Below are positions 1 through 64,000 of a stretch of DNA of 64,000 nucleotides, in pieces. The DNA is from Pelomonas sp. Root1444 (lineage in GTDB: Bacteria > Pseudomonadota > Gammaproteobacteria > Burkholderiales > Burkholderiaceae_C). The stretch's first letter is position 1; every line of letters starts with the position of its first letter. The position numbers were made by a program, and so were the translations under genes. The stretch covers positions 1,158,174-1,222,173 of the forward strand of contig NZ_LMFP01000028.1 in the NCBI RefSeq assembly GCF_001426885.1, read 5' to 3'. The notes under the pieces were generated by a model. It saw only the letters and a program-made list of their open reading frames with translations. It was not told the origin of the DNA and searched no databases.

Positions 1-1026
1 CGTCAGGCCGGCGAGCGCGGGCGCGGCCTGGCTCATGCTCGCGTTAATGAGCAGCTCGCCGGTGTAGACCCGGCCCAGCTCCTCGGCGCCGGCATGGATG
101 TGGATGAGCTGCTGCGCCGGCCTTGGCGCCTGCAGCAGCGTGTAGCCGCCGGTCGTCATCTCGCCCAGCCGCGGACCGATGGCGAGGATCAGGTCCGCGG
201 CCTTCACGCGCGCCGCCAGCCTGGGATTGATGCCGATGCCGACGTCGCCGGCGTAGTTCGGGTGCGCGTTGTCGAACAGGTCCTGGAAGCGGAAGGCGCA
301 GCCGACGGGCAGTTGCCAGGCTTCGGCAAAGGTCTGCAGCGCAGCGGTCGCCTCGGCCGTCCAGCCGCCACCACCGGCGATGACCAGCGGCTGCTTCGCC
401 GCGGCCAGGCGCTCGCGCAGTTCGGCCAGGGCGGTGGGCGTCGGCGCGGCCTCGGCCGGTCGCGCGGGCGCGACGACGGGCGCCGTGATGGGCTTGGTCA
501 GCATGTCCTCGGGCAGCACCAGCACGACCGGCCCGGGGCGCCCCTGCATGGCGGTGTGGAAGGCGCGCGCGACGTACTCGGGCAGCCGCTCGGCGTCATG
601 CACCTCGCCCACCCACTTGGCCATGCCCAGCGTGCCTGGGCCGAACATCTGGCGGTAGTCGACCTCCTGGAAGGCCTCGCGGTCGCGCTGGTCGCTGGCG
701 ACCTGGCCGATGAACAGGATCATCGGCGTCGAATCTTGGAAGGCGGTGTGCAGGCCGATGCTGGCGTTCGTCGCGCCCGGGCCGCGTGTGACGAAGCAGA
801 TGCCGGGGCGGCCTGTCAGCTTGCCCTGCGCCTCGGCCATGAAGGCCGCGCCGCCCTCCTGGCGGCAGGCGATGAAGCGGATCTGGTCGGCGTACTCGTG
901 GAAGCCGTCGAGCACCGCGAGGTAGCTTTCGCCAGGCACGCCGAAGGCGGTGTCGACGCCCTGGGCAATCAGCGCCTCGACCAGCTTGTGGCCGGCCAGG
1001 CGTGAGGGGGTGGGTTGTCTAGTCAT
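1..1026 (-). CDS. Thiamine-diphosphate-dependent enzyme, acetolactate-synthase-like (3' end outside window)
   Basis: N-terminal 342 residues of a ThDP-dependent enzyme of the acetolactate synthase/benzoylformate decarboxylase superfamily. The gene runs off the left edge, so the C-terminal cofactor-binding domain is unseen. Read from ATG at 1026 (MTRQPTPSRLAGHKL). The pyrimidine-binding domain shows GVPGES at about residues 29-34, the cofactor-activating type Glu57 in RQEGGAAFMAEA, and TRGPGATNA near residue 80. A central domain with VIAGGGG begins at about residue 190. Such genes form acetolactate, decarboxylate 2-oxo acids or act on oxalyl-CoA; the visible half does not decide which. It follows the AI-2E permease gene by about 10 bp on the same strand and is probably co-transcribed with it. 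Confidence 0.85.
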   Translation of the reverse strand, partial: MTRQPTPSRLAGHKLVEALIAQGVDTAFGVPGESYLAVLDGFHEYADQIRFIACRQEGGAAFMAEAQGKLTGRPGICFVTRGPGATNASIGLHTAFQDSTPMILFIGQVASDQRDREAFQEVDYRQMFGPGTLGMAKWVGEVHDAERLPEYVARAFHTAMQGRPGPVVLVLPEDMLTKPITAPVVAPARPAEAAPTPTALAELRERLAAAKQPLVIAGGGGWTAEATAALQTFAEAWQLPVGCAFRFQDLFDNAHPNYAGDVGIGINPRLAARVKAADLILAIGPRLGEMTTGGYTLLQAPRPAQQLIHIHAGAEELGRVYTGELLINASMSQAAPALAGLT

Positions 1027-1035
1027 GTGCAGACT

Positions 1036-2148
1036 TTAGCCGCCCGGCCCCTTGCCTTCGGGCGGTGGCGGCGTCGTCAGCGCCTCTTCGCGCGCGGTGG
1101 CAAACAGGTCCCACACTGCCATGAACATCGCCGCGATGACCGGGCCGATGACGAAGCCATTGATGCCAAAGATAGCCATGCCACCGATGGTCGAGATCAG
1201 CACCAGGTAGTCGGGCATCTGCGTGTCTTTGCCAACGAGGATGGGGCGCAGCACGTTGTCGACGAGGCCGATGACCAGCACGCCGTAGAGGATCAGCGTC
1301 ACGCCCTGCCAGATGGCGCCCGTCACAAGGAAATAGAGGGCCACCGGCAGCCAGATCAGCGCCGCGCCGATGGCCGGCAGCAGCGACAGGAAGCCCATCA
1401 GCACGGCCCACAGCAACGCGCCCTGGATGCCGAAGAACCAGAACGCCAGGCCGCCCAGCGCCCCCTGCGCGGCCGCGACCAGGATGTTGCCCTTGACGGT
1501 GGCCCGGATGACGGTGATGAACTTCTCCGCCAGCTGGCGGCGGTGCTCCGGCTCCAGGGGCACCGCGGCACGGATGCGCCGGGTCAGGCTGGCGCCGTCG
1601 CGCAGCAGGAAGAACGCCAGGTACAGCATGACGAAGAAGCCGACGACGACGTCCAACGCGTTCTGGCCGACGCTGTAGACGTAGGTCGCGATCATCTGGC
1701 TGCCGCGGCCGACGGCATCGGTGATGCGCGCCTGCAGTTCCTTGAGATCGGTCAGCCCGAAATGCTCCAGCAGGTCGTGCAGCCAGGCCGGCAGCACCGA
1801 GACGACCTGCTCGAAATAGCGCACGAAGTTGGTCTCGCCGGACTGCACGCGCTGGTACAGCGCCGCCCCTTCCTTCACCAACATGCCGGTCAGCAGCGTC
1901 AGCGGCAGCACCACCAGCAGCACGACCAGCGACAGCGTCGCCAGCGCCGCCAGCGTGGGCCGCCGCGGCCACCGGCGCAACAACCTCATCTGGATGGGCG
2001 CGAAGACGATCGCGATCACCGCCCCCCAGAACACCGCGCCGCCGAAGGGCTGCAGGATCCACACGAAGGCCAGCGTGACGGCGACCAGCAACGCCAGGAA
2101 GGCGTTGTGCTCAAGGCGCGGCGAGGTGACGAAACTCTTGAAGTTCAT
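1036..2148 (-). CDS. AI-2E family (UPF0118) transporter
   Basis: A 370-residue polytopic inner-membrane protein of the AI-2E/PerM family (PF01594). Seven to eight hydrophobic segments are visible: two close together at about residues 15-55, one near 70-90, then a cluster from about 160 to the C-terminus containing the family-typical FLLRDG and VLVIGLVDNVLRPILVG stretches. Length fits the family. Members export autoinducer-2 or act as ion or peptide efflux permeases; the substrate cannot be told from sequence. It is the first gene of a probable two-gene unit with the ThDP enzyme downstream. The alternative frames across this region are shadows. Confidence 0.9.
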   Translation of the reverse strand: MNFKSFVTSPRLEHNAFLALLVAVTLAFVWILQPFGGAVFWGAVIAIVFAPIQMRLLRRWPRRPTLAALATLSLVVLLVVLPLTLLTGMLVKEGAALYQRVQSGETNFVRYFEQVVSVLPAWLHDLLEHFGLTDLKELQARITDAVGRGSQMIATYVYSVGQNALDVVVGFFVMLYLAFFLLRDGASLTRRIRAAVPLEPEHRRQLAEKFITVIRATVKGNILVAAAQGALGGLAFWFFGIQGALLWAVLMGFLSLLPAIGAALIWLPVALYFLVTGAIWQGVTLILYGVLVIGLVDNVLRPILVGKDTQMPDYLVLISTIGGMAIFGINGFVIGPVIAAMFMAVWDLFATAREEALTTPPPPEGKGPGG

Positions 2149-2227
2149 GGCGCGACGGTTCGACCCGAGGGCGGGCGGTGTCGCGCATGGTAAGTGGGGG
2201 CAAGCGCCCGGCAGCGGCGCCGTGGCG

Positions 2228-3484
2228 TCAGGCCGGCACCGCGGCCGATGCCCTGCGGCTCAACCCCAGCCCCACCAGCCCGGCCGACGCGATCCCCATC
2301 AGCAGCGCGGCTGCCGACCCGGCAAAGACCGCGCGTGGCAAACCATGATCGAGGATGGCGCCGAACACCGGCGCAGCCACCGCGAAGCCGATGTCCAGCC
2401 CCGAATACACCGTGCCGTAGACCCGACCGGTCGCGCCCGGTGGCGAGGCGCGCTTGATCAGCATGTCGCGCGACGGGCCGGCCAGGCCGGTGCCGAAACC
2501 GGCCAGCGCGGCGACCACCGCGGCCAGCCCGCCGGGCAGCCAGCCGGTGGCCACCAGCAGCAGCAGCGCCGCGGCGAAGGCCATGGCAAAGGCGATGGTG
2601 CGCTCCAGGCGCTCGGCCCGGGCCACCAGGAAGCCGCCGCAAACCATGCCGGCCGCGCCGGCCAGCATGTAGCCGGTGACGACATAGGCCGTCAGCGCCA
2701 GCGGCAGGCCGTAGATCTGGTTCAGCGCCGGGCTGGCAAAGCTCTGGATGGCCGACAGCGCCGCCGTCGTCCAGAAGAAGAACGAGAAGCACAGCCACAC
2801 CGACGGCAGCTTCAGGAAGGCCATCGGATGCTCGGGCTTCGCGCCGGCCACCGGCTTGGCGTGGCCCCAGGAGCCCTGGCGGTCGTCGAGGGCGGCACGC
2901 TGCCAGAACAACAGGCCCATGACGGCCAGCGCCACCAGCGCCGTGCCCAGGTAGGCAAAACGCCAGTTGCCCGTGGCCTGCAGGATGGTCAGCGAGAACA
3001 CCGGCGCGAGCGCCCAGCCGAGGTTGCCGCTGATGCCATGCACCGAGAAGGCGTGGCCCAGGCGCGGCTGGGAGACGCGCTTGTTGAGGATGGTGAAGTC
3101 GGCCGGGTGAAAAGGAGCGTTGCCGACGCCGGCCAGCGCCGCGGCCAGCATCAGCCCGCCAAAGCCCTGGGCCAGCCCCGCCGCCACCGACGCAAGGAAG
3201 AAGCTCGCCAGCGCCGCGAACAGCACCGGCCGCGCGCCGATGCGGTCGACGAGGAAGCCCGCCAGCGCCTGGCCCGCGCCGGAGATGACGAAGAAGGTCG
3301 TCACCAGCAGGCCCAGTTCCGAGTAGCTCAGGCCGAAGGCCTGGATGAAGGCCGGGAACAGCGGCGGCAGCAGCATGTGGAAGAAGTGCGAGGTGCCGTG
3401 CGCAACGCCGATGGTGGAGATGGTCGTGATGTCGCTGCGGCGCTGCTGGCCGGCATCGGGTGAGGAAGCGAGGGCGGTGTCCAT
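2228..3484 (-). CDS. MFS transporter
   Basis: A 418-residue major facilitator carrier with twelve predicted membrane spans in two halves separated by a cytoplasmic loop near residues 200-230 (ALDDRQGSWG...). The N-terminal half carries the MFS A-like loop FLVDRIGARP between helices 2 and 3, and AGVGNAPFHPADFTILNKR, a stretch shared with Fsr-like drug or metabolite exporters. Start is ATG 3484, about 70 bp from the divergent AraC regulator gene. That arrangement suggests the regulator controls this transporter. The substrate is unknown. Confidence 0.88.
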   Translation of the reverse strand: MDTALASSPDAGQQRRSDITTISTIGVAHGTSHFFHMLLPPLFPAFIQAFGLSYSELGLLVTTFFVISGAGQALAGFLVDRIGARPVLFAALASFFLASVAAGLAQGFGGLMLAAALAGVGNAPFHPADFTILNKRVSQPRLGHAFSVHGISGNLGWALAPVFSLTILQATGNWRFAYLGTALVALAVMGLLFWQRAALDDRQGSWGHAKPVAGAKPEHPMAFLKLPSVWLCFSFFFWTTAALSAIQSFASPALNQIYGLPLALTAYVVTGYMLAGAAGMVCGGFLVARAERLERTIAFAMAFAAALLLLVATGWLPGGLAAVVAALAGFGTGLAGPSRDMLIKRASPPGATGRVYGTVYSGLDIGFAVAAPVFGAILDHGLPRAVFAGSAAALLMGIASAGLVGLGLSRRASAAVPA

Positions 3485-3553
3485 GCCCCCACTCTAGGCA
3501 GCGGCGGATCGGCGCGGTTACGATGGTTCGTCAAGTTCTATCGAAATCCCGCC

Positions 3554-4363
3554 ATGGCCGGCCGCCAGAGCTTTCCCGCCTTCTCGCCCGAGCGCTTCGC
3601 ACCCACGCCCGAGCGCCCGCTGCGCGCCAAGGCACGCCTGCTGGAGCACCTGGCGGACATCCAGCCGCACCGGCATGACTGGGCGCAGCTGGTCTTCTCG
3701 GTCACGGGCGCCGTGCGCGTGAACACCGAGGCGTCCACCTACATCGTGCCGCCGTCACGCGCCGTGTGGATCCCGCCCGGCATCGTCCACGCGGTGACGG
3801 CCATCGAGCAGTGCGACCTGCGCACCCTTTACCTCGGCCCGGAGCTGCTCGACGGCGACGCCTGGCAGGTGGGCCGCGTGCTGGAGGTGTCGGCGCTGCT
3901 GCGTGAGCTGGTGCTGGCCCTGCCCTCGACCCCCGACCCGGCTCCGCCCGAAACGGCCGCGGACACCGAGCGCCGCCGCGGCATCGAGCGACTCGCCCTC
4001 ATCGAGCTGCAACGCGCCCGCCCGCTGGCCCTGGGCGTGGCCCTGCCCCGCGACGTGCGGCTGCGCCGCCTGTGCGAGGCCATGCTGCGCGAGCCGGGCC
4101 GTCATGCAGGCCTGGAGGACTGGGCCGCGGAGGCCGGCGCCAGCGCGCGCACGCTGAGCCGGTTGTTCCGCGAGCAGCTGGGCACCAGCTTCGCGCAATG
4201 GCGGTTGCAGCTGCTGCTGGCCCACGCGCTGACGCTGGCGGCGCGCGGCCGGCCGATGAGCCACATCGCCGCCGAGCTGGGCTACGCCAGCGCCAGCGCC
4301 TTCACCGCGATGGTGACCCGCACGGTGGGCATGCCGCCGAGCCGGTTCTTTGCCGAAGCCTGA
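3554..4363 (+). CDS. AraC family transcriptional regulator
   Basis: A 269-residue regulator with an N-terminal cupin-like sensor domain (about residues 15-130; QPHRHDWAQLVF is the His-containing cupin strand, followed by VPPSRAVWIPPGIVHAV). The C-terminal double helix-turn-helix (about 165-268) includes ASARTLSRLFREQLGTSFAQW and the second HTH with ELGYASASAFTAMVTRTVG. This architecture is typical of regulators divergent from MFS exporters in proteobacteria. It is divergently transcribed from the MFS gene at 2228-3484, and the 69-bp shared intergenic region probably holds its operator, which I could not pick out. The inducer is unknown. Confidence 0.9.
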   Translation: MAGRQSFPAFSPERFAPTPERPLRAKARLLEHLADIQPHRHDWAQLVFSVTGAVRVNTEASTYIVPPSRAVWIPPGIVHAVTAIEQCDLRTLYLGPELLDGDAWQVGRVLEVSALLRELVLALPSTPDPAPPETAADTERRRGIERLALIELQRARPLALGVALPRDVRLRRLCEAMLREPGRHAGLEDWAAEAGASARTLSRLFREQLGTSFAQWRLQLLLAHALTLAARGRPMSHIAAELGYASASAFTAMVTRTVGMPPSRFFAEA

Positions 4364-4462
4364 CGACGGCTTCCCAGGCGAAACCGTTGTCGCCCCTGGG
4401 ACGCGGGGCTCCCAGCCGGGGTGCTTCAATGGCGGCTGTCATGTGAACAGGCAGCCTCCCCA

Positions 4463-5482
4463 ATGAGCCCAATCAACCGCCAGATCGTCCTCGCCTCCCG
4501 CCCCAAGGGCGAGGTCACGCCCGACAACTTCCGCCTCGTCGAAGCCGTCCTCGCGCCGCTGGCCGACGGCCAGGTGCGCGTGCGCAACCACTTCCTCAGC
4601 CTCGACCCGTACATGCGCGGCCGCATGAACGACAGCAAGAGCTACGCGGCTTCGCAGCCGCTGGACGAGGTCATGATCGGCGGCACCGTCGGCGAGGTCG
4701 TCGAGTCCAGGAACCCCCATTTCGCCGTGGGCGACAAGGTCGTCGGCATGGGTGGCTGGCAGGAGTACCTGACGGTGGACGCCAGCCAGCGCGGCGTGCT
4801 GCAGAAGGTCGACACCACCCACGTCCCGCTGTCCGCCTACCTCGGCCCCGTCGGCATGCCCGGCGTGACGGCCTGGTACGGCCTCGTGAAGATCATCAAC
4901 CCCAAGGCCGGCGAGACGGTCGTCGTCAGCGCCGCCAGCGGCGCGGTCGGCTCGGTCGTGGGCCAACTGGCCAAGGCGCGCGGCGCCCGCGCCGTGGGCC
5001 TGGCCGGCGGGGCGGACAAGTGCCGCTACGTCGTCGAGGAGCTGGGCTTCGACGCCTGCATCGACTACAAGCAGCACCCCGACGTCAAATCGCTGTCGGT
5101 CGCCCTGAAGGCCGCCTGCCCGAACGGCATCGACGGCTACTTCGAGAACGTCGGCGGCATGATCCTGGACGCCGTGCTGCTGCGTGCCAACGCCTTCAGC
5201 CGCGTCGCCATGTGCGGCATGATCTCCGGCTACGACGGCCAGCCCATCCCGATGGCCGCGCCGCAGCTCATCCTCGTCAACCGCATGAAGGTCGAGGGCT
5301 TCATCGTCTCCGAGCACATGGACGTGTGGCCCGAGGCGCTGAAGGAACTGGGCACGCTGGTCGCCACCGGCAAGCTCAAGTACCGCGAGTCGGTGGCGCA
5401 GGGCATCGCCAGCGCGCCCGAGGCCTTCATGGGCCTGCTCAAGGGCAAGAACTTCGGCAAGCAGCTCGTCAAACTGAACTGA
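4463..5482 (+). CDS. NADP-dependent medium-chain oxidoreductase (CurA/YncB-like)
   Basis: A 339-residue zinc-independent medium-chain dehydrogenase/reductase related to prostaglandin reductase and curcumin reductase (CurA/YncB), which reduce conjugated double bonds of enones with NADPH. Start placed at ATG 4463 (MSPINRQIVLASRPKG), which matches the family; an upstream in-frame ATG at 4421 would add 14 atypical residues. Visible: LDPYMRGRM near residue 50, PGVTAWYGL near 130, and the Rossmann motif VSAASGAVGSVVGQLAKARG near 155-175. No structural-zinc cysteines are seen. The stop overlaps the next start by one base (TGATG), so it is translationally coupled to the acetyltransferase. Confidence 0.9.
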   Translation: MSPINRQIVLASRPKGEVTPDNFRLVEAVLAPLADGQVRVRNHFLSLDPYMRGRMNDSKSYAASQPLDEVMIGGTVGEVVESRNPHFAVGDKVVGMGGWQEYLTVDASQRGVLQKVDTTHVPLSAYLGPVGMPGVTAWYGLVKIINPKAGETVVVSAASGAVGSVVGQLAKARGARAVGLAGGADKCRYVVEELGFDACIDYKQHPDVKSLSVALKAACPNGIDGYFENVGGMILDAVLLRANAFSRVAMCGMISGYDGQPIPMAAPQLILVNRMKVEGFIVSEHMDVWPEALKELGTLVATGKLKYRESVAQGIASAPEAFMGLLKGKNFGKQLVKLN

Positions 5483-5934
5483 TGCGCTGGACCTGTTTGC
5501 CGTTCAGCGAGCTGAGCGCGCAGCAGCTCTACGACCTGCTGGCGCTGCGCTCCGAGGTCTTCGTCGTCGAGCAGCAGTGCGTGTTCCTTGACATCGACGG
5601 CCTCGATCCGAAAACGCTGCACCTGCAGGGCCACGGCGAAGACGACGGCGCGCTCAAGGCCTATGCGCGGCTGCTGCCGCCCGGCCTGAAGGCGCCCGAC
5701 GCCCTCATCGGCCGGGTCGTCGCCGCACCCACCGCGCGCAGCGGCGGCGTCGGCCGCGCGCTGATGACCGAGGCCGTGGCGCAATGCGCGCGGCTGTGGC
5801 CCGGCGTCGCGGTCACGTTGCATGCCCAGGCGCACCTGGAGCGCTTCTACGCCGGCTTCGGGTTCCGGCCCGTCGGCGCGCCCTACATGGAAGACGGCAT
5901 CCCGCACATCGAGATGCGAAAGGAAGAGACATGA
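5482..5934 (+). CDS. ElaA-like GNAT acetyltransferase
   Basis: A 150-residue GNAT N-acyltransferase of the ElaA type. It begins MRWTCLPFSELSAQQLYDLL and has the ElaA-characteristic LRSEVFVVEQQCVFLDIDGLD near residues 25-45 and the acetyl-CoA P-loop region (RVVAAPTARSGGVGRALM, about 75-93). FYAGFGFRPVGAPYMEDGIPHIEM closes the fold. Natural substrates of ElaA proteins are not established. It lies between the CurA-like gene (one-base overlap) and the SDR gene (four-base ATGA overlap), so the three form a coupled unit. Confidence 0.85.
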   Translation: MRWTCLPFSELSAQQLYDLLALRSEVFVVEQQCVFLDIDGLDPKTLHLQGHGEDDGALKAYARLLPPGLKAPDALIGRVVAAPTARSGGVGRALMTEAVAQCARLWPGVAVTLHAQAHLERFYAGFGFRPVGAPYMEDGIPHIEMRKEET

Positions 5935-6818
5935 GCAAGAAGACCGCCGTCATCACCGGCGCCGGCTCCGGCTTCGGCCTGGAAACCGCCCGGCTCGCCG
6001 CGCAACGCGGCATGAACCTCGTCCTCGTCGACGTGCAGGCCGATGCGCTGGAGAAGGCCGCCGCCGAGTTCACGAGTGTCGAGGTGCTGTCCCGCGTTGT
6101 CGACGTCGCCAAGGCCGATCAGATGGAGGCGCTGGCCGCGGCCGTGCAGCAGCGCTTCGGCGCGCCGCACTTCGTCTTCAACAACGCCGGCGTCGGCTCG
6201 GGCGGCCTGATCTGGGAGAACGCCCTCAGCGACTGGGAATGGGTGCTGGGCGTCAACCTGATGGGCGTCGTGCACGGCGTGCGCCTGTTCACGCCCATGA
6301 TGCTCGCAGCCGCCAAGGCCGACCCAGGCTACTCGGGTCATATCGTCAACACCGCCTCGATGGCCGGCATGCTGAACCCGCCCAACATGGGTGTCTACAA
6401 CGTCTCCAAGCACGCCGTCGTGTCGCTGACCGAGACGCTGTACCAAGACCTGTCCCTCGTCACCGACCAGGTTCACGCCTCGGTGCTGTGCCCCTTCTTC
6501 GTGCCCACCGGCATCAACCAGAGCCACCGCAACCGCCCCGGCGAATTTGCCGCGGGCAAGCCGACGAAGAGCCAGCTGATCTCCCAGGCACAGACCGACA
6601 AGGCCGTGTCCTCCGGCAAGCTGACTGCCGCGGACGTGGCGGCCATGGTGTTCGACGCCATCGACCACGACAAGTTCTACATCTTCAGCCACCCCCAGGC
6701 CCTGGCTGGCGTGCAGACGCGCCTGGAAGACGTGATGCTGCAACGCAACCCCACCGACCCGTTTGCCGACAAGCCGGAGATCGGCGCCGGGCTGCGCGCC
6801 AAGCTGCGCGCCGACTGA
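5931..6818 (+). CDS. SDR family oxidoreductase
   Basis: A 295-residue classical short-chain dehydrogenase/reductase. Cofactor motif TGAGSGFG lies at about residues 9-16, NNAG near 84-87, and the active-site Ser in NTASMAGML with YNVSK (Tyr and Lys of the catalytic YxxxK) near 155-160. The acidic residue after beta-2 (LVDVQAD) hints at NAD preference, though this is not decisive. The C-terminal extension after about residue 250 is longer than minimal SDRs. Start ATG 5931 overlaps the preceding stop by four bases. Substrate unknown; with its neighbours it suggests reduction of carbonyl or enone compounds. Confidence 0.9.
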   Translation: MSKKTAVITGAGSGFGLETARLAAQRGMNLVLVDVQADALEKAAAEFTSVEVLSRVVDVAKADQMEALAAAVQQRFGAPHFVFNNAGVGSGGLIWENALSDWEWVLGVNLMGVVHGVRLFTPMMLAAAKADPGYSGHIVNTASMAGMLNPPNMGVYNVSKHAVVSLTETLYQDLSLVTDQVHASVLCPFFVPTGINQSHRNRPGEFAAGKPTKSQLISQAQTDKAVSSGKLTAADVAAMVFDAIDHDKFYIFSHPQALAGVQTRLEDVMLQRNPTDPFADKPEIGAGLRAKLRAD

Positions 6819-6836
6819 GCCAGGGACAATCGGGGC

Positions 6837-8111
6837 ATGAGTTCCCCGATTTCCATCGCCGTCATCGGCGGCGGCCCTGCCGGCCTGATGGCGGCCGCGG
6901 TGCTGGCCACCGCAGGCCACGCGGTCACCGTTTTCGACGCCAAGCCCAGCATCGGCCGCAAGTTCCTGCTGGCCGGCAAGGGCGGCCTCAACCTGACCCA
7001 TTCCGAGCCGTTCGAGCCCTTCGTCGGCCGCTTCGGCGAGCGCGCTGCGCAGATCGAGCCGCTGCTGCGCAGCTTCGACGGCGAGGCGCTGCGCGCCTGG
7101 GCCGCAGGCCTGGGCGTCGAGACCTTCGTCGGCACGTCGGGCCGCGTGTTTCCAAAAGACCTGAAGGCCGCGCCGCTGTTGCGCGCCTGGCTGCACCGCC
7201 TCCGCGCGGCCGGCGTCAAGTTCGCGATGCGCCATCGCTGGACCGGCTGGACCGCTGACACGGGCCTGGCAGCGCTGCGCTTCGAGACGCCTGACGGCGA
7301 GCGCCTCGTCACGCCGCACGCCACGCTGCTGGCGCTGGGCGGCGCCTCGTGGCCGCAACTCGGCTCGGACGGCGCCTGGGCCGGGTGGCTCAGCGCCCGG
7401 GGAGTCGACATCGCGCCGCTGCGGGCCGCCAACTGCGGCTTCGACGTCGGCCCGACCGCGGCTCACCCGCAAGGCCCCGGCTGGAGCGAACGCTTCGCCA
7501 GCGAATTCGCCGGCCAGCCCGTCAAGCCCGTGGCGCTGGGCACAGCAGGTTTTGCGAGCCGCCCGGGCGAATTCGTGATCACTGCCACCGGCCTCGAAGG
7601 CTCGCTCGTCTACGCGGCCAGCCGCCACCTGCGCGAGCAGATCGACCGCACGGGAAGCGCCACCCTGCACCTGGACCTGCTGCCCCAGCTCACGGCGGAG
7701 CGCGTGTTCGCCGAAGTGAAGCACCCGCGCGGCAGCCGCTCACTGTCTTCCCACCTGAAGAGCCGCCTGCACCTGAGCCCGCTCAAGCTCGGCCTGCTGC
7801 ACGAACTGCTGACCCGCGAGCAGATGCACGACCCCGCTGCGCTGGCCGCCGCCCTCAAGTGCCTGGCGCTGGATCTGCACGCAGCGCGACCGGTCGCCGA
7901 GGCAATCAGCACCGCCGGGGGCGTGCGCTTCGAGGCGATGGACGAGGGCCTCATGCTGACCGCCCTGCCCGGCATCTTCTGCGCTGGCGAGATGCTCGAC
8001 TGGGAAGCGCCGACAGGCGGCTATCTGTTGACGGCCAGCTTCGCCAGCGGCCGGGCGGCGGCCCTGGGGCTGCTGCGTTGGGTAGGCCGCCGTCACACAC
8101 TGTTGCAATGA
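6837..8111 (+). CDS. BaiN/HI0933-like FAD flavoprotein (TIGR03862 type)
   Basis: A 424-residue NAD(P)/FAD-dependent oxidoreductase of the HI0933/BaiN family, subgroup TIGR03862. The N-terminal dinucleotide-binding motif is IGGGPAGLMAA (about 9-19), followed by GRKFLLAGKGGLNLTHSE, the family signature. The C-terminus shows CAGEMLDWEAPTGGYLLTA, the second FAD contact. Function is not established; the BaiN name comes from bile-acid dehydroxylation gene clusters and need not apply here. It begins 18 bp after the SDR gene and is likely in the same transcript. Confidence 0.88.
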   Translation: MSSPISIAVIGGGPAGLMAAAVLATAGHAVTVFDAKPSIGRKFLLAGKGGLNLTHSEPFEPFVGRFGERAAQIEPLLRSFDGEALRAWAAGLGVETFVGTSGRVFPKDLKAAPLLRAWLHRLRAAGVKFAMRHRWTGWTADTGLAALRFETPDGERLVTPHATLLALGGASWPQLGSDGAWAGWLSARGVDIAPLRAANCGFDVGPTAAHPQGPGWSERFASEFAGQPVKPVALGTAGFASRPGEFVITATGLEGSLVYAASRHLREQIDRTGSATLHLDLLPQLTAERVFAEVKHPRGSRSLSSHLKSRLHLSPLKLGLLHELLTREQMHDPAALAAALKCLALDLHAARPVAEAISTAGGVRFEAMDEGLMLTALPGIFCAGEMLDWEAPTGGYLLTASFASGRAAALGLLRWVGRRHTLLQ

Positions 8112-8208
8112 GTCCGAGCGAGGCCCCTAAGCCGTAGGCCCGAAGTGTGAAGAACGCGTTGCGCGCACTTCTAGACTGCGCGGCGCTGTCATCACCACTT
8201 CAAAGAAA

Positions 8209-9207
8209 ATGAACCTCCTGCGCCTTTCCACGCTGGCCCTCGGCGTGGCTGCTTCACTGGCCCATGGTCCGGCTTCCGCCGTCTCCCTCGTCACGCCGCC
8301 GACCCTGGGCGCACCCAACCCGTCCAACCTGTACGGGATGGAGCTCAACCAGTGGTTCGTCCTCAGCAACGGTGTGATGGCCGGCACGCTGATCGACGGT
8401 GCCCTGCGCCAGAGCGGCAGCACCGAGTACTTTCCTACTCCGGCCCTGCTGAGCCGCAGCGCCGATGATTCCCAGGTGTCCGGCGGCAAGCTGGCGTCCA
8501 GCTTTGCTCGCGTGGGTGCGTTCAGCGCCGGCGCGTCGGCATCCGCGGGCGCGCCGCTCGAACCCATGAGCACCGGCAGCATCGCGGTGGGCCATGCCAC
8601 GGTGGCCTATTGGGCGGTGCTCGACCAGGACACGACGATCACCTTCGACCTGAAGCTCGACGGCCACATGGGCACCACAGGCGCCCGCTCGCTGGGCGCC
8701 GACCGTTCGGGCGCCGCCGTCACCGCGCTGGCGCTCGGCACCCAGGCCAACTACACGGCCGCCGGCTCCTACACCTTCCTGCAGAAGGCCGGCCTCGGCG
8801 CCTTCGAGGTGGGTGGAGATCCCTTGCTGCAGGAGCTGATCTCGGCGCACTCCAGCACGCAAACGCATCTCGACGTCTTCGCCGCGCAGAGCGACACGAT
8901 GCATACCGCGCTGGATGTCGACACCACGCTGCACGTGTCCGCCCAGGGCACGCGCATCGATTGCGACACGCCGTTCTCGCCGGCCTGTGGCCGCTACTAC
9001 TACGGCATGACGGTCTTCCTGTTCACCGGGGCGCAGAACGGCGGCTTCGCCGACTTCTCGCACACGATGGAGATCACCGGCGTGTCCGTGGGCGGCGGTG
9101 CGACCGTGCCCTTCAACGCCATCTCGGCGGTGCCAGAGCCGGCCTCAGCCCTGCTGCTGATCGCAGGCCTGCTCGGCCTGCGGGTCGGGCGCCGCAGCCG
9201 CTGCTGA
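8209..9207 (+). CDS. PEP-CTERM sorting-domain secreted protein
   Basis: A 332-residue exported protein: an N-terminal signal peptide (MNLLRLSTLALGVAASLAHGPASA), a low-complexity extracellular body of unknown fold, and a C-terminal sorting signal comprising VPEPA, a hydrophobic span (SALLLIAGLLGL) and a basic tail RVGRRSRC. This is the tripartite PEP-CTERM signal recognised by exosortase EpsH/XrtA systems of exopolysaccharide-producing bacteria. No exosortase gene lies in this window. The body has no catalytic motif that I recognise. A shorter, related ORF follows 47 bp downstream. Confidence 0.85.
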   Translation: MNLLRLSTLALGVAASLAHGPASAVSLVTPPTLGAPNPSNLYGMELNQWFVLSNGVMAGTLIDGALRQSGSTEYFPTPALLSRSADDSQVSGGKLASSFARVGAFSAGASASAGAPLEPMSTGSIAVGHATVAYWAVLDQDTTITFDLKLDGHMGTTGARSLGADRSGAAVTALALGTQANYTAAGSYTFLQKAGLGAFEVGGDPLLQELISAHSSTQTHLDVFAAQSDTMHTALDVDTTLHVSAQGTRIDCDTPFSPACGRYYYGMTVFLFTGAQNGGFADFSHTMEITGVSVGGGATVPFNAISAVPEPASALLLIAGLLGLRVGRRSRC

Positions 9208-9254
9208 GGGCGCCTGCTTTCCCTGTCTTCCCTCGTCGGTTGTTGTCCCCCTGC

Positions 9255-9794
9255 ATGGCCCGCACGGCTCTCAGCACCTCCCTCGCCATGGCCCTCGGCC
9301 TGCTGCATGCTGGCGCAGCGTTCGGCCAGGTTCCCTTCGCCGGCCTCCCGACGCTTCCGGGCGGATTCCAGGCCACGGACATCGGGCAATGGCACCTCGC
9401 CGCCAACCAGGTGTCCGCCAGCACGTTGATCGGTGACAAGGACAGCACGCAGGAGCTGTTCCACCTGCTGCCCCGAGGTGGCGAGCTGACGGCCCACGTG
9501 CTGGACACCCAATCCATCGGCAGCAAGTCCGCCGCCGCGGCCGCACACGTCACGCCCACGAGCATGGGCACGGCCGCGTCGGCCGGCGATCCCGTGAATC
9601 CGGACAGCACGTTCTCGGGCGCCGTCTCCTCCGCGCTGCTGTACTCGATCGCCTACCTGGCCGTGGCAGCGGTCGGCTCACTCGCGGAAGGCACCGAGGA
9701 CGGCTACCGTGCGCTCTATGCCCGGGGCCGGCCTCGACGCCTACTGAGACGGCGCTTTGTCGCGCCTGCACCGCCGCCCGGTCTGAGCGTGTAG
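9255..9794 (+). CDS. Truncated paralogue of the preceding PEP-CTERM protein, possibly degenerate
   Basis: A 179-residue ORF from ATG 9255 with a clear signal peptide (MARTALSTSLAMALGLLHAGAAFGQ). The mature N-terminus aligns by eye with the preceding protein (GMELNQWFVLSNGVMAGTLIDG versus TDIGQWHLAANQVSASTLIGD, then Ala/Ser-rich text ending in SIAYLAV versus TVAYWAV). After about residue 130 the similarity stops, and the C-terminus is an Arg-rich run (RGRPRRLLRRR) with no PEP-CTERM signal. Either a deletion or frameshift removed the rest of a tandem duplicate, or it is a secreted short form. The Arg-rich tail looks like out-of-frame GC-rich translation. Confidence 0.5.
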   Translation: MARTALSTSLAMALGLLHAGAAFGQVPFAGLPTLPGGFQATDIGQWHLAANQVSASTLIGDKDSTQELFHLLPRGGELTAHVLDTQSIGSKSAAAAAHVTPTSMGTAASAGDPVNPDSTFSGAVSSALLYSIAYLAVAAVGSLAEGTEDGYRALYARGRPRRLLRRRFVAPAPPPGLSV

Positions 9795-9820
9795 AAGAGC
9801 CGGCCTGGCCGGCCGGGCTC

Positions 9821-12190
<2,370 letters not shown>

Positions 12191-12223
12191 CCTTCGACAT
12201 CGTCACACGCCGCTGCGATCATC

Positions 12224-12244
12224 ACGGCCCGCACCACGGGCCGT
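12224..12244 (+). terminator. Hairpin downstream of tex
   Basis: Perfect 8-bp inverted repeat ACGGCCCG/CGGGCCGT with a 5-base loop, 34 bp after the tex stop. There is no T-run behind it, so it may act only as a weak or Rho-assisted terminator between tex and the TonB-dependent receptor gene. Confidence 0.4.
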
Positions 12245-12342
12245 CGATTGGCGCCCCTGAATCTGCAGATGGTCGCAGCGTCGCTGCGGTGCGTCCCGCG
12301 CGCGGCTATGTTCCGCGCCGCCTCGAAACCCCGGAGTTCCTC

Positions 12343-14601
12343 TTGAAAACCCCCGCCCTCGCCTCGTTGCTTCTGCTCAGCCCCGTCCTGGCTCTGGCTC
12401 AGCAGGAGGTCGACCGCGCTGCCGCCACGCCCACGCCGGGCAACCAGCAGCTCGAGCGCGTGTCGGTGACGCGCCAACAGACCGACACCGACCTGCGCCG
12501 CCGCCAGCCGGTGGCCAAGCAGCTCTACGGCCGCGACGAGCTGGACAAGTACGGCGACACGCAGCTGTCCGACGTGCTCAAGCGCCTGCCGGGCATCAAC
12601 GTCTCCGGCGGCCAGCTGCGCATGCGGGGCCTGGGCGGTGCCTACACGCAGATCCTGGTCAACGGCGAGCCCGCGCCGCCGGGGTTCAGCCTCGACAACC
12701 TGAACCCCGCGCAGGTCGAGCGCCTGGAGGTCAGCAAGGCCCCGACCGCCGACCAGAGCGCGCAAGCCATCGCCGGCACGCTGAACATCATCCTGAAGGA
12801 CGCGCCACGGGTCGTGCAGAAGGACCTGCGCGTGGGAATGGCCTATGCCAGCGAGAAGCCGGTCCTCAATGCCGGCTTCACGTATGGCGACCGCATCGTC
12901 GGCGGCCTCGGCTTCGTGCTGCCGATCTCGATCAACCAGTGGAACTTCGTCAACGAGAGCAGCGGAGACCGCGTGCGTGACAAGGGCCTCACCGGCCTGC
13001 GCAACGAGGGCCGCGACCGCTCGTTCGGCCACGGCTTCAACATGTCACCGCGCCTGAACTGGAAACTGGGCGACGACGAGACGCTGTCGGTGCAGGGCTT
13101 CTTCGTGCAGAACCGCTTCCGCAGCGAGGGGGAGAACACCACCGACGTGGTGTTCGAGGACCAGAGCAAGCCGAGCAAGAGCGTGATCCCGCCGAGCCTG
13201 CTCGACAACACCCGTAACCGCGGCACCTTCCAGGCCCAGCGCCTCAACCTGCAATACAACAACCGCTTCGGCGAAGACCGCCGCATCGAGCTGCGCGCTG
13301 GCGTCGGCAGCGGCGGTGCGGACTTCAACTTCGAGTTCTTCGGCCGCAACAAGGACGGCACCCCGGCCATTGACCGCGTCACGTCGGGCGACAACCGCAA
13401 CCGCAATGCGACGCTGTCGGGCAAGTACAGCCAGTACGCTGGCGAGGCTCACACCATCACGACCGGCGCCGAGCTCGAACGCCGCACCCGCGACGAGATC
13501 CGCAGCACGCGGCAGTTCGACTACCGCAAGGGGACCGAAGCGAAGTGGGAGGATCTGCTGACCGGCGTCGAAGGCCAGCCCTTCAACGCGACGATCACGC
13601 GCTCGGCCGTTTACGTGCAGGACGAGTGGGAGATCAACAACCAGTGGTCGGCCTACGCCGGCGTGCGCCACGAGCAGATCCAGACGGCAAGCGAAGGCCA
13701 GGCCAGCCAGTTCGAGAGCACCAGCAAGGTGACGACACCGCTGCTCCACCTGAACTTCAAGCCCGACCCCAAGGGCCGCGACCTCGTGCGCGCCAGCCTC
13801 ACGCGCAGCTACAAGGCGGCCGACGTGCAGCAGCTGATTGCCCGGCCGACCGTCAACACCGACTACGAGGTGCGCGGGCCCAACGCCCGCATCAACACCG
13901 AACTCGGCCCCGACCGCATCGGCAACCCGCAGCTCAAGCCTGAGCTGGCCACCGGGCTGGACGTGGCCTACGAGAAGTACCTGCCGGCAGGCGGCCTCAT
14001 CTCGGTCGGCGTCTTCCACCGCCGCATCACCAACCTGATCCGCACCGACCGCCCGCGGCTGATGACGGTGGACTATGCGGACACGCAGCGCTACGTCATC
14101 ACCCAGGTCAATCTCAGCAAGGCCACGACCCAGGGCCTGGAGATGGAGGTCAAGGGCCGCGCCAGCGAACTGTTCCCCAGCCTCTTCGAGCCCAGCACCA
14201 ACCTCAACCTGCGTGCGTCGCTGAATCTCTACCGGTCCACGGTCGCGGACATTCCCGGCCCCGACAACCGCCTGGAAGGCCAGCAGCCCTGGCAGTTCAA
14301 CTTCGGTGCCGACTACCGCATGAAGAGCCTGCCGGTCAGCATGGGCTTCAGCGCCCAGATCGCACCCGAGTTCGACGTCCGACAAAGCGTGCTGCAGAGC
14401 CAGACCTCGCTGGCCGCGCGCTCGCTGGACGCCTTCGCGGCGATGCAGGTCGGCAAGCAGGACAGCGTGCGCGTCAGCGTCAACGGCCTGTTCCAGCCCA
14501 AGCAGGGCACGCGCGTCGTCATCATCGACACGCCCGACTACAACCTGAACCGCCGTGACCCCGTGCCGTGGTGGGCCGTGAACTGGGAACACAAGTTCTG
14601 A
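12343..14601 (+). CDS. TonB-dependent outer-membrane receptor
   Basis: A TonB-dependent receptor for ligand uptake across the outer membrane. I place the start at TTG 12343 rather than at the ATG at 12289: GGAG lies 6 bases upstream, and the product then begins with a clean signal peptide (MKTPALASLLLLSPVLALAQ), giving 752 residues. The plug domain spans about 45-150 (LSDVLKRLPGINVSGGQLRMRGLGG, ILVNGEPAPPG, AQAIAGTLNIILKD). The rest is beta-barrel ending in the C-terminal aromatic WEHKF expected for BAM-dependent insertion. A siderophore-type ligand is possible but unproven; no dedicated iron gene is adjacent. Confidence 0.9.
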   Translation: MKTPALASLLLLSPVLALAQQEVDRAAATPTPGNQQLERVSVTRQQTDTDLRRRQPVAKQLYGRDELDKYGDTQLSDVLKRLPGINVSGGQLRMRGLGGAYTQILVNGEPAPPGFSLDNLNPAQVERLEVSKAPTADQSAQAIAGTLNIILKDAPRVVQKDLRVGMAYASEKPVLNAGFTYGDRIVGGLGFVLPISINQWNFVNESSGDRVRDKGLTGLRNEGRDRSFGHGFNMSPRLNWKLGDDETLSVQGFFVQNRFRSEGENTTDVVFEDQSKPSKSVIPPSLLDNTRNRGTFQAQRLNLQYNNRFGEDRRIELRAGVGSGGADFNFEFFGRNKDGTPAIDRVTSGDNRNRNATLSGKYSQYAGEAHTITTGAELERRTRDEIRSTRQFDYRKGTEAKWEDLLTGVEGQPFNATITRSAVYVQDEWEINNQWSAYAGVRHEQIQTASEGQASQFESTSKVTTPLLHLNFKPDPKGRDLVRASLTRSYKAADVQQLIARPTVNTDYEVRGPNARINTELGPDRIGNPQLKPELATGLDVAYEKYLPAGGLISVGVFHRRITNLIRTDRPRLMTVDYADTQRYVITQVNLSKATTQGLEMEVKGRASELFPSLFEPSTNLNLRASLNLYRSTVADIPGPDNRLEGQQPWQFNFGADYRMKSLPVSMGFSAQIAPEFDVRQSVLQSQTSLAARSLDAFAAMQVGKQDSVRVSVNGLFQPKQGTRVVIIDTPDYNLNRRDPVPWWAVNWEHKF

Positions 14602-14620
14602 TCCCCGCTATCTTCCAAGC

Positions 14621-15709
14621 ATGAGCTCGGGCGCCCTGCAGGTCTTTGCCGGCCCCGCCGCGAAAGCGCGGCTGGCGGAGCGCGGCCTGCGCGCCGACGA
14701 CGTCGGGTTGATACCTGCCGCTGCCGGCGGTCCGAAGGGGCTGATCCTCAACGGGCTGGACCGCTATGTCTTCGGCGACTGGCTGCCGCAAAGCCGCCAG
14801 ACCGTGCACCTCGTCGGCGCCAGCATCGGCGCGTGGCGCATGGCCACCGCTGCACTGGCCCACCGCGACGTCACCGCGGCGTTCGACACGATGGCCGAGG
14901 CTTACGTGACGCAGGAGTACGACGTGCTGCCCGGCGAGAAGCGACCGCGGCCGGAAGGGGTCAGCCGGCGCTTCGGAGAGATCCTGGCCGAGATCTTCGA
15001 AGGCCGCGAGACCGAGGTGCTGGCGCATCCGCGTTGGCGGCTGCACGTCGTCACGTCGCGAGGTCGCGCCGGGCTGCTCGCGCGCGAGGGCAGGCTGCGC
15101 ACCCCGCTGGGCTACCTCGGCGCCTTCGCGGCCAATGCCGTGTCGCGCCCGCTGCTGGGCCGCTTCCTGGAGCGCGTCGTCTTCTCCGACCCGCGCGACC
15201 GCCTGCCGCTGAAGCTCAACGACTTCACCAGCCGCGAGGTGCACCTGTCGCGCGCCAACCTCCGCGGCGCGCTGCTGGCGAGCTGCTCCATCCCTTTCTG
15301 GCTGCAAGCCCAGCATGACCTGCCCGGCGCGCCGCGGGGTGCCTACTGGGATGGCGGCATCACCGACTACCACCTGCACCTGGACTACCGGGCGCTGCAG
15401 CAAGCGCACGCGCCGTTGGTGCTCTATCCGCATTTCCAGCGCCAGGTCGTCCCGGGCTGGCTGGACAAGGCGCTCAAGCACCGCCACCGCTCGACCGTGT
15501 TCCTCGACAACGTCGTGCTGCTGTGCCCGTCGCCCGAGTGGATCGACCGGTTGCCGGGCAGCAAGCTGCCCGACCGCAACGACTTCATCAAGCTGGACGC
15601 CGGCGAACGCCGCCGCCGCTGGCGCGTCGCCGTGGGCGAAAGCCAGCGACTGGCCGATGAGTTCGTCGCGTTGGCGCAGCGCGACTCGATTTCAGCGCTG
15701 CCGCTTTAG
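14621..15709 (+). CDS. Patatin-like phospholipase family protein
   Basis: A 362-residue patatin-fold lipid acyl hydrolase. The oxyanion-hole loop AAGGPKGL lies at about residues 34-41, the nucleophile elbow G-A-S68-I-G at 66-70, and the second member of the Ser-Asp dyad is Asp244 in YWDGG. There is no signal peptide or membrane anchor, so it is probably cytoplasmic. It follows the receptor gene by 19 bp and its stop is close to the likely promoter of the thrS leader. Substrate unknown. Confidence 0.85.
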   Translation: MSSGALQVFAGPAAKARLAERGLRADDVGLIPAAAGGPKGLILNGLDRYVFGDWLPQSRQTVHLVGASIGAWRMATAALAHRDVTAAFDTMAEAYVTQEYDVLPGEKRPRPEGVSRRFGEILAEIFEGRETEVLAHPRWRLHVVTSRGRAGLLAREGRLRTPLGYLGAFAANAVSRPLLGRFLERVVFSDPRDRLPLKLNDFTSREVHLSRANLRGALLASCSIPFWLQAQHDLPGAPRGAYWDGGITDYHLHLDYRALQQAHAPLVLYPHFQRQVVPGWLDKALKHRHRSTVFLDNVVLLCPSPEWIDRLPGSKLPDRNDFIKLDAGERRRRWRVAVGESQRLADEFVALAQRDSISALPL

Positions 15710-15766
15710 AATCCGCGCTCCACCCCTCAAGACTCCTTTAACAAGAGCGAGAAAGGCACCCTGGTT

Positions 15767-15814
15767 ATGACACCGCGAACTACGACCACCTTCACCGGCA
15801 CCACCGGTAACTAG
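15767..15814 (+). CDS. Threonine-rich leader peptide of thrS
   Basis: A 15-codon ORF encoding MTPRTTTTFTGTTGN, with 8 threonines including four in tandem, then TAG. It lies 93 bp before thrS and is followed by a strong intrinsic terminator, the arrangement of a ribosome-mediated transcription attenuator. AAAGG lies about 10 bases upstream as a possible ribosome-binding site. Low charged tRNA-Thr should stall the ribosome on the Thr codons and allow read-through into the synthetase gene. The leader is too short for ordinary gene finders. Confidence 0.8.
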   Translation: MTPRTTTTFTGTTGN

Positions 15815-15817
15815 TCG

Positions 15818-15886
15818 GCCGCGGCTCGTCACGCCAGTCCTTTTCGGACTTCACCAATCAAGCGCGGCAAGTGGCCGCGCTTTTTT
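15818..15886 (+). promoter_or_regulatory. thrS transcription attenuator (antiterminator/terminator)
   Basis: The terminator is a perfect 9-bp stem AAGCGCGGC (15860-15868)/GCCGCGCTT (15874-15882) with a 5-base loop, running into TTTTTT at 15881-15886. GCCGCG at 15818-15823, just after the leader stop, is complementary to CGCGGC (15863-15868) in the terminator's 5' arm and could form an antiterminator. A small hairpin AGTCC-TTTTC-GGACT sits between them (15836-15850). The last leader codons can also fold (ACCGG/CCGGT), a candidate for the region competing with the antiterminator. Confidence 0.75.
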
Positions 15887-15907
15887 GTTTTCGCTCCCGG
15901 AGCACCC

Positions 15908-17815
15908 ATGATCTCGATTCAACTCCCCGACGGCTCGCGCCGTGAATACCCCGCCGCGCTGACCGTTGGCGACGTTGCCGCCAGCATCGGCGCCGGCCTG
16001 GCCAAGGCCGCTTTAGGCGGCAAGGTGGACGGCAAGGTCGTCGACCTTAGCCACGTCATAGCCCACGACGCCCAGGTCGCCATCGTTACCGAGAAGGATG
16101 CCGACGGCCTGGAGCTGATCCGCCACTCGACGGCCCACTTGCTGGCCTATGCCGTCAAGTCGCTCTACCCCGACGCGCAGGTGACCATCGGCCCGGTCAT
16201 CGAGAACGGCTTCTATTACGACTTCGCCTACAAGCGCCCCTTCACGCCGGACGACCTGGCCGCCATCGAGGCCAAGATGACGGAGCTCGCGAAAAAGGAT
16301 GAGAAGGTCGTGCGCCGCGTGCTGCCGCGCGACGAGGCCGTGGCGCATTTCAAGGCCATGGGCGAGGCCTACAAGGCGGAGATCATCGAAAGCATCCCGG
16401 CCGACCAAGACGTGTCGCTGTACGCGGAAGGCGCCTTCGAGGACCTCTGCCGCGGTCCACACGTGCCCAGCACCGGCAAGCTCAAGCACTTCAAGCTGAT
16501 GAAGGTGGCCGGCGCCTATTGGCGCGGCGACCACCGCAATGAGCAACTGCAGCGCATCTACGGCACGGCCTGGGCCACCAAGGACGACCTGCAGAAGTAC
16601 CTGACGATGCTGGAGGAGGCCGAGAAGCGCGACCACCGCAAGCTCGGCAAGGAGCTGGACCTCTTCCACATCGACGAGCACGCCCCGGGCGTCGTCTTCT
16701 GGCACCCCAAGGGCTGGACAGTCTGGCAGGAGGTGGAGCAGTACATGCGCCGCGTCTACCGCGACAACGGCTACCAGGAGGTCAAGGGCCCGCAGCTGCT
16801 GGACCGCACGCTGTGGGAAGCCTCGGGCCACTGGGAGAAGTACAAGGACAACATGTTCACGACGGAGTCGGAGAAGCGCGACTACGCGCTCAAGCCGATG
16901 AACTGTCCCGGTCACATCCTGATCTTCAAGCAGGGCGTCAAGAGCTACCGCGACCTGCCGCTGCGCTACGGCGAGTTCGGCCAGTGCCACCGCAACGAGC
17001 CCACGGGCGGTCTGCACGGCATCATGCGGGTGCGCGGCTTCACGCAGGACGACGGGCACATCTTCTGCACCGAAGACCAGATCCTGCCGGAATGCGTCGC
17101 CTACACGGCGCTGCTGCAGAAGGTCTACAAGGACTTCGGCTTCACCGATATCATTTACAAGGTGGCGACGCGCCCGGACGCCCGCATCGGTTCGGACGAG
17201 GTCTGGGACAAGGCCGAGCATGCGCTGATGGAAAGCCTGCGCGCCTCCGGCGTCGAGTTCGAGGTCGCACCTGGCGACGGCGCCTTCTACGGCCCCAAGA
17301 TCGAATACACGCTCAAGGACGCGCTGGGCCGTCAGTGGCAGTGCGGCACGATGCAGGTCGACTTCTCGATGCCGGGCCGCCTGGGCGCCGAGTTCGTCGA
17401 CGAGGATGGCCAGCACAAGCACCCGGTCATACTGCACCGCGCCATCGTGGGCAGCCTGGAGCGTTTCATCGGCATCCTGATCGAACAGCACGCCGGCGCG
17501 CTGCCCGTCTGGCTCGCGCCGACGCAGGTCGTGGTGGCCAACATCACCGATTCCCAGGCCGATTACGTGTCTGAAATTGTGAAATCGCTGCAAAAACAAG
17601 GGGTTAGGGCCCAGGCCGATTTGCGCAACGAGAAGATCACCTATAAAATCCGCCAGCATTCCATGCAAAAGCTGCCGTACATCCTCGTCGTAGGCGACAA
17701 GGAAAAGGCGAATGGCAGCGTTGCGGTACGCGCCCGTGGCAATCAGGATCTGGGCGTGATGCCTTTGCAAGACTTCCTCTCGAGAGTCTGTGCAGACATC
17801 GCGAACAAGGTCTGA
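15908..17815 (+). CDS. thrS: Threonine--tRNA ligase
   Basis: A 635-residue class II aminoacyl-tRNA synthetase that charges tRNA-Thr. Domains in order: TGS (about 1-62), the second N-terminal editing domain containing the [11 protein letters not shown] motif (about 63-240), the catalytic core with MNCPGH (zinc-ligand Cys) and the motif 2 region [20 protein letters not shown] near residues 360-380, and the anticodon-binding domain (about 535-635). GGAG lies 5 bases before ATG 15908. It heads the thrS-infC-rpmI-rplT-pheST-ihfA translation block and is preceded by a Thr-codon attenuator. Confidence 0.98.
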
Positions 17816-17883
17816 CAAGCCGTCCGGGCGCGATTTGTTTTGTTTGGGCTCCTCGCCTTGGGGCCCGTTGAAAGGTCTACACC

Positions 17884-18429
17884 ATCGCTACGTTTGCCGA
17901 CCGTCGTGCGATTCCGGAGCGCAAGCACCGGTTGAACCGCGAAATCATGGCCCCTGAAGTCCGTCTGAACGGCCCCGAAAACGAACCCATCGGGGTCGTC
18001 AGCATCCAGGAAGCCCTGCGTATGGCGGGCGAAATGGATGTGGACCTGGTCGAGATCTCCGCCACCGCCAATCCGCCGGTCTGCCGGCTGATGGACTACG
18101 GCAAGTTCAAGTACCAGGAACAAAAGCGCGCTGCTGAAGCCAAGTCCAAGCAGAAGATCATCGAAATCAAGGAAGTCAAATTCCGTCCGGGCACGGACGA
18201 AGGCGACTACCAGATCAAGATGCGCAATCTGCGCCGCTTCATCGCTGAAGACGGTGACAAGGGCAAGGTCACGCTGCGCTACCGAGGCCGTGAAATCACC
18301 CACCAGGACATCGGCATGCGCCTGCTGGAGCGGATCCGCGATGAACTGGCCGACGTGGCGATCGTCGAGAACATGCCGAAGCTCGAAGGTCGGCAGATGA
18401 TCATGGTCCTGGCGCCGAAAAAGCGCTGA
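17884..18429 (+). CDS. infC: Translation initiation factor IF-3 (AUC start)
   Basis: A 181-residue IF-3, which binds the 30S subunit and enforces start-codon fidelity. The recognisable protein ([19 protein letters not shown]...) has no ATG or GTG at a sensible N-terminus. In frame, ATC at 17884 lies 7 bases after AAAGGT (17871-17876) and gives the family-like N-terminus (M)[17 protein letters not shown]. An in-frame TTG at 17932 lacks a good ribosome-binding site. Rare AUU-type starts are the known basis of infC autoregulation in E. coli. The N-domain spans about 15-85 ([15 protein letters not shown]) and the C-domain 95-181 ([12 protein letters not shown] to MVLAPKKR). Confidence 0.93.
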
Positions 18430-18445
18430 GACCGCAACAGGTTTG

Positions 18446-18516
18446 ACTGGTCGGTTTGGTCGCCGGCCAGTTCACAAGTCTCCTGAGGCCAACAAGCATG
18501 CCGGGCTCACCGGCAT
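18446..18516 (+). promoter_or_regulatory. Paired hairpins in the infC-rpmI spacer (possible L20 control site)
   Basis: Two stems fill the 120-bp spacer: ACTGGTCGG (18446-18454)/CCGGCCAGT (18463-18471) with one G-U pair, and ATGCCGG (18498-18504)/CCGGCAT (18510-18516) with a 5-base loop. Neither has a T-run, so they are unlikely terminators. In E. coli, ribosomal protein L20 represses rpmI-rplT translation through structured RNA upstream of rpmI; these hairpins are in the right place, but sequence homology was not checked. Confidence 0.4.
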
Positions 18517-18549
18517 CGCCCCAGGGACACACTTAGAAGGAGCATCCCC

Positions 18550-18753
18550 ATGCCCAAAATGAAGACCAAGAGCAGCGCGAAAAAACGTTTTCGCGTTCGT
18601 CCGGGTGGCACCGTCAAGCGCGGTCAGGCGTTCAAGCGCCACATCCTGACCAAGAAGACCACGAAGAACAAGCGCCAGCTCCGCGGCGCCGTCACCGTGC
18701 ACGAAACCAACATGGGTCACATCGCTCAGATGCTGCCCTTTGCTGGCCTGTAA
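18550..18753 (+). CDS. rpmI: 50S ribosomal protein L35
   Basis: A 67-residue basic ribosomal protein starting [16 protein letters not shown], the near-invariant L35 N-terminus, and continuing [32 protein letters not shown] precedes ATG 18550. It lies between infC and rplT as in most proteobacteria and is co-expressed with L20. Confidence 0.98.
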
Positions 18754-18779
18754 TTCATCACTGACTCAAGGAGAAACAC

Positions 18780-19136
18780 ATGCCTCGCGTCAAACGTGGT
18801 GTAACCGCTCGTGCCCGTCACAAGAAGGTCTTGGCTCTGGCCAAGGGCTTCCGGGGTCGTCGTAAGAACGTCTTCCGCATCGCCAAGCAGGCGGTGATGA
18901 AGGCGGGCCAATACGCCTACCGTGACCGCCGTACCAAGAAGCGCGTTTTCCGTCAGCTCTGGATCGCCCGTATCAACGCTGCATCGCGTGGTCTGGGTCT
19001 GTCCTACAGCAAGTTCGTGGCGGGTCTGAAGAAGGCCCAGATCGAGATCGACCGCAAGGTTCTCGCCGATCTGGCCGTCAACGACCCGGCTGGCTTTGCC
19101 AGCATCTTCGCCAAGGTGAAGGCCGCGCTCGCCTGA
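18780..19136 (+). CDS. rplT: 50S ribosomal protein L20
   Basis: A 118-residue rRNA-binding protein that is essential for early 50S assembly and, in E. coli, represses its own operon. Begins [18 protein letters not shown] and contains [24 protein letters not shown], both diagnostic. AAGGAGAAACAC precedes the ATG. It is followed by two hairpins before pheS. Confidence 0.98.
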
Positions 19137-19145
19137 TTGCGATTC

Positions 19146-19208
19146 GCCTCGACTCACGTCGGGGCACGCAAACTTTCAGGGCCGGCCCACCAGGGTCGGC
19201 CCTTTCTC
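19146..19208 (+). terminator. Tandem hairpins between rplT and pheS
   Basis: The first hairpin is GCCTCGAC (19146-19153)/GTCGGGGC (19158-19165) with loop TCAC and one G-U pair. The second is AGGGCCGGC (19178-19186)/GTCGGCCCT (19195-19203) running into TTTCTC, a good intrinsic-terminator shape ending only 15-20 bp before the pheS ATG. It probably reduces transcription into pheST. No Phe-rich leader peptide, as found in E. coli (pheM), is visible in front of it. Confidence 0.55.
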
Positions 19209-19222
19209 ATTTCGAATTCCGA

Positions 19223-20266
19223 ATGTCTGATCTCGACGCTCTTCTTGATGCGGCCCGAAGCGATTTCGCCGCCGCACCGACGCCAGCCGAACTCGAAAAC
19301 GCCAAGGCGCGCTTCCTCGGCAAGTCAGGCCGCGTGACCGAACTGATGAAGGGCCTGGGCGCTCTCAGCATCGAGGAGAAGAAGACCCGCGGCGCCGAGA
19401 TCAACCAGCTCAAGGTCGGCATCGAGGCCGCCCTGACTGCCCGCCGCGATGCGCTGGCGGCTGCCGAGTTGGAAAAGCAGCTCAAGGCCGAAGCGCTGGA
19501 CGTGACCTTGCCCGGCCGGCAGCGCGGCACAGGCGGCTTGCATCCGATCACACGCGCCATGGAGCGCATCGAGGCCATCTTCGGCTCGATGGGCTTCGAC
19601 GTGGCCGACGGCCCCGAGATCGAGACCGACTGGTACAGCTTCTCGGCGCTCAACAACCCCGAGAACCACCCCGCCCGCTCGATGCAGGACACGTTCTACG
19701 TCGACATGAAGGACGAGAACGGCGCCTGGCTGAACCTGCGCCCGCACACCAGCCCGATGCAGATCCGCTACGCGCAGGCCCATGCCAAGCGCTACGCGGG
19801 GCAGGACACGATGCCCCAGATCCGCGTCATCGCGCCGGGCCGCACCTACCGCGTCGACAGCGATGCCACCCACTCGCCGATGTTCCACCAGGTTGAAGGC
19901 CTGTGGGTTGGCGAGAACATCTCGTTCAAGGACCTGAAGGCGGTCTACCTGAACTTCATCACCGCCTTCTTCGAGACCGACCAGCTGCAGCTGCGCTTTC
20001 GCCCCAGCTATTTCCCTTTCACCGAACCCAGCGCCGAGATCGACATCATGTTCGAGAGCGGACCGTTGAAGGGCCGCTGGCTGGAGGTGTCGGGCTCCGG
20101 CCAGGTGCACCCGCAGGTCATCCGCAACATGGGCCTGGACCCGGAGCGCTACATCGGCTTCGCCTTCGGCTCGGGCATCGACCGCCTGGCCATGCTGCGC
20201 TATGGCGTCAACGACCTGCGCGCCTTCTTCGACGGCGACCTCCGCTTCCTCTCGCAGTTCAAGTAA
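19223..20266 (+). CDS. pheS: Phenylalanine--tRNA ligase alpha subunit
   Basis: A 347-residue catalytic subunit of the alpha2-beta2 PheRS. An N-terminal coiled-coil arm (about 1-90) binds tRNA-Phe. The class II catalytic core follows, with [20 protein letters not shown] near 110, [13 protein letters not shown] near 173 (motif 2 area), and motif 3 in [22 protein letters not shown] near the C-terminus. Its stop precedes pheT by only 13 bp. Confidence 0.97.
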
Positions 20267-20279
20267 TTCGACAAGAGCT

Positions 20280-22709
20280 ATGCAATTCCCCGAGTCCTGG
20301 CTGCGCGAGTTCTGCAATCCGCCGCTCAACACCACGCAGCTCGCCGAGCTGCTGACCATGTCCGGCATGGAGGTCGAAGAGCTGCGCGCCGTCGCACCGC
20401 CCTTCCACGGCATCGTCGTCGCTGAAATCATCGAAGCCGAACAACACCCCAACGCCGACAAGCTGCGCGTCTGCAAGGTCAACGCGGGTGGCACCGAACC
20501 TCTGCAGATCGTCTGCGGCGCGCCCAACGCGCGCGTCGGCCTCAAGGTGCCGCTGGCGACGGTCGGCGCCGAGCTGCCGCCCGGTGAGGACGGCAAGCAC
20601 TTCAAGATCGGCGTCGGCAAGCTGCGCGGCGTGGAGAGCTTCGGCATGCTGTGCTCGGCCCGCGAGCTCAAGCTCAGCGAAGACCATGGCGGCCTGCTGG
20701 AGCTGTCGTCCGACGCCGTCATCGGCGCAGACATTCGCAAACACCTGAACCTCGACGACACGCTGTTCACGCTGAAGCTGACTCCCAACCTCGGCCACGG
20801 CCTGAGCGTCTTCGGCGTCGCCCGCGAAGTGGCCGCCTTGACCGGCGCACCGCTGCTGAAGGCAGAGTTCCCGGCCGTCAAGCCGACGACGGACGACAAG
20901 CTGCCGGTGCGCGTCGAAGCCACCGACCTCTGCGGCCGTTTCTCGGGCCGCATCGTCAAGGGCATCGACACGAAAGCCAAGACGCCCGCCTGGATGGTCC
21001 AGCGCCTGGAGCGCTGCGGCCAGCGTTCGGTGACGGCCCTTGTGGACATCTCCAACTACGTGATGTTCGAGTACGGCCGCCCGTCGCACATCTTCGACCT
21101 CGACAAGATCAGCGGCGGACTCGTCGTGCGCTGGGGCAAGGCGTGCGAACAGCTCAAGCTGCTCAACGGCAACACTGTTCCCCTCGACGAAAAGGTCGGC
21201 GTCATCTCGGACGCGCGCGAGGTGGAATCCCTCGCCGGCATCATGGGCGGCGACCACACCGCCGTGTCCGACGACACGCGCAACGTCTATGTCGAAGCCG
21301 CGTTCTGGTGGCCGGAGGCCGTCATGGGCCGCGGACGCCGCTACAACTTCTCCACCGACGCCGGCCACCGCTTCGAGCGCGGTGTCGATGCGTCGCAAAC
21401 CGTCGAGCACATCGAACGCATCACGCAGCTGATCGTCGACATCTGCGGCACGGCGCAAACGCAGGTCGGCCCGATGGACGACCAGGCGCCAAACGTGCCG
21501 GTGCGCAAGCCGGTCGCACTGCGCGTCGCGCGTGCAGCCAAGGTCATCGGCATGCCGGTGACGCAGGCGCAATGCGAAGGCGTGTTCACGCGCCTGGGGC
21601 TGCCGTTCACTGCCGCCGACGGCGTGATCACGGTGACCCCGCCGAGCTGGCGCTTCGACATCCTCATCGAGGAAGACCTCATCGAGGAAATCATCCGCGT
21701 GCTGGGCTACCCGACGCTGCCATCGACCGCGCCGCTGGCACCCATCGTGGGCCGCACGCGCTCGGAGAGCCGACAGTCCACGCACGCGCTGCGCCGCGCC
21801 GTGGCCGCGCGCGATTACTTCGAGACGATCAACTTCAGCTTCGTCGAGGAACGCTGGGAGCGCGAGCTGGCTGGAGAAGCGAATCCAATCAAGCTGCTGA
21901 ACCCCATCGCCGCGCCGCTGTCGGTGATGCGCACCAGCCTCATCGGCAGCCTCGTGCAGGTGCTGCGCCACAACCAAACCCGCCGCGCGACGCGCGTGCG
22001 GGTGTTCGAGCTGGGCCGCGTGTTCAAGCGCGATGCCAACATCACCAACGGTCCGCTTTCGGTCGCCGGCATCGAGCAGCCGCTGCGCTTGGGCGGCCTG
22101 GCGTGGGGCCCTGCCGACCAGCAGCAATGGAGCCAGCGCGACCGCGCCGTCGACTTCTTCGACGTGAAGGGCGACCTGGAAGCCCTGTTTGCACCGCAAA
22201 CGCTGGTCTTCGAAGCCGCCGAGCACCCGGCGCTGCATCCGGGCCGCAGCGCGCGCATCAGCCTGAATGGCACACCGATCGGCGTCGTCGGCGAACTGCA
22301 TCCGCGCTGGCGCCAGGCCTACGAAATCAGCGGCGGCGCCCCTGTCGTGTTCGAGCTGGATCTTGACGCTGCGCTGACCCGCACGCTGCCGCAAGGCCAG
22401 CCCCTGCCGCGCCAGCAGGCCGTGCAGCGCGACCTGGCGCTGGTCGTCAAGGACGGCATCCCCCACGACGCGCTGATGACCGCCATCACGCACGCGGGCG
22501 GCGCACTGCTGCGCTCCGCCAAACTGTTCGACGTCTTCAAGCCCGCAGCCGGCGCCGCGACCGACCTGCAGGCCGACGAACGCAGCCTGGCCGTGCGCCT
22601 GGAATTGCTCGACGACGAAGCCACGCTGACCGACGAACGCATCGACGCGGCCGTGGCGACCATCGTTGCGGCAGCCAGCAGCCAACTCGGCGCCCGCCTG
22701 CGCGGCTGA
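20280..22709 (+). CDS. pheT: Phenylalanine--tRNA ligase beta subunit
   Basis: An 809-residue beta subunit. Start at ATG 20280 ([16 protein letters not shown]), the conserved N-terminus; the longer reading frame upstream is out of family. Domains: B1/EMAP-like tRNA-binding (about 39-150), the B3/B4 editing domain (about 215-390, with [26 protein letters not shown]), B5 (about 405-480), a class II-like core, and the C-terminal ferredoxin-fold anticodon-binding domain (about 710-809, [13 protein letters not shown]). It edits Tyr-tRNA-Phe and completes PheRS. ihfA follows 22 bp later. Confidence 0.97.
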
Positions 22710-22731
22710 CCCTCAGGAGGAGGAACAAATC

Positions 22732-23100
22732 ATGGACGCGAACGACGTCAAGAAAGAAGCCGCAGCGGTCGTCATCGGCAGCCTGGAGACGCCCACGCTG
22801 ACCAAGGCGGAACTGGCCGAACTGCTGTTCGACAAGCTGGGCCTGAACAAGCGCGAGTCCAAGGACATGGTCGAGGCCTTCTTCGACATCCTGCACGACA
22901 GCCTCGTCAAGGGCCAGGACGTGAAGCTTTCCGGCTTCGGCAACTTCAACATCCGCCGCAAGGCGCCGCGCCCGGGGCGCAACCCGCGCACCGGCGAATC
23001 CATTCCCATCAAGGCCCGCAACGTCGTGACTTTTCACGCCTCCCACAAACTCAAGGGGGTGGTGCAAGGCGATGCGCCCGCGGGGGAAGACTTCGAGTAG
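22732..23100 (+). CDS. ihfA: Integration host factor subunit alpha
   Basis: A 122-residue DNA-bending protein. AGGAGGAGG precedes ATG 22732, which I choose over the in-frame start at 22666 that lies inside pheT. Relative to the roughly 99-residue E. coli protein there is an N-terminal extension of about 20 residues ([19 protein letters not shown]). The body is canonical: [33 protein letters not shown], and the DNA-intercalating beta-arm with RNPRTGE. Heterodimerises with IHF-beta. Location after pheT is conserved in proteobacteria. Confidence 0.96.
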
Positions 23101-23135
23101 AGTCTGCCCTCCCCTCGCGAACTTGTTGATTTGCA

Positions 23136-23648
23136 ATGGAAAAGGCGCTTCCCGCCATCCCCGCCAAACGCTACTTCACCATCGGTGAGGTCAGCGACCT
23201 GTGCGGCGTGAAGCCCTATGTGCTGCGCTACTGGGAGCAGGAGTTCACCCAACTCAAGCCCATGAAGCGGCGCGGCAACCGGCGCTACTACCAGCACCAT
23301 GAAGTCTTGCTGATCCGCCGCATCCGCGACCTGCTCTATGACCAGGGCTTCACGATCAGCGGCGCGCGCAACCAGCTCAGCGAGGGCCTGCCGCAGGCCG
23401 CGGCGCAGAATTTCCGCGACGAGGCCGAGGCCGCCCAGGCGCTGGATTCAGTGGACGATGGCGACGGTCCCGATATCGCTGCGGTACCGCCCCATCTGCC
23501 GGCGCCCCGCCACGCCGTCTTGCATGCCCAGCCGCTGAAAGCGGCCGAAGCATCGCTCACGCTGCCGGTGCTGGCGATGGAGCCTTTGACGTCCCTCGAT
23601 CAGATCCGGGCCGAACTTCTTGCGATTCGCGCCAGCTTGCTGAGCTGA
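23136..23648 (+). CDS. MerR family transcriptional regulator
   Basis: A 170-residue MerR-type regulator commonly found after ihfA in proteobacteria. The winged HTH at about residues 12-80 has YFTIGEVSDLCGVKPYVLRYWEQEF and RRGNRRYYQHHEVLLIRRIRDLLYDQGFT. The C-terminal half is a short, Ala/Pro-rich region without metal-binding cysteines, so it is not a classical metal sensor. Regulatory target unknown. It starts 35 bp after ihfA and may be transcribed with it. Confidence 0.9.
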   Translation: MEKALPAIPAKRYFTIGEVSDLCGVKPYVLRYWEQEFTQLKPMKRRGNRRYYQHHEVLLIRRIRDLLYDQGFTISGARNQLSEGLPQAAAQNFRDEAEAAQALDSVDDGDGPDIAAVPPHLPAPRHAVLHAQPLKAAEASLTLPVLAMEPLTSLDQIRAELLAIRASLLS

Positions 23649-23665
23649 GCTCCCAATTTCTGGTC

Positions 23666-23671
23666 TATACT
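23666..23671 (+). promoter_or_regulatory. Likely -10 box of the tRNA-Pro promoter
   Basis: TATACT, five of six matches to the sigma-70 -10 consensus, 12 bp before the mature tRNA 5' end. No convincing -35 lies at the right distance. Confidence 0.45.
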
Positions 23672-23682
23672 GCTTGGCTCAG

Positions 23683-23760
<78 letters not shown>

Positions 23761-23778
23761 AAAATAAGAAGAGAAATC

Positions 23779-23813
23779 AAGGACTTAGAAGCGAAAGCTC
23801 CTAAGTCCTTTTT
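23779..23813 (+). terminator. Intrinsic terminator after tRNA-Pro
   Basis: Perfect 10-bp stem AAGGACTTAG (23779-23788)/CTAAGTCCTT (23801-23810), with an inner AGC-GAAA-GCT tetraloop hairpin, followed by a T-run to 23813. It ends 18 bp after the tRNA. The inverted repeat could also serve the convergent chemoreceptor gene ending at 23830. Confidence 0.85.
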
Positions 23814-23829
23814 CCTTTGGGCGGCGCCC

Positions 23830-25386
23830 CTACCTGACCACCGGCAGCTTGAAGGCGCCCACGACCTCGGTCAGCCGGTGGGCTTGCTGGCTCAGGCTGT
23901 CCGCCGCGGCGGCCGATTCCTCGACCAGCGCGGCGTTCTGCTGCGTGACCTGGTCCAGGATGCCGACGGCGTTGCTGATCTCGCCGATGCCGATGCTCTG
24001 TTGATCCGACGCCGTGCCGATCTCGGCGATCAGCTGGGCGACCTGCTGCACGTGCGTCACGATGCTGTCCATCGTCGACCCGGCCTCTGCCACCAGCCCG
24101 CCGCCAGCTTCGACCCGGCTCAGGCTTTCCCCCACCAGGCCGTTGATCTCCTTGGCCGCCGTGGCGGCGCGCTGGGCCAGCGCGCGCACCTCGCCTGCCA
24201 CGACGGCGAACCCCCGCCCCAGTTCGCCCGCGCGAGCCGCTTCCACTGCGGCGTTCAAGGCCAAGATGTTGGTCTGGAAGGCAATGCCGTCGATGACGCC
24301 GGTGATGCTGGCAATCTTCCTGGAGCTCGCAGTGATGTCGCCCATGGTGGACACGACCTGCGCGACCACGGCGCCGCCCTTGGTCGCGACCGCGCTGGCC
24401 GATGCGGCCAGCGACGTCGCGGCGCGGGCCGAGTCGGCGCTGCGCTGCACGGTCGTCGTCAGCTCCTCCATGGACGCCGCCGTCTCCTCCAGATTGGAGG
24501 CCTGCTCTTCGGTCCGCTGGGACAGATCGGCGCTGCCGGTCGCGACCTGCGTCGCGCCCGTCGCGATGGACTCGCTGCTCTGTCGCACCTGGTGAACGAT
24601 ACGCGTCAGGCTCTCGTTCATGGCCTTGAGCGCCGTCAGCAGCTGGCCGGTCTCGTCGCGGCTTTTCACCTCGATGACGGTCGTCAGGTCGCCCGACGCA
24701 ACGGTCTGCGCCATGTGCACGGCCTCAGCAATCGGCCGGGTGATCGAACGGGTCAGCATGTAGGCCACCGCGGCGGCGATCAGCACGGCCAGGACCGACA
24801 GCGCCACGATGAGCCGCTTGGCGCTCGCTGCCATCTCCGCCGCTTCGGCGCCGAACTGTTCCATGCTGTCGGTCTGGGACTTCACGAACGCCTCCACCGC
24901 GTGCAGGTAGACATCCTGCGCGGGCAGGATGTCGACGACGAGCTCCTTGCGCGCGTCGTCGACCTTGCCTGCCTTGAGATGCGCGAGCAGCACGGCCTCT
25001 TTTTCATTGAACTTGGCGCGGCTATCGACAAGGTCCCTCAGCGCCGCCTTGCCGCGGTCGCTGTGCACCGTGGCAACGAGCTTCTCGATGGCCTGGTTCA
25101 CCACTGGCAGCGAGGTCTCGATCTTGGCCAGTTCCCTCTCGACCAGCGCAGGCTCCGTGACGATGAGCGCGGTGCGCATCGCGCGCAGCTGTTTGTTGAC
25201 CTCGTTCTCTATCGTTTGAGCCTGCGCCACCTTGACGAAGCGGTCGTGCAGGATGACCTCGGCGTTGTCATCGACCGCATTGACGCGCGTGATGCCGATC
25301 ACTGCCATTGCAATCAGCAGGCCGATGACGAGGGCGAAGCCTCCGATCAACCGGGTGCCGATCCTCAGGTTGTTCAACGTGTTCAA
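23830..25386 (-). CDS. Methyl-accepting chemotaxis protein (4HB_MCP type)
   Basis: A 518-residue chemoreceptor. TM1 at about residues 12-30, periplasmic four-helix-bundle sensor at about 31-190, TM2 at about 192-212, HAMP at about 213-265 (ITRPIAEAV), and the signalling coiled coil at 270-500 with the conserved hairpin tip [20 protein letters not shown] and [17 protein letters not shown]. It ends KLPVVR, so the C-terminal NWETF-type CheR/CheB tether is absent. TTG at 25386 is the best start, because AGGAG lies 6 bases upstream. No other chemotaxis gene is nearby, so this is an orphan receptor with unknown ligand. Confidence 0.93.
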
Positions 25387-25590
25387 GGCCTTCTCCTCAG
25401 GGGCTGTATGGAAGGGCCGCGGGTGGCGGCGTCACCGACATCGCGCCCCTCCATCGCGCGCTGGATGCCGGCGTGCGGGAGTATGGCTTGCGGCAATTCA
25501 GGCAGGCAACCGCCCGCGCTGCCGCCGCTGCGGCGTCTGCGTTTGCGCCACATCAACCCCGCCACGGCACGCGCCTCTACGCTAGGGCGC
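25387..25590. other. Intergenic region, chemoreceptor to small ORF
   Basis: About 200 bp between divergent genes. It contains the chemoreceptor ribosome-binding site and GC-rich sequence. I see no clear promoter, operator or RNA structure. Confidence 0.5.
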
Positions 25591-25917
25591 GTGTCAAACG
25601 CCGCCGATCACTTCGTCCAACCCCTGTCCCCGGCAGCGCGTGGGCGCTTGTTCGCCCGCGTCGTGACGCATCGGGACGCACCCTTGTGCATGGTGGAAGC
25701 CGAATTGCAAGACCGGGGCGCGCATGTGACGCGGCTGCTGGCTTCTGAACTGCTGCCCGGGCCGTCGCTCGACGCTCCCACCTTCCAGTTGCTGGGCCGG
25801 CTCTATGACGGGCTGATCGTGCCTCACGTCGGCACGCTGGACGCGGCCCAGATCGCTGCTGCCGCAGGCGTGCCGGTCGTCTTCGACGACCTGGACCCCC
25901 AGGCGCCGAGCGCCTAG
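25591..25917 (+). CDS. Small hypothetical protein
   Basis: A 108-residue ORF from GTG 25591 (MSNAADHFVQPLSPAARGR) to TAG, rated above the overlapping minus-strand frames because its composition is protein-like rather than Arg/Ala shadow. It mixes hydrophobic helices (VTRLLASELL, TFQLLGRLYDGLIV) with acidic positions, and ends GVPVVFDDLDPQAPSA. No signal peptide, membrane span or motif that I recognise. It is upstream of the NO-reductase operon but separated from it by the FNR/NsrR control region, so probably not co-transcribed. It could still be a false ORF. Confidence 0.5.
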   Translation: MSNAADHFVQPLSPAARGRLFARVVTHRDAPLCMVEAELQDRGAHVTRLLASELLPGPSLDAPTFQLLGRLYDGLIVPHVGTLDAAQIAAAAGVPVVFDDLDPQAPSA

Positions 25918-25999
25918 GCACCCCCGCGCCGCGCGCGCCCGCCGCGGCACAGACAGCGCCTACCGAACGCCGCCGCAGTGCTGCGCACCCACCTCCAGG

Positions 26000-26013
26000 T
26001 TGATGCAAATCAA
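26000..26013 (+). promoter_or_regulatory. FNR/DNR-type box upstream of the nor operon
   Basis: TTGAT-GCAA-ATCAA is a perfect match to the CRP/FNR-superfamily anaerobic or NO-responsive box. Its centre (26006.5) is 41.5 bp before a start point near 26048, the class II activator position, with CACAAT at 26036-26041 as -10 element. Confidence 0.85.
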
Positions 26014-26041
26014 ACCCGAGTGAACACCGGGTTTCCACAAT

Positions 26042-26063
26042 AGATGCATCACAAATGAAGCTT
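26042..26063 (+). promoter_or_regulatory. NsrR-like operator
   Basis: AGATGCAT-CACAA-ATGAAGCTT matches the published NsrR pattern (ATGYAT-N5-ATRCAT with AAG/CTT flanks): a perfect left half and a right half with two mismatches. It overlaps the predicted start site, so NsrR, encoded downstream in the same cluster, would repress the operon until NO destroys its Fe-S cluster. Confidence 0.65.
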
Positions 26064-26082
26064 TAACCGCCAGGAGGCACCC

Positions 26083-26370
26083 ATGTCCGTCCAAGCAGCC
26101 TTTCCGACCCTCGACGTGCGCACCATCGCGCCGCGTGAGCGACACCCGACGATCTTCACGATGTTCCGCAGCCTTGCCGCCAACCAGGCGATGGAGCTGG
26201 TGAACGACCACGACCCCCGCCCGCTGTACTTCCAGTTCCAGGAGCAGGTGCCGGGCAAGTTCGCCTGGGACTATGTCGAGGTCGGGCCCGAGGTCTGGCG
26301 GGTGCGCATCACCAGGCTGGCCACCGGCCATGGGAACGGGCAGTGCTGCGGCTCATGCGGCGGCGCCTGA
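26083..26370 (+). CDS. DUF2249 domain protein of the nor operon
   Basis: A 95-residue DUF2249 protein (TLDVRTIAPRERHPTIFTMFRSL, ELVNDHDPRPLYFQFQEQVPGKFAWDYVEVGPEVWRVRI). DUF2249 proteins are SirA/TusA-like folds often found beside NO reductase and denitrification genes; a role in Fe-S, redox or sulfur handling is suspected, not shown. The Cys-rich C-terminus QCCGSCGGA could bind metal. CAGGAGG lies 7 bases before the ATG. norB follows after 26 bp, so it is the first gene of the operon under the FNR/NsrR control region. Confidence 0.85.
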   Translation: MSVQAAFPTLDVRTIAPRERHPTIFTMFRSLAANQAMELVNDHDPRPLYFQFQEQVPGKFAWDYVEVGPEVWRVRITRLATGHGNGQCCGSCGGA

Positions 26371-26396
26371 ACAACTGAACCACTTTAGGAAGCATC

Positions 26397-28670
26397 ATGA
26401 AGTCGACACACAGGCTCTGGCGCTGGCTGGGCCTCATCTTCGTCCTGTCATTTGGCTGCCTGGGCTACCTGGGCTACCAGATCTATCTCTTTGCGCCGCC
26501 CATCCCCAAGCAGGTCGTGACGGCCGACGGGGACGTGCTCTACACCGGCGAGCAGATCCAGCTGGGTCAGCAGGCCTGGATGGCCGCGGGCGGCCAGCAG
26601 TTGGGCACCGTCTGGGGCCACGGGAGTTACGTCGCGCCGGACTGGTCGGCCGACTGGCTGCACCGCGAGGCCGTCACGCTGCAGTCCCTGCGCACGGCCG
26701 AGCAGCAGCGCGCCGGTACCCTCAGCGACAGCGACAAGGCCGCCGTCGCGGCCGGCGTGCGCACCGAGATGCGCCGCAACACCTATGACGACAGCAACGG
26801 CACGGTGACGGTCACGCCCGCGCGCGCCCAGGCCATCCGCGAGGTCGCCTCGCACTATGAAGGCCTGTTCGGCACCGACCCCAAGCTCGCCCAGTTGCGC
26901 GACCACTACGCCATGACCGAGGGCACCTTGCCGGACAAGGCGCACCGCCAGGCGCTGACCGCGTTCTTCTTCTGGTCGGCCTGGGCCGCCACCACGGACC
27001 GGCCGAATGAAGCCGGCCTGTCCTACACCAGCAACTGGCCGCACGAGCCGCTGGTGGGCAACACCATGTCGACCTCGGCCGCCATGTGGTCGATGGTCAG
27101 CATCATCCTGCTGCTGGCCGGCATCGCCGCCATGCTGTGGCTGCACAAGGGCGACTCGCACGAAGAGACCGCCCAGGTGCCCAAGGCCGACCCGCTGCTC
27201 GGCGCCAAGGCGACGCCGTCGATGAAGGCCACACGCAAGTACTTCTTCATCGTCATCGCGCTGATGCTGCTGCAGATCGGCATGGGCATCGTCACGGCGC
27301 ACTACGCCGTCGAGGGCCAGTCCTTCTTCGGCCTGCCGCTCGCGCAGGTGCTGCCCTACACGGTCAGCCGCACGGTCCACACGCAGATCGGCATCTTCTG
27401 GATCGCCACCGCCTGGCTGGCGACGGGCCTGTACGTGGCGCCGCTGCTCTCGGGCCGCGAACCCAAGCTGCAGAAGCTCGGCGTGGACGCGCTGTTCTGG
27501 GCCCTCATCGTCGTGGTGCTGGGCTCCACCGTCACCGGCTGGCTGGGCACGCTGCAGCACCGCGGCGTCGACTTCAGCTTCTGGTTCGGCAACCAGGGCC
27601 TGGAGTTCACGAGCATGGGCCGCTTCTGGCAGATCCTGCTCTTCGTCGGCCTGCTGTTCTGGGTCTTCCTGCTCGGCCGCGCGCTGTGGCCGGCCCTGAA
27701 GAAGCCGTCGGAAACCCGCGGCCTGATCGCCATGGTGTTCCTGTCGGCGACCTGCATCGGCGGCTTCTACGCCAGCTCGCTGACCTGGGGCCAGCACACC
27801 CACTACTCGATGATCGAGTACTGGCGCTGGTGGCTGGTGCACCTGTGGGTGGAAGGCTTCTTCGAGGTGTTCGCCACCGCCGTCGTCGCCCTCATCTTCA
27901 CCAACCTGGGCCTGGTGCGCGCGGCGTCCGCCAACCGAGCCATCGTGGCGGAGACCATCGTGTTCCTGTTCGGCGGCATCCTCGGCACGCTGCACCACCT
28001 GTACTGGACCGGCACGCCCACCTCGGTGATCGCCGTGGGCGCCGTGTTCTCGGCCCTCGAAGTGGTGCCGCTGACGTTGATCGGCCTGGAAGCCCTGCAG
28101 ACCTATCGCCGCTCGAAGAACGTCGCCTGGCTGGGTGCCTACAAGTGGGTCATCATGTCCTTCGTCGCGGTCGGTTTCTGGAACACCGTCGGCGCCGGGC
28201 TGCTCGGCTTCGCCATCAACCCGCCGGCCTCGCTGTACTACGTGCAGGGCCTGAACATGACGGCCGCCCACGGCCACGCCGCCCTCTTCGGCGTGTACGG
28301 CATGCTGGGCATCGGCCTGATGCTGTTCTGCCTGCGCGGCCTGTACGACCGGGCGCTGCATGCCGACAAGTTCCTGAAGCCCGCCTTCTGGAGTTTGAAC
28401 ATCGGTCTGGCGATGATGGTCTTCATGTCGCTGCTGCCCTCGGGCATCTACCAGGCCTACCACGCCATCACGACCGGCCTGTGGTACGCGCGCTCGCCGG
28501 AAGTCATCCACTCCAAGGTGATGGAGACTTTCGTGTGGCTGCGCGTTCCGGGTGACATCGTGTTCGCGGCCGGCAGCGTGCTGCTCGCCGTCTACGCGAT
28601 CCACCTGCTGCGCCGCACGTCGAGCAAGGCGGCACCGGTCGGGGCGATTCCCGCAGCGGCCGAACGTTGA
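26397..28670 (+). CDS. norB: Quinol-dependent nitric oxide reductase (qNorB)
   Basis: A 757-residue single-subunit NO reductase that reduces two NO to N2O using quinol. The first TM helix (about 8-30) leads to the long periplasmic domain (about 35-220) that distinguishes qNOR from the roughly 450-residue cNorB. About 13 further TM helices form the haem-copper-oxidase-like core. Visible metal-site residues include His482 with nearby glutamates in HLWVEGFFEVF and the His533-His534 pair in GTLHHLYWTG, expected ligands of the non-haem iron. There is no norC partner, consistent with qNOR. In this context it looks like NO detoxification or partial denitrification; no nir or nos gene is in the window. 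Confidence 0.96.
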   Translation: MKSTHRLWRWLGLIFVLSFGCLGYLGYQIYLFAPPIPKQVVTADGDVLYTGEQIQLGQQAWMAAGGQQLGTVWGHGSYVAPDWSADWLHREAVTLQSLRTAEQQRAGTLSDSDKAAVAAGVRTEMRRNTYDDSNGTVTVTPARAQAIREVASHYEGLFGTDPKLAQLRDHYAMTEGTLPDKAHRQALTAFFFWSAWAATTDRPNEAGLSYTSNWPHEPLVGNTMSTSAAMWSMVSIILLLAGIAAMLWLHKGDSHEETAQVPKADPLLGAKATPSMKATRKYFFIVIALMLLQIGMGIVTAHYAVEGQSFFGLPLAQVLPYTVSRTVHTQIGIFWIATAWLATGLYVAPLLSGREPKLQKLGVDALFWALIVVVLGSTVTGWLGTLQHRGVDFSFWFGNQGLEFTSMGRFWQILLFVGLLFWVFLLGRALWPALKKPSETRGLIAMVFLSATCIGGFYASSLTWGQHTHYSMIEYWRWWLVHLWVEGFFEVFATAVVALIFTNLGLVRAASANRAIVAETIVFLFGGILGTLHHLYWTGTPTSVIAVGAVFSALEVVPLTLIGLEALQTYRRSKNVAWLGAYKWVIMSFVAVGFWNTVGAGLLGFAINPPASLYYVQGLNMTAAHGHAALFGVYGMLGIGLMLFCLRGLYDRALHADKFLKPAFWSLNIGLAMMVFMSLLPSGIYQAYHAITTGLWYARSPEVIHSKVMETFVWLRVPGDIVFAAGSVLLAVYAIHLLRRTSSKAAPVGAIPAAAER

Positions 28671-28677
28671 CACGATC

Positions 28678-28697
28678 GGGAGGGCTCGCGCCCTCCC
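28678..28697 (+). terminator. Hairpin between norB and nsrR
   Basis: Perfect 8-bp stem GGGAGGGC/GCCCTCCC around a TCGC tetraloop, followed by the pyrimidine-rich CTTCCTTCT. It lacks a true T-run, so it may only attenuate read-through, lowering regulator expression relative to norB, or protect the norB mRNA 3' end. Confidence 0.5.
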
Positions 28698-28719
28698 CTT
28701 CCTTCTGGTTGGAGATCAC

Positions 28720-29181
28720 ATGAAGCTCACTGCATTCACCGACTACAGCCTGCGCGTGCTCATCTACCTGGCCGCGGACCCGGACCGCCGCGCCACCATC
28801 GCCGAGATCTGCCGCGCCTTCGACATCAAGGAAAACCACCTGACCAAGGTCGTCCACCACCTGGGCAAGCGCGGCTGGGTCGCGACCACGCGTGGCAAGG
28901 GCGGCGGCCTGGTGCTGGCCAAGGCAGCCAGCGAGATCTGCGTCGGCCATGTCGTCCGCGACACCGAGGGCCAGGCGGCGCCGGCCGAGTGCTTCGCCCA
29001 GGAGGAGAGCAGCTGCGCCATCGTCAGCTGCTGCCGGCTCAAGGGCGTGCTCGCCGAAGCCGTCAAGGCCTTCTATGCGGTGCTCGACCGCTACACGCTG
29101 GCCGACATCACCCGCAATCCTCGCGAGCTCGCGGGCATCCTGCATATCCATCGGCCGCAAGTCGCCACCGCCATCGCTTGA
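28720..29181 (+). CDS. nsrR: Rrf2 family NO-sensing repressor NsrR
   Basis: A 153-residue Rrf2 repressor. Start ATG 28720 follows TTGGAG. The winged HTH is at about 1-60 (MKLTAFTDYSLRVLIYLA, IKENHLTKVVHHLGKRGWV, GKGGGLVLAK). The Fe-S cluster cysteines are Cys91, Cys99 and Cys105 (plus adjacent Cys104), in the NsrR-style position before RLKGVLAEAVKAFYAVLDRYTLADI. The spacing between the first two cysteines is slightly longer than in E. coli NsrR. NO destroys the cluster and relieves repression. An NsrR-like operator lies at the head of the operon, implying autoregulation. Confidence 0.92.
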   Translation: MKLTAFTDYSLRVLIYLAADPDRRATIAEICRAFDIKENHLTKVVHHLGKRGWVATTRGKGGGLVLAKAASEICVGHVVRDTEGQAAPAECFAQEESSCAIVSCCRLKGVLAEAVKAFYAVLDRYTLADITRNPRELAGILHIHRPQVATAIA

Positions 29182-29188
29182 GTGCCCC

Positions 29189-30379
29189 ATGGCAACGCTG
29201 CTGAACATCCAGGAACCACCCCGGCGCGCGCCGCAGGGCTTTGCGCTGTTCGCACTCGGTTTTCGCCCCTTCTACCTGCTGGCCAGCCTCTTCGGTGCGC
29301 TGTCGATCCCGCTGTGGGCGCTGCAGTTCTCCGGCATTCTGAGCCAGCCCTACCTGGCCGGCCCGCTGTGGCACGCCCACGAGATGCTGTTCGGCTTCAC
29401 GCTGGCCGTGGTCGTCGGCTTCCTCTTCACCGCCGGCCAGAACTGGACCGGCCTGCCGACGCCGAAGGGCTGGAAGCTCGCGCTGCTCGCGGGCCTGTGG
29501 CTCGCCGCCCGCGTGCTGGTGCTGACGCCGTACGGCGTCGCCGCGGCCGTGGCCAACGTCGCCTTCCCGCTCGCCGCCGCCATCGCGCTGGCCATCCCGT
29601 TCGTCAAGGCGCAGAACAAGCGCAACTACTTCTTCGTCGGCCTGCTGGCGCTGCTCGCGCTGGCCGCCGCCTTCATCCACCTCTCGCAGCTCGGCCTGCT
29701 TGCCGCGCACGCGTGGCCCGGCATCCGCGTCGCGCTGGACGTGATGCTCTTCATCCTCGCGGTGATGGGCGGTCGCGTCATCCCCATGTTCACCAACAAC
29801 GGCGTCCCCGGCACGAACGCGACCCGGCAGCCCCGCGTCGAGAAAACCGCGCTGGGCGCCGTGCTGGCACTGCTCGCCGTCGACGTGATCGGCCTGCAAG
29901 GCTGGCCGGTGGCGGCCATCGCCGCGGTGGCGTTCGTCGCCCATGCTTGGCGCTGGGCGCTGTGGCAGCCGTGGAAGACGCTGCGCGCCCCGCTGGTCTG
30001 GGTGCTGCAGCTGGCCTATGCCTGGGTGCCCGTCCACCTGCTGCTGCGCGGCCTCGGCGAACTCGGCCAGGTGCCCTCCAGCGCGGCCACCCATGCGCTG
30101 ACGGTCGGCGCGGTGGGCGGGCTCATCATCGGCATGATGACCCGCACCGCCCGCGGCCACACCGGGCGGCCACTGCGCGCCGACCGCTACGAGACGGCCT
30201 GCTACGTGCTGGTGTTGCTGTCGGCCGTCGTGCGCGTGGCCGTGCCGCTCGTGGCGCCCACGCTGATGCTGCATGCCGTGATGGCGTCGGCCGTGCTGTG
30301 GTCGGCCGGCTTCGGGCTCTATGCCATCCGCTACTGGCCGGTGCTGTCGCGGCCCCGCATCGACGGCCGGCCGGGTTGA
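29189..30379 (+). CDS. nnrS: NnrS family protein
   Basis: A 396-residue membrane protein with about 12 TM helices. Start ATG 29189, 7 bp after nsrR. The N-terminal FALFALGFRPFYLLASLF and PLWHAHEMLFGFTLAVVVGFLFTAGQNWTG are NnrS signatures, and VMGGRVIPMFTNNGVPG carries further conserved residues. NnrS proteins contain haem and metal and relieve NO stress or protect metabolism under NO; the mechanism is unsettled. NsrR/FNR control via the cluster is expected. Confidence 0.94.
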   Translation: MATLLNIQEPPRRAPQGFALFALGFRPFYLLASLFGALSIPLWALQFSGILSQPYLAGPLWHAHEMLFGFTLAVVVGFLFTAGQNWTGLPTPKGWKLALLAGLWLAARVLVLTPYGVAAAVANVAFPLAAAIALAIPFVKAQNKRNYFFVGLLALLALAAAFIHLSQLGLLAAHAWPGIRVALDVMLFILAVMGGRVIPMFTNNGVPGTNATRQPRVEKTALGAVLALLAVDVIGLQGWPVAAIAAVAFVAHAWRWALWQPWKTLRAPLVWVLQLAYAWVPVHLLLRGLGELGQVPSSAATHALTVGAVGGLIIGMMTRTARGHTGRPLRADRYETACYVLVLLSAVVRVAVPLVAPTLMLHAVMASAVLWSAGFGLYAIRYWPVLSRPRIDGRPG

Positions 30380-30382
30380 GCC

Positions 30383-30775
30383 ATGGACTACCTCACGCTC
30401 AAGCTGGTCCACCAGACGGCCGTCGCGCTGTCGATCACCGGCTTCTTCATCCGCGGCGCGGCGTCGCTGGCGGGCGCCTCCTGGGTGCGCAGCCGCGCGG
30501 CCCGGACGCTGCCCCACCTGGTGGATTCGGTGCTGCTGCTGTCGGCGCTGATGCTGGCGTGGACGCTGCGCCTGACGCCGGACCGCGCGCCCTGGCTGCT
30601 TGCCAAGCTGCTGGGGCTGGTCGTCTATGTGGCGCTCGGCGTCGTCGCGCTGCGCCCGGGCCGGCCGCTGGCGGTGCGTGCCGCGGCATGGACGGGCGCG
30701 CTGGCCGTCGTCGCCTGGATCGCGTCGGTCGCCATGACAAAAAGCCCATGGGGCTTCGTTGCGGTGCTGGGTTAG
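30383..30775 (+). CDS. SirB2-like small membrane protein
   Basis: A 130-residue integral membrane protein with four predicted helices, resembling the SirB family (VHQTAVALSITGFFIRGAASL, RTLPHLVDSVLLLSALML, KLLGLVVYVALGVVALR). It begins 3 bp after the nnrS stop, so it belongs to the same transcript. SirB2 proteins have no proven biochemical function; this position suggests a role in the NO or low-oxygen response. Confidence 0.8.
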   Translation: MDYLTLKLVHQTAVALSITGFFIRGAASLAGASWVRSRAARTLPHLVDSVLLLSALMLAWTLRLTPDRAPWLLAKLLGLVVYVALGVVALRPGRPLAVRAAAWTGALAVVAWIASVAMTKSPWGFVAVLG

Positions 30776-30784
30776 GCGCCTGCC

Positions 30785-30798
30785 TTGACCGAGGTCAA
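30785..30798 (+). promoter_or_regulatory. FNR-type box before hemN
   Basis: TTGAC-CGAG-GTCAA is a perfect 5-4-5 inverted repeat of the CRP/FNR class. Its centre lies 40-41 bp before the hemN ATG. If used as a class II site, transcription would start at about the start codon, giving a leaderless or nearly leaderless mRNA. Confidence 0.65.
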
Positions 30799-30831
30799 GC
30801 CCGCAGCCCGCCGCTTTCGGGACCATGACGC

Positions 30832-32241
30832 ATGCCTGCCAACACCGCCTCCCTCGCCGATGTCCGCACCCTGCTCACCGAGGACTTCCTGCGTCAGTTC
30901 GACACCCCCGGCCCGCGCTACACCTCCTACCCCACGGCAGACCGCTTCGCCGAGAACTTCGGGCCGCAGGACACGCTGACGGTCCTCACGCAGCTGAGCA
31001 GCGGCAGCTCCGCCGCCCCGCTGTCGCTGTACGTGCACATCCCATTCTGCGAGCAGCTCTGCTACTACTGCGGCTGCAACAAGATCATCACCAAGCACCA
31101 TGAGCGCGCGGCCCAGTACCTGGACTACCTGGAGGCCGAGCTCGCCCTGGTGGTGAAGTCGCTCGGCGCCGGGCGCCCGGTCTCGCAGCTGCACTTCGGC
31201 GGCGGCTCGCCCACCTTCCTGTCCGACGATGAACTCACCCGCGTGATGCATGCGATCGGCACGAGCTTCCAGCTCACGCCCGATTCCGAGGTTTCGATCG
31301 AGGTCGACCCGCGCACCGTCACGCCGGCACGGCTGGCGCATTTCCGCACCCTCGGCTTCAACCGGCTCAGCTTCGGCGTGCAGGACTTCGACGCCGAGGT
31401 GCAGCAGGCGGTGCACCGCGTGCAGTCCTTCGAGATGGTGCGCGACCTGATGCAAAGCGCCCGCGAGCTCGGCTACGTCTCCATCAATGCCGATCTCATC
31501 TACGGCCTGCCCAAGCAGACGCCCGAGAGCTTTGCGCGCACGGTGCAGCAGATCGGCGAGCTGCGCCCCGGCCGCATCGCGCTCTACGCCTACGCCCACC
31601 TGCCCGAGCGCTTCAAGCCGCAGCGGCGCATCCATGACACCGACCTGCCCGCACCGGGCAACCGCATCGCGATGCTGGGCGACGCCATCACCGGCTTCCT
31701 GGCGCGCGGCTACGACTACATCGGCATGGACCACTTCGCGCTGCCCGACGACTCGCTGGCGGTCGCCAAGCGCGCAGGCCGTCTGCACCGCAACTTCCAG
31801 GGCTACAGCACGCAGCCCGACTGCGACCTGGTGGCGCTCGGCGTGTCGTCCATCGGCCGCGTCGGCGCTGCCTATTACCAAAACGCCAAGACGCTGCCCG
31901 AGTACTACGAAATGCTCGACGAAGGCCGGCTGCCTGTGGTGCGCGGCTACGCGCTCGACCCCGACGACGCGCTGCGCCGCGACGTCATCATGGCGCTGAT
32001 GTGCCAGGGGCGCCTCGAGTTCGAGCCCATCGAGCGGGCACACGGCATCGCCGTGCCGCAGTATTTCGAACGCGAGCTGGCCGCGCTGCAGGGCATGGTC
32101 GACGCCGGCCTGGTGCAGCTGCAGCAGCGCGCCATCCAAGTCACCACCGCCGGCTGGTTCCTCATCCGCGCCATCGCGATGGTGTTCGACAAGCACCTGC
32201 AGCAGGCCAAGGACAGGCACCGCTTCTCCAAGGTCATCTGA
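30832..32241 (+). CDS. hemN: Oxygen-independent coproporphyrinogen III oxidase
   Basis: A 469-residue radical-SAM enzyme that converts coproporphyrinogen III to protoporphyrinogen IX without oxygen. The cluster motif is Cys73-x3-Cys77-x2-Cys80 with the extra Cys82 (PFCEQLCYYCGC) typical of true HemN. N-terminal FDTPGPRYTSYPTADRF and C-terminal HemN domain residues are present, which separates it from HemW. ATG 30832 is preferred; an ATG 7 bases earlier is out of frame. An FNR-type box immediately upstream fits anaerobic induction and supplies haem for the NO reductase. Confidence 0.96.
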   Translation: MPANTASLADVRTLLTEDFLRQFDTPGPRYTSYPTADRFAENFGPQDTLTVLTQLSSGSSAAPLSLYVHIPFCEQLCYYCGCNKIITKHHERAAQYLDYLEAELALVVKSLGAGRPVSQLHFGGGSPTFLSDDELTRVMHAIGTSFQLTPDSEVSIEVDPRTVTPARLAHFRTLGFNRLSFGVQDFDAEVQQAVHRVQSFEMVRDLMQSARELGYVSINADLIYGLPKQTPESFARTVQQIGELRPGRIALYAYAHLPERFKPQRRIHDTDLPAPGNRIAMLGDAITGFLARGYDYIGMDHFALPDDSLAVAKRAGRLHRNFQGYSTQPDCDLVALGVSSIGRVGAAYYQNAKTLPEYYEMLDEGRLPVVRGYALDPDDALRRDVIMALMCQGRLEFEPIERAHGIAVPQYFERELAALQGMVDAGLVQLQQRAIQVTTAGWFLIRAIAMVFDKHLQQAKDRHRFSKVI

Positions 32242-32262
32242 CAGCCATCCCCACCTACAACC

Positions 32263-32916
32263 ATGCAACTACCGCCCTACTTCGACGAAATCCCGCGGCT
32301 GCGCGTGCAGGACCCGCTCGCTCGCGTGCTCGGCGCAGCCCGGGACGGTGTGCTCGAGTACGGCTTCGCCGATGCGGTGCGTCTCGCGGGCCACGCCTGC
32401 CCGACGGTCGCGTCGGCCTACTGGATGACCTATCTGGCACTGGAACACCTCTACCCCGATTCGCTGCCGCAGCGCGGCGGGCTGCAGGTGGAGTTCCGTG
32501 ACGATGCGCGCCATGGCAACAACGGCGTCATCGCGATGGTGGTGCAGATGCTGACTGGTGCGGCCGGCAGCACCGGCTTCAAGGGCCTGGGCGGCCGCTT
32601 CGGCCGCGCCGGCCTGATGCGCTACCGGCCCGACCTGCTGGCCTTGCTGCGCTTCACCCGCAAGGACACCCGCGCCGCCGTGGACGTGGGCGCCGAGCCA
32701 TCCAAGGTGGCTGCCGCACCGGCCATCGAGCCGCTGATGGCCAAGGTCGCCGCCGGCAAGGCCAGCGCGGTGGAAGAAGCGGAGCTGGGAACGCTCTGGC
32801 AGGCGCGAGTGCGCTGCCTGCTGCTGGACTACGGCCGCGACCCCGGCGTGTTCATGGTCCGCCCGGTGCTGCGCCGGCCGGCCATCGTGCCGGAGGCACT
32901 GCAGGAAACCGCCTAA
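32263..32916 (+). CDS. FmdE-like protein
   Basis: A 217-residue protein resembling the FmdE family (formylmethanofuran dehydrogenase subunit E-like): DAVRLAGHACPTVASAYWMTYLALEHLYP holds the conserved Gly-His-x-Cys motif, followed by VEFRDDARHGNNGVIAMVVQMLTGAAG. Methanofuran chemistry is not implied; such proteins in bacteria are uncharacterised and often sit with molybdenum or anaerobic redox genes. Starting 21 bp after hemN, it is probably in the same FNR-controlled transcript. Its stop overlaps the convergent DUF3079 gene by a few bases. Confidence 0.7.
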   Translation: MQLPPYFDEIPRLRVQDPLARVLGAARDGVLEYGFADAVRLAGHACPTVASAYWMTYLALEHLYPDSLPQRGGLQVEFRDDARHGNNGVIAMVVQMLTGAAGSTGFKGLGGRFGRAGLMRYRPDLLALLRFTRKDTRAAVDVGAEPSKVAAAPAIEPLMAKVAAGKASAVEEAELGTLWQARVRCLLLDYGRDPGVFMVRPVLRRPAIVPEALQETA

Positions 32917-33140
32917 GCCTGTTCCTGTTCCGGCGCGGTCTCGCCCACAGCGGCGTCGGGCACGGCCGCGGCTCGCGCATCCAGGCCCCAGTCCATCCAG
33001 TCATCGCCGAACAGCTCCGACGGATGCGGCGTCGCCAGCGTGCCGTTGCCGCACTGGAGCGCATCCGATGGGCAGTACCTGTCGCAGCCCCAGCAGATGC
33101 GCTCGGGGTTGGCAGGCTTGATGGGAAATTTCTTGGCCAT
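32913..33140 (-). CDS. DUF3079 protein, Cys-rich
   Basis: A 75-residue DUF3079 protein (MAKKFPIKPANPERICWGCDRYCPSDALQCGNGTLATPHPSELFGDDW). Four cysteines (CWGCDRYC...C) suggest a small metal or Fe-S site. Function unknown. It converges on the FmdE-like gene with a 4-bp overlap of stop regions. Confidence 0.85.
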   Translation of the reverse strand: MAKKFPIKPANPERICWGCDRYCPSDALQCGNGTLATPHPSELFGDDWMDWGLDARAAAVPDAAVGETAPEQEQA

Positions 33141-33242
33141 GTGCGTCGCCTGCGACGGGCGCCATGCCCTCGACCACAGGTGCGCTCAGCATGCGCGGAG
33201 TTCAGCCGCGCGGCCTTGACGGCGCGCAAGCCAGCGGCGATG

Positions 33243-33950
33243 TCAGGCGCCCTCAGCCGCGCCCTTGCGCCGGCCCCGCGCGGGCTGCGCCTTGGGCACG
33301 CGTTCGAGATGGCTGCTCAACATGCCGGCCACAACGCGCGCGACGGCCTTGGCGTCCATCGCCTCGTCGAACAGCATCTCCACGGCCGCATACACCAGCT
33401 CGACGACGACCCGGCTGGCCAGGCGCAGCTCGGGCTTGTCGGCCCCCGGCAGCGCGCGCACCAGCAGCTTCATCTGGGCCTCGGTGACGGCCGTGTGCGA
33501 CGCCAGGCGCACCTCCTGGAGCGCCGGCACCGCGCGCATCGCACGCATGATCCACACGCCGCCTTCGGTCTCGCGCGTGACCTCGTAGGTGTCGAGCAGC
33601 ACGCCTGCGAGCGCCGGCTCCAGCGTCGCCACGCCGCCCGCCAGCACCTCCTCGGTCATCCAGCGCCCGACGCATTCGTTCTGGCGCTGCATCAGCCGCT
33701 GCCCCAGCTCCGACAACAGCGCGTACTTGTTCGGGAAATAGCGATACAGCGCCGGCGGGGTCAACCCGGCGCGCTCACAGACGAGGTTGGTCGACAGGCG
33801 TTCGATGCCGACATCCGACAAGGTCTGCGCCGCGGCCTCCAGGATGCGCTCGAGGGTGTCGGCAGCGCGTTGCTGCACCGGCTGGGCCTTGGGTTCCAGC
33901 GAATGCTGCGTGCGTCGACGCGAAGGCTTGGCGGTGGCGTTGCGGGTCAT
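33243..33950 (-). CDS. TetR family transcriptional repressor
   Basis: A 235-residue TetR regulator. I place the start at ATG 33950 (MTRNATAKPSRRRTQ): AGGGA lies 9 bases upstream, whereas ATG 33959 directly abuts it. The HTH at about residues 35-80 has RILEAAAQTLSDVGIERLSTNLVCERAGLTPPALYRYFPNKYALL. The C-terminal ligand domain is divergent and the tail basic (RGRRKG). It is divergent from an MFS gene with 84 bp between. A 19-base element with a palindromic core occurs there and again before the DUF2147 gene, so it likely controls both units. Confidence 0.9.
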   Translation of the reverse strand: MTRNATAKPSRRRTQHSLEPKAQPVQQRAADTLERILEAAAQTLSDVGIERLSTNLVCERAGLTPPALYRYFPNKYALLSELGQRLMQRQNECVGRWMTEEVLAGGVATLEPALAGVLLDTYEVTRETEGGVWIMRAMRAVPALQEVRLASHTAVTEAQMKLLVRALPGADKPELRLASRVVVELVYAAVEMLFDEAMDAKAVARVVAGMLSSHLERVPKAQPARGRRKGAAEGA

Positions 33951-33986
33951 ACCGGGCATTCCCTGAGGGACAAGGGCGATCTCAAG

Positions 33987-34005
33987 ACGATAGTCATCAC
34001 TATAC
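33987..34005 (+). promoter_or_regulatory. TetR operator copy 1 (TetR/MFS intergenic)
   Basis: ACGATAGTCATCACTATAC, with the palindromic core ATAGT-CATC-ACTAT. It differs from copy 2 at 35269-35287 by a single base and lies between a weak -35 (TCTCAA, 33980-33985) and -10 (TACTTT, 34003-34008) of the MFS gene, 17 bp apart, so binding would block the promoter. Confidence 0.75.
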
Positions 34006-34034
34006 TTTAGCAACGCCACCCCAAGGGGCCTGCA

Positions 34035-35201
34035 TTGCACACGCAAACACTGAAGACGGAGATCTCCGTCGCCGAAATGGTGACCGCACTGCTGGCCGGC
34101 TCGGCCGCGCTGCTGGTCCTGGGGCTGCAGCCGATTTTGCTCGGCGAGCTGGTGGAGGCCCGGCAGGTGACGCTGGAGGGCGTCGGGCTGGTCGCGATGG
34201 CGGAGATCGTCGCGCTCGGCATCGGCGTGCTGCTGGGCGACCTCGCGCGGCCCCTGAAACACCTGCGCACCGTGACCGCCATGGCCACTCTGTGTGCGTT
34301 GGCGCTGGACGCACTGACGCCCCGGGTCAGCGGCGACCTCGGCTTCGCGCTGGTGCGCGCAGCCGCGGGGCTGGCGGAGGGCCTGCTCGTGTGGGCGACC
34401 ACGGCGGTCATCGTGCGCTGCGCCAACCCGGCCCGCCTGGCGGGCGTGTTCTTCGTCGTGCAGACCGCCGTCCAGGCCTTGACCGGCCTGGCGTTGGCGC
34501 GCTGGGTCATCCCGACGCTGGGCTGGCAGGGTGCCTTCCAGGTCGTCGCCGCGCTGATGCTGCTGCCGCTGCTGCTCGCTCGCGCCATGCCGCGCGGCCT
34601 GCAGCCACTGGCAGCGCCGGCGCAGACGGGCTTTCGCTGGTCGCGGCAGACCGGGCTGCCGCTGCTCACCGTGTTCCTGCAGATGGCCACGCTGGGCTCG
34701 CTGTGGGCCTATCTCGAGCCGCTGGGCAAGGACGCCGGCTTCGAAGCCAAGGACATCCAGACCCTGATCGCCGCGGCACTTGGCATGCAGATCGTGGGCG
34801 GCTGCGCCGGGTCCGCGCTGGTGCGCCGGCTGCACGCGTGGCCCACGCTCCTCGCCGGCTCGGCGCTGCTGGCGGCCATCGCGCTGGCCGTGTCGCGCAC
34901 ACCCAGCGGTGGCACATGGCAGTTTGCCGCGCTGTGCGCCGCATTCGCCTTCGTCTGGCTCTTCATCGCGCCCTACCAGATGGGCCTGGCGTTCGATGCC
35001 GACGGCAGCGGCCGCGTAGCCTCGCTGGTGCCGGCTGCACAGCTGTTCGGCATCGCCTTCGGGCCGCTCGTGGCGTCGTTCGTCGTCGAGGGCGAGAGCG
35101 CCGCCGCGGTGCCGATGGTCAGCGCGGCCTTCGCCGCAGCCGCCGCGCTGGCGCTGGTCGCATCGGCGTCTGCAAGGCGCACGCTGGCACGGGCCGCCTG
35201 A
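34035..35201 (+). CDS. MFS transporter, TetR-linked
   Basis: A 388-residue major facilitator protein with about 12 TM spans. The start is TTG 34035, with AAGGGG 6 bases upstream. Membrane segments are visible from residue 15 onward; the conserved inter-helix loops are weakly conserved (LARPLKHLRTVTAM). Direction (import or export) and substrate cannot be deduced. Sharing the TetR operator with the catabolic operon downstream makes an uptake or efflux role for the same compound likely. Confidence 0.85.
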   Translation: MHTQTLKTEISVAEMVTALLAGSAALLVLGLQPILLGELVEARQVTLEGVGLVAMAEIVALGIGVLLGDLARPLKHLRTVTAMATLCALALDALTPRVSGDLGFALVRAAAGLAEGLLVWATTAVIVRCANPARLAGVFFVVQTAVQALTGLALARWVIPTLGWQGAFQVVAALMLLPLLLARAMPRGLQPLAAPAQTGFRWSRQTGLPLLTVFLQMATLGSLWAYLEPLGKDAGFEAKDIQTLIAAALGMQIVGGCAGSALVRRLHAWPTLLAGSALLAAIALAVSRTPSGGTWQFAALCAAFAFVWLFIAPYQMGLAFDADGSGRVASLVPAAQLFGIAFGPLVASFVVEGESAAAVPMVSAAFAAAAALALVASASARRTLARAA

Positions 35202-35261
35202 CGCGCCCACCCGCGCGGCCCAGCCGGCAGCGCCTCGCGGGTTTGTCCCGAGACTGGCTTC

Positions 35262-35290
35262 TTGAGAAACGATAGTCATCGCTATACAGT
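35262..35290 (+). promoter_or_regulatory. Promoter of the DUF2147-kinase-aldolase operon with TetR operator copy 2
   Basis: TTGAGA (35262-35267) and TACAGT (35285-35290) are spaced by exactly 17 bp. The operator ACGATAGTCATCGCTATAC (35269-35287) fills the spacer, one base different from copy 1. This is a classic repressor-in-spacer layout. Confidence 0.75.
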
Positions 35291-35325
35291 AGCTATGACT
35301 ATCCAATCAACGGGAAGCCACGACC

Positions 35326-35748
35326 ATGCCACGCCCCCATCGCCTCGTTCCCCTGCTCGCCTGGGCACTGGCACTGCCGGCGTTCGCCGCCAGCCCTGAC
35401 GATGCCAAGGGGCAGTGGCTGACAGCCGAGAAGGACGCCGTCATCGAGTTCAAGGCCTGCGCCGACAAGCCCGGCGCCCTGTGCGGCCACATCGTCTGGG
35501 ACAAGGACGCCGGGCAGCCCAACGACACCTGCGGCGTGCAGATCGCCCGCCTGGAGCGCTACGAGAACGAGGCCTGGCGCGACGGCTGGGTGTTCGACCC
35601 GCGCGACGGCAAGAAATACAAGGGCGCGCTGCGCGTGAAGTCGGGAGACCTGCACATCCGCGCCTACATCGGCACCGAGATCCTCGGCCAGACGGAGCAG
35701 CTCCGGCGCGTCACCGCCCTGCCCGCGTCGCCGGTCTGCAAGCGCTGA
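35326..35748 (+). CDS. DUF2147 periplasmic protein
   Basis: A 140-residue exported protein: signal peptide (MPRPHRLVPLLAWALALPAFAA), then a DUF2147 domain (GQWLTAEKDAVIEFKACADKPGALCGHIVWD, DPRDGKKYKGALRV). DUF2147 proteins are small periplasmic beta-rich proteins of unknown role. It is the first gene after a TetR-operated promoter and is followed by an outer-membrane protein gene 48 bp later, so it probably belongs to the same operon as the kinase and aldolase. Confidence 0.85.
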   Translation: MPRPHRLVPLLAWALALPAFAASPDDAKGQWLTAEKDAVIEFKACADKPGALCGHIVWDKDAGQPNDTCGVQIARLERYENEAWRDGWVFDPRDGKKYKGALRVKSGDLHIRAYIGTEILGQTEQLRRVTALPASPVCKR

Positions 35749-35796
35749 TTCCCCGGTCCTCCCATACCCGCCACCTGCCTCAGAAAGGCCCGCCTC

Positions 35797-36666
35797 ATGC
35801 ACCCGAAGAGCTCCATCGCCCTGCTCATCGCCGCCGCCGCAGCGATGCCGGCCTGCGCGGCCGACACGGCGAGCTTCGCCATCGACACCGAGGTCAAGCT
35901 GCTGTCCGACCTGCGCACGCGCGGCGTGTCCGACTCGATGAACCGGCCGGCCGTGAAGCTGTCGGTCCAGGCCGCGCACGAGAGTGGGCTGATCGGCCTC
36001 ATCGAGATCAACACCGTCAGCAAGAAGGTCTTCCTCGACAGCGACGGCTACGACCTGCTGCTGGGCGGCGGCTACCGCTTCGGCGACCCGGACGGCTGGC
36101 ATTTCGGCGTCGGGCTCGCCGCCGAGATTTTTCCCGGTGCCAAGTTCGAGGCCCCGCATGCGATCGACCTCGAAGCGGGTGCGCCGGCCGATTTCCGCCG
36201 CACCAAGTACGACTCGGCCTTCGCGGTGCTGGAGGTCGGCTACGGCGCGCTGGAGGGCCGCATCCTCCACGTCCTCTCCAAGACCTACCGCGGCGCGAAC
36301 ACCGGCGGGGTCTGCGGCACGATGCTGGCGCTGAGCACCGACCCGACGGCCGCGCTGGCGTGCTACGCGCGCGGCGACCACGGCTCGCGCGGCACCTGGC
36401 TGCTGGACCTGGGCTACAGGCACTCACTCTCGCCGACGACGACGCTGAACCTGCACGCCGGCTACCAGAAGGTGAAGAACTTCGCGGAGGCGAACTTCAG
36501 CGACTACTCGATCGGCCTCACGCACAAGCACTGGGGCTTCGAGTGGAACGCCGAGTGGGTGACGACCCGCACCAAGGTGCGCGAGCTCTTCATCGCCGTC
36601 GACGGCGACCAGCTGCGCGCCACCGACGGCAACCGCTTCATCGTCTCCGTGTCGCGAAAGTTCTGA
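35797..36666 (+). CDS. TIGR02001-type outer-membrane protein
   Basis: A 289-residue predicted outer-membrane beta-barrel. The signal peptide (MHPKSSIALLIAAAAAMPACA) is followed by FAIDTEVKLLSDLRTRGVSDSMNRPAVKLSVQ, the TIGR02001 start, amphipathic strands throughout, and a C-terminal aromatic residue (SVSRKF). Family members are often called porin-like; a channel for the operon's substrate is an inference. Its TGA overlaps the kinase ATG (TGATG), an unusual translational coupling between an envelope protein and a cytoplasmic kinase. Confidence 0.82.
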   Translation: MHPKSSIALLIAAAAAMPACAADTASFAIDTEVKLLSDLRTRGVSDSMNRPAVKLSVQAAHESGLIGLIEINTVSKKVFLDSDGYDLLLGGGYRFGDPDGWHFGVGLAAEIFPGAKFEAPHAIDLEAGAPADFRRTKYDSAFAVLEVGYGALEGRILHVLSKTYRGANTGGVCGTMLALSTDPTAALACYARGDHGSRGTWLLDLGYRHSLSPTTTLNLHAGYQKVKNFAEANFSDYSIGLTHKHWGFEWNAEWVTTRTKVRELFIAVDGDQLRATDGNRFIVSVSRKF

Positions 36667-38264
36667 TGCTCCCAGAGCGAGACGAGCGGCTGGTCCTGGC
36701 GGTCGACCTCGGCACGTCGGGCTGCAAATGCGCCCTGGTGGCGCTGGACGGCAGCGTGCTGGCCTGGGCCTTCCGCCCGGTCGCGCTGCATGCCCAGGGC
36801 GCCATGGCCGAGCAGGAGCCACTGGACTGGTGGCAGGCCTTCCTGGGCGCTGCCGGCGAGTTGCTGGCCACCGACGCGCCGCGCCGCGGCCGCGTGGTGG
36901 CCGTCTGCTGCTCCACGCAGACCGAGGTCACCGTCTGCGTCGACCGAGCCGGCCAGGCCATCGGCCGCGCGATCAGCTGGCTGGACGCGCGCGGCGCGGC
37001 GGCCATCGCGCGCCGGGCGCGCGGCGCCTTCGTCAACGTCGAGGGCTACGGGCCGCTCAAGCTGTGGCGCTGGCTGCGGCTGACCGGCGGCGCGCCGTCC
37101 AGCACCGGCCGCGACCTGGCCGGCCACATCGCCTGGGTGCGCGACGAGGCGCCGGCGCTGTACGAGCGCACGCACAAGTTCCTCAATGCGCTGGACTACA
37201 TGAACCTGCGCCTGTGCGGCCGCACCTGCGCGACGCAGGACTCCATCCTCACGGCCTGGGTGACGGACAACCGCGACGTGAATCATGTGCGCTACGACGC
37301 GGCGCTGATCCGGCTGCTGGGTGTCGACGCGGACAAGCTGCCCGACATCGTCAAGTCCACCGACATCATCGGCACGCTGCTGCCGGCGGTGGCCCAGGCG
37401 CTCGGCCTGCGCGCCAGCACGCCGGTCGTGGCAGGTGCGGTGGACAACTCGGCCGTGGCCGTCGGTGCCGCCGTCGCTGACTTCGAATCGCACCTCTACC
37501 TCGGCACGTCGTCATGGCTGGGCGCGCATGTGCCGTTCATGAAGACGGACATCCGGCGCAAGATCGCCGCCGTGCCCTGCGCCGTCGACGGGCGCTACCT
37601 GGCGATGGCGCTGCAGTCCACGGCCGGCGCCAACCTGTCCTTCCTGCGCGACCGCATCCTCTACCACCCCGACGAGCTGGCCAGCGACGAGGAGCATCCC
37701 GCCGTCTACGACCTGCTCAACCAGATCGCCGCGCGCGTGCCGCCCGGCGCGCGCGGGTTGATCTACACGCCGTGGCTGTTCGGCGAACGCACGCCCGTCG
37801 ACGACCCGCGACTGCGCGCCGGGCTGCTCAACCTGTCGCTGGAGCATTCGCGCGAGGACATCTTCCGCGCCGTGCTCGAAGGCGTGGCGCTGAACACGCG
37901 CTGGATGATGGAGCCCTTCGCCAAGCTGCTGGGCCGCGACCCCGGCACCGTCACGGCCGTGGGCGGCGGCGCGCAAAGCGCCGTGTGGTGCCAGATCATG
38001 GCCGACGTCACCGGCCAGCCCATCCGCCAGGTCGAGAGCCCCATCCAGGCCAATGCCATCGGCGCCGCCTTCATCGCCGGCGTGGGCATTGGCGCACTGC
38101 GCTTCGACGAGCTGACGCGGCTGCGCCGCGTGCGCCGCGTCTTCGAGCCTTCGCAAGCGCTGCGGCGCCTGTACGGCGACAAGTTCGCCGACTTCAAGGA
38201 GGTGCGCACCCGGCTGGCCCCGCTGTACCACCGCCTCAACGCGCCGCGGGCGAGCGCTCCATGA
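36666..38264 (+). CDS. FGGY family carbohydrate kinase
   Basis: A 532-residue ATP-dependent sugar or polyol kinase of the FGGY family. Start ATG 36666 overlaps the preceding stop. N-terminal phosphate-binding loop AVDLGTSGCKCALVALDG (about 11-28), WLDARG near 108-113, and the C-terminal domain with GLIYTPWLFGERTPVDDPRLR, LEGVALNTRWMMEP and GGGAQSAVWCQIMADVTGQPI. Xylulokinase-like members have the same layout, but the substrate is not fixed by these motifs. It is coupled to the class II aldolase by a 4-bp ATGA overlap, suggesting phosphorylation before aldol cleavage. Confidence 0.92.
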   Translation: MLPERDERLVLAVDLGTSGCKCALVALDGSVLAWAFRPVALHAQGAMAEQEPLDWWQAFLGAAGELLATDAPRRGRVVAVCCSTQTEVTVCVDRAGQAIGRAISWLDARGAAAIARRARGAFVNVEGYGPLKLWRWLRLTGGAPSSTGRDLAGHIAWVRDEAPALYERTHKFLNALDYMNLRLCGRTCATQDSILTAWVTDNRDVNHVRYDAALIRLLGVDADKLPDIVKSTDIIGTLLPAVAQALGLRASTPVVAGAVDNSAVAVGAAVADFESHLYLGTSSWLGAHVPFMKTDIRRKIAAVPCAVDGRYLAMALQSTAGANLSFLRDRILYHPDELASDEEHPAVYDLLNQIAARVPPGARGLIYTPWLFGERTPVDDPRLRAGLLNLSLEHSREDIFRAVLEGVALNTRWMMEPFAKLLGRDPGTVTAVGGGAQSAVWCQIMADVTGQPIRQVESPIQANAIGAAFIAGVGIGALRFDELTRLRRVRRVFEPSQALRRLYGDKFADFKEVRTRLAPLYHRLNAPRASAP

Positions 38265-38911
38265 ACTTCGAAGCACCGCGCGCCCATGTCGTCGAGCTCT
38301 GCCTGGTGCTGTCGCGCCGCGGCCATTTCGCCGGCACGGGCGGCAACATCATGCTGCGCATCGATGCGCAGCACGTGGCCGTCACGCCGTCGGCGATGGA
38401 CTACTTCGCGATGGGGCCGGCGGACGTCTGCGTGCTGCGCCTGACAGACCTGGCCAAGGTGGACGGCGACCAGGCGCCCACGGTGGAGGCCTCGCTGCAT
38501 GCCCGCTTGCTGCGCGCGCGCCCCGACGTGGGCTGCAGCATCCACACCCACCAGCCGGTGGCCAGCGCCTGTGCGCTGCTCGGCCGCGAGCTGGCCGTGC
38601 CGCCCGAACTGCGCGCCTCGCTGGGCGCACGCGTGCCGGTGGCCGGCTACGCGCCGTCGGGCAGCGCCTGGCTCTCCGCCAAGCTGGCCCGGCAGGTCGC
38701 GCCGGACGTCAACGCCTACCTGATGCGCAACCACGGCATCCTGTGCTGCGGGCGCGACAGCGCCGCCGCCCTGCAGGCGGTCGAGGACCTGGAGCAGCTG
38801 GCCAGTGCCCGTCTGCGCGCGCGCATCGCTGCGCGCGCTGCGGCCGATGCCGCCGCGGCCCCGGCGCTGCAGCGCGTCCTGGACGCGCTGCAGCGCCGCA
38901 CCCCTTCCTGA
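38261..38911 (+). CDS. Class II aldolase/adducin family protein
   Basis: A 216-residue Zn-dependent aldolase resembling fuculose- or ribulose-phosphate aldolases and epimerases. The phosphate-binding GTGGNIML is at about 26-33, the catalytic-type Glu in TVEASLHARLL near 73, the zinc ligands in HTH (SIHTHQPVASACALLG, near 91-93), and the third His in RNHGILCCG near 153. It probably cleaves the kinase product into a C3 or C2 phosphate and an aldehyde; the sugar is unknown. Coupled upstream to the kinase; the aminotransferase begins 16 bp downstream. Confidence 0.88.
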   Translation: MNFEAPRAHVVELCLVLSRRGHFAGTGGNIMLRIDAQHVAVTPSAMDYFAMGPADVCVLRLTDLAKVDGDQAPTVEASLHARLLRARPDVGCSIHTHQPVASACALLGRELAVPPELRASLGARVPVAGYAPSGSAWLSAKLARQVAPDVNAYLMRNHGILCCGRDSAAALQAVEDLEQLASARLRARIAARAAADAAAAPALQRVLDALQRRTPS

Positions 38912-38927
38912 CACTTCGCAATCCGCC

Positions 38928-40409
38928 ATGAGCAACCTCGCCTCCGCCCACACCGCGGCCACCGCACCGCGCAGCGGCATCTCCGCATGGCCCGACGTCG
39001 ACGCCCTCTACCGCCGCTTCGCCGAGCTGGTGGCACAGCCGATGCGCCCCATCCGCGCCGATGCGATGCCGCAGGTCATGCGCTACTTCGACGAGAAGTG
39101 CAGCGGCTCCCGGCGGCTGGCCGAGCAGGCCAAGGCCGTGATCCCCGGCGGCGTGCAGCACAACCTGGCTTTCAACCACCCCTTCCCGCTGGCCGTGGTG
39201 CAGGCCGAGGGCGCCCACCTGACCGACATCGACGGCAACCGCTACATCGACTTCCTGCAGGCCGGCGGCCCCACGCTGCTGGGCAGCAACCACCCCGCCG
39301 TGCGGCAGAAGGTGCATGAGCTGATCGACCGCTGCGGCCCGGTGACCGGGCTGCTGCACGAGTACGAGGTCAAGCTGGCCGAGCTCGTCTGCCGGCACAT
39401 GCCGGGTGTGGAGATGCTGCGGCTGCTGGGCTCGGGCACCGAGGCGGTGATGGGCGCCGTGCGGCTGGCGCGCACCTACACCCGCCGCAAATGGATCATC
39501 AAGGTCGGCGGCGCGTACCACGGCTGGAGCGACCAGCTCGTCTACGGCATGCGCCTGCCGAACACCGGCCGTATGGAGGCCACCGGCATCCCGCGCGGCG
39601 CCACCGGCCATACGCAGGAGTGCCTGCCCAACGACCTCGACGCGCTGCGCCGCACGCTGCGGCTCAACCGCCTGCGCGGCGGCACCGCGGCCGTGCTGCT
39701 GGAGCCGCTGGGCCCCGAGAGCGGCACGCGGCCGGTACACCCGGGCTACAACCGCCAGGTGCGCGCGCTGTGCGACGAGTTCGGCGCGCTGCTGATCTTC
39801 GACGAGGTGGTGACCGGCTTTCGCGTCGGCATGGGCGGCGCGCAGGCGTATTTCGGCGTCACGCCGGACATCACCGTGCTGGGCAAATGCCTGACCGGCG
39901 GCTACCCGATGGCCGGCGCCATCGGTGGCAGGAAGGACATCATGATGGCGCTGGTCGGCGGCATCGGCACGACCTCGCGGCGCGCCTTCGTCGGCGGAAC
40001 CTTGTCGGCCAACCCGCTGTCCTGCGTGGCGGGCTACCACGCGCTGCAGGAGGCCGACCGCAGCAACGCCGCCGTCGTCGCAGGCCGGGCCGGCGACCGC
40101 CTGCGGGCCGGGCTGGACGAGATCATCCAGCGCCGCAAGCTGCCCTACGTGGCCTACAACATGGGCTCCATCGTGCACCTGCAAACCGCGGGCGTGCTGC
40201 TGCTGGACACCAGCAGCCTGTGGAAGCTGCTCAAGGTCAAGGACGAAGCCAGGCGCCGCAAGCACATGATGGAGGAGATGGGCGCCGCCTACACCGCCCA
40301 CGGTCTGGTGACGCTGGCCGGCAGCCGCATCTACACCAGCCTGGCCGACACCGACGATGTCATCGACGACGCGCTCAACCGCTTCGACGACGTGTTCGCG
40401 CTGGTCTGA
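38928..40409 (+). CDS. Class III aminotransferase (GSA aminomutase-like)
   Basis: A 493-residue PLP-dependent fold-type I enzyme. ATG 38928 begins MSNLASAHTAATAPRS, a variable N-terminal extension of about 60 residues before VIPGGVQHNLAFNHPFPLAV. PLP-binding features: GSGTEAVMGAVRLAR near 165, the aspartate in LLIFDEVVTGFR near 290, and the Schiff-base lysine in ITVLGKCLTGGYPMAG near 320. It resembles glutamate-1-semialdehyde aminomutases and omega-aminotransferases, but context argues against tetrapyrrole synthesis. It may remove or add an amino group on an aldehyde or ketone intermediate. Confidence 0.88.
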   Translation: MSNLASAHTAATAPRSGISAWPDVDALYRRFAELVAQPMRPIRADAMPQVMRYFDEKCSGSRRLAEQAKAVIPGGVQHNLAFNHPFPLAVVQAEGAHLTDIDGNRYIDFLQAGGPTLLGSNHPAVRQKVHELIDRCGPVTGLLHEYEVKLAELVCRHMPGVEMLRLLGSGTEAVMGAVRLARTYTRRKWIIKVGGAYHGWSDQLVYGMRLPNTGRMEATGIPRGATGHTQECLPNDLDALRRTLRLNRLRGGTAAVLLEPLGPESGTRPVHPGYNRQVRALCDEFGALLIFDEVVTGFRVGMGGAQAYFGVTPDITVLGKCLTGGYPMAGAIGGRKDIMMALVGGIGTTSRRAFVGGTLSANPLSCVAGYHALQEADRSNAAVVAGRAGDRLRAGLDEIIQRRKLPYVAYNMGSIVHLQTAGVLLLDTSSLWKLLKVKDEARRRKHMMEEMGAAYTAHGLVTLAGSRIYTSLADTDDVIDDALNRFDDVFALV

Positions 40410-40415
40410 ACGCCG

Positions 40416-41036
40416 ATGGATACGGAACAAGCGCTGAAGATCCAGTGGTGCGATGTGCGCGGGCGCCTGTGCGTCAAGCGCCTGCTGGGCGGTCCCGCGC
40501 CCAGCCTGTCGCTGCGCATCCCGGGCACGGCCGCGATGTGGTTCGGCACCGCGACCGACGCCGAGCCGCAACGCCTGGCGGTGGACGGCGACGGACTGCA
40601 TGCGGCGGCCTACGCGGAGCGCCACGACGTGTGTGCCGTCGCAACGGGCGGCGGCGATTTCGGCCTGCGGCTTGCCGACTTCGGCGGCACCCTGGCCGGG
40701 GTGTTCGACGAGCAGGTCCGGCATCTCGGCGCGATGCCATCGCCCGTCCGCGGCACCGCAGACCTGGCCCATGCGCTGCGCGGCGGCACCAACGTGCTGA
40801 TGCTGGACGACCAGCCCCTGGTGCTGGGCATGACGGGCGCGCGCTTGGCCCTCAATGCCGAGCTGTTCGAGAAATGCGCCAAGGCCTGCGTGCTGGCCAT
40901 GGCAGCGGGCGGCCGCATCAAGCCGCTGCCCTGGATCGTCCGCCACGTCGCGAACGGCCGGCTGATGAAGGACGAGCAGCGCGCGCGCCTTCGCACCCTG
41001 GCGGGCCTGCTGCCCCAGGAAACCAAGGGCTACTGA
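40416..41036 (+). CDS. Class II aldolase homologue lacking zinc ligands
   Basis: A 206-residue protein that by eye follows the second part of the class II aldolase fold: GLHAAAYAERHDVCAV, AGVFDEQVRHLG and LNAELFEKCAKACVLAMAAGGRIKPLP match typical family text. The zinc-ligand HTH position reads ATGGGDFG and the RNHG loop reads LDDQP, so the metal site appears lost. N-terminal GNxS-type residues are also missing. A regulatory or scaffolding pseudoenzyme is possible. It lies 6 bp after the aminotransferase, in the operon with a true class II aldolase, and converges with the helicase gene over 7 bp. Confidence 0.65.
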   Translation: MDTEQALKIQWCDVRGRLCVKRLLGGPAPSLSLRIPGTAAMWFGTATDAEPQRLAVDGDGLHAAAYAERHDVCAVATGGGDFGLRLADFGGTLAGVFDEQVRHLGAMPSPVRGTADLAHALRGGTNVLMLDDQPLVLGMTGARLALNAELFEKCAKACVLAMAAGGRIKPLPWIVRHVANGRLMKDEQRARLRTLAGLLPQETKGY

Positions 41037-43339
41037 CGCTGCTGAACGACGGCTTCGTCGGGCAGCTCGGCGGCCTCCAGCGGCGCCAGCAGCAGGTTCA
41101 GCTCCGTTGCGCTGAACTTGCTCAAGGCTGCGCCGTCGTCGCGCCCGAGCAGGCCGTCGGCCAGCGCCTGCTTGCGCGCCTGCAGCTCCAGCATGCGCTC
41201 CTCGATGCTGCCTTGTGCGACCACCTGGTAGACGAAGACGGGCTGGTCCTGGCCGATGCGATGGGCGCGCGCGCTGGCCTGGGCTTGCACGGCCGGGTTC
41301 CACCACGGGTCGACGTGGATGACGGTGTCGGCGGCGGTCAGGTTCAGGCCCACGCCGCCGGCCTTCAGGCTGGCAAGGAGGATGGGCACCTCGCGGGCTT
41401 GGTAGCGGCGCACCACCTCGCCCCGCGCCGACGCCGCCGTCTGGCCGGTCAGCCGCAGGTGCGGCAGCTGCATGCGATCCAGTTCAGCGGTGATCAGGTC
41501 GAGCATCTCGGTGAACTGCGAGAACACCAGCACCCGCCGGCCCTGCGCGACGAAATCGGGCAGGTGCTCGCGCAGCCAGGCCAGCTTGGCGCGCTCCACG
41601 CCGGGCGGTACCTGCACACCCTTGAGCAGCAGCGGGTCGCAGCAGACCTGACGCAGCTTGAGCATCGCGTCGAGCACGCTGATGAGGCTGGTGGCACTGA
41701 AGCCGTCCCGCGCCAGGATGCGCCGCACCATGTGGTCGGCCGCGACGCGCACGCTCTCGTACAGCTGCTTCTGCTGCCCGACCAGCGGCACGCGCTTGAC
41801 CAGCTCGGTCAGCGGCGGCAGCTCGGCCGCGACCTCGGTCTTCATGCGCCGCAGGATGAAAGGCCGCACGCGTGCCGCCAGCAGCCGGGCGCGCGGGCCA
41901 TCGCGGTTGACCTCGATGGGCTTGCGCCAGTGGCGCGCGAACGTGCGCGAGTCGCCGAGGAAGCCGGGCATCAGCAGGTCGAACAGCGACCACAGCTCGC
42001 CGAGGTGGTTCTCCAGCGGCGTGCCGGTCAGCGCCAGGCGGTGGCGCGCGTCCAGGCGACGCAGCGCGCGGCCGGCGCGGGCCTGCGCGTTCTTGACGGC
42101 CTGCGCCTCGTCGAGGATCAGCAGGTGCCAGGGCTGGGCCGACAGCGCGCGCAGGTCGCGCCAGACGAGCGGGTACGTGGTCAGCACGACATCGGCGTCA
42201 GCCAGGTCGACGGCGGCACGGCCGGCGCCGTGCCAGGTCACCAGCCTGAGGCCCGGCGCGATGCGTGCGGCCTCCTGCTGCCAGTTGAACAGCAGCGAAG
42301 TGGGCACGATGACGAGCGCCGGCCGGTCCAGCCGGCCGCCCTGCTTCTCGGCCCAGATGTGCGCCAGCGCCTGCGCCGTCTTGCCCAGGCCCATGTCGTC
42401 GGCCAGGATGCCGGCCAGGCCCTGCTCGCGCAGGTATTGCAACCAGGCCAGGCCGTGCAGCTGGTAGGGCCGCAGCATGAGGCCGAGACCGGCGGGCTGC
42501 GGCAGCGACGACGGCGCGCCGGCCGCCAGCAGGCGCCGGCCCAGCGCCTTCAGGCCGGCGTCGCCGTGGATCTGCCAGTGGCCGCGCGACTCCTCCTCGA
42601 TGCAGCGGATGCGGTCGGCGTCCCAGTCGCTCAGGCGCAGCGGTTCGCCCTTCTCCAGTTGCACCGGCTTGAGCAGGTCCAGCAGCGCCAGCATGATGGC
42701 CTTCAGTGGCGCGGCCGGCGCGTGATAGCGCCGGCCGCCCGGGGCGCGCAGCGAGACGAGGGCGTCGTCCTCGATGGCCGCGATGGTCACGGCGTCCAGC
42801 CAGCGCTTGTCGCGGCGCAGCAGGTTGGCGATCAGCGGCGCGAGGTCGAGCTGCTGCCCGTCCACCTCCATGCCGAGGCTGACCAGCCAGGCGCCGGTGC
42901 GCCGCTCCAGCCCCAGGCCTTCGACACGGCGGCCGGGCTTGGGCACTTCGGGCGCTGCTTCGTTGAGGCTCAGCTGCCAGCCGTCGACGAACTGGCTGTG
43001 GTGGGCAAAGCCGGGCTCGGTCGTGACCTGCCAGCCCAGGGCCTGCAGCTCGGGCACCTTCTCGGCATGGAAATCGCCGAAGAACTCTTCCTGGACCAGC
43101 GTCCAGAGGGATTCGCCACCGAGCGGGGGCGGCGCACCGCGCCATTGCAGCAGCGCGGGGTCGAGGGCGATGAGGCCCAGCTTCTGCAGCGCCTGCTCGG
43201 CGTCGGCATCCCGCCGCGCCAGCGTGGCCACCGTCACCTGTTCACCGCGTGGGCCAAGGGCACCGTGCGGGCGCAGGCCCAGCAGGCCATCGCCGCGCGT
43301 CAGCGTGCGCAGCGTGAGATGGGGAGGAGCGGCAGGCAT
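41030..43339 (-). CDS. SNF2 family DEAD/DEAH-box helicase
   Basis: A 769-residue SWI2/SNF2 ATPase of the bacterial RapA/HepA-like type. The N-terminal region (1-300) is of unknown structure. Motor domain 1 starts with LRPYQLHGLAWLQYLREQ, Walker A DDMGLGKTAQ, the Walker B-type LLILDEAQAVKNA, and the TGTPLENHLGELWSLFDLLMPG motif. Motor domain 2 has VLVFSQFTEMLDLI and ARAHRIGQDQPV. It lacks the N-terminal SWIM zinc finger of larger homologues. Probable role in chromosome or transcription complex remodelling. Its 3' end overlaps the convergent gene by 7 bp. Confidence 0.92.
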   Translation of the reverse strand: MPAAPPHLTLRTLTRGDGLLGLRPHGALGPRGEQVTVATLARRDADAEQALQKLGLIALDPALLQWRGAPPPLGGESLWTLVQEEFFGDFHAEKVPELQALGWQVTTEPGFAHHSQFVDGWQLSLNEAAPEVPKPGRRVEGLGLERRTGAWLVSLGMEVDGQQLDLAPLIANLLRRDKRWLDAVTIAAIEDDALVSLRAPGGRRYHAPAAPLKAIMLALLDLLKPVQLEKGEPLRLSDWDADRIRCIEEESRGHWQIHGDAGLKALGRRLLAAGAPSSLPQPAGLGLMLRPYQLHGLAWLQYLREQGLAGILADDMGLGKTAQALAHIWAEKQGGRLDRPALVIVPTSLLFNWQQEAARIAPGLRLVTWHGAGRAAVDLADADVVLTTYPLVWRDLRALSAQPWHLLILDEAQAVKNAQARAGRALRRLDARHRLALTGTPLENHLGELWSLFDLLMPGFLGDSRTFARHWRKPIEVNRDGPRARLLAARVRPFILRRMKTEVAAELPPLTELVKRVPLVGQQKQLYESVRVAADHMVRRILARDGFSATSLISVLDAMLKLRQVCCDPLLLKGVQVPPGVERAKLAWLREHLPDFVAQGRRVLVFSQFTEMLDLITAELDRMQLPHLRLTGQTAASARGEVVRRYQAREVPILLASLKAGGVGLNLTAADTVIHVDPWWNPAVQAQASARAHRIGQDQPVFVYQVVAQGSIEERMLELQARKQALADGLLGRDDGAALSKFSATELNLLLAPLEAAELPDEAVVQQRQ

Positions 43340-43379
43340 CGCGACAGTCTCGCAGCCCGCGAGACCGTCGCGACCGGGA

Positions 43380-44021
43380 TCAGCTCTTCAGCACGCTTTT
43401 GATGTGCGCGGCGATGGCGTCGTCCTGGCAGTTCGTGAAGAACAGGTCCTGGAACTTCTCGCCCGAGACGGCGGCCTTCAGCAGCTCCTGGTCGACGGCC
43501 TTCAGCGTGGTCAGCATGTCCTTGCAGGAGGCGGCCTTCAGGTCCTTCAGGATGCCGCGGTTCTTGGCCATGATGGCGGCGCGCTCCTTCGGGTAGCCGA
43601 CGCCACGCTCGTTCTCGAACAGCTTGCGGTAGCAGTCCTGCAGGTTCAGCTCGGCGGCCCAGCCGAAGCCCTTGGCATAGGGCATGGACAGGCAGTTGCC
43701 GTCGTTGATCTGGCCGAACAGGAAGGCGTCGGTCGGGTCGATGACCAGGCCGCAGAACACACCGGGCATGGAATTGCAGGCCAGCATGGAGCCCATGCCG
43801 GTGCCACAGCCGGTGACGACGAAGTCGGCGGCCTTGGAGTTCAGCAGGATGCCGGCCAGCAGGCCGTTCATGACATAGGTGAGCGAGGCCTTGTCCTCCG
43901 GCGTGTACATGCCGTAGTGGTGGACGCTGTGGCCCAGCGGTTCGACGACGGTCTTGAGCGCGCTGTGCACGATCTCGGACTTGGCGGCCTGGCTGTTCTC
44001 GATGATGAGGGCGATCTTCAT
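43380..44021 (-). CDS. RpiB/LacAB family sugar-phosphate isomerase, long form
   Basis: A 213-residue isomerase. The RpiB-like core has MKIALIIENSQAAKSEIV, VTGCGTGMGSMLACNSMPGVFCG (active-site Cys/Gly loop near residues 71-75) and INDGNCLSMPY. It is about 60 residues longer than typical RpiB and carries a helical C-terminal extension. Long-form members include enzymes acting on sugar phosphates and, in some bacteria, 4-deoxy-5-hexosulose uronate (DhuI type); the substrate here is undetermined. It has its own promoter with a 25-bp imperfect palindrome upstream. Link to the kinase/aldolase operon across the helicase gene is possible but unproven. Confidence 0.85.
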   Translation of the reverse strand: MKIALIIENSQAAKSEIVHSALKTVVEPLGHSVHHYGMYTPEDKASLTYVMNGLLAGILLNSKAADFVVTGCGTGMGSMLACNSMPGVFCGLVIDPTDAFLFGQINDGNCLSMPYAKGFGWAAELNLQDCYRKLFENERGVGYPKERAAIMAKNRGILKDLKAASCKDMLTTLKAVDQELLKAAVSGEKFQDLFFTNCQDDAIAAHIKSVLKS

Positions 44022-44196
44022 GGCGGGTGGCTTTCGGGGCTGAGCGGAATGGGGCGAAGATGGCGCGGCTCGGACCAGAGGGCCTCAAGCGCGGGCCGTC
44101 ATGCCAGGCGACAACCCCAAGAAGGGCGGGACTGCATGGTCCCGGCTGAGCGACCTGGCCAACCGTGCACCCAGGAGAGGTGCTGGCGCAGGCGCG

Positions 44197-44230
44197 ATTG
44201 TGCCCGTTATCGGAACGGCGTTTCAATAAC
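44197..44230 (-). promoter_or_regulatory. rpiB-like gene promoter with palindromic operator
   Basis: On the minus strand, TTGAAA (44226-44221) and CACAAT (44202-44197), 18 bp apart, form a plausible sigma-70 promoter. An imperfect 25-bp palindrome, GTTATCGGAAC (44206-44216)-GGC-GTTTCAATAAC (44220-44230), 9 of 11 arm positions matching, covers the -35 and spacer. The leader to the isomerase ATG would be about 170 bases. The rest of the 44022-44263 gap shows no other gene. Confidence 0.6.
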
Positions 44231-44263
44231 TTCGCTCAAACCCGAGAGCGATGCGGGGGGAAG

Positions 44264-44704
44264 CTAATCGCCCTCGCCGCCCAGCGGCTTGAGCTTGCGG
44301 CCCTGCGTCGGCAGCGCCTTCAAGTACTTGAACGTGCCAGTCGCGTGGGCGCAGAGCTTGCCGTCCGCGCCGAACACCGAGCCCTCGCAGAAGGCCATCG
44401 TCGTGGAGCGGTGCAGCAGCTTGCCCACCGCCCGCAGCTCGCCCTCGCCCGGGCGCATGAAGCTGGTCTTCATCTCGACGGTGACGACGCCCGGGCCGAG
44501 GTCCGGCTGGTGGCGGTTCACGCTGCGCGCGGCGTGGGCCATGGCCACGTCCAGCAGCGTCATGACGACGCCACCATGCGCCACGCGCCAGGAGTTCAGG
44601 TGCTGATCGGTGACGGTCAGCCGCAGTTCGGCCTCGCCGTCGCCGATGGCGTGCAGGGTGAAGCCCAGTTGCTGGACGAAGGGGATGGAGACGGGGAATT
44701 CCAT
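44264..44704 (-). CDS. PaaI family thioesterase (hotdog fold)
   Basis: A 146-residue hotdog-fold acyl-CoA thioesterase. Start at ATG 44704 (MEFPVSIPFVQQLGF); an upstream in-frame ATG at 44743 would overlap the SDR gene. The family signature NSWRVAHGGVVMTLLDVAMAHAARS holds the conserved HGG, with VTVEMKTSFMRPG afterwards. Last gene of the beta-oxidation operon, 7 bp after the SDR. Probably releases CoA from trapped acyl-CoA esters. Confidence 0.88.
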   Translation of the reverse strand: MEFPVSIPFVQQLGFTLHAIGDGEAELRLTVTDQHLNSWRVAHGGVVMTLLDVAMAHAARSVNRHQPDLGPGVVTVEMKTSFMRPGEGELRAVGKLLHRSTTMAFCEGSVFGADGKLCAHATGTFKYLKALPTQGRKLKPLGGEGD

Positions 44705-44711
44705 CCGTCGA

Positions 44712-45503
44712 TCATCCCCCGTGCACGGCGCTGACGCCGCCATCCACCGCCAGGATCTGACCGGTGATGTGCTTGCCGGCCTTGGATGCGAACAGCAGTG
44801 CCGCGCCCTTCAGGTCCTCGTCGTCGCCCAGCCGGTTCAGCGGCGCGTGCGCGGCCAGCTTCTCCTCGCCGATGCTGGCGAGCAGCCCCTTGGTCATCTT
44901 GCTCGGGAAGAAGCCTGGCGCCAGCGCGTTGACGGTGATGCCGTACTGGCCCCACTCGCCGGCCAGCGCGCGCGTGAAGTTGACGGCCGCGCCCTTGCTG
45001 GTGTTGTAGGCGATGGTGCGCATCGCGCCCGAGTTGCCCGACAGGCCGGCGATGGACGCGACGTTGATGATGCGGCCCGACCTGCGCGGGATCATGCTGG
45101 CCTTGGCCACCGCCTGCGCGAACACGAACAGGCTGCGGATGTTCAGGTCCATGACCTTGTCCCAGGCTTCGATGGGATGCTCTTCGGCTGGCGCGCCCCA
45201 GGTGGCGCCGGCGTTGTTGACGAGGATGTCGATGCGGCCCATGCGCTCCATCGTCTCGGTGACGACGCGCTGCGCCTCCTCGGGCTTGGACGCATCGGCG
45301 GCGATCCAGCGCGTGTCGATGCCGCGCGCCTGCAGGTGGGCCGCGGCTTCCTCCAGGTCGGCCGCCTTGCGCGAGGTCAGCATGACCTTGGCGCCGGCAT
45401 CGCCCAGCGCCTCGGCGATCTGCAGCCCCAGGCCGCGCGAGCCGCCGGTGACCAGGGCCACCTGGCCGCTCAGGTCGAAGAGGTCTTGGACTTTGCTCGT
45501 CAT
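44712..45503 (-). CDS. SDR family oxidoreductase (beta-oxidation operon)
   Basis: A 263-residue classical SDR: TGGSRGLG near residues 20-27, NNAGATWGAPAEEHP near 98, the Ser of NVASIAGLSGN near 147, and catalytic YNTSK near 166-170. LAPGFFPSKMTKGLL near 195 resembles the 3-ketoacyl reductase type. NADPH preference is suggested by the Ser-Arg after beta-2 (LTSRK). It lies in the acyl-CoA operon 14 bp after the acyl-CoA dehydrogenase, so a hydroxyacyl-CoA or ketoacyl substrate is likely. Confidence 0.9.
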   Translation of the reverse strand: MTSKVQDLFDLSGQVALVTGGSRGLGLQIAEALGDAGAKVMLTSRKAADLEEAAAHLQARGIDTRWIAADASKPEEAQRVVTETMERMGRIDILVNNAGATWGAPAEEHPIEAWDKVMDLNIRSLFVFAQAVAKASMIPRRSGRIINVASIAGLSGNSGAMRTIAYNTSKGAAVNFTRALAGEWGQYGITVNALAPGFFPSKMTKGLLASIGEEKLAAHAPLNRLGDDEDLKGAALLFASKAGKHITGQILAVDGGVSAVHGG

Positions 45504-45517
45504 CTCATGTCTCCGGT

Positions 45518-47296
45518 TCAGAAGTATTCGGCCTTGATGTCGCGGCACAGCGGCTCGCGGCGTGCGACGACGTCCAGCCAGGCGCCGATCTTGGGCAGCT
45601 CGTAGGCGAAGAAGTAGCGCGCCGCGGCACGCTTGCCCTGCGCGAAGTCGCTGGTGCCGTCGACGCTGAGCGCCACGTCCAGCCACAGCCAGGCCAGCAC
45701 CGTGTGGCCGAAGGCCTGCATGTAGGGCACGGCATTCGCCAGCGCCTCCTCGGGCTCGCCGGTGCTCCACGCCTTCTTGGTGGCGCCACCCACCTGCGCC
45801 AGCGCGGCGGCCAGCTGGTTGGCCTGAGGCGCCCAGTCGGTCTGGATGGCGTGCTCGATGGTCTGCTGGATGCGCGCGGCCAGCGCCGCCAGGGACGCCC
45901 CGCCCTGCTGCACCACCTTGCGGCCCAGCAGGTCCAGCGCCTGGATGCCGTGCGTGCCCTCGTGGATCATGTTCAGCCGCTGGTCGCGCCAGTACTGTTC
46001 GACGGGAAAGTCGCGCGTGTAGCCATAGCCGCCCAGCACCTGGATGGCCAGCGAGTTGGCCTCCAGGCACCACTCGCTGGGCCAGCTCTTGGCGATGGGG
46101 ATCAGCACGTCCAGCACGGCCTGAGCTTCGGCCGCGTTGTCACCGGTGTGCAACTCATCGACCAGGCGCGCGCAGTACAGCTCCAGCGCCAGGCCGCCTT
46201 CGACATAACTCTTCTGCGCCAGCAGCATGCGGCGCACGTCGGCGTGTTCGATGATGGGCCGCTGGGGGCTTGCCGAATCCTTGCCGGCCGCCGTCATCGG
46301 CCGCCCCTGCGGGCGTTGCTTGGCGTACTCGAGGCTGGCCTCATAGCCCGCATAACCCAGCATCACCGCGCCAAGCCCGACGCCGATGCGTGCCTCGTTC
46401 ATCATGTGGAACATGCAACGCAGGCCGTCGCCGACCTTGCCGACGAGATAGCCGACGGCGCCCTGGCCCTTCTCGCCCAGATTCAGAAGGCAGTTGGTCG
46501 TGCCGCGGTAGCCGAGCTTGTGGTTCAGGCCGGCCAGCACGATGTCGTTGCGCTCGCCGGTCAGCTCGGCGCGTTCGTTGACCAGCCACTTCGGGCAGAT
46601 GAACAGGGAGATGCCCTTGGTGCCGGGGATCGGTTTGCCGTCCGGCCCTGGCACCTTGGCCAGCACCAGATGGACGATGTTCTCGGTGATCTCGTGCTCG
46701 CCGCCGGAGATCCACATCTTGTGGCCCGTCAGCCGGTAGCGCGGGCCTAGGGCATCGGCCTCGTCCTCCAGCTCGGCGCGCGTCGCCACGTCGGACAACG
46801 ACGAGCCGGCCTGCGGCTCGGAGAGGCACATCGTGCCGAACCAGCGGCCGGCGAACTCGTTCTTCGCGAAGACCTCGCGCTGCAGCGGCGTGCCATGCGC
46901 CATCAGCAGGCTGGCGTTGCCCGACGTCAGCATCGCGTAGCCGCCCATGGCCACGCTGGCCTTGCTGAAGAAGGCGTTGCCCGCCATCTCGATGACGCAG
47001 GGCAGCTGCATGCCGCCGAACTCGTAGTCCTGCGCCGCGGCCAGCATGCCGGACTCGGCATACGCGAGCGTCGCGTCGTGCGTGGCCTGCGGCAGGTGCA
47101 CGCGCTCGCCGTCGAAATGAGGCTCCTGCGTGTCGGCCAGGCGGTTGAACGGCGCGAACTTGTCGCGGGCGATGCGCTCGCAGGTGTCGAGCACGGCGGC
47201 GAAGGTCTCCGTCGAGTGCTCGGCGAAGCGCTCGCGCGCGGTCAGGTCGGCGGCCTTCAGCCAGTCGAACAAGAGGAAGTCGAGAGTCTCACGCAC
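45518..47296 (-). CDS. Acyl-CoA dehydrogenase with C-terminal domain (DmdC/FadE12-like)
   Basis: A 592-residue FAD-dependent acyl-CoA dehydrogenase of the long form with an extra C-terminal domain. FAD/substrate motifs: TMCLSEPQAGSSLSDV near 157-172, MWISGGEHEITEN near 198, and NEARIGVGLGAV near 310. The C-terminal half includes QVLGGYGYTRDFPVEQYWRDQRLNMIHEGTHGIQALDLLGRK, where Glu before GT is the likely catalytic base. Length agrees with MMPA-CoA/DmdC-type and other atypical FadE proteins. Introduces the alpha-beta double bond in the first step of beta-oxidation. Followed by SDR, preceded by thioesterase in the operon. Confidence 0.94.
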   Translation of the reverse strand: MRETLDFLLFDWLKAADLTARERFAEHSTETFAAVLDTCERIARDKFAPFNRLADTQEPHFDGERVHLPQATHDATLAYAESGMLAAAQDYEFGGMQLPCVIEMAGNAFFSKASVAMGGYAMLTSGNASLLMAHGTPLQREVFAKNEFAGRWFGTMCLSEPQAGSSLSDVATRAELEDEADALGPRYRLTGHKMWISGGEHEITENIVHLVLAKVPGPDGKPIPGTKGISLFICPKWLVNERAELTGERNDIVLAGLNHKLGYRGTTNCLLNLGEKGQGAVGYLVGKVGDGLRCMFHMMNEARIGVGLGAVMLGYAGYEASLEYAKQRPQGRPMTAAGKDSASPQRPIIEHADVRRMLLAQKSYVEGGLALELYCARLVDELHTGDNAAEAQAVLDVLIPIAKSWPSEWCLEANSLAIQVLGGYGYTRDFPVEQYWRDQRLNMIHEGTHGIQALDLLGRKVVQQGGASLAALAARIQQTIEHAIQTDWAPQANQLAAALAQVGGATKKAWSTGEPEEALANAVPYMQAFGHTVLAWLWLDVALSVDGTSDFAQGKRAAARYFFAYELPKIGAWLDVVARREPLCRDIKAEYF

Positions 47297-47299
47297 GGG

Positions 47300-47724
47300 T
47301 CAATCCTGGGCGAGTCGAACGATGGTGCCTTGCGCCAACGCGCACAGCTTCTCGGCACCGTCCTTGACGGCAAACACCTCGCAGCGGCACACCGCCTGCG
47401 TCTTGCTGACGGCATCCGCCGTGGCGCGCGCAACGAGGCGCTCGCCCACCGCGGGACGCACGTAGTTGATCTTGAACTCCGACGTCACGACCGGCACCTG
47501 CATCGCCGTGCCGCCGGCAAAGGTCAGCGCGTTGTCGGCCAGGTAGCTGACGAGACCGCCATGGGCAAAGCCGTGTTGCTGCAGATGCTCAGGCTTGAGC
47601 GCCAGTTGCAGATCGACCTTGCCGGGCGACAGGTCTGCCAGTTCCGCGCCGAGCAGCACACTGAACGGCTGCTTGGCGAGGATCTCGCGACCCATCGCCA
47701 GGAAGACCTCTGGAGTGACGCTCA

Positions 47725-47725
<1 letters not shown>
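47300..47725 (-). CDS. PaaI family thioesterase
   Basis: A 141-residue hotdog thioesterase from ATG 47725 (MSVTPEVFLAMGREILAKQPF), overlapping the thiolase stop by one base (TGATG). HLQQHGFAHGGLVSYLADNALTFAGG holds the HGG motif and a downstream acidic residue typical of PaaI. The second of two such thioesterases in the operon; they are only distantly alike. Likely recycles CoA or removes dead-end acyl-CoAs. Confidence 0.88.
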
Positions 47726-48900
<1,175 letters not shown>

Positions 48901-48919
48901 CTTTTTTCCTAGTCAGTTG

Positions 48920-48957
48920 GTGCCAGAGCTACTCGCTTCGCTCGATCGGTCTGGCAC
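48920..48957 (-). promoter_or_regulatory. Intercistronic hairpin between fadJ-like gene and thiolase gene
   Basis: Perfect 8-bp arms GTGCCAGA (48920-48927)/TCTGGCAC (48950-48957) bracket a 22-base loop containing GAGCGAAGCGAG in the transcribed strand. No T-run follows in the transcribed direction, so it is more likely an mRNA processing or stability element than a terminator. Confidence 0.5.
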
Positions 48958-48974
48958 GCAATCCATCAGATTGA

Positions 48975-51068
48975 TTACGTGAAGCTCTTGCCTTCAGCCA
49001 CGAGGCGAGCAAGCAAGGGAGCGGGCGTCCAGAACGCACCGTCGTCCATCGGGTTCTTGGCAAAGCGCTTCATCGCCTGCACGACGTTGAAGAGGCCCAC
49101 GGTGTCGGCGTAGCACATCGGGCCGCCGCGCCAGATCGGGAAGCCGTAGCCGGTGAGATAGACCATGTCCACGTCGGAAGCACGCTGGGCGATGCCTTCT
49201 TCCAGCAGGTGCGCGGCCTCGTTGACGAGCGCGAACACCAGGCGATGCACGATCTCCTCGTCGCTGATGTCACGTGTCTTGGCACCGATGGACTCGCGGT
49301 GCTTCTTCAGCAACTCGTCGACGACGGGAGACGGGATGGCGTCCCGCTTGCCGGCTTGGTAGTCGTACCAGCCTGCGCCGGTCTTCTGGCCGAAACGACC
49401 GAGTTCGCACAGGCGGTCGGAGCTGGCGGAGTACTTCATGCCCGGCTTGTCGACATAACGGCGCTTGCGGATGGCCCAGCCGATGTCGTTGCCGGCCAGG
49501 TCGCCCATGCGGAACGGGCCCATCGCGAAGCCGAACTTCTCGACCGCCTTGTCGACCTGTTGCGGCGTGCAGCCTTCATCCAGCAGGAAGCCGGCCTGGC
49601 GGCTGTACTGCTCGATCATGCGGTTGCCGATGAAACCGTCGCAGACGCCGGACACCACCGCCGTCTTCTTGATCTTCTTGCCAATGGCCATCACCGTGGC
49701 CAGCACGTCCTTGGCCGTCGCCTTGCCGCGCACGACCTCCAGCAGCTTCATCACGTTGGCCGGGCTGAAGAAGTGCATGCCCACCACGTCCTGCGGCCGC
49801 TTGGTGAACGACGCGATCTTGTCAACGTCCAGCGTCGAGGTGTTGGACGCCAGGATGGCACCGGGCTTGGCGACCTCGTCCAGCTGCTTGAACACCGCTT
49901 CCTTGACACCGATCTCCTCGAACACCGCTTCGATGATGAGGTCGCAATCCTTCAGGTCGGCGTAGTTCAGCGTGGTGCTCAGCAGCGCCATGCGCTGGGC
50001 GTACTTGTCTTCCTTGAGCTTGCCCTTCTTGACCTGGGACTCGTAGTTCTTCCTGATCGTCGCGACGCCGCGGTCCAGCGCTTCCTGCTTGGTCTCCAGG
50101 ATGGTGACCGGCAGGCCCGCGTTCAGGAAGTTCATCGAGATGCCGCCGCCCATCGTGCCGGCGCCGATGACGCCCACCTTGGCGACGGTGCGCAGCGGCG
50201 TGTCCTCCGGCACGTCGGCGATCTTGCTGGCCACGCGCTCGGCGAAGAACAAGTGGCGCAGCGCCTTGGATTCGGGCGTCATCATCAGCGCCATGAAGCC
50301 CTCGCGCTCGGCACGCATGCCGTCGTCGAACTTCATGTTGACGGCGTTGGCCACGGTCTCCAGGCAGCGCAGCGGTGCCGGGAAGTTCTTGCTCATGCCG
50401 CCCACCATGTTGCGGGCGAACTGCAGGTAGGCCTCGGCGTTGGGGTGGCGCGCCTTGAGGTCGCGCACCTTGGGGCAGGGCCGCTTCTCCGACACCTCTT
50501 CGGCGAACTTGACGGCCGCGTCCAGCACGTCGGCATCGACGATCTTGTCGAACAGCTTCTGGCCCGGGACCATGGCCAGCATCTGCGCCTCCACCGGCTC
50601 GCCGCTGACGATCATGTTCAGCGCGGGCTCCACGCCGAGCGCGCGCGGCAGGCGCTGCGTGCCGCCGGCACCGGGCAGCAGGCCCAGCTTCACTTCCGGC
50701 AGCGCGACCTTGGTGCCGCTCTGCGCCACGCGGTAATGGCAGCCCAGCGCCAGCTCCAGGCCGCCGCCCATGCAGACGGTGTGGATGGCCGCGACCACCG
50801 GCTTGCTGCAGGCCTCCACCAGCGCGATCAGGCTCAGCAGGTTGGGCTCGGCCAGCGCCTTGGGCGAGCCGAACTCCTTGATGTCCGCACCGCCCGAGAA
50901 GGCCTTGCCGGCGCCGGTGATGACCAGGGCCGTGACGGCCGGGTCGGCTTCGGCACGCTCCACGCCGGCCGCAACGGCGGCGCGGGTGGCGAAACCCAGC
51001 CCATTGACCGGCGGGTTGTCCAGCGTGATCACGGCGACGGGGCCGCGGACTTCGTAGTGGGCTGTCAT
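48975..51068 (-). CDS. Multifunctional enoyl-CoA hydratase/3-hydroxyacyl-CoA dehydrogenase (FadJ/FadB-like)
   Basis: A 697-residue beta-oxidation enzyme. Start at ATG 51068 ([24 protein letters not shown]), GAGG 8 bases upstream; the in-frame start at 51170 adds 34 unlikely residues. N-terminal crotonase domain (about 1-190): [16 protein letters not shown], and [17 protein letters not shown] with catalytic-region glutamates. Linker, then the NAD-binding domain from about 295 ([21 protein letters not shown]) and C-terminal 3HCDH domains, including [15 protein letters not shown] and GFIGNRM. First gene of the operon through the thioesterase at 44264; behind a palindrome at 51105-51116. Confidence 0.95.
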
Positions 51069-51104
51069 GGGCGAGACCTCAATGCGGTGAAGGCGGGTGA
51101 AATA

Positions 51105-51123
51105 GAACGATCGTTCGATTCTA
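51105..51123 (-). promoter_or_regulatory. Palindromic operator and -10 of the beta-oxidation operon
   Basis: GAACGATCGTTC (51105-51116) is a perfect 12-bp palindrome 37 bp upstream of the first gene. TAGAAT on the minus strand (51123-51118) is a good -10 element directly upstream, which would place the palindrome over the transcription start, a repressor position. TetR-family regulators of fatty-acid genes use similar palindromes; no such regulator gene is adjacent. Confidence 0.55.
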
Positions 51124-51187
51124 GGCAGCGCCCGCCCGCCGGTCTTGTCCCTGGCGTGACATGCGGGCACGCCACAATGCCGCCCCC

Positions 51188-51571
51188 ATGCCCGACGCTC
51201 TATTGAATCTGTTCATTCGCCAGCGCGCCCTGTGGCGCGCGCTGCTTGCGCTGCTGGTCGCTGTCATCCTCTGGCTCGCCCTGTCGCCGGCCCCGCCCAG
51301 GACCGTCGACACCGGCTGGGACAAGGCCAACCACGCCATGGCCTTCGCCGCGCTGGGCTTCGTCAGCGTGTGGGCGCTGTGGCCACGGCCGCGCGATTGG
51401 GCCTGGCTGGCGCTGGCATTGCTGGCCTTCGGCGGCGCCATCGAGATCGCGCAGAGCTTCCTGCCGCCGCGCGAGGGCGACTGGGCCGACCTGCTCGCGG
51501 ACGGCGCCGGCATTGCCCTGGGCCTGCTCGTCGCGCTGCCGATCACGGCCATGCTGGCACGCAGCCGCTGA
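51188..51571 (+). CDS. VanZ family protein
   Basis: A 127-residue small membrane protein with about four TM segments. ATG 51188 (MPDALLNLFIRQRALW) is preferred over an in-frame start 27 bp upstream. VDTGWDKANHAMAFAALGF and GAIEIAQSFLPPREGDWADLLADGAGI are the VanZ-like motif residues. VanZ-like proteins are of uncertain function outside teicoplanin resistance clusters, and resistance is not implied. Divergent from the beta-oxidation operon. Confidence 0.85.
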   Translation: MPDALLNLFIRQRALWRALLALLVAVILWLALSPAPPRTVDTGWDKANHAMAFAALGFVSVWALWPRPRDWAWLALALLAFGGAIEIAQSFLPPREGDWADLLADGAGIALGLLVALPITAMLARSR

Positions 51572-51704
51572 GGGTTCCGAGCAGCGTCCGACGTCGCGGC
51601 CCCGGGTGGAAAGCGGACGGGTGCCACCCTAGGGATGCCGTCCTACAGCCAGTGGCCCTGCACTGACATACCGTTGGCAGCAGATTGCGCTACGGTTCCA
51701 CCCC

Positions 51705-52847
51705 ATGTTGACCGACCTGCTCCGGGCCACTCGCGCCCACACGCTGGCCCTGGCCGCGCCTCTGTCCGATGAGGACGCGCAGCTGCAGTCCATGCCCGAT
51801 GCCAGCCCCGCGAAATGGCACCTGGCCCACACCACCTGGTTCTTCGAGACGATGGTGCTGACGCCCTATCTGCGCGGCTACTGCGTCTTCGACGAACGCT
51901 GGCCGCGGCTCTTCAATTCCTATTACGAGAGCCTGGGCCCACGGCATGCGCGACCGCAGCGCGGCTTGTTGAGCCGGCCGTCGCTGACGGAAGTGAAGGC
52001 CTACCGCGCCCATGTCGATGCAGCCCTGGCCGACCTGCTGCCCCATGCGCCCGCCGAATCACGCACGCTGATCGAGCTGGGCTGCCACCACGAGCAGCAG
52101 CACCAGGAGCTGCTGCTCACGGACATCCTGCATGCCTTTTCCTGCAACCCGCTGCTGCCGGCCTATGACGCGGCGCCGCCGCCCAAGGCCGCTGCGCCAG
52201 AGCAGGCCTGGCTGAAGCACCCGGGCGGCATCGTGAGCATCGGCCACGACGGCAACGGCTTCGCCTTCGACAACGAAGGGCCACGCCACCAGGCGCTGCT
52301 CGCGCCCTTCGAGATCAGCAACCGTCTCGTCACCTGCGGCGAGTACGCCGACTTCATCGACGCCGGCGGCTACCGCGAACCGCTGCTGTGGCTGTCCGAT
52401 GGCTGGGCCGCGGTGCAGGCGCAGGGCTGGCAGCGCCCGGCTTACTGGCTGGAGGACGGCCGCGTCTTCGGCCTGCACGGCGTGCAGCCGCTGGATGCGG
52501 ATGCGCCCGTCATGCAGCTCAGCTTCTACGAAGCCTGCGCCTATGCCGAATGGGCCGGCGCGCGGCTGCCGACCGAGTTCGAATGGGAGGCGGCATGCGG
52601 CTTGCCAGCCTTCGCGCAGGCCGCGGACCAGGCCTGGCAATGGACGCGTTCCAGCTATGCGCCCTACCCCGGCTTCAAGCCGGCCGCCGGCGCGGTCGGT
52701 GAGTACAACGGCAAGTTCATGGTCGGCCAGCAGGTGCTGCGCGGCGGCAGCCTGGCGACGCCGCCCGGCCATGCTCGGCCGACTTATCGCAATTTCTTTC
52801 CGCCGGCCGCGCGCTGGCAATTCAGCGGAGTGAGGCTCGCACGATGA
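51705..52847 (+). CDS. egtB: Ergothioneine biosynthesis protein EgtB
   Basis: A 380-residue non-haem iron sulfoxide synthase that joins hercynine to a thiol donor using oxygen. N-terminal DinB-like domain with KWHLAHTTWFFE near 37-48 and the iron-binding HHEQQHQE at 128-135 (His129 and His133 likely ligands, with His41). C-terminal formylglycine-generating-enzyme-like domain from about 170 (PGGIVSIG, FEISNRLVTCGEYADFIDAGGY, LPTEFEWEAAC, VLRGGSLATP). The thiol donor, gamma-glutamylcysteine or cysteine, cannot be decided from these motifs. A 4-bp overlap couples it to egtD. Confidence 0.93.
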   Translation: MLTDLLRATRAHTLALAAPLSDEDAQLQSMPDASPAKWHLAHTTWFFETMVLTPYLRGYCVFDERWPRLFNSYYESLGPRHARPQRGLLSRPSLTEVKAYRAHVDAALADLLPHAPAESRTLIELGCHHEQQHQELLLTDILHAFSCNPLLPAYDAAPPPKAAAPEQAWLKHPGGIVSIGHDGNGFAFDNEGPRHQALLAPFEISNRLVTCGEYADFIDAGGYREPLLWLSDGWAAVQAQGWQRPAYWLEDGRVFGLHGVQPLDADAPVMQLSFYEACAYAEWAGARLPTEFEWEAACGLPAFAQAADQAWQWTRSSYAPYPGFKPAAGAVGEYNGKFMVGQQVLRGGSLATPPGHARPTYRNFFPPAARWQFSGVRLAR

Positions 52848-53815
52848 AACCAGGTATCGAATGGCGCAAGCCCCGCGCTACGGCCGACAACGAGCAGTTC
52901 GCCGACGATCTGCATGCCGCGCTCGGCCGCACGCCCAAGGCCATCTCGCCCAAGTACTTCTACGACGAGACGGGTTCCAAGCTGTTCGAGCGCATCTGCG
53001 AGCTGCCCGAGTACTACCCGACGCGCACCGAGCTGGCGCTGCTGCAGACGCACGCCGACGACATGGTGGCGCAGATGGGCGGGCAGGTGCAGCTCGTCGA
53101 GTACGGCGCCGGCGCGCTGCGCAAGGTGCGCCTGCTGCTGGACGCCATGCCGCGCGACAGCGTGCAGTTCGTGCCGGTGGACATCTCGGGCGCCCATCTG
53201 TTGTCGGCGTGCGATGGCCTGGCAGCCGACTACCCCGGCCTGGCCATCCAGCCGCTGGTGGCGGACTTCACACGCCAGCACACGCTGCCGCCTTGCGCGC
53301 GCGGCAGCCGGCGTGTCGGCTTCTTCCCCGGCTCCAGCATCGGCAACTTCACGCCGAGCGAGGCCGACGCCTTCCTGCGCTTGGCCGCGGCGGAGCTGAC
53401 CGGCGGCGGCCTGCTGATCGGCATCGACCTTGTGAAGGACGAGGCCGTGCTGCATGCGGCGTACAACGACGCGGAGGGCGTGACGGCGGCCTTCAACATG
53501 AACCTGCTGGAGCGGGCACGCAACGAACTCGGCGCCGAGTTCCCCACGGACGGCTTTCAGCACCTGGCGTTCTACAACCCGGCTTACCGGCGCATCGAGA
53601 TGCACCTGCGCGCGACGCGGCCGCTGGAACTGCAACTGGGCGGCGAGGTCTACGTCTTCAACGAGGGCGAGACGCTGCACACGGAGCACTCGCACAAGTA
53701 CACGGTCGAAGGCTTCCAGGCGCTGGCGGCAAGGGCGGGGTTCAAGCCGGGCAAGGTGTGGACGGATGCGAACCGGTGGTTTGCGGTGTTGTGGATGGAG
53801 GCCGCGGGCGCCTGA
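52844..53815 (+). CDS. egtD: L-histidine N-alpha-methyltransferase EgtD
   Basis: A 323-residue SAM-dependent enzyme that trimethylates histidine to hercynine. Diagnostic stretches: SPKYFYDETGSKLFERICELPEYYPTRTE near 33-60, VEYGAGALRKVRLLLDA near 85, FFPGSSIGNFTPSEADAFLR near 163, and LIGIDLVKDEAVLHAAYND near 190. It uses the product order EgtD then EgtB; egtA, egtC and egtE are absent here, so the pathway needs only EgtB/EgtD plus a C-S lyase elsewhere, or the donor is cysteine. Confidence 0.94.
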   Translation: MKPGIEWRKPRATADNEQFADDLHAALGRTPKAISPKYFYDETGSKLFERICELPEYYPTRTELALLQTHADDMVAQMGGQVQLVEYGAGALRKVRLLLDAMPRDSVQFVPVDISGAHLLSACDGLAADYPGLAIQPLVADFTRQHTLPPCARGSRRVGFFPGSSIGNFTPSEADAFLRLAAAELTGGGLLIGIDLVKDEAVLHAAYNDAEGVTAAFNMNLLERARNELGAEFPTDGFQHLAFYNPAYRRIEMHLRATRPLELQLGGEVYVFNEGETLHTEHSHKYTVEGFQALAARAGFKPGKVWTDANRWFAVLWMEAAGA

Positions 53816-53848
53816 GGCTGGCGCTGCGTACGGGCCGAGCCGTTGGCG

Positions 53849-54745
53849 ATGGCCATGGCGGTACGGGACACCGCGCGAGTACGCCGGCACCGGTTGCGCC
53901 TCTCGGGCGGCACCGGCTTGTCCTACCTCACGGCCGGCGAAGCGTCCAAGCCCTGCCTGCTGCTGCTGCACGGCACGCCGAACGCTGCCCGCATGTTCCA
54001 GCAGGTGATGCCCGCGCTGGCCCGGGTCGCCCACGTCGTCGCGCCCGACCTGCCGGGGTGTGGTGAGTCCGATGCGCTGCCGGTCGTTTCCTTTGCGCAT
54101 CTCGGCCAGGCCATCTTCGAGCTGCTGGACAGGCTCGCCATCGGGCCGCGCTTCATCTACCTGCACGACTGGGGCGCCCCGGTCGGTCTGCAGATCGCCA
54201 TGCAGGCGCCCGAGCAGGTGCTGGGCCTCATCGTGCAGAACGCCAACGCGCACCGGTCAGGCTGGGGGCCGGGCTGGTCCGCGACGCAGGCCTACTGGGC
54301 GCACCCGAGCGCGAAGAACGAGGTGGCCGCCACCGCGCATCTGACGTTGGAAGGCACCCGCAACACGTACATCTCGGGCGTCCCCCCCGAGGTGGCCCGA
54401 CGCATCCCTGCCGAACATTGGGAAGAGGACTGGCGGACCATGAACCGCCCAGGCCACATGCGCACGCAGCGGGCATTGATCGCGGACTACGGCAACTACG
54501 CCTCGCGCTTCCACGCGGTGGCGAAGTACCTTGAGCACTGGCAGCCGCCGGCGCTGATGGTCTGGGGGCGGCACGACATCTACTTCGACCTCACGGAGGT
54601 GCTGTCCTGGATCCGTGCGCTGCCGCGGATGCAAGCGCATGTGCTGGACGCGGGCCATCTGCTGCTTGAGACCCACGCCGCGGAGGCTGTCGCATTGATG
54701 ATGCCGTTCATCGAGCGAACCCTTGGGAACCGGCCGCCCGTGTGA
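53849..54745 (+). CDS. Alpha/beta hydrolase with HDWG nucleophile motif
   Basis: A 298-residue alpha/beta-hydrolase from ATG 53849 (TTG 53843 and ATG 53855 are alternatives). Oxyanion LLLHGTPN near residue 41, the nucleophile elbow YLHDWGAPVGLQ near 104-108 with Asp in place of Ser, and the catalytic His in LDAGHLLLE near 271. Asp in HDWG marks the haloalkane dehalogenase/epoxide hydrolase branch rather than esterases. Substrate unknown. It ends 12 bp from the convergent urtE stop. Confidence 0.82.
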   Translation: MAMAVRDTARVRRHRLRLSGGTGLSYLTAGEASKPCLLLLHGTPNAARMFQQVMPALARVAHVVAPDLPGCGESDALPVVSFAHLGQAIFELLDRLAIGPRFIYLHDWGAPVGLQIAMQAPEQVLGLIVQNANAHRSGWGPGWSATQAYWAHPSAKNEVAATAHLTLEGTRNTYISGVPPEVARRIPAEHWEEDWRTMNRPGHMRTQRALIADYGNYASRFHAVAKYLEHWQPPALMVWGRHDIYFDLTEVLSWIRALPRMQAHVLDAGHLLLETHAAEAVALMMPFIERTLGNRPPV

Positions 54746-54757
54746 GCCGAGCCGGCG

Positions 54758-55462
54758 TCAGATCGCCAGCCGCTCCCGCACGCCGTCGGCCGCCATGTCC
54801 TTGCCCCGCCCGCGCATGACGATCTCGCCGCGTTGCATCAGCAGGTATTGATCCGCCAGCTCTTCGGCGAAGTCGTAGAACTGCTCGACGAGCACGACCG
54901 ACAAACCCTTGTCGTGGGCCAGATGCTTGATGACGCGGCCGATGTCCTGGATGACGTTGGGCTGGATGCCTTCGGTCGGTTCGTCCAGCAGCAGCACCTT
55001 CGGCCCGGGCGCCAGCGCGCGGGCGATGGCGAGCTGCTGCTGCTGGCCGCCGGAGAGGTCGCCGCCGCGGCGGCCGCGCATCTTGTCCAGCACGGGGAAC
55101 AGCTCGAACAGCTCCTTGGCCAGCGGCGTGCCGGCAGGCTGGCTGGACAGGCCCATCTGCAGGTTCTCCATGACCGTGAGGCGTCCGAAGATCTCGCGGC
55201 CTTGCGGCACGTAGCCGAGGCCGGCGCGCACGCGCTGATGGGTGCGCAGCTTGTTGATGTTCTCGCCGGCCAGTGTGATGGCGCCGGACGTGATGGGCAC
55301 GACGCCCATCAGGCTCTTCAGCAGCGTCGTCTTGCCGACGCCGTTGCGGCCCAGCACGACGGTGATCTCGCCCGGCCTCAGGTCGAAGCTCAGGCCGCGC
55401 AGGATGTTGGAGCCGCCGTAGTGCTGGTGCAGTTCGGCGACCCGGAGAATTTCATCGGCCAA
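54758..55462 (-). CDS. urtE: Urea ABC transporter ATP-binding subunit UrtE
   Basis: A 234-residue LivF-like ATPase. Walker A GRNGVGKT at 38-45, Q-loop in YVPQGREIFG near 84, signature LSGGQ near 135, Walker B LLLDEPTEGIQPN near 156, and H-loop replaced by the LivF-type LVEQ. Together with UrtD it energises uptake of urea or short amides through UrtBC. Its start overlaps the urtD stop by 11 bp. Identification as urea rather than branched-chain amino acid transporter rests on the whole five-gene order and on UrtA/UrtB form. Confidence 0.92.
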   Translation of the reverse strand: MADEILRVAELHQHYGGSNILRGLSFDLRPGEITVVLGRNGVGKTTLLKSLMGVVPITSGAITLAGENINKLRTHQRVRAGLGYVPQGREIFGRLTVMENLQMGLSSQPAGTPLAKELFELFPVLDKMRGRRGGDLSGGQQQQLAIARALAPGPKVLLLDEPTEGIQPNVIQDIGRVIKHLAHDKGLSVVLVEQFYDFAEELADQYLLMQRGEIVMRGRGKDMAADGVRERLAI

Positions 55463-56285
55463 GGTACACCTCGATCACTTTCTCGTCGGACTGCACAGTG
55501 GCCATCGTCCCTTCGGCCAGCGTCTTGCCCTCATGCAGCACCGTGACCGTGCGGTGCGCGCCGGCCAGCGCCGCGACGAAGTTCATGTCGTGCTCGACGA
55601 CGACCAGCGAATGCTGCCCTTCCAGGCTCAGGAACAGCTCCGCCGTGCGCTCGGTCTCCTCGTCGGTCATGCCGGCGACGGGCTCGTCCAGCAGCAGCAG
55701 CTTGGGGTCCTGCGCCAGCAGCATGCCGATCTCCAGCCACTGCTTCTGGCCGTGGCTCAGCAGGCCGGCGACGCGCTCGCGCTCGTCGGCCAGGTGCACG
55801 GTCTTCAACAGTTCGCCGAGGCGGTCGCGCTGTTCCCCACTCAACTTCGCCCGCATCGCGAAACGCGCGCGGCGGTCGCCGGCCAGCGCCAGCTCCAGGT
55901 TCTCGGCCACCGTCAGCGCCTCGAACACCGTCGGCTTCTGGAACTTGCGGCCGATGCCGGCGCGCGCGATCTGCTGCTCGTTCATCGTGCGCAGGTCGAG
56001 GTTGCTGCCGAAGTAGATGCGGCCGCTGTCGGGCCGGGTCTTGCCGGTGATGCAGTCCATCGTGGTCGTCTTGCCGGCGCCGTTGGGGCCGATGACGCAG
56101 CGCAGTTCGCCCACGCCGACCGTGAAGCTCAGGCCACCGAGCGCCTGGAAACCGTCGAAAGCGACCTTGAGGTCTTCGACGTACAGGGCCACACCCTGGT
56201 TGAAGACGGGCTCGCCCGAGGTCGCGATGCGGGTCAGCGCGCGGGCGTGGGCTTCTGCGCCCGCTTCGAGGAGTTCCGGAGTCAT
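55452..56285 (-). CDS. urtD: Urea ABC transporter ATP-binding subunit UrtD
   Basis: A 277-residue LivG-like ATPase from ATG 56285 (MTPELLEAGAEAHAR). Walker A GPNGAGKT at 66-73, GRKFQKPTVFEALTVAENLELAL near 112, signature LLSHGQKQWLEIGMLL (LSHGQ variant normal for this family), Walker B LLLDEPVAGMTDEETER and H-switch VVEHD. The start overlaps the urtC stop by 4 bp, and a 30-residue N-terminal extension precedes the ABC core. Confidence 0.93.
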   Translation of the reverse strand: MTPELLEAGAEAHARALTRIATSGEPVFNQGVALYVEDLKVAFDGFQALGGLSFTVGVGELRCVIGPNGAGKTTTMDCITGKTRPDSGRIYFGSNLDLRTMNEQQIARAGIGRKFQKPTVFEALTVAENLELALAGDRRARFAMRAKLSGEQRDRLGELLKTVHLADERERVAGLLSHGQKQWLEIGMLLAQDPKLLLLDEPVAGMTDEETERTAELFLSLEGQHSLVVVEHDMNFVAALAGAHRTVTVLHEGKTLAEGTMATVQSDEKVIEVYLGR

Positions 56286-57334
56286 TTCTTGAACCTCTTC
56301 GCCAGGCCCATCAGGCCTTGCGGCAGGAACAGCGTCACCGCGATGAAGAGCGCGCCCAGCACGTAGAGCCAGCCTTCCGGCCACACGGCCGTGAAGACCG
56401 ACTTGGTGCCGTTGACGAAGAAGGCGCCGATCACCGGCCCGATCAACGTGCCGCGGCCGCCGACCGCCGCCCAGATGGCCATCTCGATGCTGGCGGCCGG
56501 GCTCATTTCGCCGGGGTTGATGATGCCGACCTGCGGCACGTACAGCGCGCCGGCCAGCGCGCACATCACCGCGGAGATGACATAGGCGCTGAGCTTGAAG
56601 GCCACCGGGTCGTAGCCGAGGAAGCGCACGCGGCCCTCGGCATCGCGGATGGCCTGCAGGATGCGGCCCCAGCGGCTTTGCGTCAGCGCACGGGCGACGA
56701 GGTAGCAGGCGATCAATGCCAGGCCGCTGGCCACGCACAGGCCGACCTTCATGCCCGGCGTGTTCAGCGGCATGCCGGCGATGCGCTTGAAGTCGGTGAA
56801 GCCGTTGTTGCCGCCGAAGCCCGTCTCGTTGCGGAAGAACAGCAGCATGGCGGCCACCGTGAGCGCCTGCGTGATGATGGAGAAATACACGCCCTGGATG
56901 CGCGAGCGGAACGCGAAGTAGCCGAACACCGCGGCCAGCAGGCCGGGTACCGCGAGCGCCAGGATGATCTGGCCGACCAGCGAGTCGCTTAAGCCCCAGT
57001 GCCAGGGCAGCTCCTTCCAGTTCAGGAACACCATGAAGTCCGGCAAGTCCGACTGGTACTGCCCTTCGCGGCCGATCTGGCGCATCAGGTACATGCCCAT
57101 GCCGTAGCCGCCGAGCGCGAAGAACAGCCCGTGGCCCAGCGACAGGATGCCGCCGAAGCCCCAGATCAGGTCCAGCGCCAGCGCGCAGATGGCGAAGCAC
57201 AGGAACTTGCCGAGCAGGCCCACGTAGAACTCGCTGAGGTGCAGCGCATGGCCGGGCGGGAAGGCCAGGTGCAGCAGCGGCACAAGCAGCAGCGTGATCG
57301 CGATGGCGATGGCGATGAGTGCGGTGCGCTTCAT
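56282..57334 (-). CDS. urtC: Urea ABC transporter permease UrtC
   Basis: A 350-residue LivM-like permease from ATG 57334 with about 9-10 TM spans. Characteristic LDLIWGFGGILSLGHGLFFALGGYGMGMYLMRQIG near 60-90 and the EAA-like coupling loop region AIRDAEGRVRFLGYDPVAFKLSAYVISA near 230-255. Starts within the urtB stop (4-bp overlap). Part of urtABCDE. Confidence 0.93.
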   Translation of the reverse strand: MKRTALIAIAIAITLLLVPLLHLAFPPGHALHLSEFYVGLLGKFLCFAICALALDLIWGFGGILSLGHGLFFALGGYGMGMYLMRQIGREGQYQSDLPDFMVFLNWKELPWHWGLSDSLVGQIILALAVPGLLAAVFGYFAFRSRIQGVYFSIITQALTVAAMLLFFRNETGFGGNNGFTDFKRIAGMPLNTPGMKVGLCVASGLALIACYLVARALTQSRWGRILQAIRDAEGRVRFLGYDPVAFKLSAYVISAVMCALAGALYVPQVGIINPGEMSPAASIEMAIWAAVGGRGTLIGPVIGAFFVNGTKSVFTAVWPEGWLYVLGALFIAVTLFLPQGLMGLAKRFKK

Positions 57335-58872
57335 TCGACGCTCCGGCCTTTGAGTGCGAACAGGCCTTGCGGCTTCTTCTGGATGACGAGGACGAGCAGC
57401 AGCAGCAGCGCGATCTTGGCGAGCACGGCGCCCTGCCAGCCTTCGAGCAACTTGGACAGCACGCCCAGGCCCAGGCCGGCGTAGACGGTGCCGGCCAGTT
57501 GGCCGACGCCGCCGAGCACGACCACCATGAAGGCGTCGACGATGTAGCTCTGGCCGAGGTCGGGGCCGACGTTGCCGATCTGGCTCAAGGCACAGCCGGC
57601 CAGGCCCGCGATGCCCGAGCCGAGTGCGAAGGCCATGGTGTCGACCTTGGCCGTGTTGACGCCCACGCAGGCGGCCATGCGGCGGTTTTGCGTGACGCCG
57701 CGCACCATCAGGCCCAGGCGCGTCCTGGCGAGCAGCAGCGCCATGCCGACCAGCACCAGGGCCGCGAAGCCGAGGATGGCCAGGCGGTTGTAGGGCAGCG
57801 TCAGGTTGGGCAGCAGCGCCCAGCCGCCGGACAGCCACGTGGGGTTCTCCACCGCGACGTTCTGCGCCCCGAACAGCGAGCGCACCGCCTGCATCAGCAC
57901 CAGCGAGATGCCCCAGGTGGCCAGCAGCGTCTCCAGCGGCCGGCCGTAGAGCCAGCGGATGACGGTGCGCTCCATCGCCGCGCCGACGAGGGCGGCGGCC
58001 AGGAAGCTGGCCGGCAGCGCGACCCAGAGGTAGTAGTCGAAGGCCCCGGGCGCCCAGGCACGGAAGGCCTGCTGCACACAGTAGGTGGCGTAGGCGCCGA
58101 CCATCAGCAGCTCGCCGTGCGCCATGTTGATGACGCCCATCAGGCCGTAGGTGATGGCCAGGCCCAACGCGACAAGCAAGAGCACAGAGCCGAGGCTCAG
58201 GCCGGAGAACAGCAGTTGCGCGCGCTCGCCCCAGGCGAGGCGGTCGCCGATGGCGTCGATGGCCTTGCGCATCTCGGCCTTGGCTGCATCGTCGGTCTCG
58301 CCGCCCATGCGCTCCAGCAGCAGGGCGCGCGTGGCAGGGTCGGCACTGCCGGCCAGTTCGGTCGCGGCTGCGCGACGTTGCGCCGCGTCGGTGGACGAGA
58401 GCTTGGCGCCGGCCACCAGCGCACCGAGGTTGGCGCGCAGTTCGGCATCGGTCTCTGCGGCGAGCGCCTTCTCCAGCAGCGGCAGTTTGGACGCATCCGC
58501 GTCATCACGCAAAGTGCCCAACGCCTTGGCGCGTGTCGCCCGGTCGGTGGACAGCAAGTCCAGCCCCGCCAGCGCGGAGTCGATCTCGCGTCGCATGCGG
58601 TTGTTCAGCATCGGCTCTTCGGTGTCGGCAGGCGCTGTCGCACCTTCGGCGATGACGAGCGCCTGTCCACCTTTGACCCGCACACGGCCGTCCTGCAGCG
58701 CGCGCAGGAACGGCCCGAGCGATTCATCACCCGCCGCGAGCGCCTGCTGCAACGCCGCCACGCGGTCGTCGCTGTCGCCTGCGGCGATGCGATTGGCCAG
58801 CTCGGGCGGCAATGCCCAAGCCGACCAGCCGCTCAACGCGAGCAGACATCCCAACAAAAGTCGTTTGATCAT
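57331..58872 (-). CDS. urtB: Urea ABC transporter permease UrtB
   Basis: A 513-residue LivH-like permease from ATG 58872 (MIKRLLLGCLLALSGWSAWALPPE, signal peptide). An earlier in-frame start at 58890 is possible. As in urea-type UrtB proteins, a periplasmic N-terminal domain of about 190 residues, rich in Ala/Asp helices (ALQQALAAGDESLG, LLEKALAAETDAELR), precedes the TM core beginning near 225 (LFSGLSLGSVLLLVALGLAITYGLMGVINMAHGELLM). This extension helps distinguish it from plain LivH. Transcribed 130 bp after urtA. Confidence 0.93.
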   Translation of the reverse strand: MIKRLLLGCLLALSGWSAWALPPELANRIAAGDSDDRVAALQQALAAGDESLGPFLRALQDGRVRVKGGQALVIAEGATAPADTEEPMLNNRMRREIDSALAGLDLLSTDRATRAKALGTLRDDADASKLPLLEKALAAETDAELRANLGALVAGAKLSSTDAAQRRAAATELAGSADPATRALLLERMGGETDDAAKAEMRKAIDAIGDRLAWGERAQLLFSGLSLGSVLLLVALGLAITYGLMGVINMAHGELLMVGAYATYCVQQAFRAWAPGAFDYYLWVALPASFLAAALVGAAMERTVIRWLYGRPLETLLATWGISLVLMQAVRSLFGAQNVAVENPTWLSGGWALLPNLTLPYNRLAILGFAALVLVGMALLLARTRLGLMVRGVTQNRRMAACVGVNTAKVDTMAFALGSGIAGLAGCALSQIGNVGPDLGQSYIVDAFMVVVLGGVGQLAGTVYAGLGLGVLSKLLEGWQGAVLAKIALLLLLVLVIQKKPQGLFALKGRSVE

Positions 58873-58890
58873 GAAGATCCAGACGAACAC

Positions 58891-59001
58891 AAATCAACGC
58901 CGTGCCATGCACGTGCGCTCCTCCGACAAGCACCGCCCGACCCGGCTAGGCCGGACGGACGGTGTCGCCCCCTCTCGGGGGCGCCGCAGCTTCGCCGCGG
59001 C
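58891..59001 (-). other. urtA-urtB spacer
   Basis: About 110-130 bp between urtA and urtB. GC-rich with no gene; I see no clear terminator. Spacing is long for an operon and may carry mRNA processing or differential-expression signals, as is common after periplasmic-binding-protein genes. Confidence 0.4.
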
Positions 59002-60252
59002 TTACTTCGTCGGTTCGTCCTTCTTGCCCTTGTTCTCGGGGATGTAGGGGCTCCACGGCTGGGCCTTGACCGGGCCGGGCGTCTTCCACACCACGTTGAA
59101 CTGGCCGTCCGCCTTCACTTCGCCGATGAAGACCGACTTGTGCAGGTGGTGGTTCTTCTCGTCCATCTTGGACGTGATGCCCGACGGCGCCGTGAAGGTC
59201 TGGCCGGCCATGGCGGCGATGACCTTGTCGGTGTCGGTGCTGCCGGCCTTCTTGACCGCCTGGGCCCACATGTTGATGCCGATGTAGGTGGCTTCCATCG
59301 GGTCGTTGGTCAGCGGCTTGTCCTTGTGACCGGCGATGCCCTTGGCCTTGGCGTAGTCGCTCCACTTCTTGATGAAGGCGTCGTTGGCCGGCGCCTTGAT
59401 GGACATGAAGTAGTTCCATGCGGCCAGGTGGCCCTGCAGCGGCTTGGTGTCCACGCCGCGCAGCTCTTCCTCACCCACGGAGAAGGCCACGACCGGCACG
59501 TCCGTCGCCTTCAGGCCCTGGTTGCCCAGCTCCTTGTAGAAGGGCACGTTGGAGTCGCCGTTGATGGTCGACACGACGGCCGTCTTCTTGCCCTCGGCGG
59601 CAAACTTCTTGATCTTGGCGATGATGCTCTGGTAGTCCGCGTGGCCGAAGGGGGTGTAGTCCTCCATGATGTCGGCGTCGGGGATGCCCTTGCTCTTCAG
59701 GAAGGCGCGCAGGATCTTGTTGGTCGTGCGCGGATAGACGTAGTCGGTGCCCAGCAGCACGAAGCGCTTGGCGCCGCCGCCGTCCTTGCTCATCAGGTAC
59801 TCGACGGCGGGGATGGCCTGCTGGTTGGGCGCGGCACCCGTGTAGAACACGTTCTTGCTCAGCTCTTCGCCCTCGTACTGCACCGGGTAGAACAGCAGCG
59901 AGTTGGTCTGCTCGAACACCGGCAGCACCGACTTGCGGCTGACCGACGTCCAGCAGCCGAACACGACGGCGACCTTGTCCTGCGAGATGAGCTGCTTGGC
60001 CTTCTCGGCGAACAGCGGCCAGTTGGAGGCCGGGTCGACGACGACCGGCTCCAGCTTCTTGCCGAGCAGGCCGCCCTTGGCGTTGATCTCGTCGATGGCC
60101 ATCAGCACGGTGTCCTTCAACACCGTCTCGGAGATGGCCATGGTGCCGGACAGCGAATGCAGCACGCCGACCTTGATGGTGTCGGCGGCAAAGGCGGCGT
60201 GGGGAAGCAGGGCGGCGGCGGTGGCCAGGGCAAGTGCGGAACGGCGAAGCAT
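59002..60252 (-). CDS. urtA: Urea ABC transporter substrate-binding protein UrtA
   Basis: A 416-residue periplasmic binding protein. ATG 60252 follows a perfect GGAGGA 6 bases upstream and begins a signal peptide (MLRRSALALATAAALLPHAAFAA). The mature protein shows DTIKVGVLHSLSGTMAISETVLKDTVLMAIDEINAKGG and FGCWTSVSRKSVLPVFEQTNSLLFYPVQYEGEE, matching the urea/short-amide UrtA/FmdD group of Peripla_BP_5. Head of urtABCDE, transcribed from a sigma-54 promoter about 50 bp upstream. Probably used when nitrogen is limiting. Confidence 0.95.
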   Translation of the reverse strand: MLRRSALALATAAALLPHAAFAADTIKVGVLHSLSGTMAISETVLKDTVLMAIDEINAKGGLLGKKLEPVVVDPASNWPLFAEKAKQLISQDKVAVVFGCWTSVSRKSVLPVFEQTNSLLFYPVQYEGEELSKNVFYTGAAPNQQAIPAVEYLMSKDGGGAKRFVLLGTDYVYPRTTNKILRAFLKSKGIPDADIMEDYTPFGHADYQSIIAKIKKFAAEGKKTAVVSTINGDSNVPFYKELGNQGLKATDVPVVAFSVGEEELRGVDTKPLQGHLAAWNYFMSIKAPANDAFIKKWSDYAKAKGIAGHKDKPLTNDPMEATYIGINMWAQAVKKAGSTDTDKVIAAMAGQTFTAPSGITSKMDEKNHHLHKSVFIGEVKADGQFNVVWKTPGPVKAQPWSPYIPENKGKKDEPTK

Positions 60253-60304
60253 CGGGAGTCCTCCGGGTTGGATGTGAGGGGGTCGTACAGCCGAAGCCAG
60301 GAGC

Positions 60305-60319
60305 GCAAGCCTCGTGCCA
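60305..60319 (-). promoter_or_regulatory. Sigma-54 promoter of urtABCDE
   Basis: On the minus strand TGGCACG-AGGC-TTGC matches the RpoN consensus TGGCACG-N4-TTGC at every defined position. It points toward urtA, about 50 bp from the ATG, predicting a start site near 60294. Nitrogen control by NtrC is the expected mode. Confidence 0.85.
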
Positions 60320-60390
60320 GCTCCGTGCACTTCGTCACATCCCTGCGCGGCCGCCGCCGGCCGCACGTTTCTGGATCACCCTGAGCCCGT

Positions 60391-60411
60391 AAAGGTGCGC
60401 GTCGCACCTTT
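60391..60411 (-). terminator. Inverted repeat between fahA and urtA
   Basis: AAAGGTGCG/CGCACCTTT, 9-bp perfect arms with a 3-base spacer, 62 bp after the fahA stop and about 107 bp upstream of the sigma-54 start site. It could be the bidirectional terminator of the hmgA-fahA operon or an activator site for urtA. The half-site orientation and spacing do not match a standard NtrC box. Confidence 0.5.
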
Positions 60412-60472
60412 GGTGTACCGCAACATTCCGCTGGCGCACAAAAACGAGCCAGCCACGCCCCGCTTTGTGGCC

Positions 60473-61708
60473 TCAGCGGGCCGGCAGGATGACGCCGTCG
60501 CAGGCGCCGAAGCCGATGCGGCGGTATCCGGGTTTCTCCGCAAAGGCGCGCAGGCCGAGCTGGTCGCCGTCCTGCATGAAGGTGCGCTGCTCGCCGTTCG
60601 GCAGCGTGAGAGGCTGCTTCCCGCCACCGGTCAATTCCAGCAGCGAGCCGGCTTCCTCCGGCTCGGGGCCGCTGAGGGTGCCGGTGCCCAGCAGGTCGCC
60701 GGGCTGCAGGTTGCAGCCGTTGCTGGCGTGGTGGGTCAGCATCTGCGCGAGCGACCAGTAGGCGTGGCGCAGGTTGGAGCGCGACAGGCGGGTCGGCTCG
60801 GCCATGCCCGGCGTCTTGAACCAGATCTCCAGCTCGATGTCGTAGGCAGCGCCCGCACGGTGGGCCGGCGAGTCCAGATAGGGCAGCGGCTGCGGGTCGC
60901 CCACGGGCCGCATGAACGGGATGCGGAAGGGCTCCAACGCCTCCATCGTGACGATCCACGGCGAGATGGTCGTGCCGAAATTTTTCGCGAGGAAGGGGCC
61001 TAGCGGCTGGTACTCCCAGGGCTGGATGTCCCGGGCCGACCAGTCGTTGAGCAGCGTCAGGCCGAAGGCGTGCTCGTCGGCCTCGTCGATGCCGAAGGGC
61101 TCGCCCAGCGCATTGCCGGGGCCGACGAACAGGCCCAGCTCCAGTTCGCAGTCGATGCGCGCACTGGGCTTGAAGACCGGCATGTCGGCGTCCGGCGGCT
61201 TGACCTGGCCCTTGGGGCGGCGCAGCGGCGTGCCGCTGACCACGATGGAGCTGCTGCGGCCGTGGTAGCCGATGGGCACCCATTGGTAGTTGGGCAATAA
61301 CGGGTTGTCCGGGCGGAACAGCTTGCCGATGGCGCGGGCGTGGTGGATGCCGGTGTAGAAGTCGGTGTAGTCGCCGATGCGGCAGGGCACGGTGTATTCC
61401 GCGGCGGCCTGCGGCACGAGTTCCAGCTCGGGCGCACCGACCTTCAGCGTGTCGAAGAGACGGTGGCGCAGTGCCCGCCGCTCGCTGCTGGAGCGGGCCA
61501 TCAGCGCATTCAGGTCGGTGATGCCCCAGCCGGTCAGGTCCAGGATCTGGTCGCCAATGCCCACGCCGATACGGAAAGGCTCCAGCGTGCCGGCACGGCG
61601 GAAGGAACAGAACGGCAGGTTCTGCAGCGGGAAATCGGTGGCCGGGTCGTTGGCCGAGGCAACCCAGGAGCAGGCCGCGGCGTCGTGGGTGTGGTCGATC
61701 ATGCTCAT
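60473..61708 (-). CDS. fahA: Fumarylacetoacetase
   Basis: A 411-residue fumarylacetoacetate hydrolase, last step of homogentisate/tyrosine degradation yielding fumarate and acetoacetate. Start ATG 61708 (MSMIDHTHDAAACSW) overlaps the hmgA stop by 4 bp. N-terminal SH3-like domain (about 1-115), then catalytic domain with DYTDFYTGIHHARAIG (metal-binding Asp/His), YHGRSSSIVVSG, DCELELGLFVG (metal-ligand glutamates) and LLNDWSARDIQPWEYQPLGPFLAKNFGTTISPWIV. Length agrees with the family. Confidence 0.96.
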   Translation of the reverse strand: MSMIDHTHDAAACSWVASANDPATDFPLQNLPFCSFRRAGTLEPFRIGVGIGDQILDLTGWGITDLNALMARSSSERRALRHRLFDTLKVGAPELELVPQAAAEYTVPCRIGDYTDFYTGIHHARAIGKLFRPDNPLLPNYQWVPIGYHGRSSSIVVSGTPLRRPKGQVKPPDADMPVFKPSARIDCELELGLFVGPGNALGEPFGIDEADEHAFGLTLLNDWSARDIQPWEYQPLGPFLAKNFGTTISPWIVTMEALEPFRIPFMRPVGDPQPLPYLDSPAHRAGAAYDIELEIWFKTPGMAEPTRLSRSNLRHAYWSLAQMLTHHASNGCNLQPGDLLGTGTLSGPEPEEAGSLLELTGGGKQPLTLPNGEQRTFMQDGDQLGLRAFAEKPGYRRIGFGACDGVILPAR

Positions 61709-62988
61709 GCTTTGAATTCGTCCTTCAGGCCTTGCCAGCAGCTGGCATAGGTCGTCTCCAGCGGTGCGCCCTTGAGCGCCCAGCTCGTGGGCTTCAACGG
61801 CCAACGCGTCTCGAACATGAAGGCCAGCGTCTGGTCCAGCTTGTGCGGCGTCAGCTCCGCGCCGCTGGCCTTGTCAAAGGCCTCGGTGTCGGGGCCGTGC
61901 GGCACGTGGCTGTTGTGCAGGCTGGCGCCACCGGGCTTGAAGCCCTCGGGCTTGGCGTCGTACTGGCCCAGCACCAGGCCCATGAACTCGCTCATCACGT
62001 TGCGGTGGTACCAGGGCGGGCGGAAGGTGTCCTCGGCCACCATCCAGCGCGGCGGGAAGATGACGAAGTCGACGTTAGCCCAGCCGGGCGTGTCGCTCGG
62101 GCTGGTCAGCACCGTGAAGATGCTGGGGTCGGGGTGGTCGAAGCTGACGGTGTTGATCGTCATGAAGCGCGCCGTGTCGTAGCGGTAGGGCGCGAGGTTG
62201 CCATGCCAGGCGACGACGTTGAAAGGGCTGTGGGCCTGCGTGGCGCGCCAGAGCTTGCCGCCATAGCGCTTGACGATCTCGTAGGCGCCCTCCTCCGTTT
62301 CAAACCACGCCACGGGCGCCTCGAAGTCCCGCGGGTTGGCCAGGCCGTTGGAGCCGATGGGGCCCAGCTCGGGCAGGCGCAAGGCCGCGCCATGGTTCTC
62401 GCAGACGTAGCCGCGGGCGGGCACGTCCAGCGGGTCGACCTTGAACGCCAGGCCGCGCGGCAGCAGCGCGATGGAGCCAGGCGCGACTTCGAGGCGGCCC
62501 AGCTCGGTCGTGACGAGCAGGCGGCCCTGTTGCGGCACCAGCAGCATCTCGGCGTCGGCATTGACGAGCGCGCGCCGGCCCATGGATCGGTGCGCGACAT
62601 AGGCCAGCGCGGCCATGCCCTGGATGCCCACCTCGCCGTTGACGGCGTAGCTGCGCAGCCCGTCGACGAAATCGCCATCGCCCTGCAGCGGCGTCGGCCC
62701 CCAGCGCAGCGGGTCGGGCGAAGCGCAGTCGCCTTCGGCGGCGCCGCTCTTCCAATGCGCATGCGCCAGCGGTGCGTAGCCACCGACGACGACCGATGGC
62801 CGGCGGCGGTACATCCAGGTGCGCTGGTTGTCGGCGCGCGGCGCGGTGAAGGCGCTGCCGGACAGCAGCTCGGCGTACAGCCCATGCGGCGCGCGCTGCG
62901 GGCTGTTTCGGCCGATGGGCAGCGCGCCGGGCACGGCCTCGCAGCTGTGTTGGTTGCCGAAGCCGGTCAGGTAGTGGAGGTCAGTCAT
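61705..62988 (-). CDS. hmgA: Homogentisate 1,2-dioxygenase
   Basis: A 427-residue Fe(II) ring-cleaving dioxygenase converting homogentisate to maleylacetoacetate. Begins MTDLHYLTGFGNQHSCEAVPGALP, the family start. Iron ligands are visible in RPPWYHRNVMSEFMG (His and Glu) and HNSHVPHGPD (His). fahA overlaps it by 4 bp, and the DUF2783 gene upstream overlaps its start by 8 bp, so the three are translationally coupled. No maleylacetoacetate isomerase (maiA) is visible in the window. Confidence 0.97.
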   Translation of the reverse strand: MTDLHYLTGFGNQHSCEAVPGALPIGRNSPQRAPHGLYAELLSGSAFTAPRADNQRTWMYRRRPSVVVGGYAPLAHAHWKSGAAEGDCASPDPLRWGPTPLQGDGDFVDGLRSYAVNGEVGIQGMAALAYVAHRSMGRRALVNADAEMLLVPQQGRLLVTTELGRLEVAPGSIALLPRGLAFKVDPLDVPARGYVCENHGAALRLPELGPIGSNGLANPRDFEAPVAWFETEEGAYEIVKRYGGKLWRATQAHSPFNVVAWHGNLAPYRYDTARFMTINTVSFDHPDPSIFTVLTSPSDTPGWANVDFVIFPPRWMVAEDTFRPPWYHRNVMSEFMGLVLGQYDAKPEGFKPGGASLHNSHVPHGPDTEAFDKASGAELTPHKLDQTLAFMFETRWPLKPTSWALKGAPLETTYASCWQGLKDEFKA

Positions 62989-63193
62989 GGTGTTCGTGGG
63001 CCAACGCGAAGGCTTGCGTGAGCACTTCGCGGTCGCCGATGTGGTTGCACAAGATGAGCGTCAGCCGCGTGAGCCAGTCGGCCGCCGCCTCGTCGCTCAG
63101 GCCGGCCTGGGCGGCGATCAGCTCGGCGTAGAAGGCGTCCGCCCCTTCAGATGGGTTCGGCCCGAAATTTGGGGTCAGGTTCAATTTACTCAT
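62981..63193 (-). CDS. DUF2783 small protein
   Basis: A 70-residue DUF2783 protein. Start at ATG 63193 (MSKLNLTPNFGPNPSEGADAF). Helical sequence follows (FYAELIAAQAGLSDEAAADWLTRLTLILCNHIGD) with no catalytic motif. DUF2783 genes recur next to FAD monooxygenases of aromatic degradation, which fits its position between the monooxygenase and hmgA; role unknown. Overlaps both neighbours by 8 bp. Confidence 0.82.
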   Translation of the reverse strand: MSKLNLTPNFGPNPSEGADAFYAELIAAQAGLSDEAAADWLTRLTLILCNHIGDREVLTQAFALAHEHHD

Positions 63194-64000
63194 TGGGTCT
63201 CCCATGGGCACGCAGCAGCGCCGCACTCACCGCATCGGCATCGAAGCGGTGCCAGCGCGCGGCGACGACGCCGTCGGGGCGCAACAAGACCACGCTGCCC
63301 GGCCTCGCGCCGTAGCGCGTCGCGGCCAGGCCTTCGCCCGGCAGCGTGATGACCGGCAGGCGCTCGACGTTCACCGGCCAGCCGAAGGCCAGCAACGCGA
63401 AGCCGCCGCGCAAGCGCTCGCTGAGCCAGCCGCCGCCGTCGAGCGGCGCATCGGGCGCCGGGCAGCCCGGGCCGGGGCCGCCGGCCCACGGGTCCGCGTC
63501 GGGCGTGCTGAGCGGTGAGTCGACATGCGCGCTCGGCAGCGACAACCGCCCGCTGTTGACCAGCGGCTTGGCGAATTCGGTGCGGGCCGCGAGGTCCAGC
63601 GCCGCGCGGCGAAAGCGCCGGCTCAGCGCGCTCTTAGGGCTGATGAAATCGGTGGCACGTGTCGAGTGGCCGATGTTGTCGTCGGCGGCCTCGATGCGCT
63701 CGAACTCGTAGGCGTCCAGCAGCGCGTCGCTCCCCTCCCCGCGCAGCACCGCGGCCAGCTTCCAGCCGAGGTTGTCGGCATCCTGCACGCCGCTGTTGGC
63801 GCCCCGCGCGCCGAAGGGCGAGACCTGGTGGGCCGCGTCGCCCGCGAGCAGCACGCGCCCGACGCGAAAGCGCTCGGCGCGGCGGCAGCAGAACTGGTAG
63901 ATGGACGACCACACCAGCTCGAAGCCGTCGCTGTCCAGCATGGCGGCGACGCGCGCCTGGATGCGCGCCACGTCGCGCTCGGCCTCGATATCGGCATCGC
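63186..64000 (-). CDS. FAD-dependent aromatic monooxygenase, MhpA-like (5' end outside window)
   Basis: C-terminal 271 residues of a group A flavin monooxygenase; the N-terminal FAD-binding motif lies beyond the right edge. Visible: the second FAD motif VLLAGDAAHQVSPFGARGANSGVQDADNLGWKLAAVL, then a thioredoxin-like C-terminal domain (RPGSVVLLRPDGVVAARW). Related to 3-(3-hydroxyphenyl)propionate hydroxylase MhpA. In an operon with hmgA and fahA it likely hydroxylates an aromatic acid feeding homogentisate, for example a 3-hydroxyphenylacetate-type substrate, but this is inference. Confidence 0.85.
   Translation of the reverse strand, partial: DADIEAERDVARIQARVAAMLDSDGFELVWSSIYQFCCRRAERFRVGRVLLAGDAAHQVSPFGARGANSGVQDADNLGWKLAAVLRGEGSDALLDAYEFERIEAADDNIGHSTRATDFISPKSALSRRFRRAALDLAARTEFAKPLVNSGRLSLPSAHVDSPLSTPDADPWAGGPGPGCPAPDAPLDGGGWLSERLRGGFALLAFGWPVNVERLPVITLPGEGLAATRYGARPGSVVLLRPDGVVAARWHRFDADAVSAALLRAHGRPNE

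Follow-up and report, generated by a model that had tools for sequence, protein, structure and literature searches.

A threonine-rich leader peptide and terminator as a probable ribosome-mediated attenuator of thrS in Pelomonas sp. Root1444 and other Burkholderiales

A short, threonine-rich open reading frame (ORF) and a terminator ahead of thrS in Pelomonas sp. Root1444 very probably form a ribosome-mediated transcription attenuator of thrS and the genes behind it, which probably switches thrS on when charged tRNA-Thr is scarce. The analysis covered a 64,000-nt stretch of contig NZ_LMFP01000028.1 (the window; all positions below refer to it) together with the thrS upstream regions of related genomes. 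The preliminary description had read this region as such an attenuator, a reading that conservation among relatives, in-frame enrichment of Thr codons and co-variation of the antiterminator now support. From the anatomy of the region and its evolution the attenuation mechanism appears well supported; from the same material we infer the promoter, translation of the leader, stalling, regulated termination and the sensing of charged tRNA-Thr by the ribosome.

Table 1. Features of the thrS leader region in the window; the regions are numbered 5' to 3'.
Feature	Position	Strand	Remarks
Candidate -10 (TAGAAT) of the putative leader promoter	15707..15712	+	Read from the sequence
Candidate Shine-Dalgarno AAAGG of the leader ORF	15752..15756	+	10 nt 5' of the ATG
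Leader peptide ORF	ATG 15767 to TAG 15812-15814	+	15 codons, MTPRTTTTFTGTTGN, 8 Thr, four consecutive
Region 1 (codons 3-7), protector 5' strand	15773..15786	+	Predicted fold
Region 2	15814..15824	+	Begins with the third base of the leader TAG; partner of region 1 or region 3
Region 3, terminator 5' arm	15860..15868	+	CGCGGC 15863-15868 is the antiterminator partner of region 2
Region 4	15874..15886	+	Terminator 3' arm 15874-15882, T run 15881-15886
thrS, threonyl-tRNA synthetase	15908..17815	+	ORF; first gene behind the attenuator

The elements named in the preliminary description were all located (Table 1): the ORF with its eight Thr codons lies at 15767-15814 as claimed; GCCGCG (15818-15823), which had been called antiterminator-capable, is complementary to CGCGGC in the 5' arm of the terminator; and the perfect 9-bp terminator with six Ts ahead of thrS was confirmed at 15860-15886. 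This intrinsic terminator, AAGCGCGGC-AAGTG-GCCGCGCTT (15860-15882, 9 pairs, with the six Ts ending at 15886), stands between the ORF and the structural gene, 21 nt separating the T run from the thrS ATG, and the gene order that follows is thrS, infC, rplT, pheS and pheT (names read from the translations). The Pelomonas genome (5.9 Mb, 33 contigs) contains one full-length thrS match, the second being partial and weak (24% identity), and a sequence model of the leader start matches one place in it. An alignment of 31 sequences, one of them from the window, gives the consensus GAGAAAGGCA, which contains the AAAGG ahead of the leader. A -10 pattern, TAN[AG][AC]T, was found at -70 to -35 relative to the leader ATG in 17 of 27 leaders lacking an upstream tRNA gene according to ARAGORN, against a fraction of 0.10 in shuffles, and in 8 of 10 leaders of the window's own family; no convincing -35 was seen for the leader promoter, and a two-hexamer scan yielded no promoter there.

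Region 1 with the first Thr codons, region 2 overlapping the stop codon and a terminator made of regions 3 and 4 together fit classical attenuation. RNA polymerase would start just 5' of the leader, with a ribosome trailing it on the leader ORF. Where charged tRNA-Thr is plentiful, the ribosome would reach the TAG stop and cover region 2, or depart and leave regions 1 and 2 to pair; with region 2 so occupied, regions 3 and 4 would pair and transcription would stop at about 15886. Where charged tRNA-Thr is scarce, the ribosome would stall on Thr codons 5-8 and cover region 1, so that region 2 could pair with region 3, the terminator would be blocked and thrS would be transcribed.

The terminator by itself is unremarkable, since this GC-rich stretch contains 2 such structures between 15000 and 18500 against 2.9 expected from shuffles, and the role of chance was therefore judged from relatives. 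Two samples were used: the best 80 of 583 thrS candidate loci from named genomes; and a second sample taken by way of thrS matches, so as to avoid a choice based on the motif, in which thrS was sought in 300 genomes of the same order and found in 295, the upstream regions coming from the 80 best-scoring among the matches listed. Many Burkholderiales among the named-genome loci share a nearly identical leader start, GAGAAAGGCA..GGTTATGACACCGCGAAC. A rule requiring a Thr leader and a terminator, formulated after leaders had been seen, was satisfied by 55 of the 80 best-scoring same-order regions, including 10 of 10 in the window's family, and by 37 of the best 80 named-genome loci (92 in all), against 0 of 2162 control pieces taken from the named loci outside the thrS upstream region. 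Within the window, 1 of 440 pieces of 290 nt passed; the piece 15661-15950 contains the leader and terminator. The remaining 25 of the 80 same-order loci fail the rule, and one pass (L142, family f16) is probably false, its ORF appearing to overlap a tRNA-Val gene. A terminator was present in 69 of these 80 regions with the settings of the residue test described next, or in 66 with those of the rule.

The enrichment of threonine was also evident in a test neutral to the residue, which counted the same residue twice in a row in a short ATG-initiated ORF within the 130 nt ahead of a terminator and compared the counts with dinucleotide shuffles: among the 69 terminator-bearing loci, two consecutive threonines occurred in 38 (1.6 expected), followed by Arg in 10 (4.6 expected), Pro in 9 (1.4) and Phe in 8 (1.3). 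The reading frame gave the same picture in 59 dereplicated leaders beginning MTP[RL]T, a sample selected by peptide: ACN made up 100 of 397 triplets in frame at codons 6-12 and 9 and 12 of 397 triplets, respectively, in the two alternative frames, with all four Thr codons in use. Judged on the sequences, therefore, the ORF appears enriched in the putative regulatory codon both by residue and by frame.

Leaders starting MTPRT recur 5' of thrS in relatives. Their Thr runs are of uneven length: at one extreme the run is just Thr5, at the other it comprises five consecutive threonines. Codons 2-5 show hardly any change, being ACA, CCG, CGA and ACT in 58, 59, 50 and 53 of the 59 leaders, respectively, and some relatives retain Thr2 and Thr5 only (L090, MTPRTWSFHSGL; L092, MTPRTFPSLI). 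Across the leaders compared, the most conserved part is the RNA of codons 2-5 rather than the Thr run length; in sequence model R1, 30 of the 31 leaders were chosen by motif, so that invariance inside the motif is there partly by construction. Leaders of other families differ in sequence and retain threonine: MPRTRTTTGVFSRRG (f38), MFLPLARTTTRNFRPMSR and MNTNTTRTTTTRHT (f4), MRPPTTLQGKTR (f22), MFKRTTTTRISR (Vogesella, L058) and MTPRTCTTTTSHYHRVNP (f34). Stop codons are mixed (TAG 47, TGA 24 and TAA 18; n = 89). The preliminary description had asked for alignment across Burkholderiales to look for a conserved Thr-codon run and stem; that comparison was made and came out in its favour, through the 55 of 80 regions, the recurrence of MTPRT and the top rank of Thr in the residue test. 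This conservation makes a chance origin very unlikely.

Pairing between the regions was analysed in 89 dereplicated leaders of the 92. The mean duplex energy of region 2 with region 3 was -14.0, compared with -12.2 for swapped partners, a value as low as the observed one arising in 0 of 5000 permutations; shuffling region 2 gave -11.23 (sd 0.22). Own pairs were better than cross-family pairs at 46 of 55 loci and in 11 of 12 families (10 of 11 without f16), f34 being the sole family to fail; with one locus per family, the null was as good as the observed pairs in 0.85% of draws. By eye, several antiterminators are altered yet kept: in L021, TGGTCCGCGCA pairs with TGCGCGGCCA around a single bulged base; in L059, CTGAGCC pairs with GGCTCAG; and in L110 (f38), CGAGGCT pairs with AGCTTCG. 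The computed co-variation of regions 2 and 3 thus points to an antiterminator that would be mutually exclusive with the terminator.

A protector pairing of region 1 with region 2, absent from the preliminary description, is also indicated. In the predicted fold of the full leader, CCGCG (15773-15777) and CGAC (15783-15786) pair with 15820-15824 and 15814-15817, respectively, and the terminator also forms. With region 1 defined tightly as codons 3-7, the leader codons pair with region 2 at -11.67, against -9.92 (sd 0.29) for shuffles, 0 of 100 shuffle sets being as good (n = 59), whereas with a wide region 1 the own pairs were not better than swaps (-16.47 vs -16.24), a difference that is not significant. 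In 84 of 89 loci, with the wide region, the two best pairings of region 2 have 3 nt or more in common.

With the 3' arm of the terminator still unmade, the mean computed probability of region 3 pairing upstream was 0.73 for a ribosome stalled on Thr codons, 0.52 for one at the stop codon and 0.68 with no ribosome (n = 89), and its mean with shuffled spacers was 0.58; the window's own values were 0.81, 0.66, 0.62 and 0.66, respectively. A margin of more than 0.05 separated the two ribosome positions in favour of the stalled one in 69 of 89 loci and in favour of the stop codon in 2, a contrast that is consistent with the model and weak taken alone, because the stop state exposes less RNA; stalled and shuffled-spacer versions were equal in the number of loci with a probability above 0.4 (87 of 89 each). 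Equilibrium folds of 17 leaders (L010 left out) retained the terminator under every stall tried in 15, the window included, which means that the antiterminator would have to work co-transcriptionally. The other two, L005 (with stalls at codons 5 and 6) and L014 (also without a stall), adopted an alternative fold with region 3 paired upstream.

The model of the leader start, which detects mainly close relatives, matched 41 of 300 same-order genomes, at one place each, with 10 of 10 in the window's family. The leader and terminator rule reached further: among the 80 best-scoring loci, Thr leaders precede a terminator in 12 of 15 family labels, with passes in f1 (10/10), f22 (9/9), f7 (9/10), f4 (5/5), f3 (3/3), f9 (4/6), f20 (5/7), f38 (5/8), f31 (2/7), f19 (1/5), f34 (1/1) and f16 (1/1, the probably false case) and none in f24 (0/3), f10 (0/4) and f17 (0/1). 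Several loci look like stages of loss: in a Polaromonas locus (L015) ATA replaces the start codon of an otherwise recognisable leader, and five Comamonadaceae-like loci (L007, L018, L019, L022 and L056) keep a hairpin and T run before thrS, an essential gene, without a Thr leader. Outside the order, no comparable leader was found in 28 loci of the class (the best 28 of 113 genomes with thrS). A short ORF with two consecutive or three threonines was present in 4 of the 28 (L166, L171, L180 and L184) and was followed by a terminator in L171 and L184 only, over 70 nt away, and for this reason we do not extend the attenuator beyond the order.

Two further observations were made at these loci. In 41 of the 80 best-scoring loci, and in 0 of 10 of the window's family, by hand count, the 450 nt 5' of thrS include a tRNA-Val (GAC) gene of the same orientation (examples with the gene are L034, L039, L042, L058, L059, L067 and L092), which raises the possibility of a common transcript of tRNA, leader and thrS in many of the relatives. 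At Lysobacterales-like and other gammaproteobacterial loci (L065, L071, L074 and L079), a hairpin follows each of four very short ORFs, MSTTSSQR, MATTRFHC, MSTTPI and MSTINV (the last read by eye), possibly a separate attenuator of thrS.

Other explanations of the same anatomy were weighed. The hairpin might only end transcription of the preceding gene, or be a simple premature terminator, with the Thr ORF arising by chance, a suggestion in keeping with the ordinary frequency of terminators in the stretch and with the Comamonadaceae-like hairpins that lack a Thr leader. Against it, a Thr leader precedes the hairpin at so many loci and in so many family labels, the in-frame enrichment of Thr is strong and a tRNA-Val gene lies upstream in about half of the loci (41/80); taken together, the residue test, the rule counts and the frame test leave this explanation with a very low probability. 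Another possibility is translational repression of the E. coli kind, in which threonyl-tRNA synthetase (ThrRS) would recognise a leader structure resembling tRNA-Thr and the ORF and terminator would be incidental. The enzyme is the same, thrS comes first here as it does in E. coli, the leader start GGTTATG contains a GGU triplet, and E. coli ThrRS binds hairpins 5' of its own start codon in the parts of the sources consulted (PMC3858243, PMC6542539). Here, however, the site just 5' of the thrS ribosome-binding site is taken up by a GC-rich terminator and T run whose loop varies among relatives, which is why we hold such an operator to be unlikely, with a small chance of being right; nor would it need the in-frame Thr enrichment or the antiterminator co-variation. 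An anticodon-arm mimic at GGCAnnnTGGTTATGACACC was considered and rejected, no suitable flanking stem being visible by eye in relatives.

Because conservation centres on MTPRT while the Thr run is variable, an attenuator might instead sense general translation speed, or Arg, Pro and Thr jointly, rather than Thr alone. The presence of CGA at codon 4 in 50 of 59 leaders, the two-Thr leaders and the second rank of Arg when at least three of a residue are counted in a short ORF (20 of 69 loci vs 4.1 expected) are in its favour, but for consecutive pairs Thr stands far above Arg (38 vs 10), and CCGCGAAC doubles as region 1 in the folded RNA, a role that would account for the constancy of these codons; we regard both forms of this idea as very improbable. 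Within the preferred reading, a ribosome-mediated attenuator responding to threonine, the leader start may carry a second signal that controls initiation of the leader, for example through a small hairpin or through a factor, perhaps ThrRS. This idea, which we find rather doubtful, comes from the block GTTATGACACCGCGAAC, which is nearly invariant, reaches over the start codon to a point 5' of the pairing region and survives in two-Thr leaders; if it were true, thrS would have two linked sensors.

Ribosome-mediated attenuators are well known in Proteobacteria, at thrABC, ilvGMEDA, his, leu and trp, and at pheST of E. coli. The thrS leaders share with the classical amino-acid attenuators a short ORF rich in cognate codons, a set of protector, antiterminator and terminator and a stop codon near region 2; they differ in that thrS would be the controlled gene and in that many of them open with a constant MTPRT that supplies the bases of region 1. 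A further difference is that the window's leader gave no relevant Rfam match: a search of 14000-20000 up to E = 5 returned three sub-threshold matches, none relevant, and neither the threonine operon leader (RF00506) nor the T-box covariance model was matched in that interval. In Firmicutes, T-box leaders let tRNA-Thr charging control a terminator before thrS. That input and output are the same as proposed here; a T-box senses the tRNA directly, whereas here the ribosome would do so. Feedback control of the same enzyme would likewise be shared with E. coli, where, according to the parts of the sources consulted, ThrRS keeps its own mRNA from being translated by binding to hairpins ahead of the start codon (PMC3858243, PMC6542539). 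That operator is translational, with ThrRS acting on hairpins near the start codon, and the view in the preliminary description that the control logic differs from autorepression of this kind agrees with the attenuator reading.

The nearest precedent that we found is a possible thrL leader proposed before thrS in Streptomyces lividans, MKRVRPFLETTPGFVPAR, with two Thr codons, a leaderless start and, per its authors, one hairpin without a U-rich sequence (PMC8079986, in the part consulted). It too places Thr codons ahead of thrS, but it belongs to another phylum and by eye has no similarity to the leaders described here. In the parts of the main texts consulted, Naville and Gautheret (2010; PMC2965389) mention threonyl-tRNA synthetase once, as self-regulation in E. 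coli, and the term thrS is absent from Seliverstov et al. (2005; PMC1262725) and from a Shewanella survey (PMC2659441). A search by title and abstract, confined to the open-access literature, found no report of a Thr leader before thrS in Burkholderiales. Attenuation of this kind is already known, and for the Burkholderiales thrS case we found no precedent.

Two features further along the operon are recorded here. The infC gene of the window (17884-18429) has an apparent ATC start codon, and among the 34 of 74 loci at which an infC start was recognised (window included) the starts were ATC in 26, ATA in 6 and TTG in 2, in agreement with the rare start codons for which IF3 genes are known. Just 5' of pheS (19223) a terminator-like hairpin, GGGCCGGCC-CACCAG-GGTCGGCCC followed by TTTCTCATTTC, occupies 19179-19213 and may be a further attenuator within the operon; inspection by eye showed no Phe-rich ORF there.

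In E. coli, thrS is a textbook example of translational autorepression by a synthetase. Across Burkholderiales, the same operon (thrS, IF3, L20 and PheST) would be tied to charged tRNA-Thr by a different mechanism, through a small leader ORF that is likely missed by annotation. The range from Thr-rich leaders through eroded ones to leaderless hairpins would offer a natural series of variants in which the gain and loss of such control may be studied.
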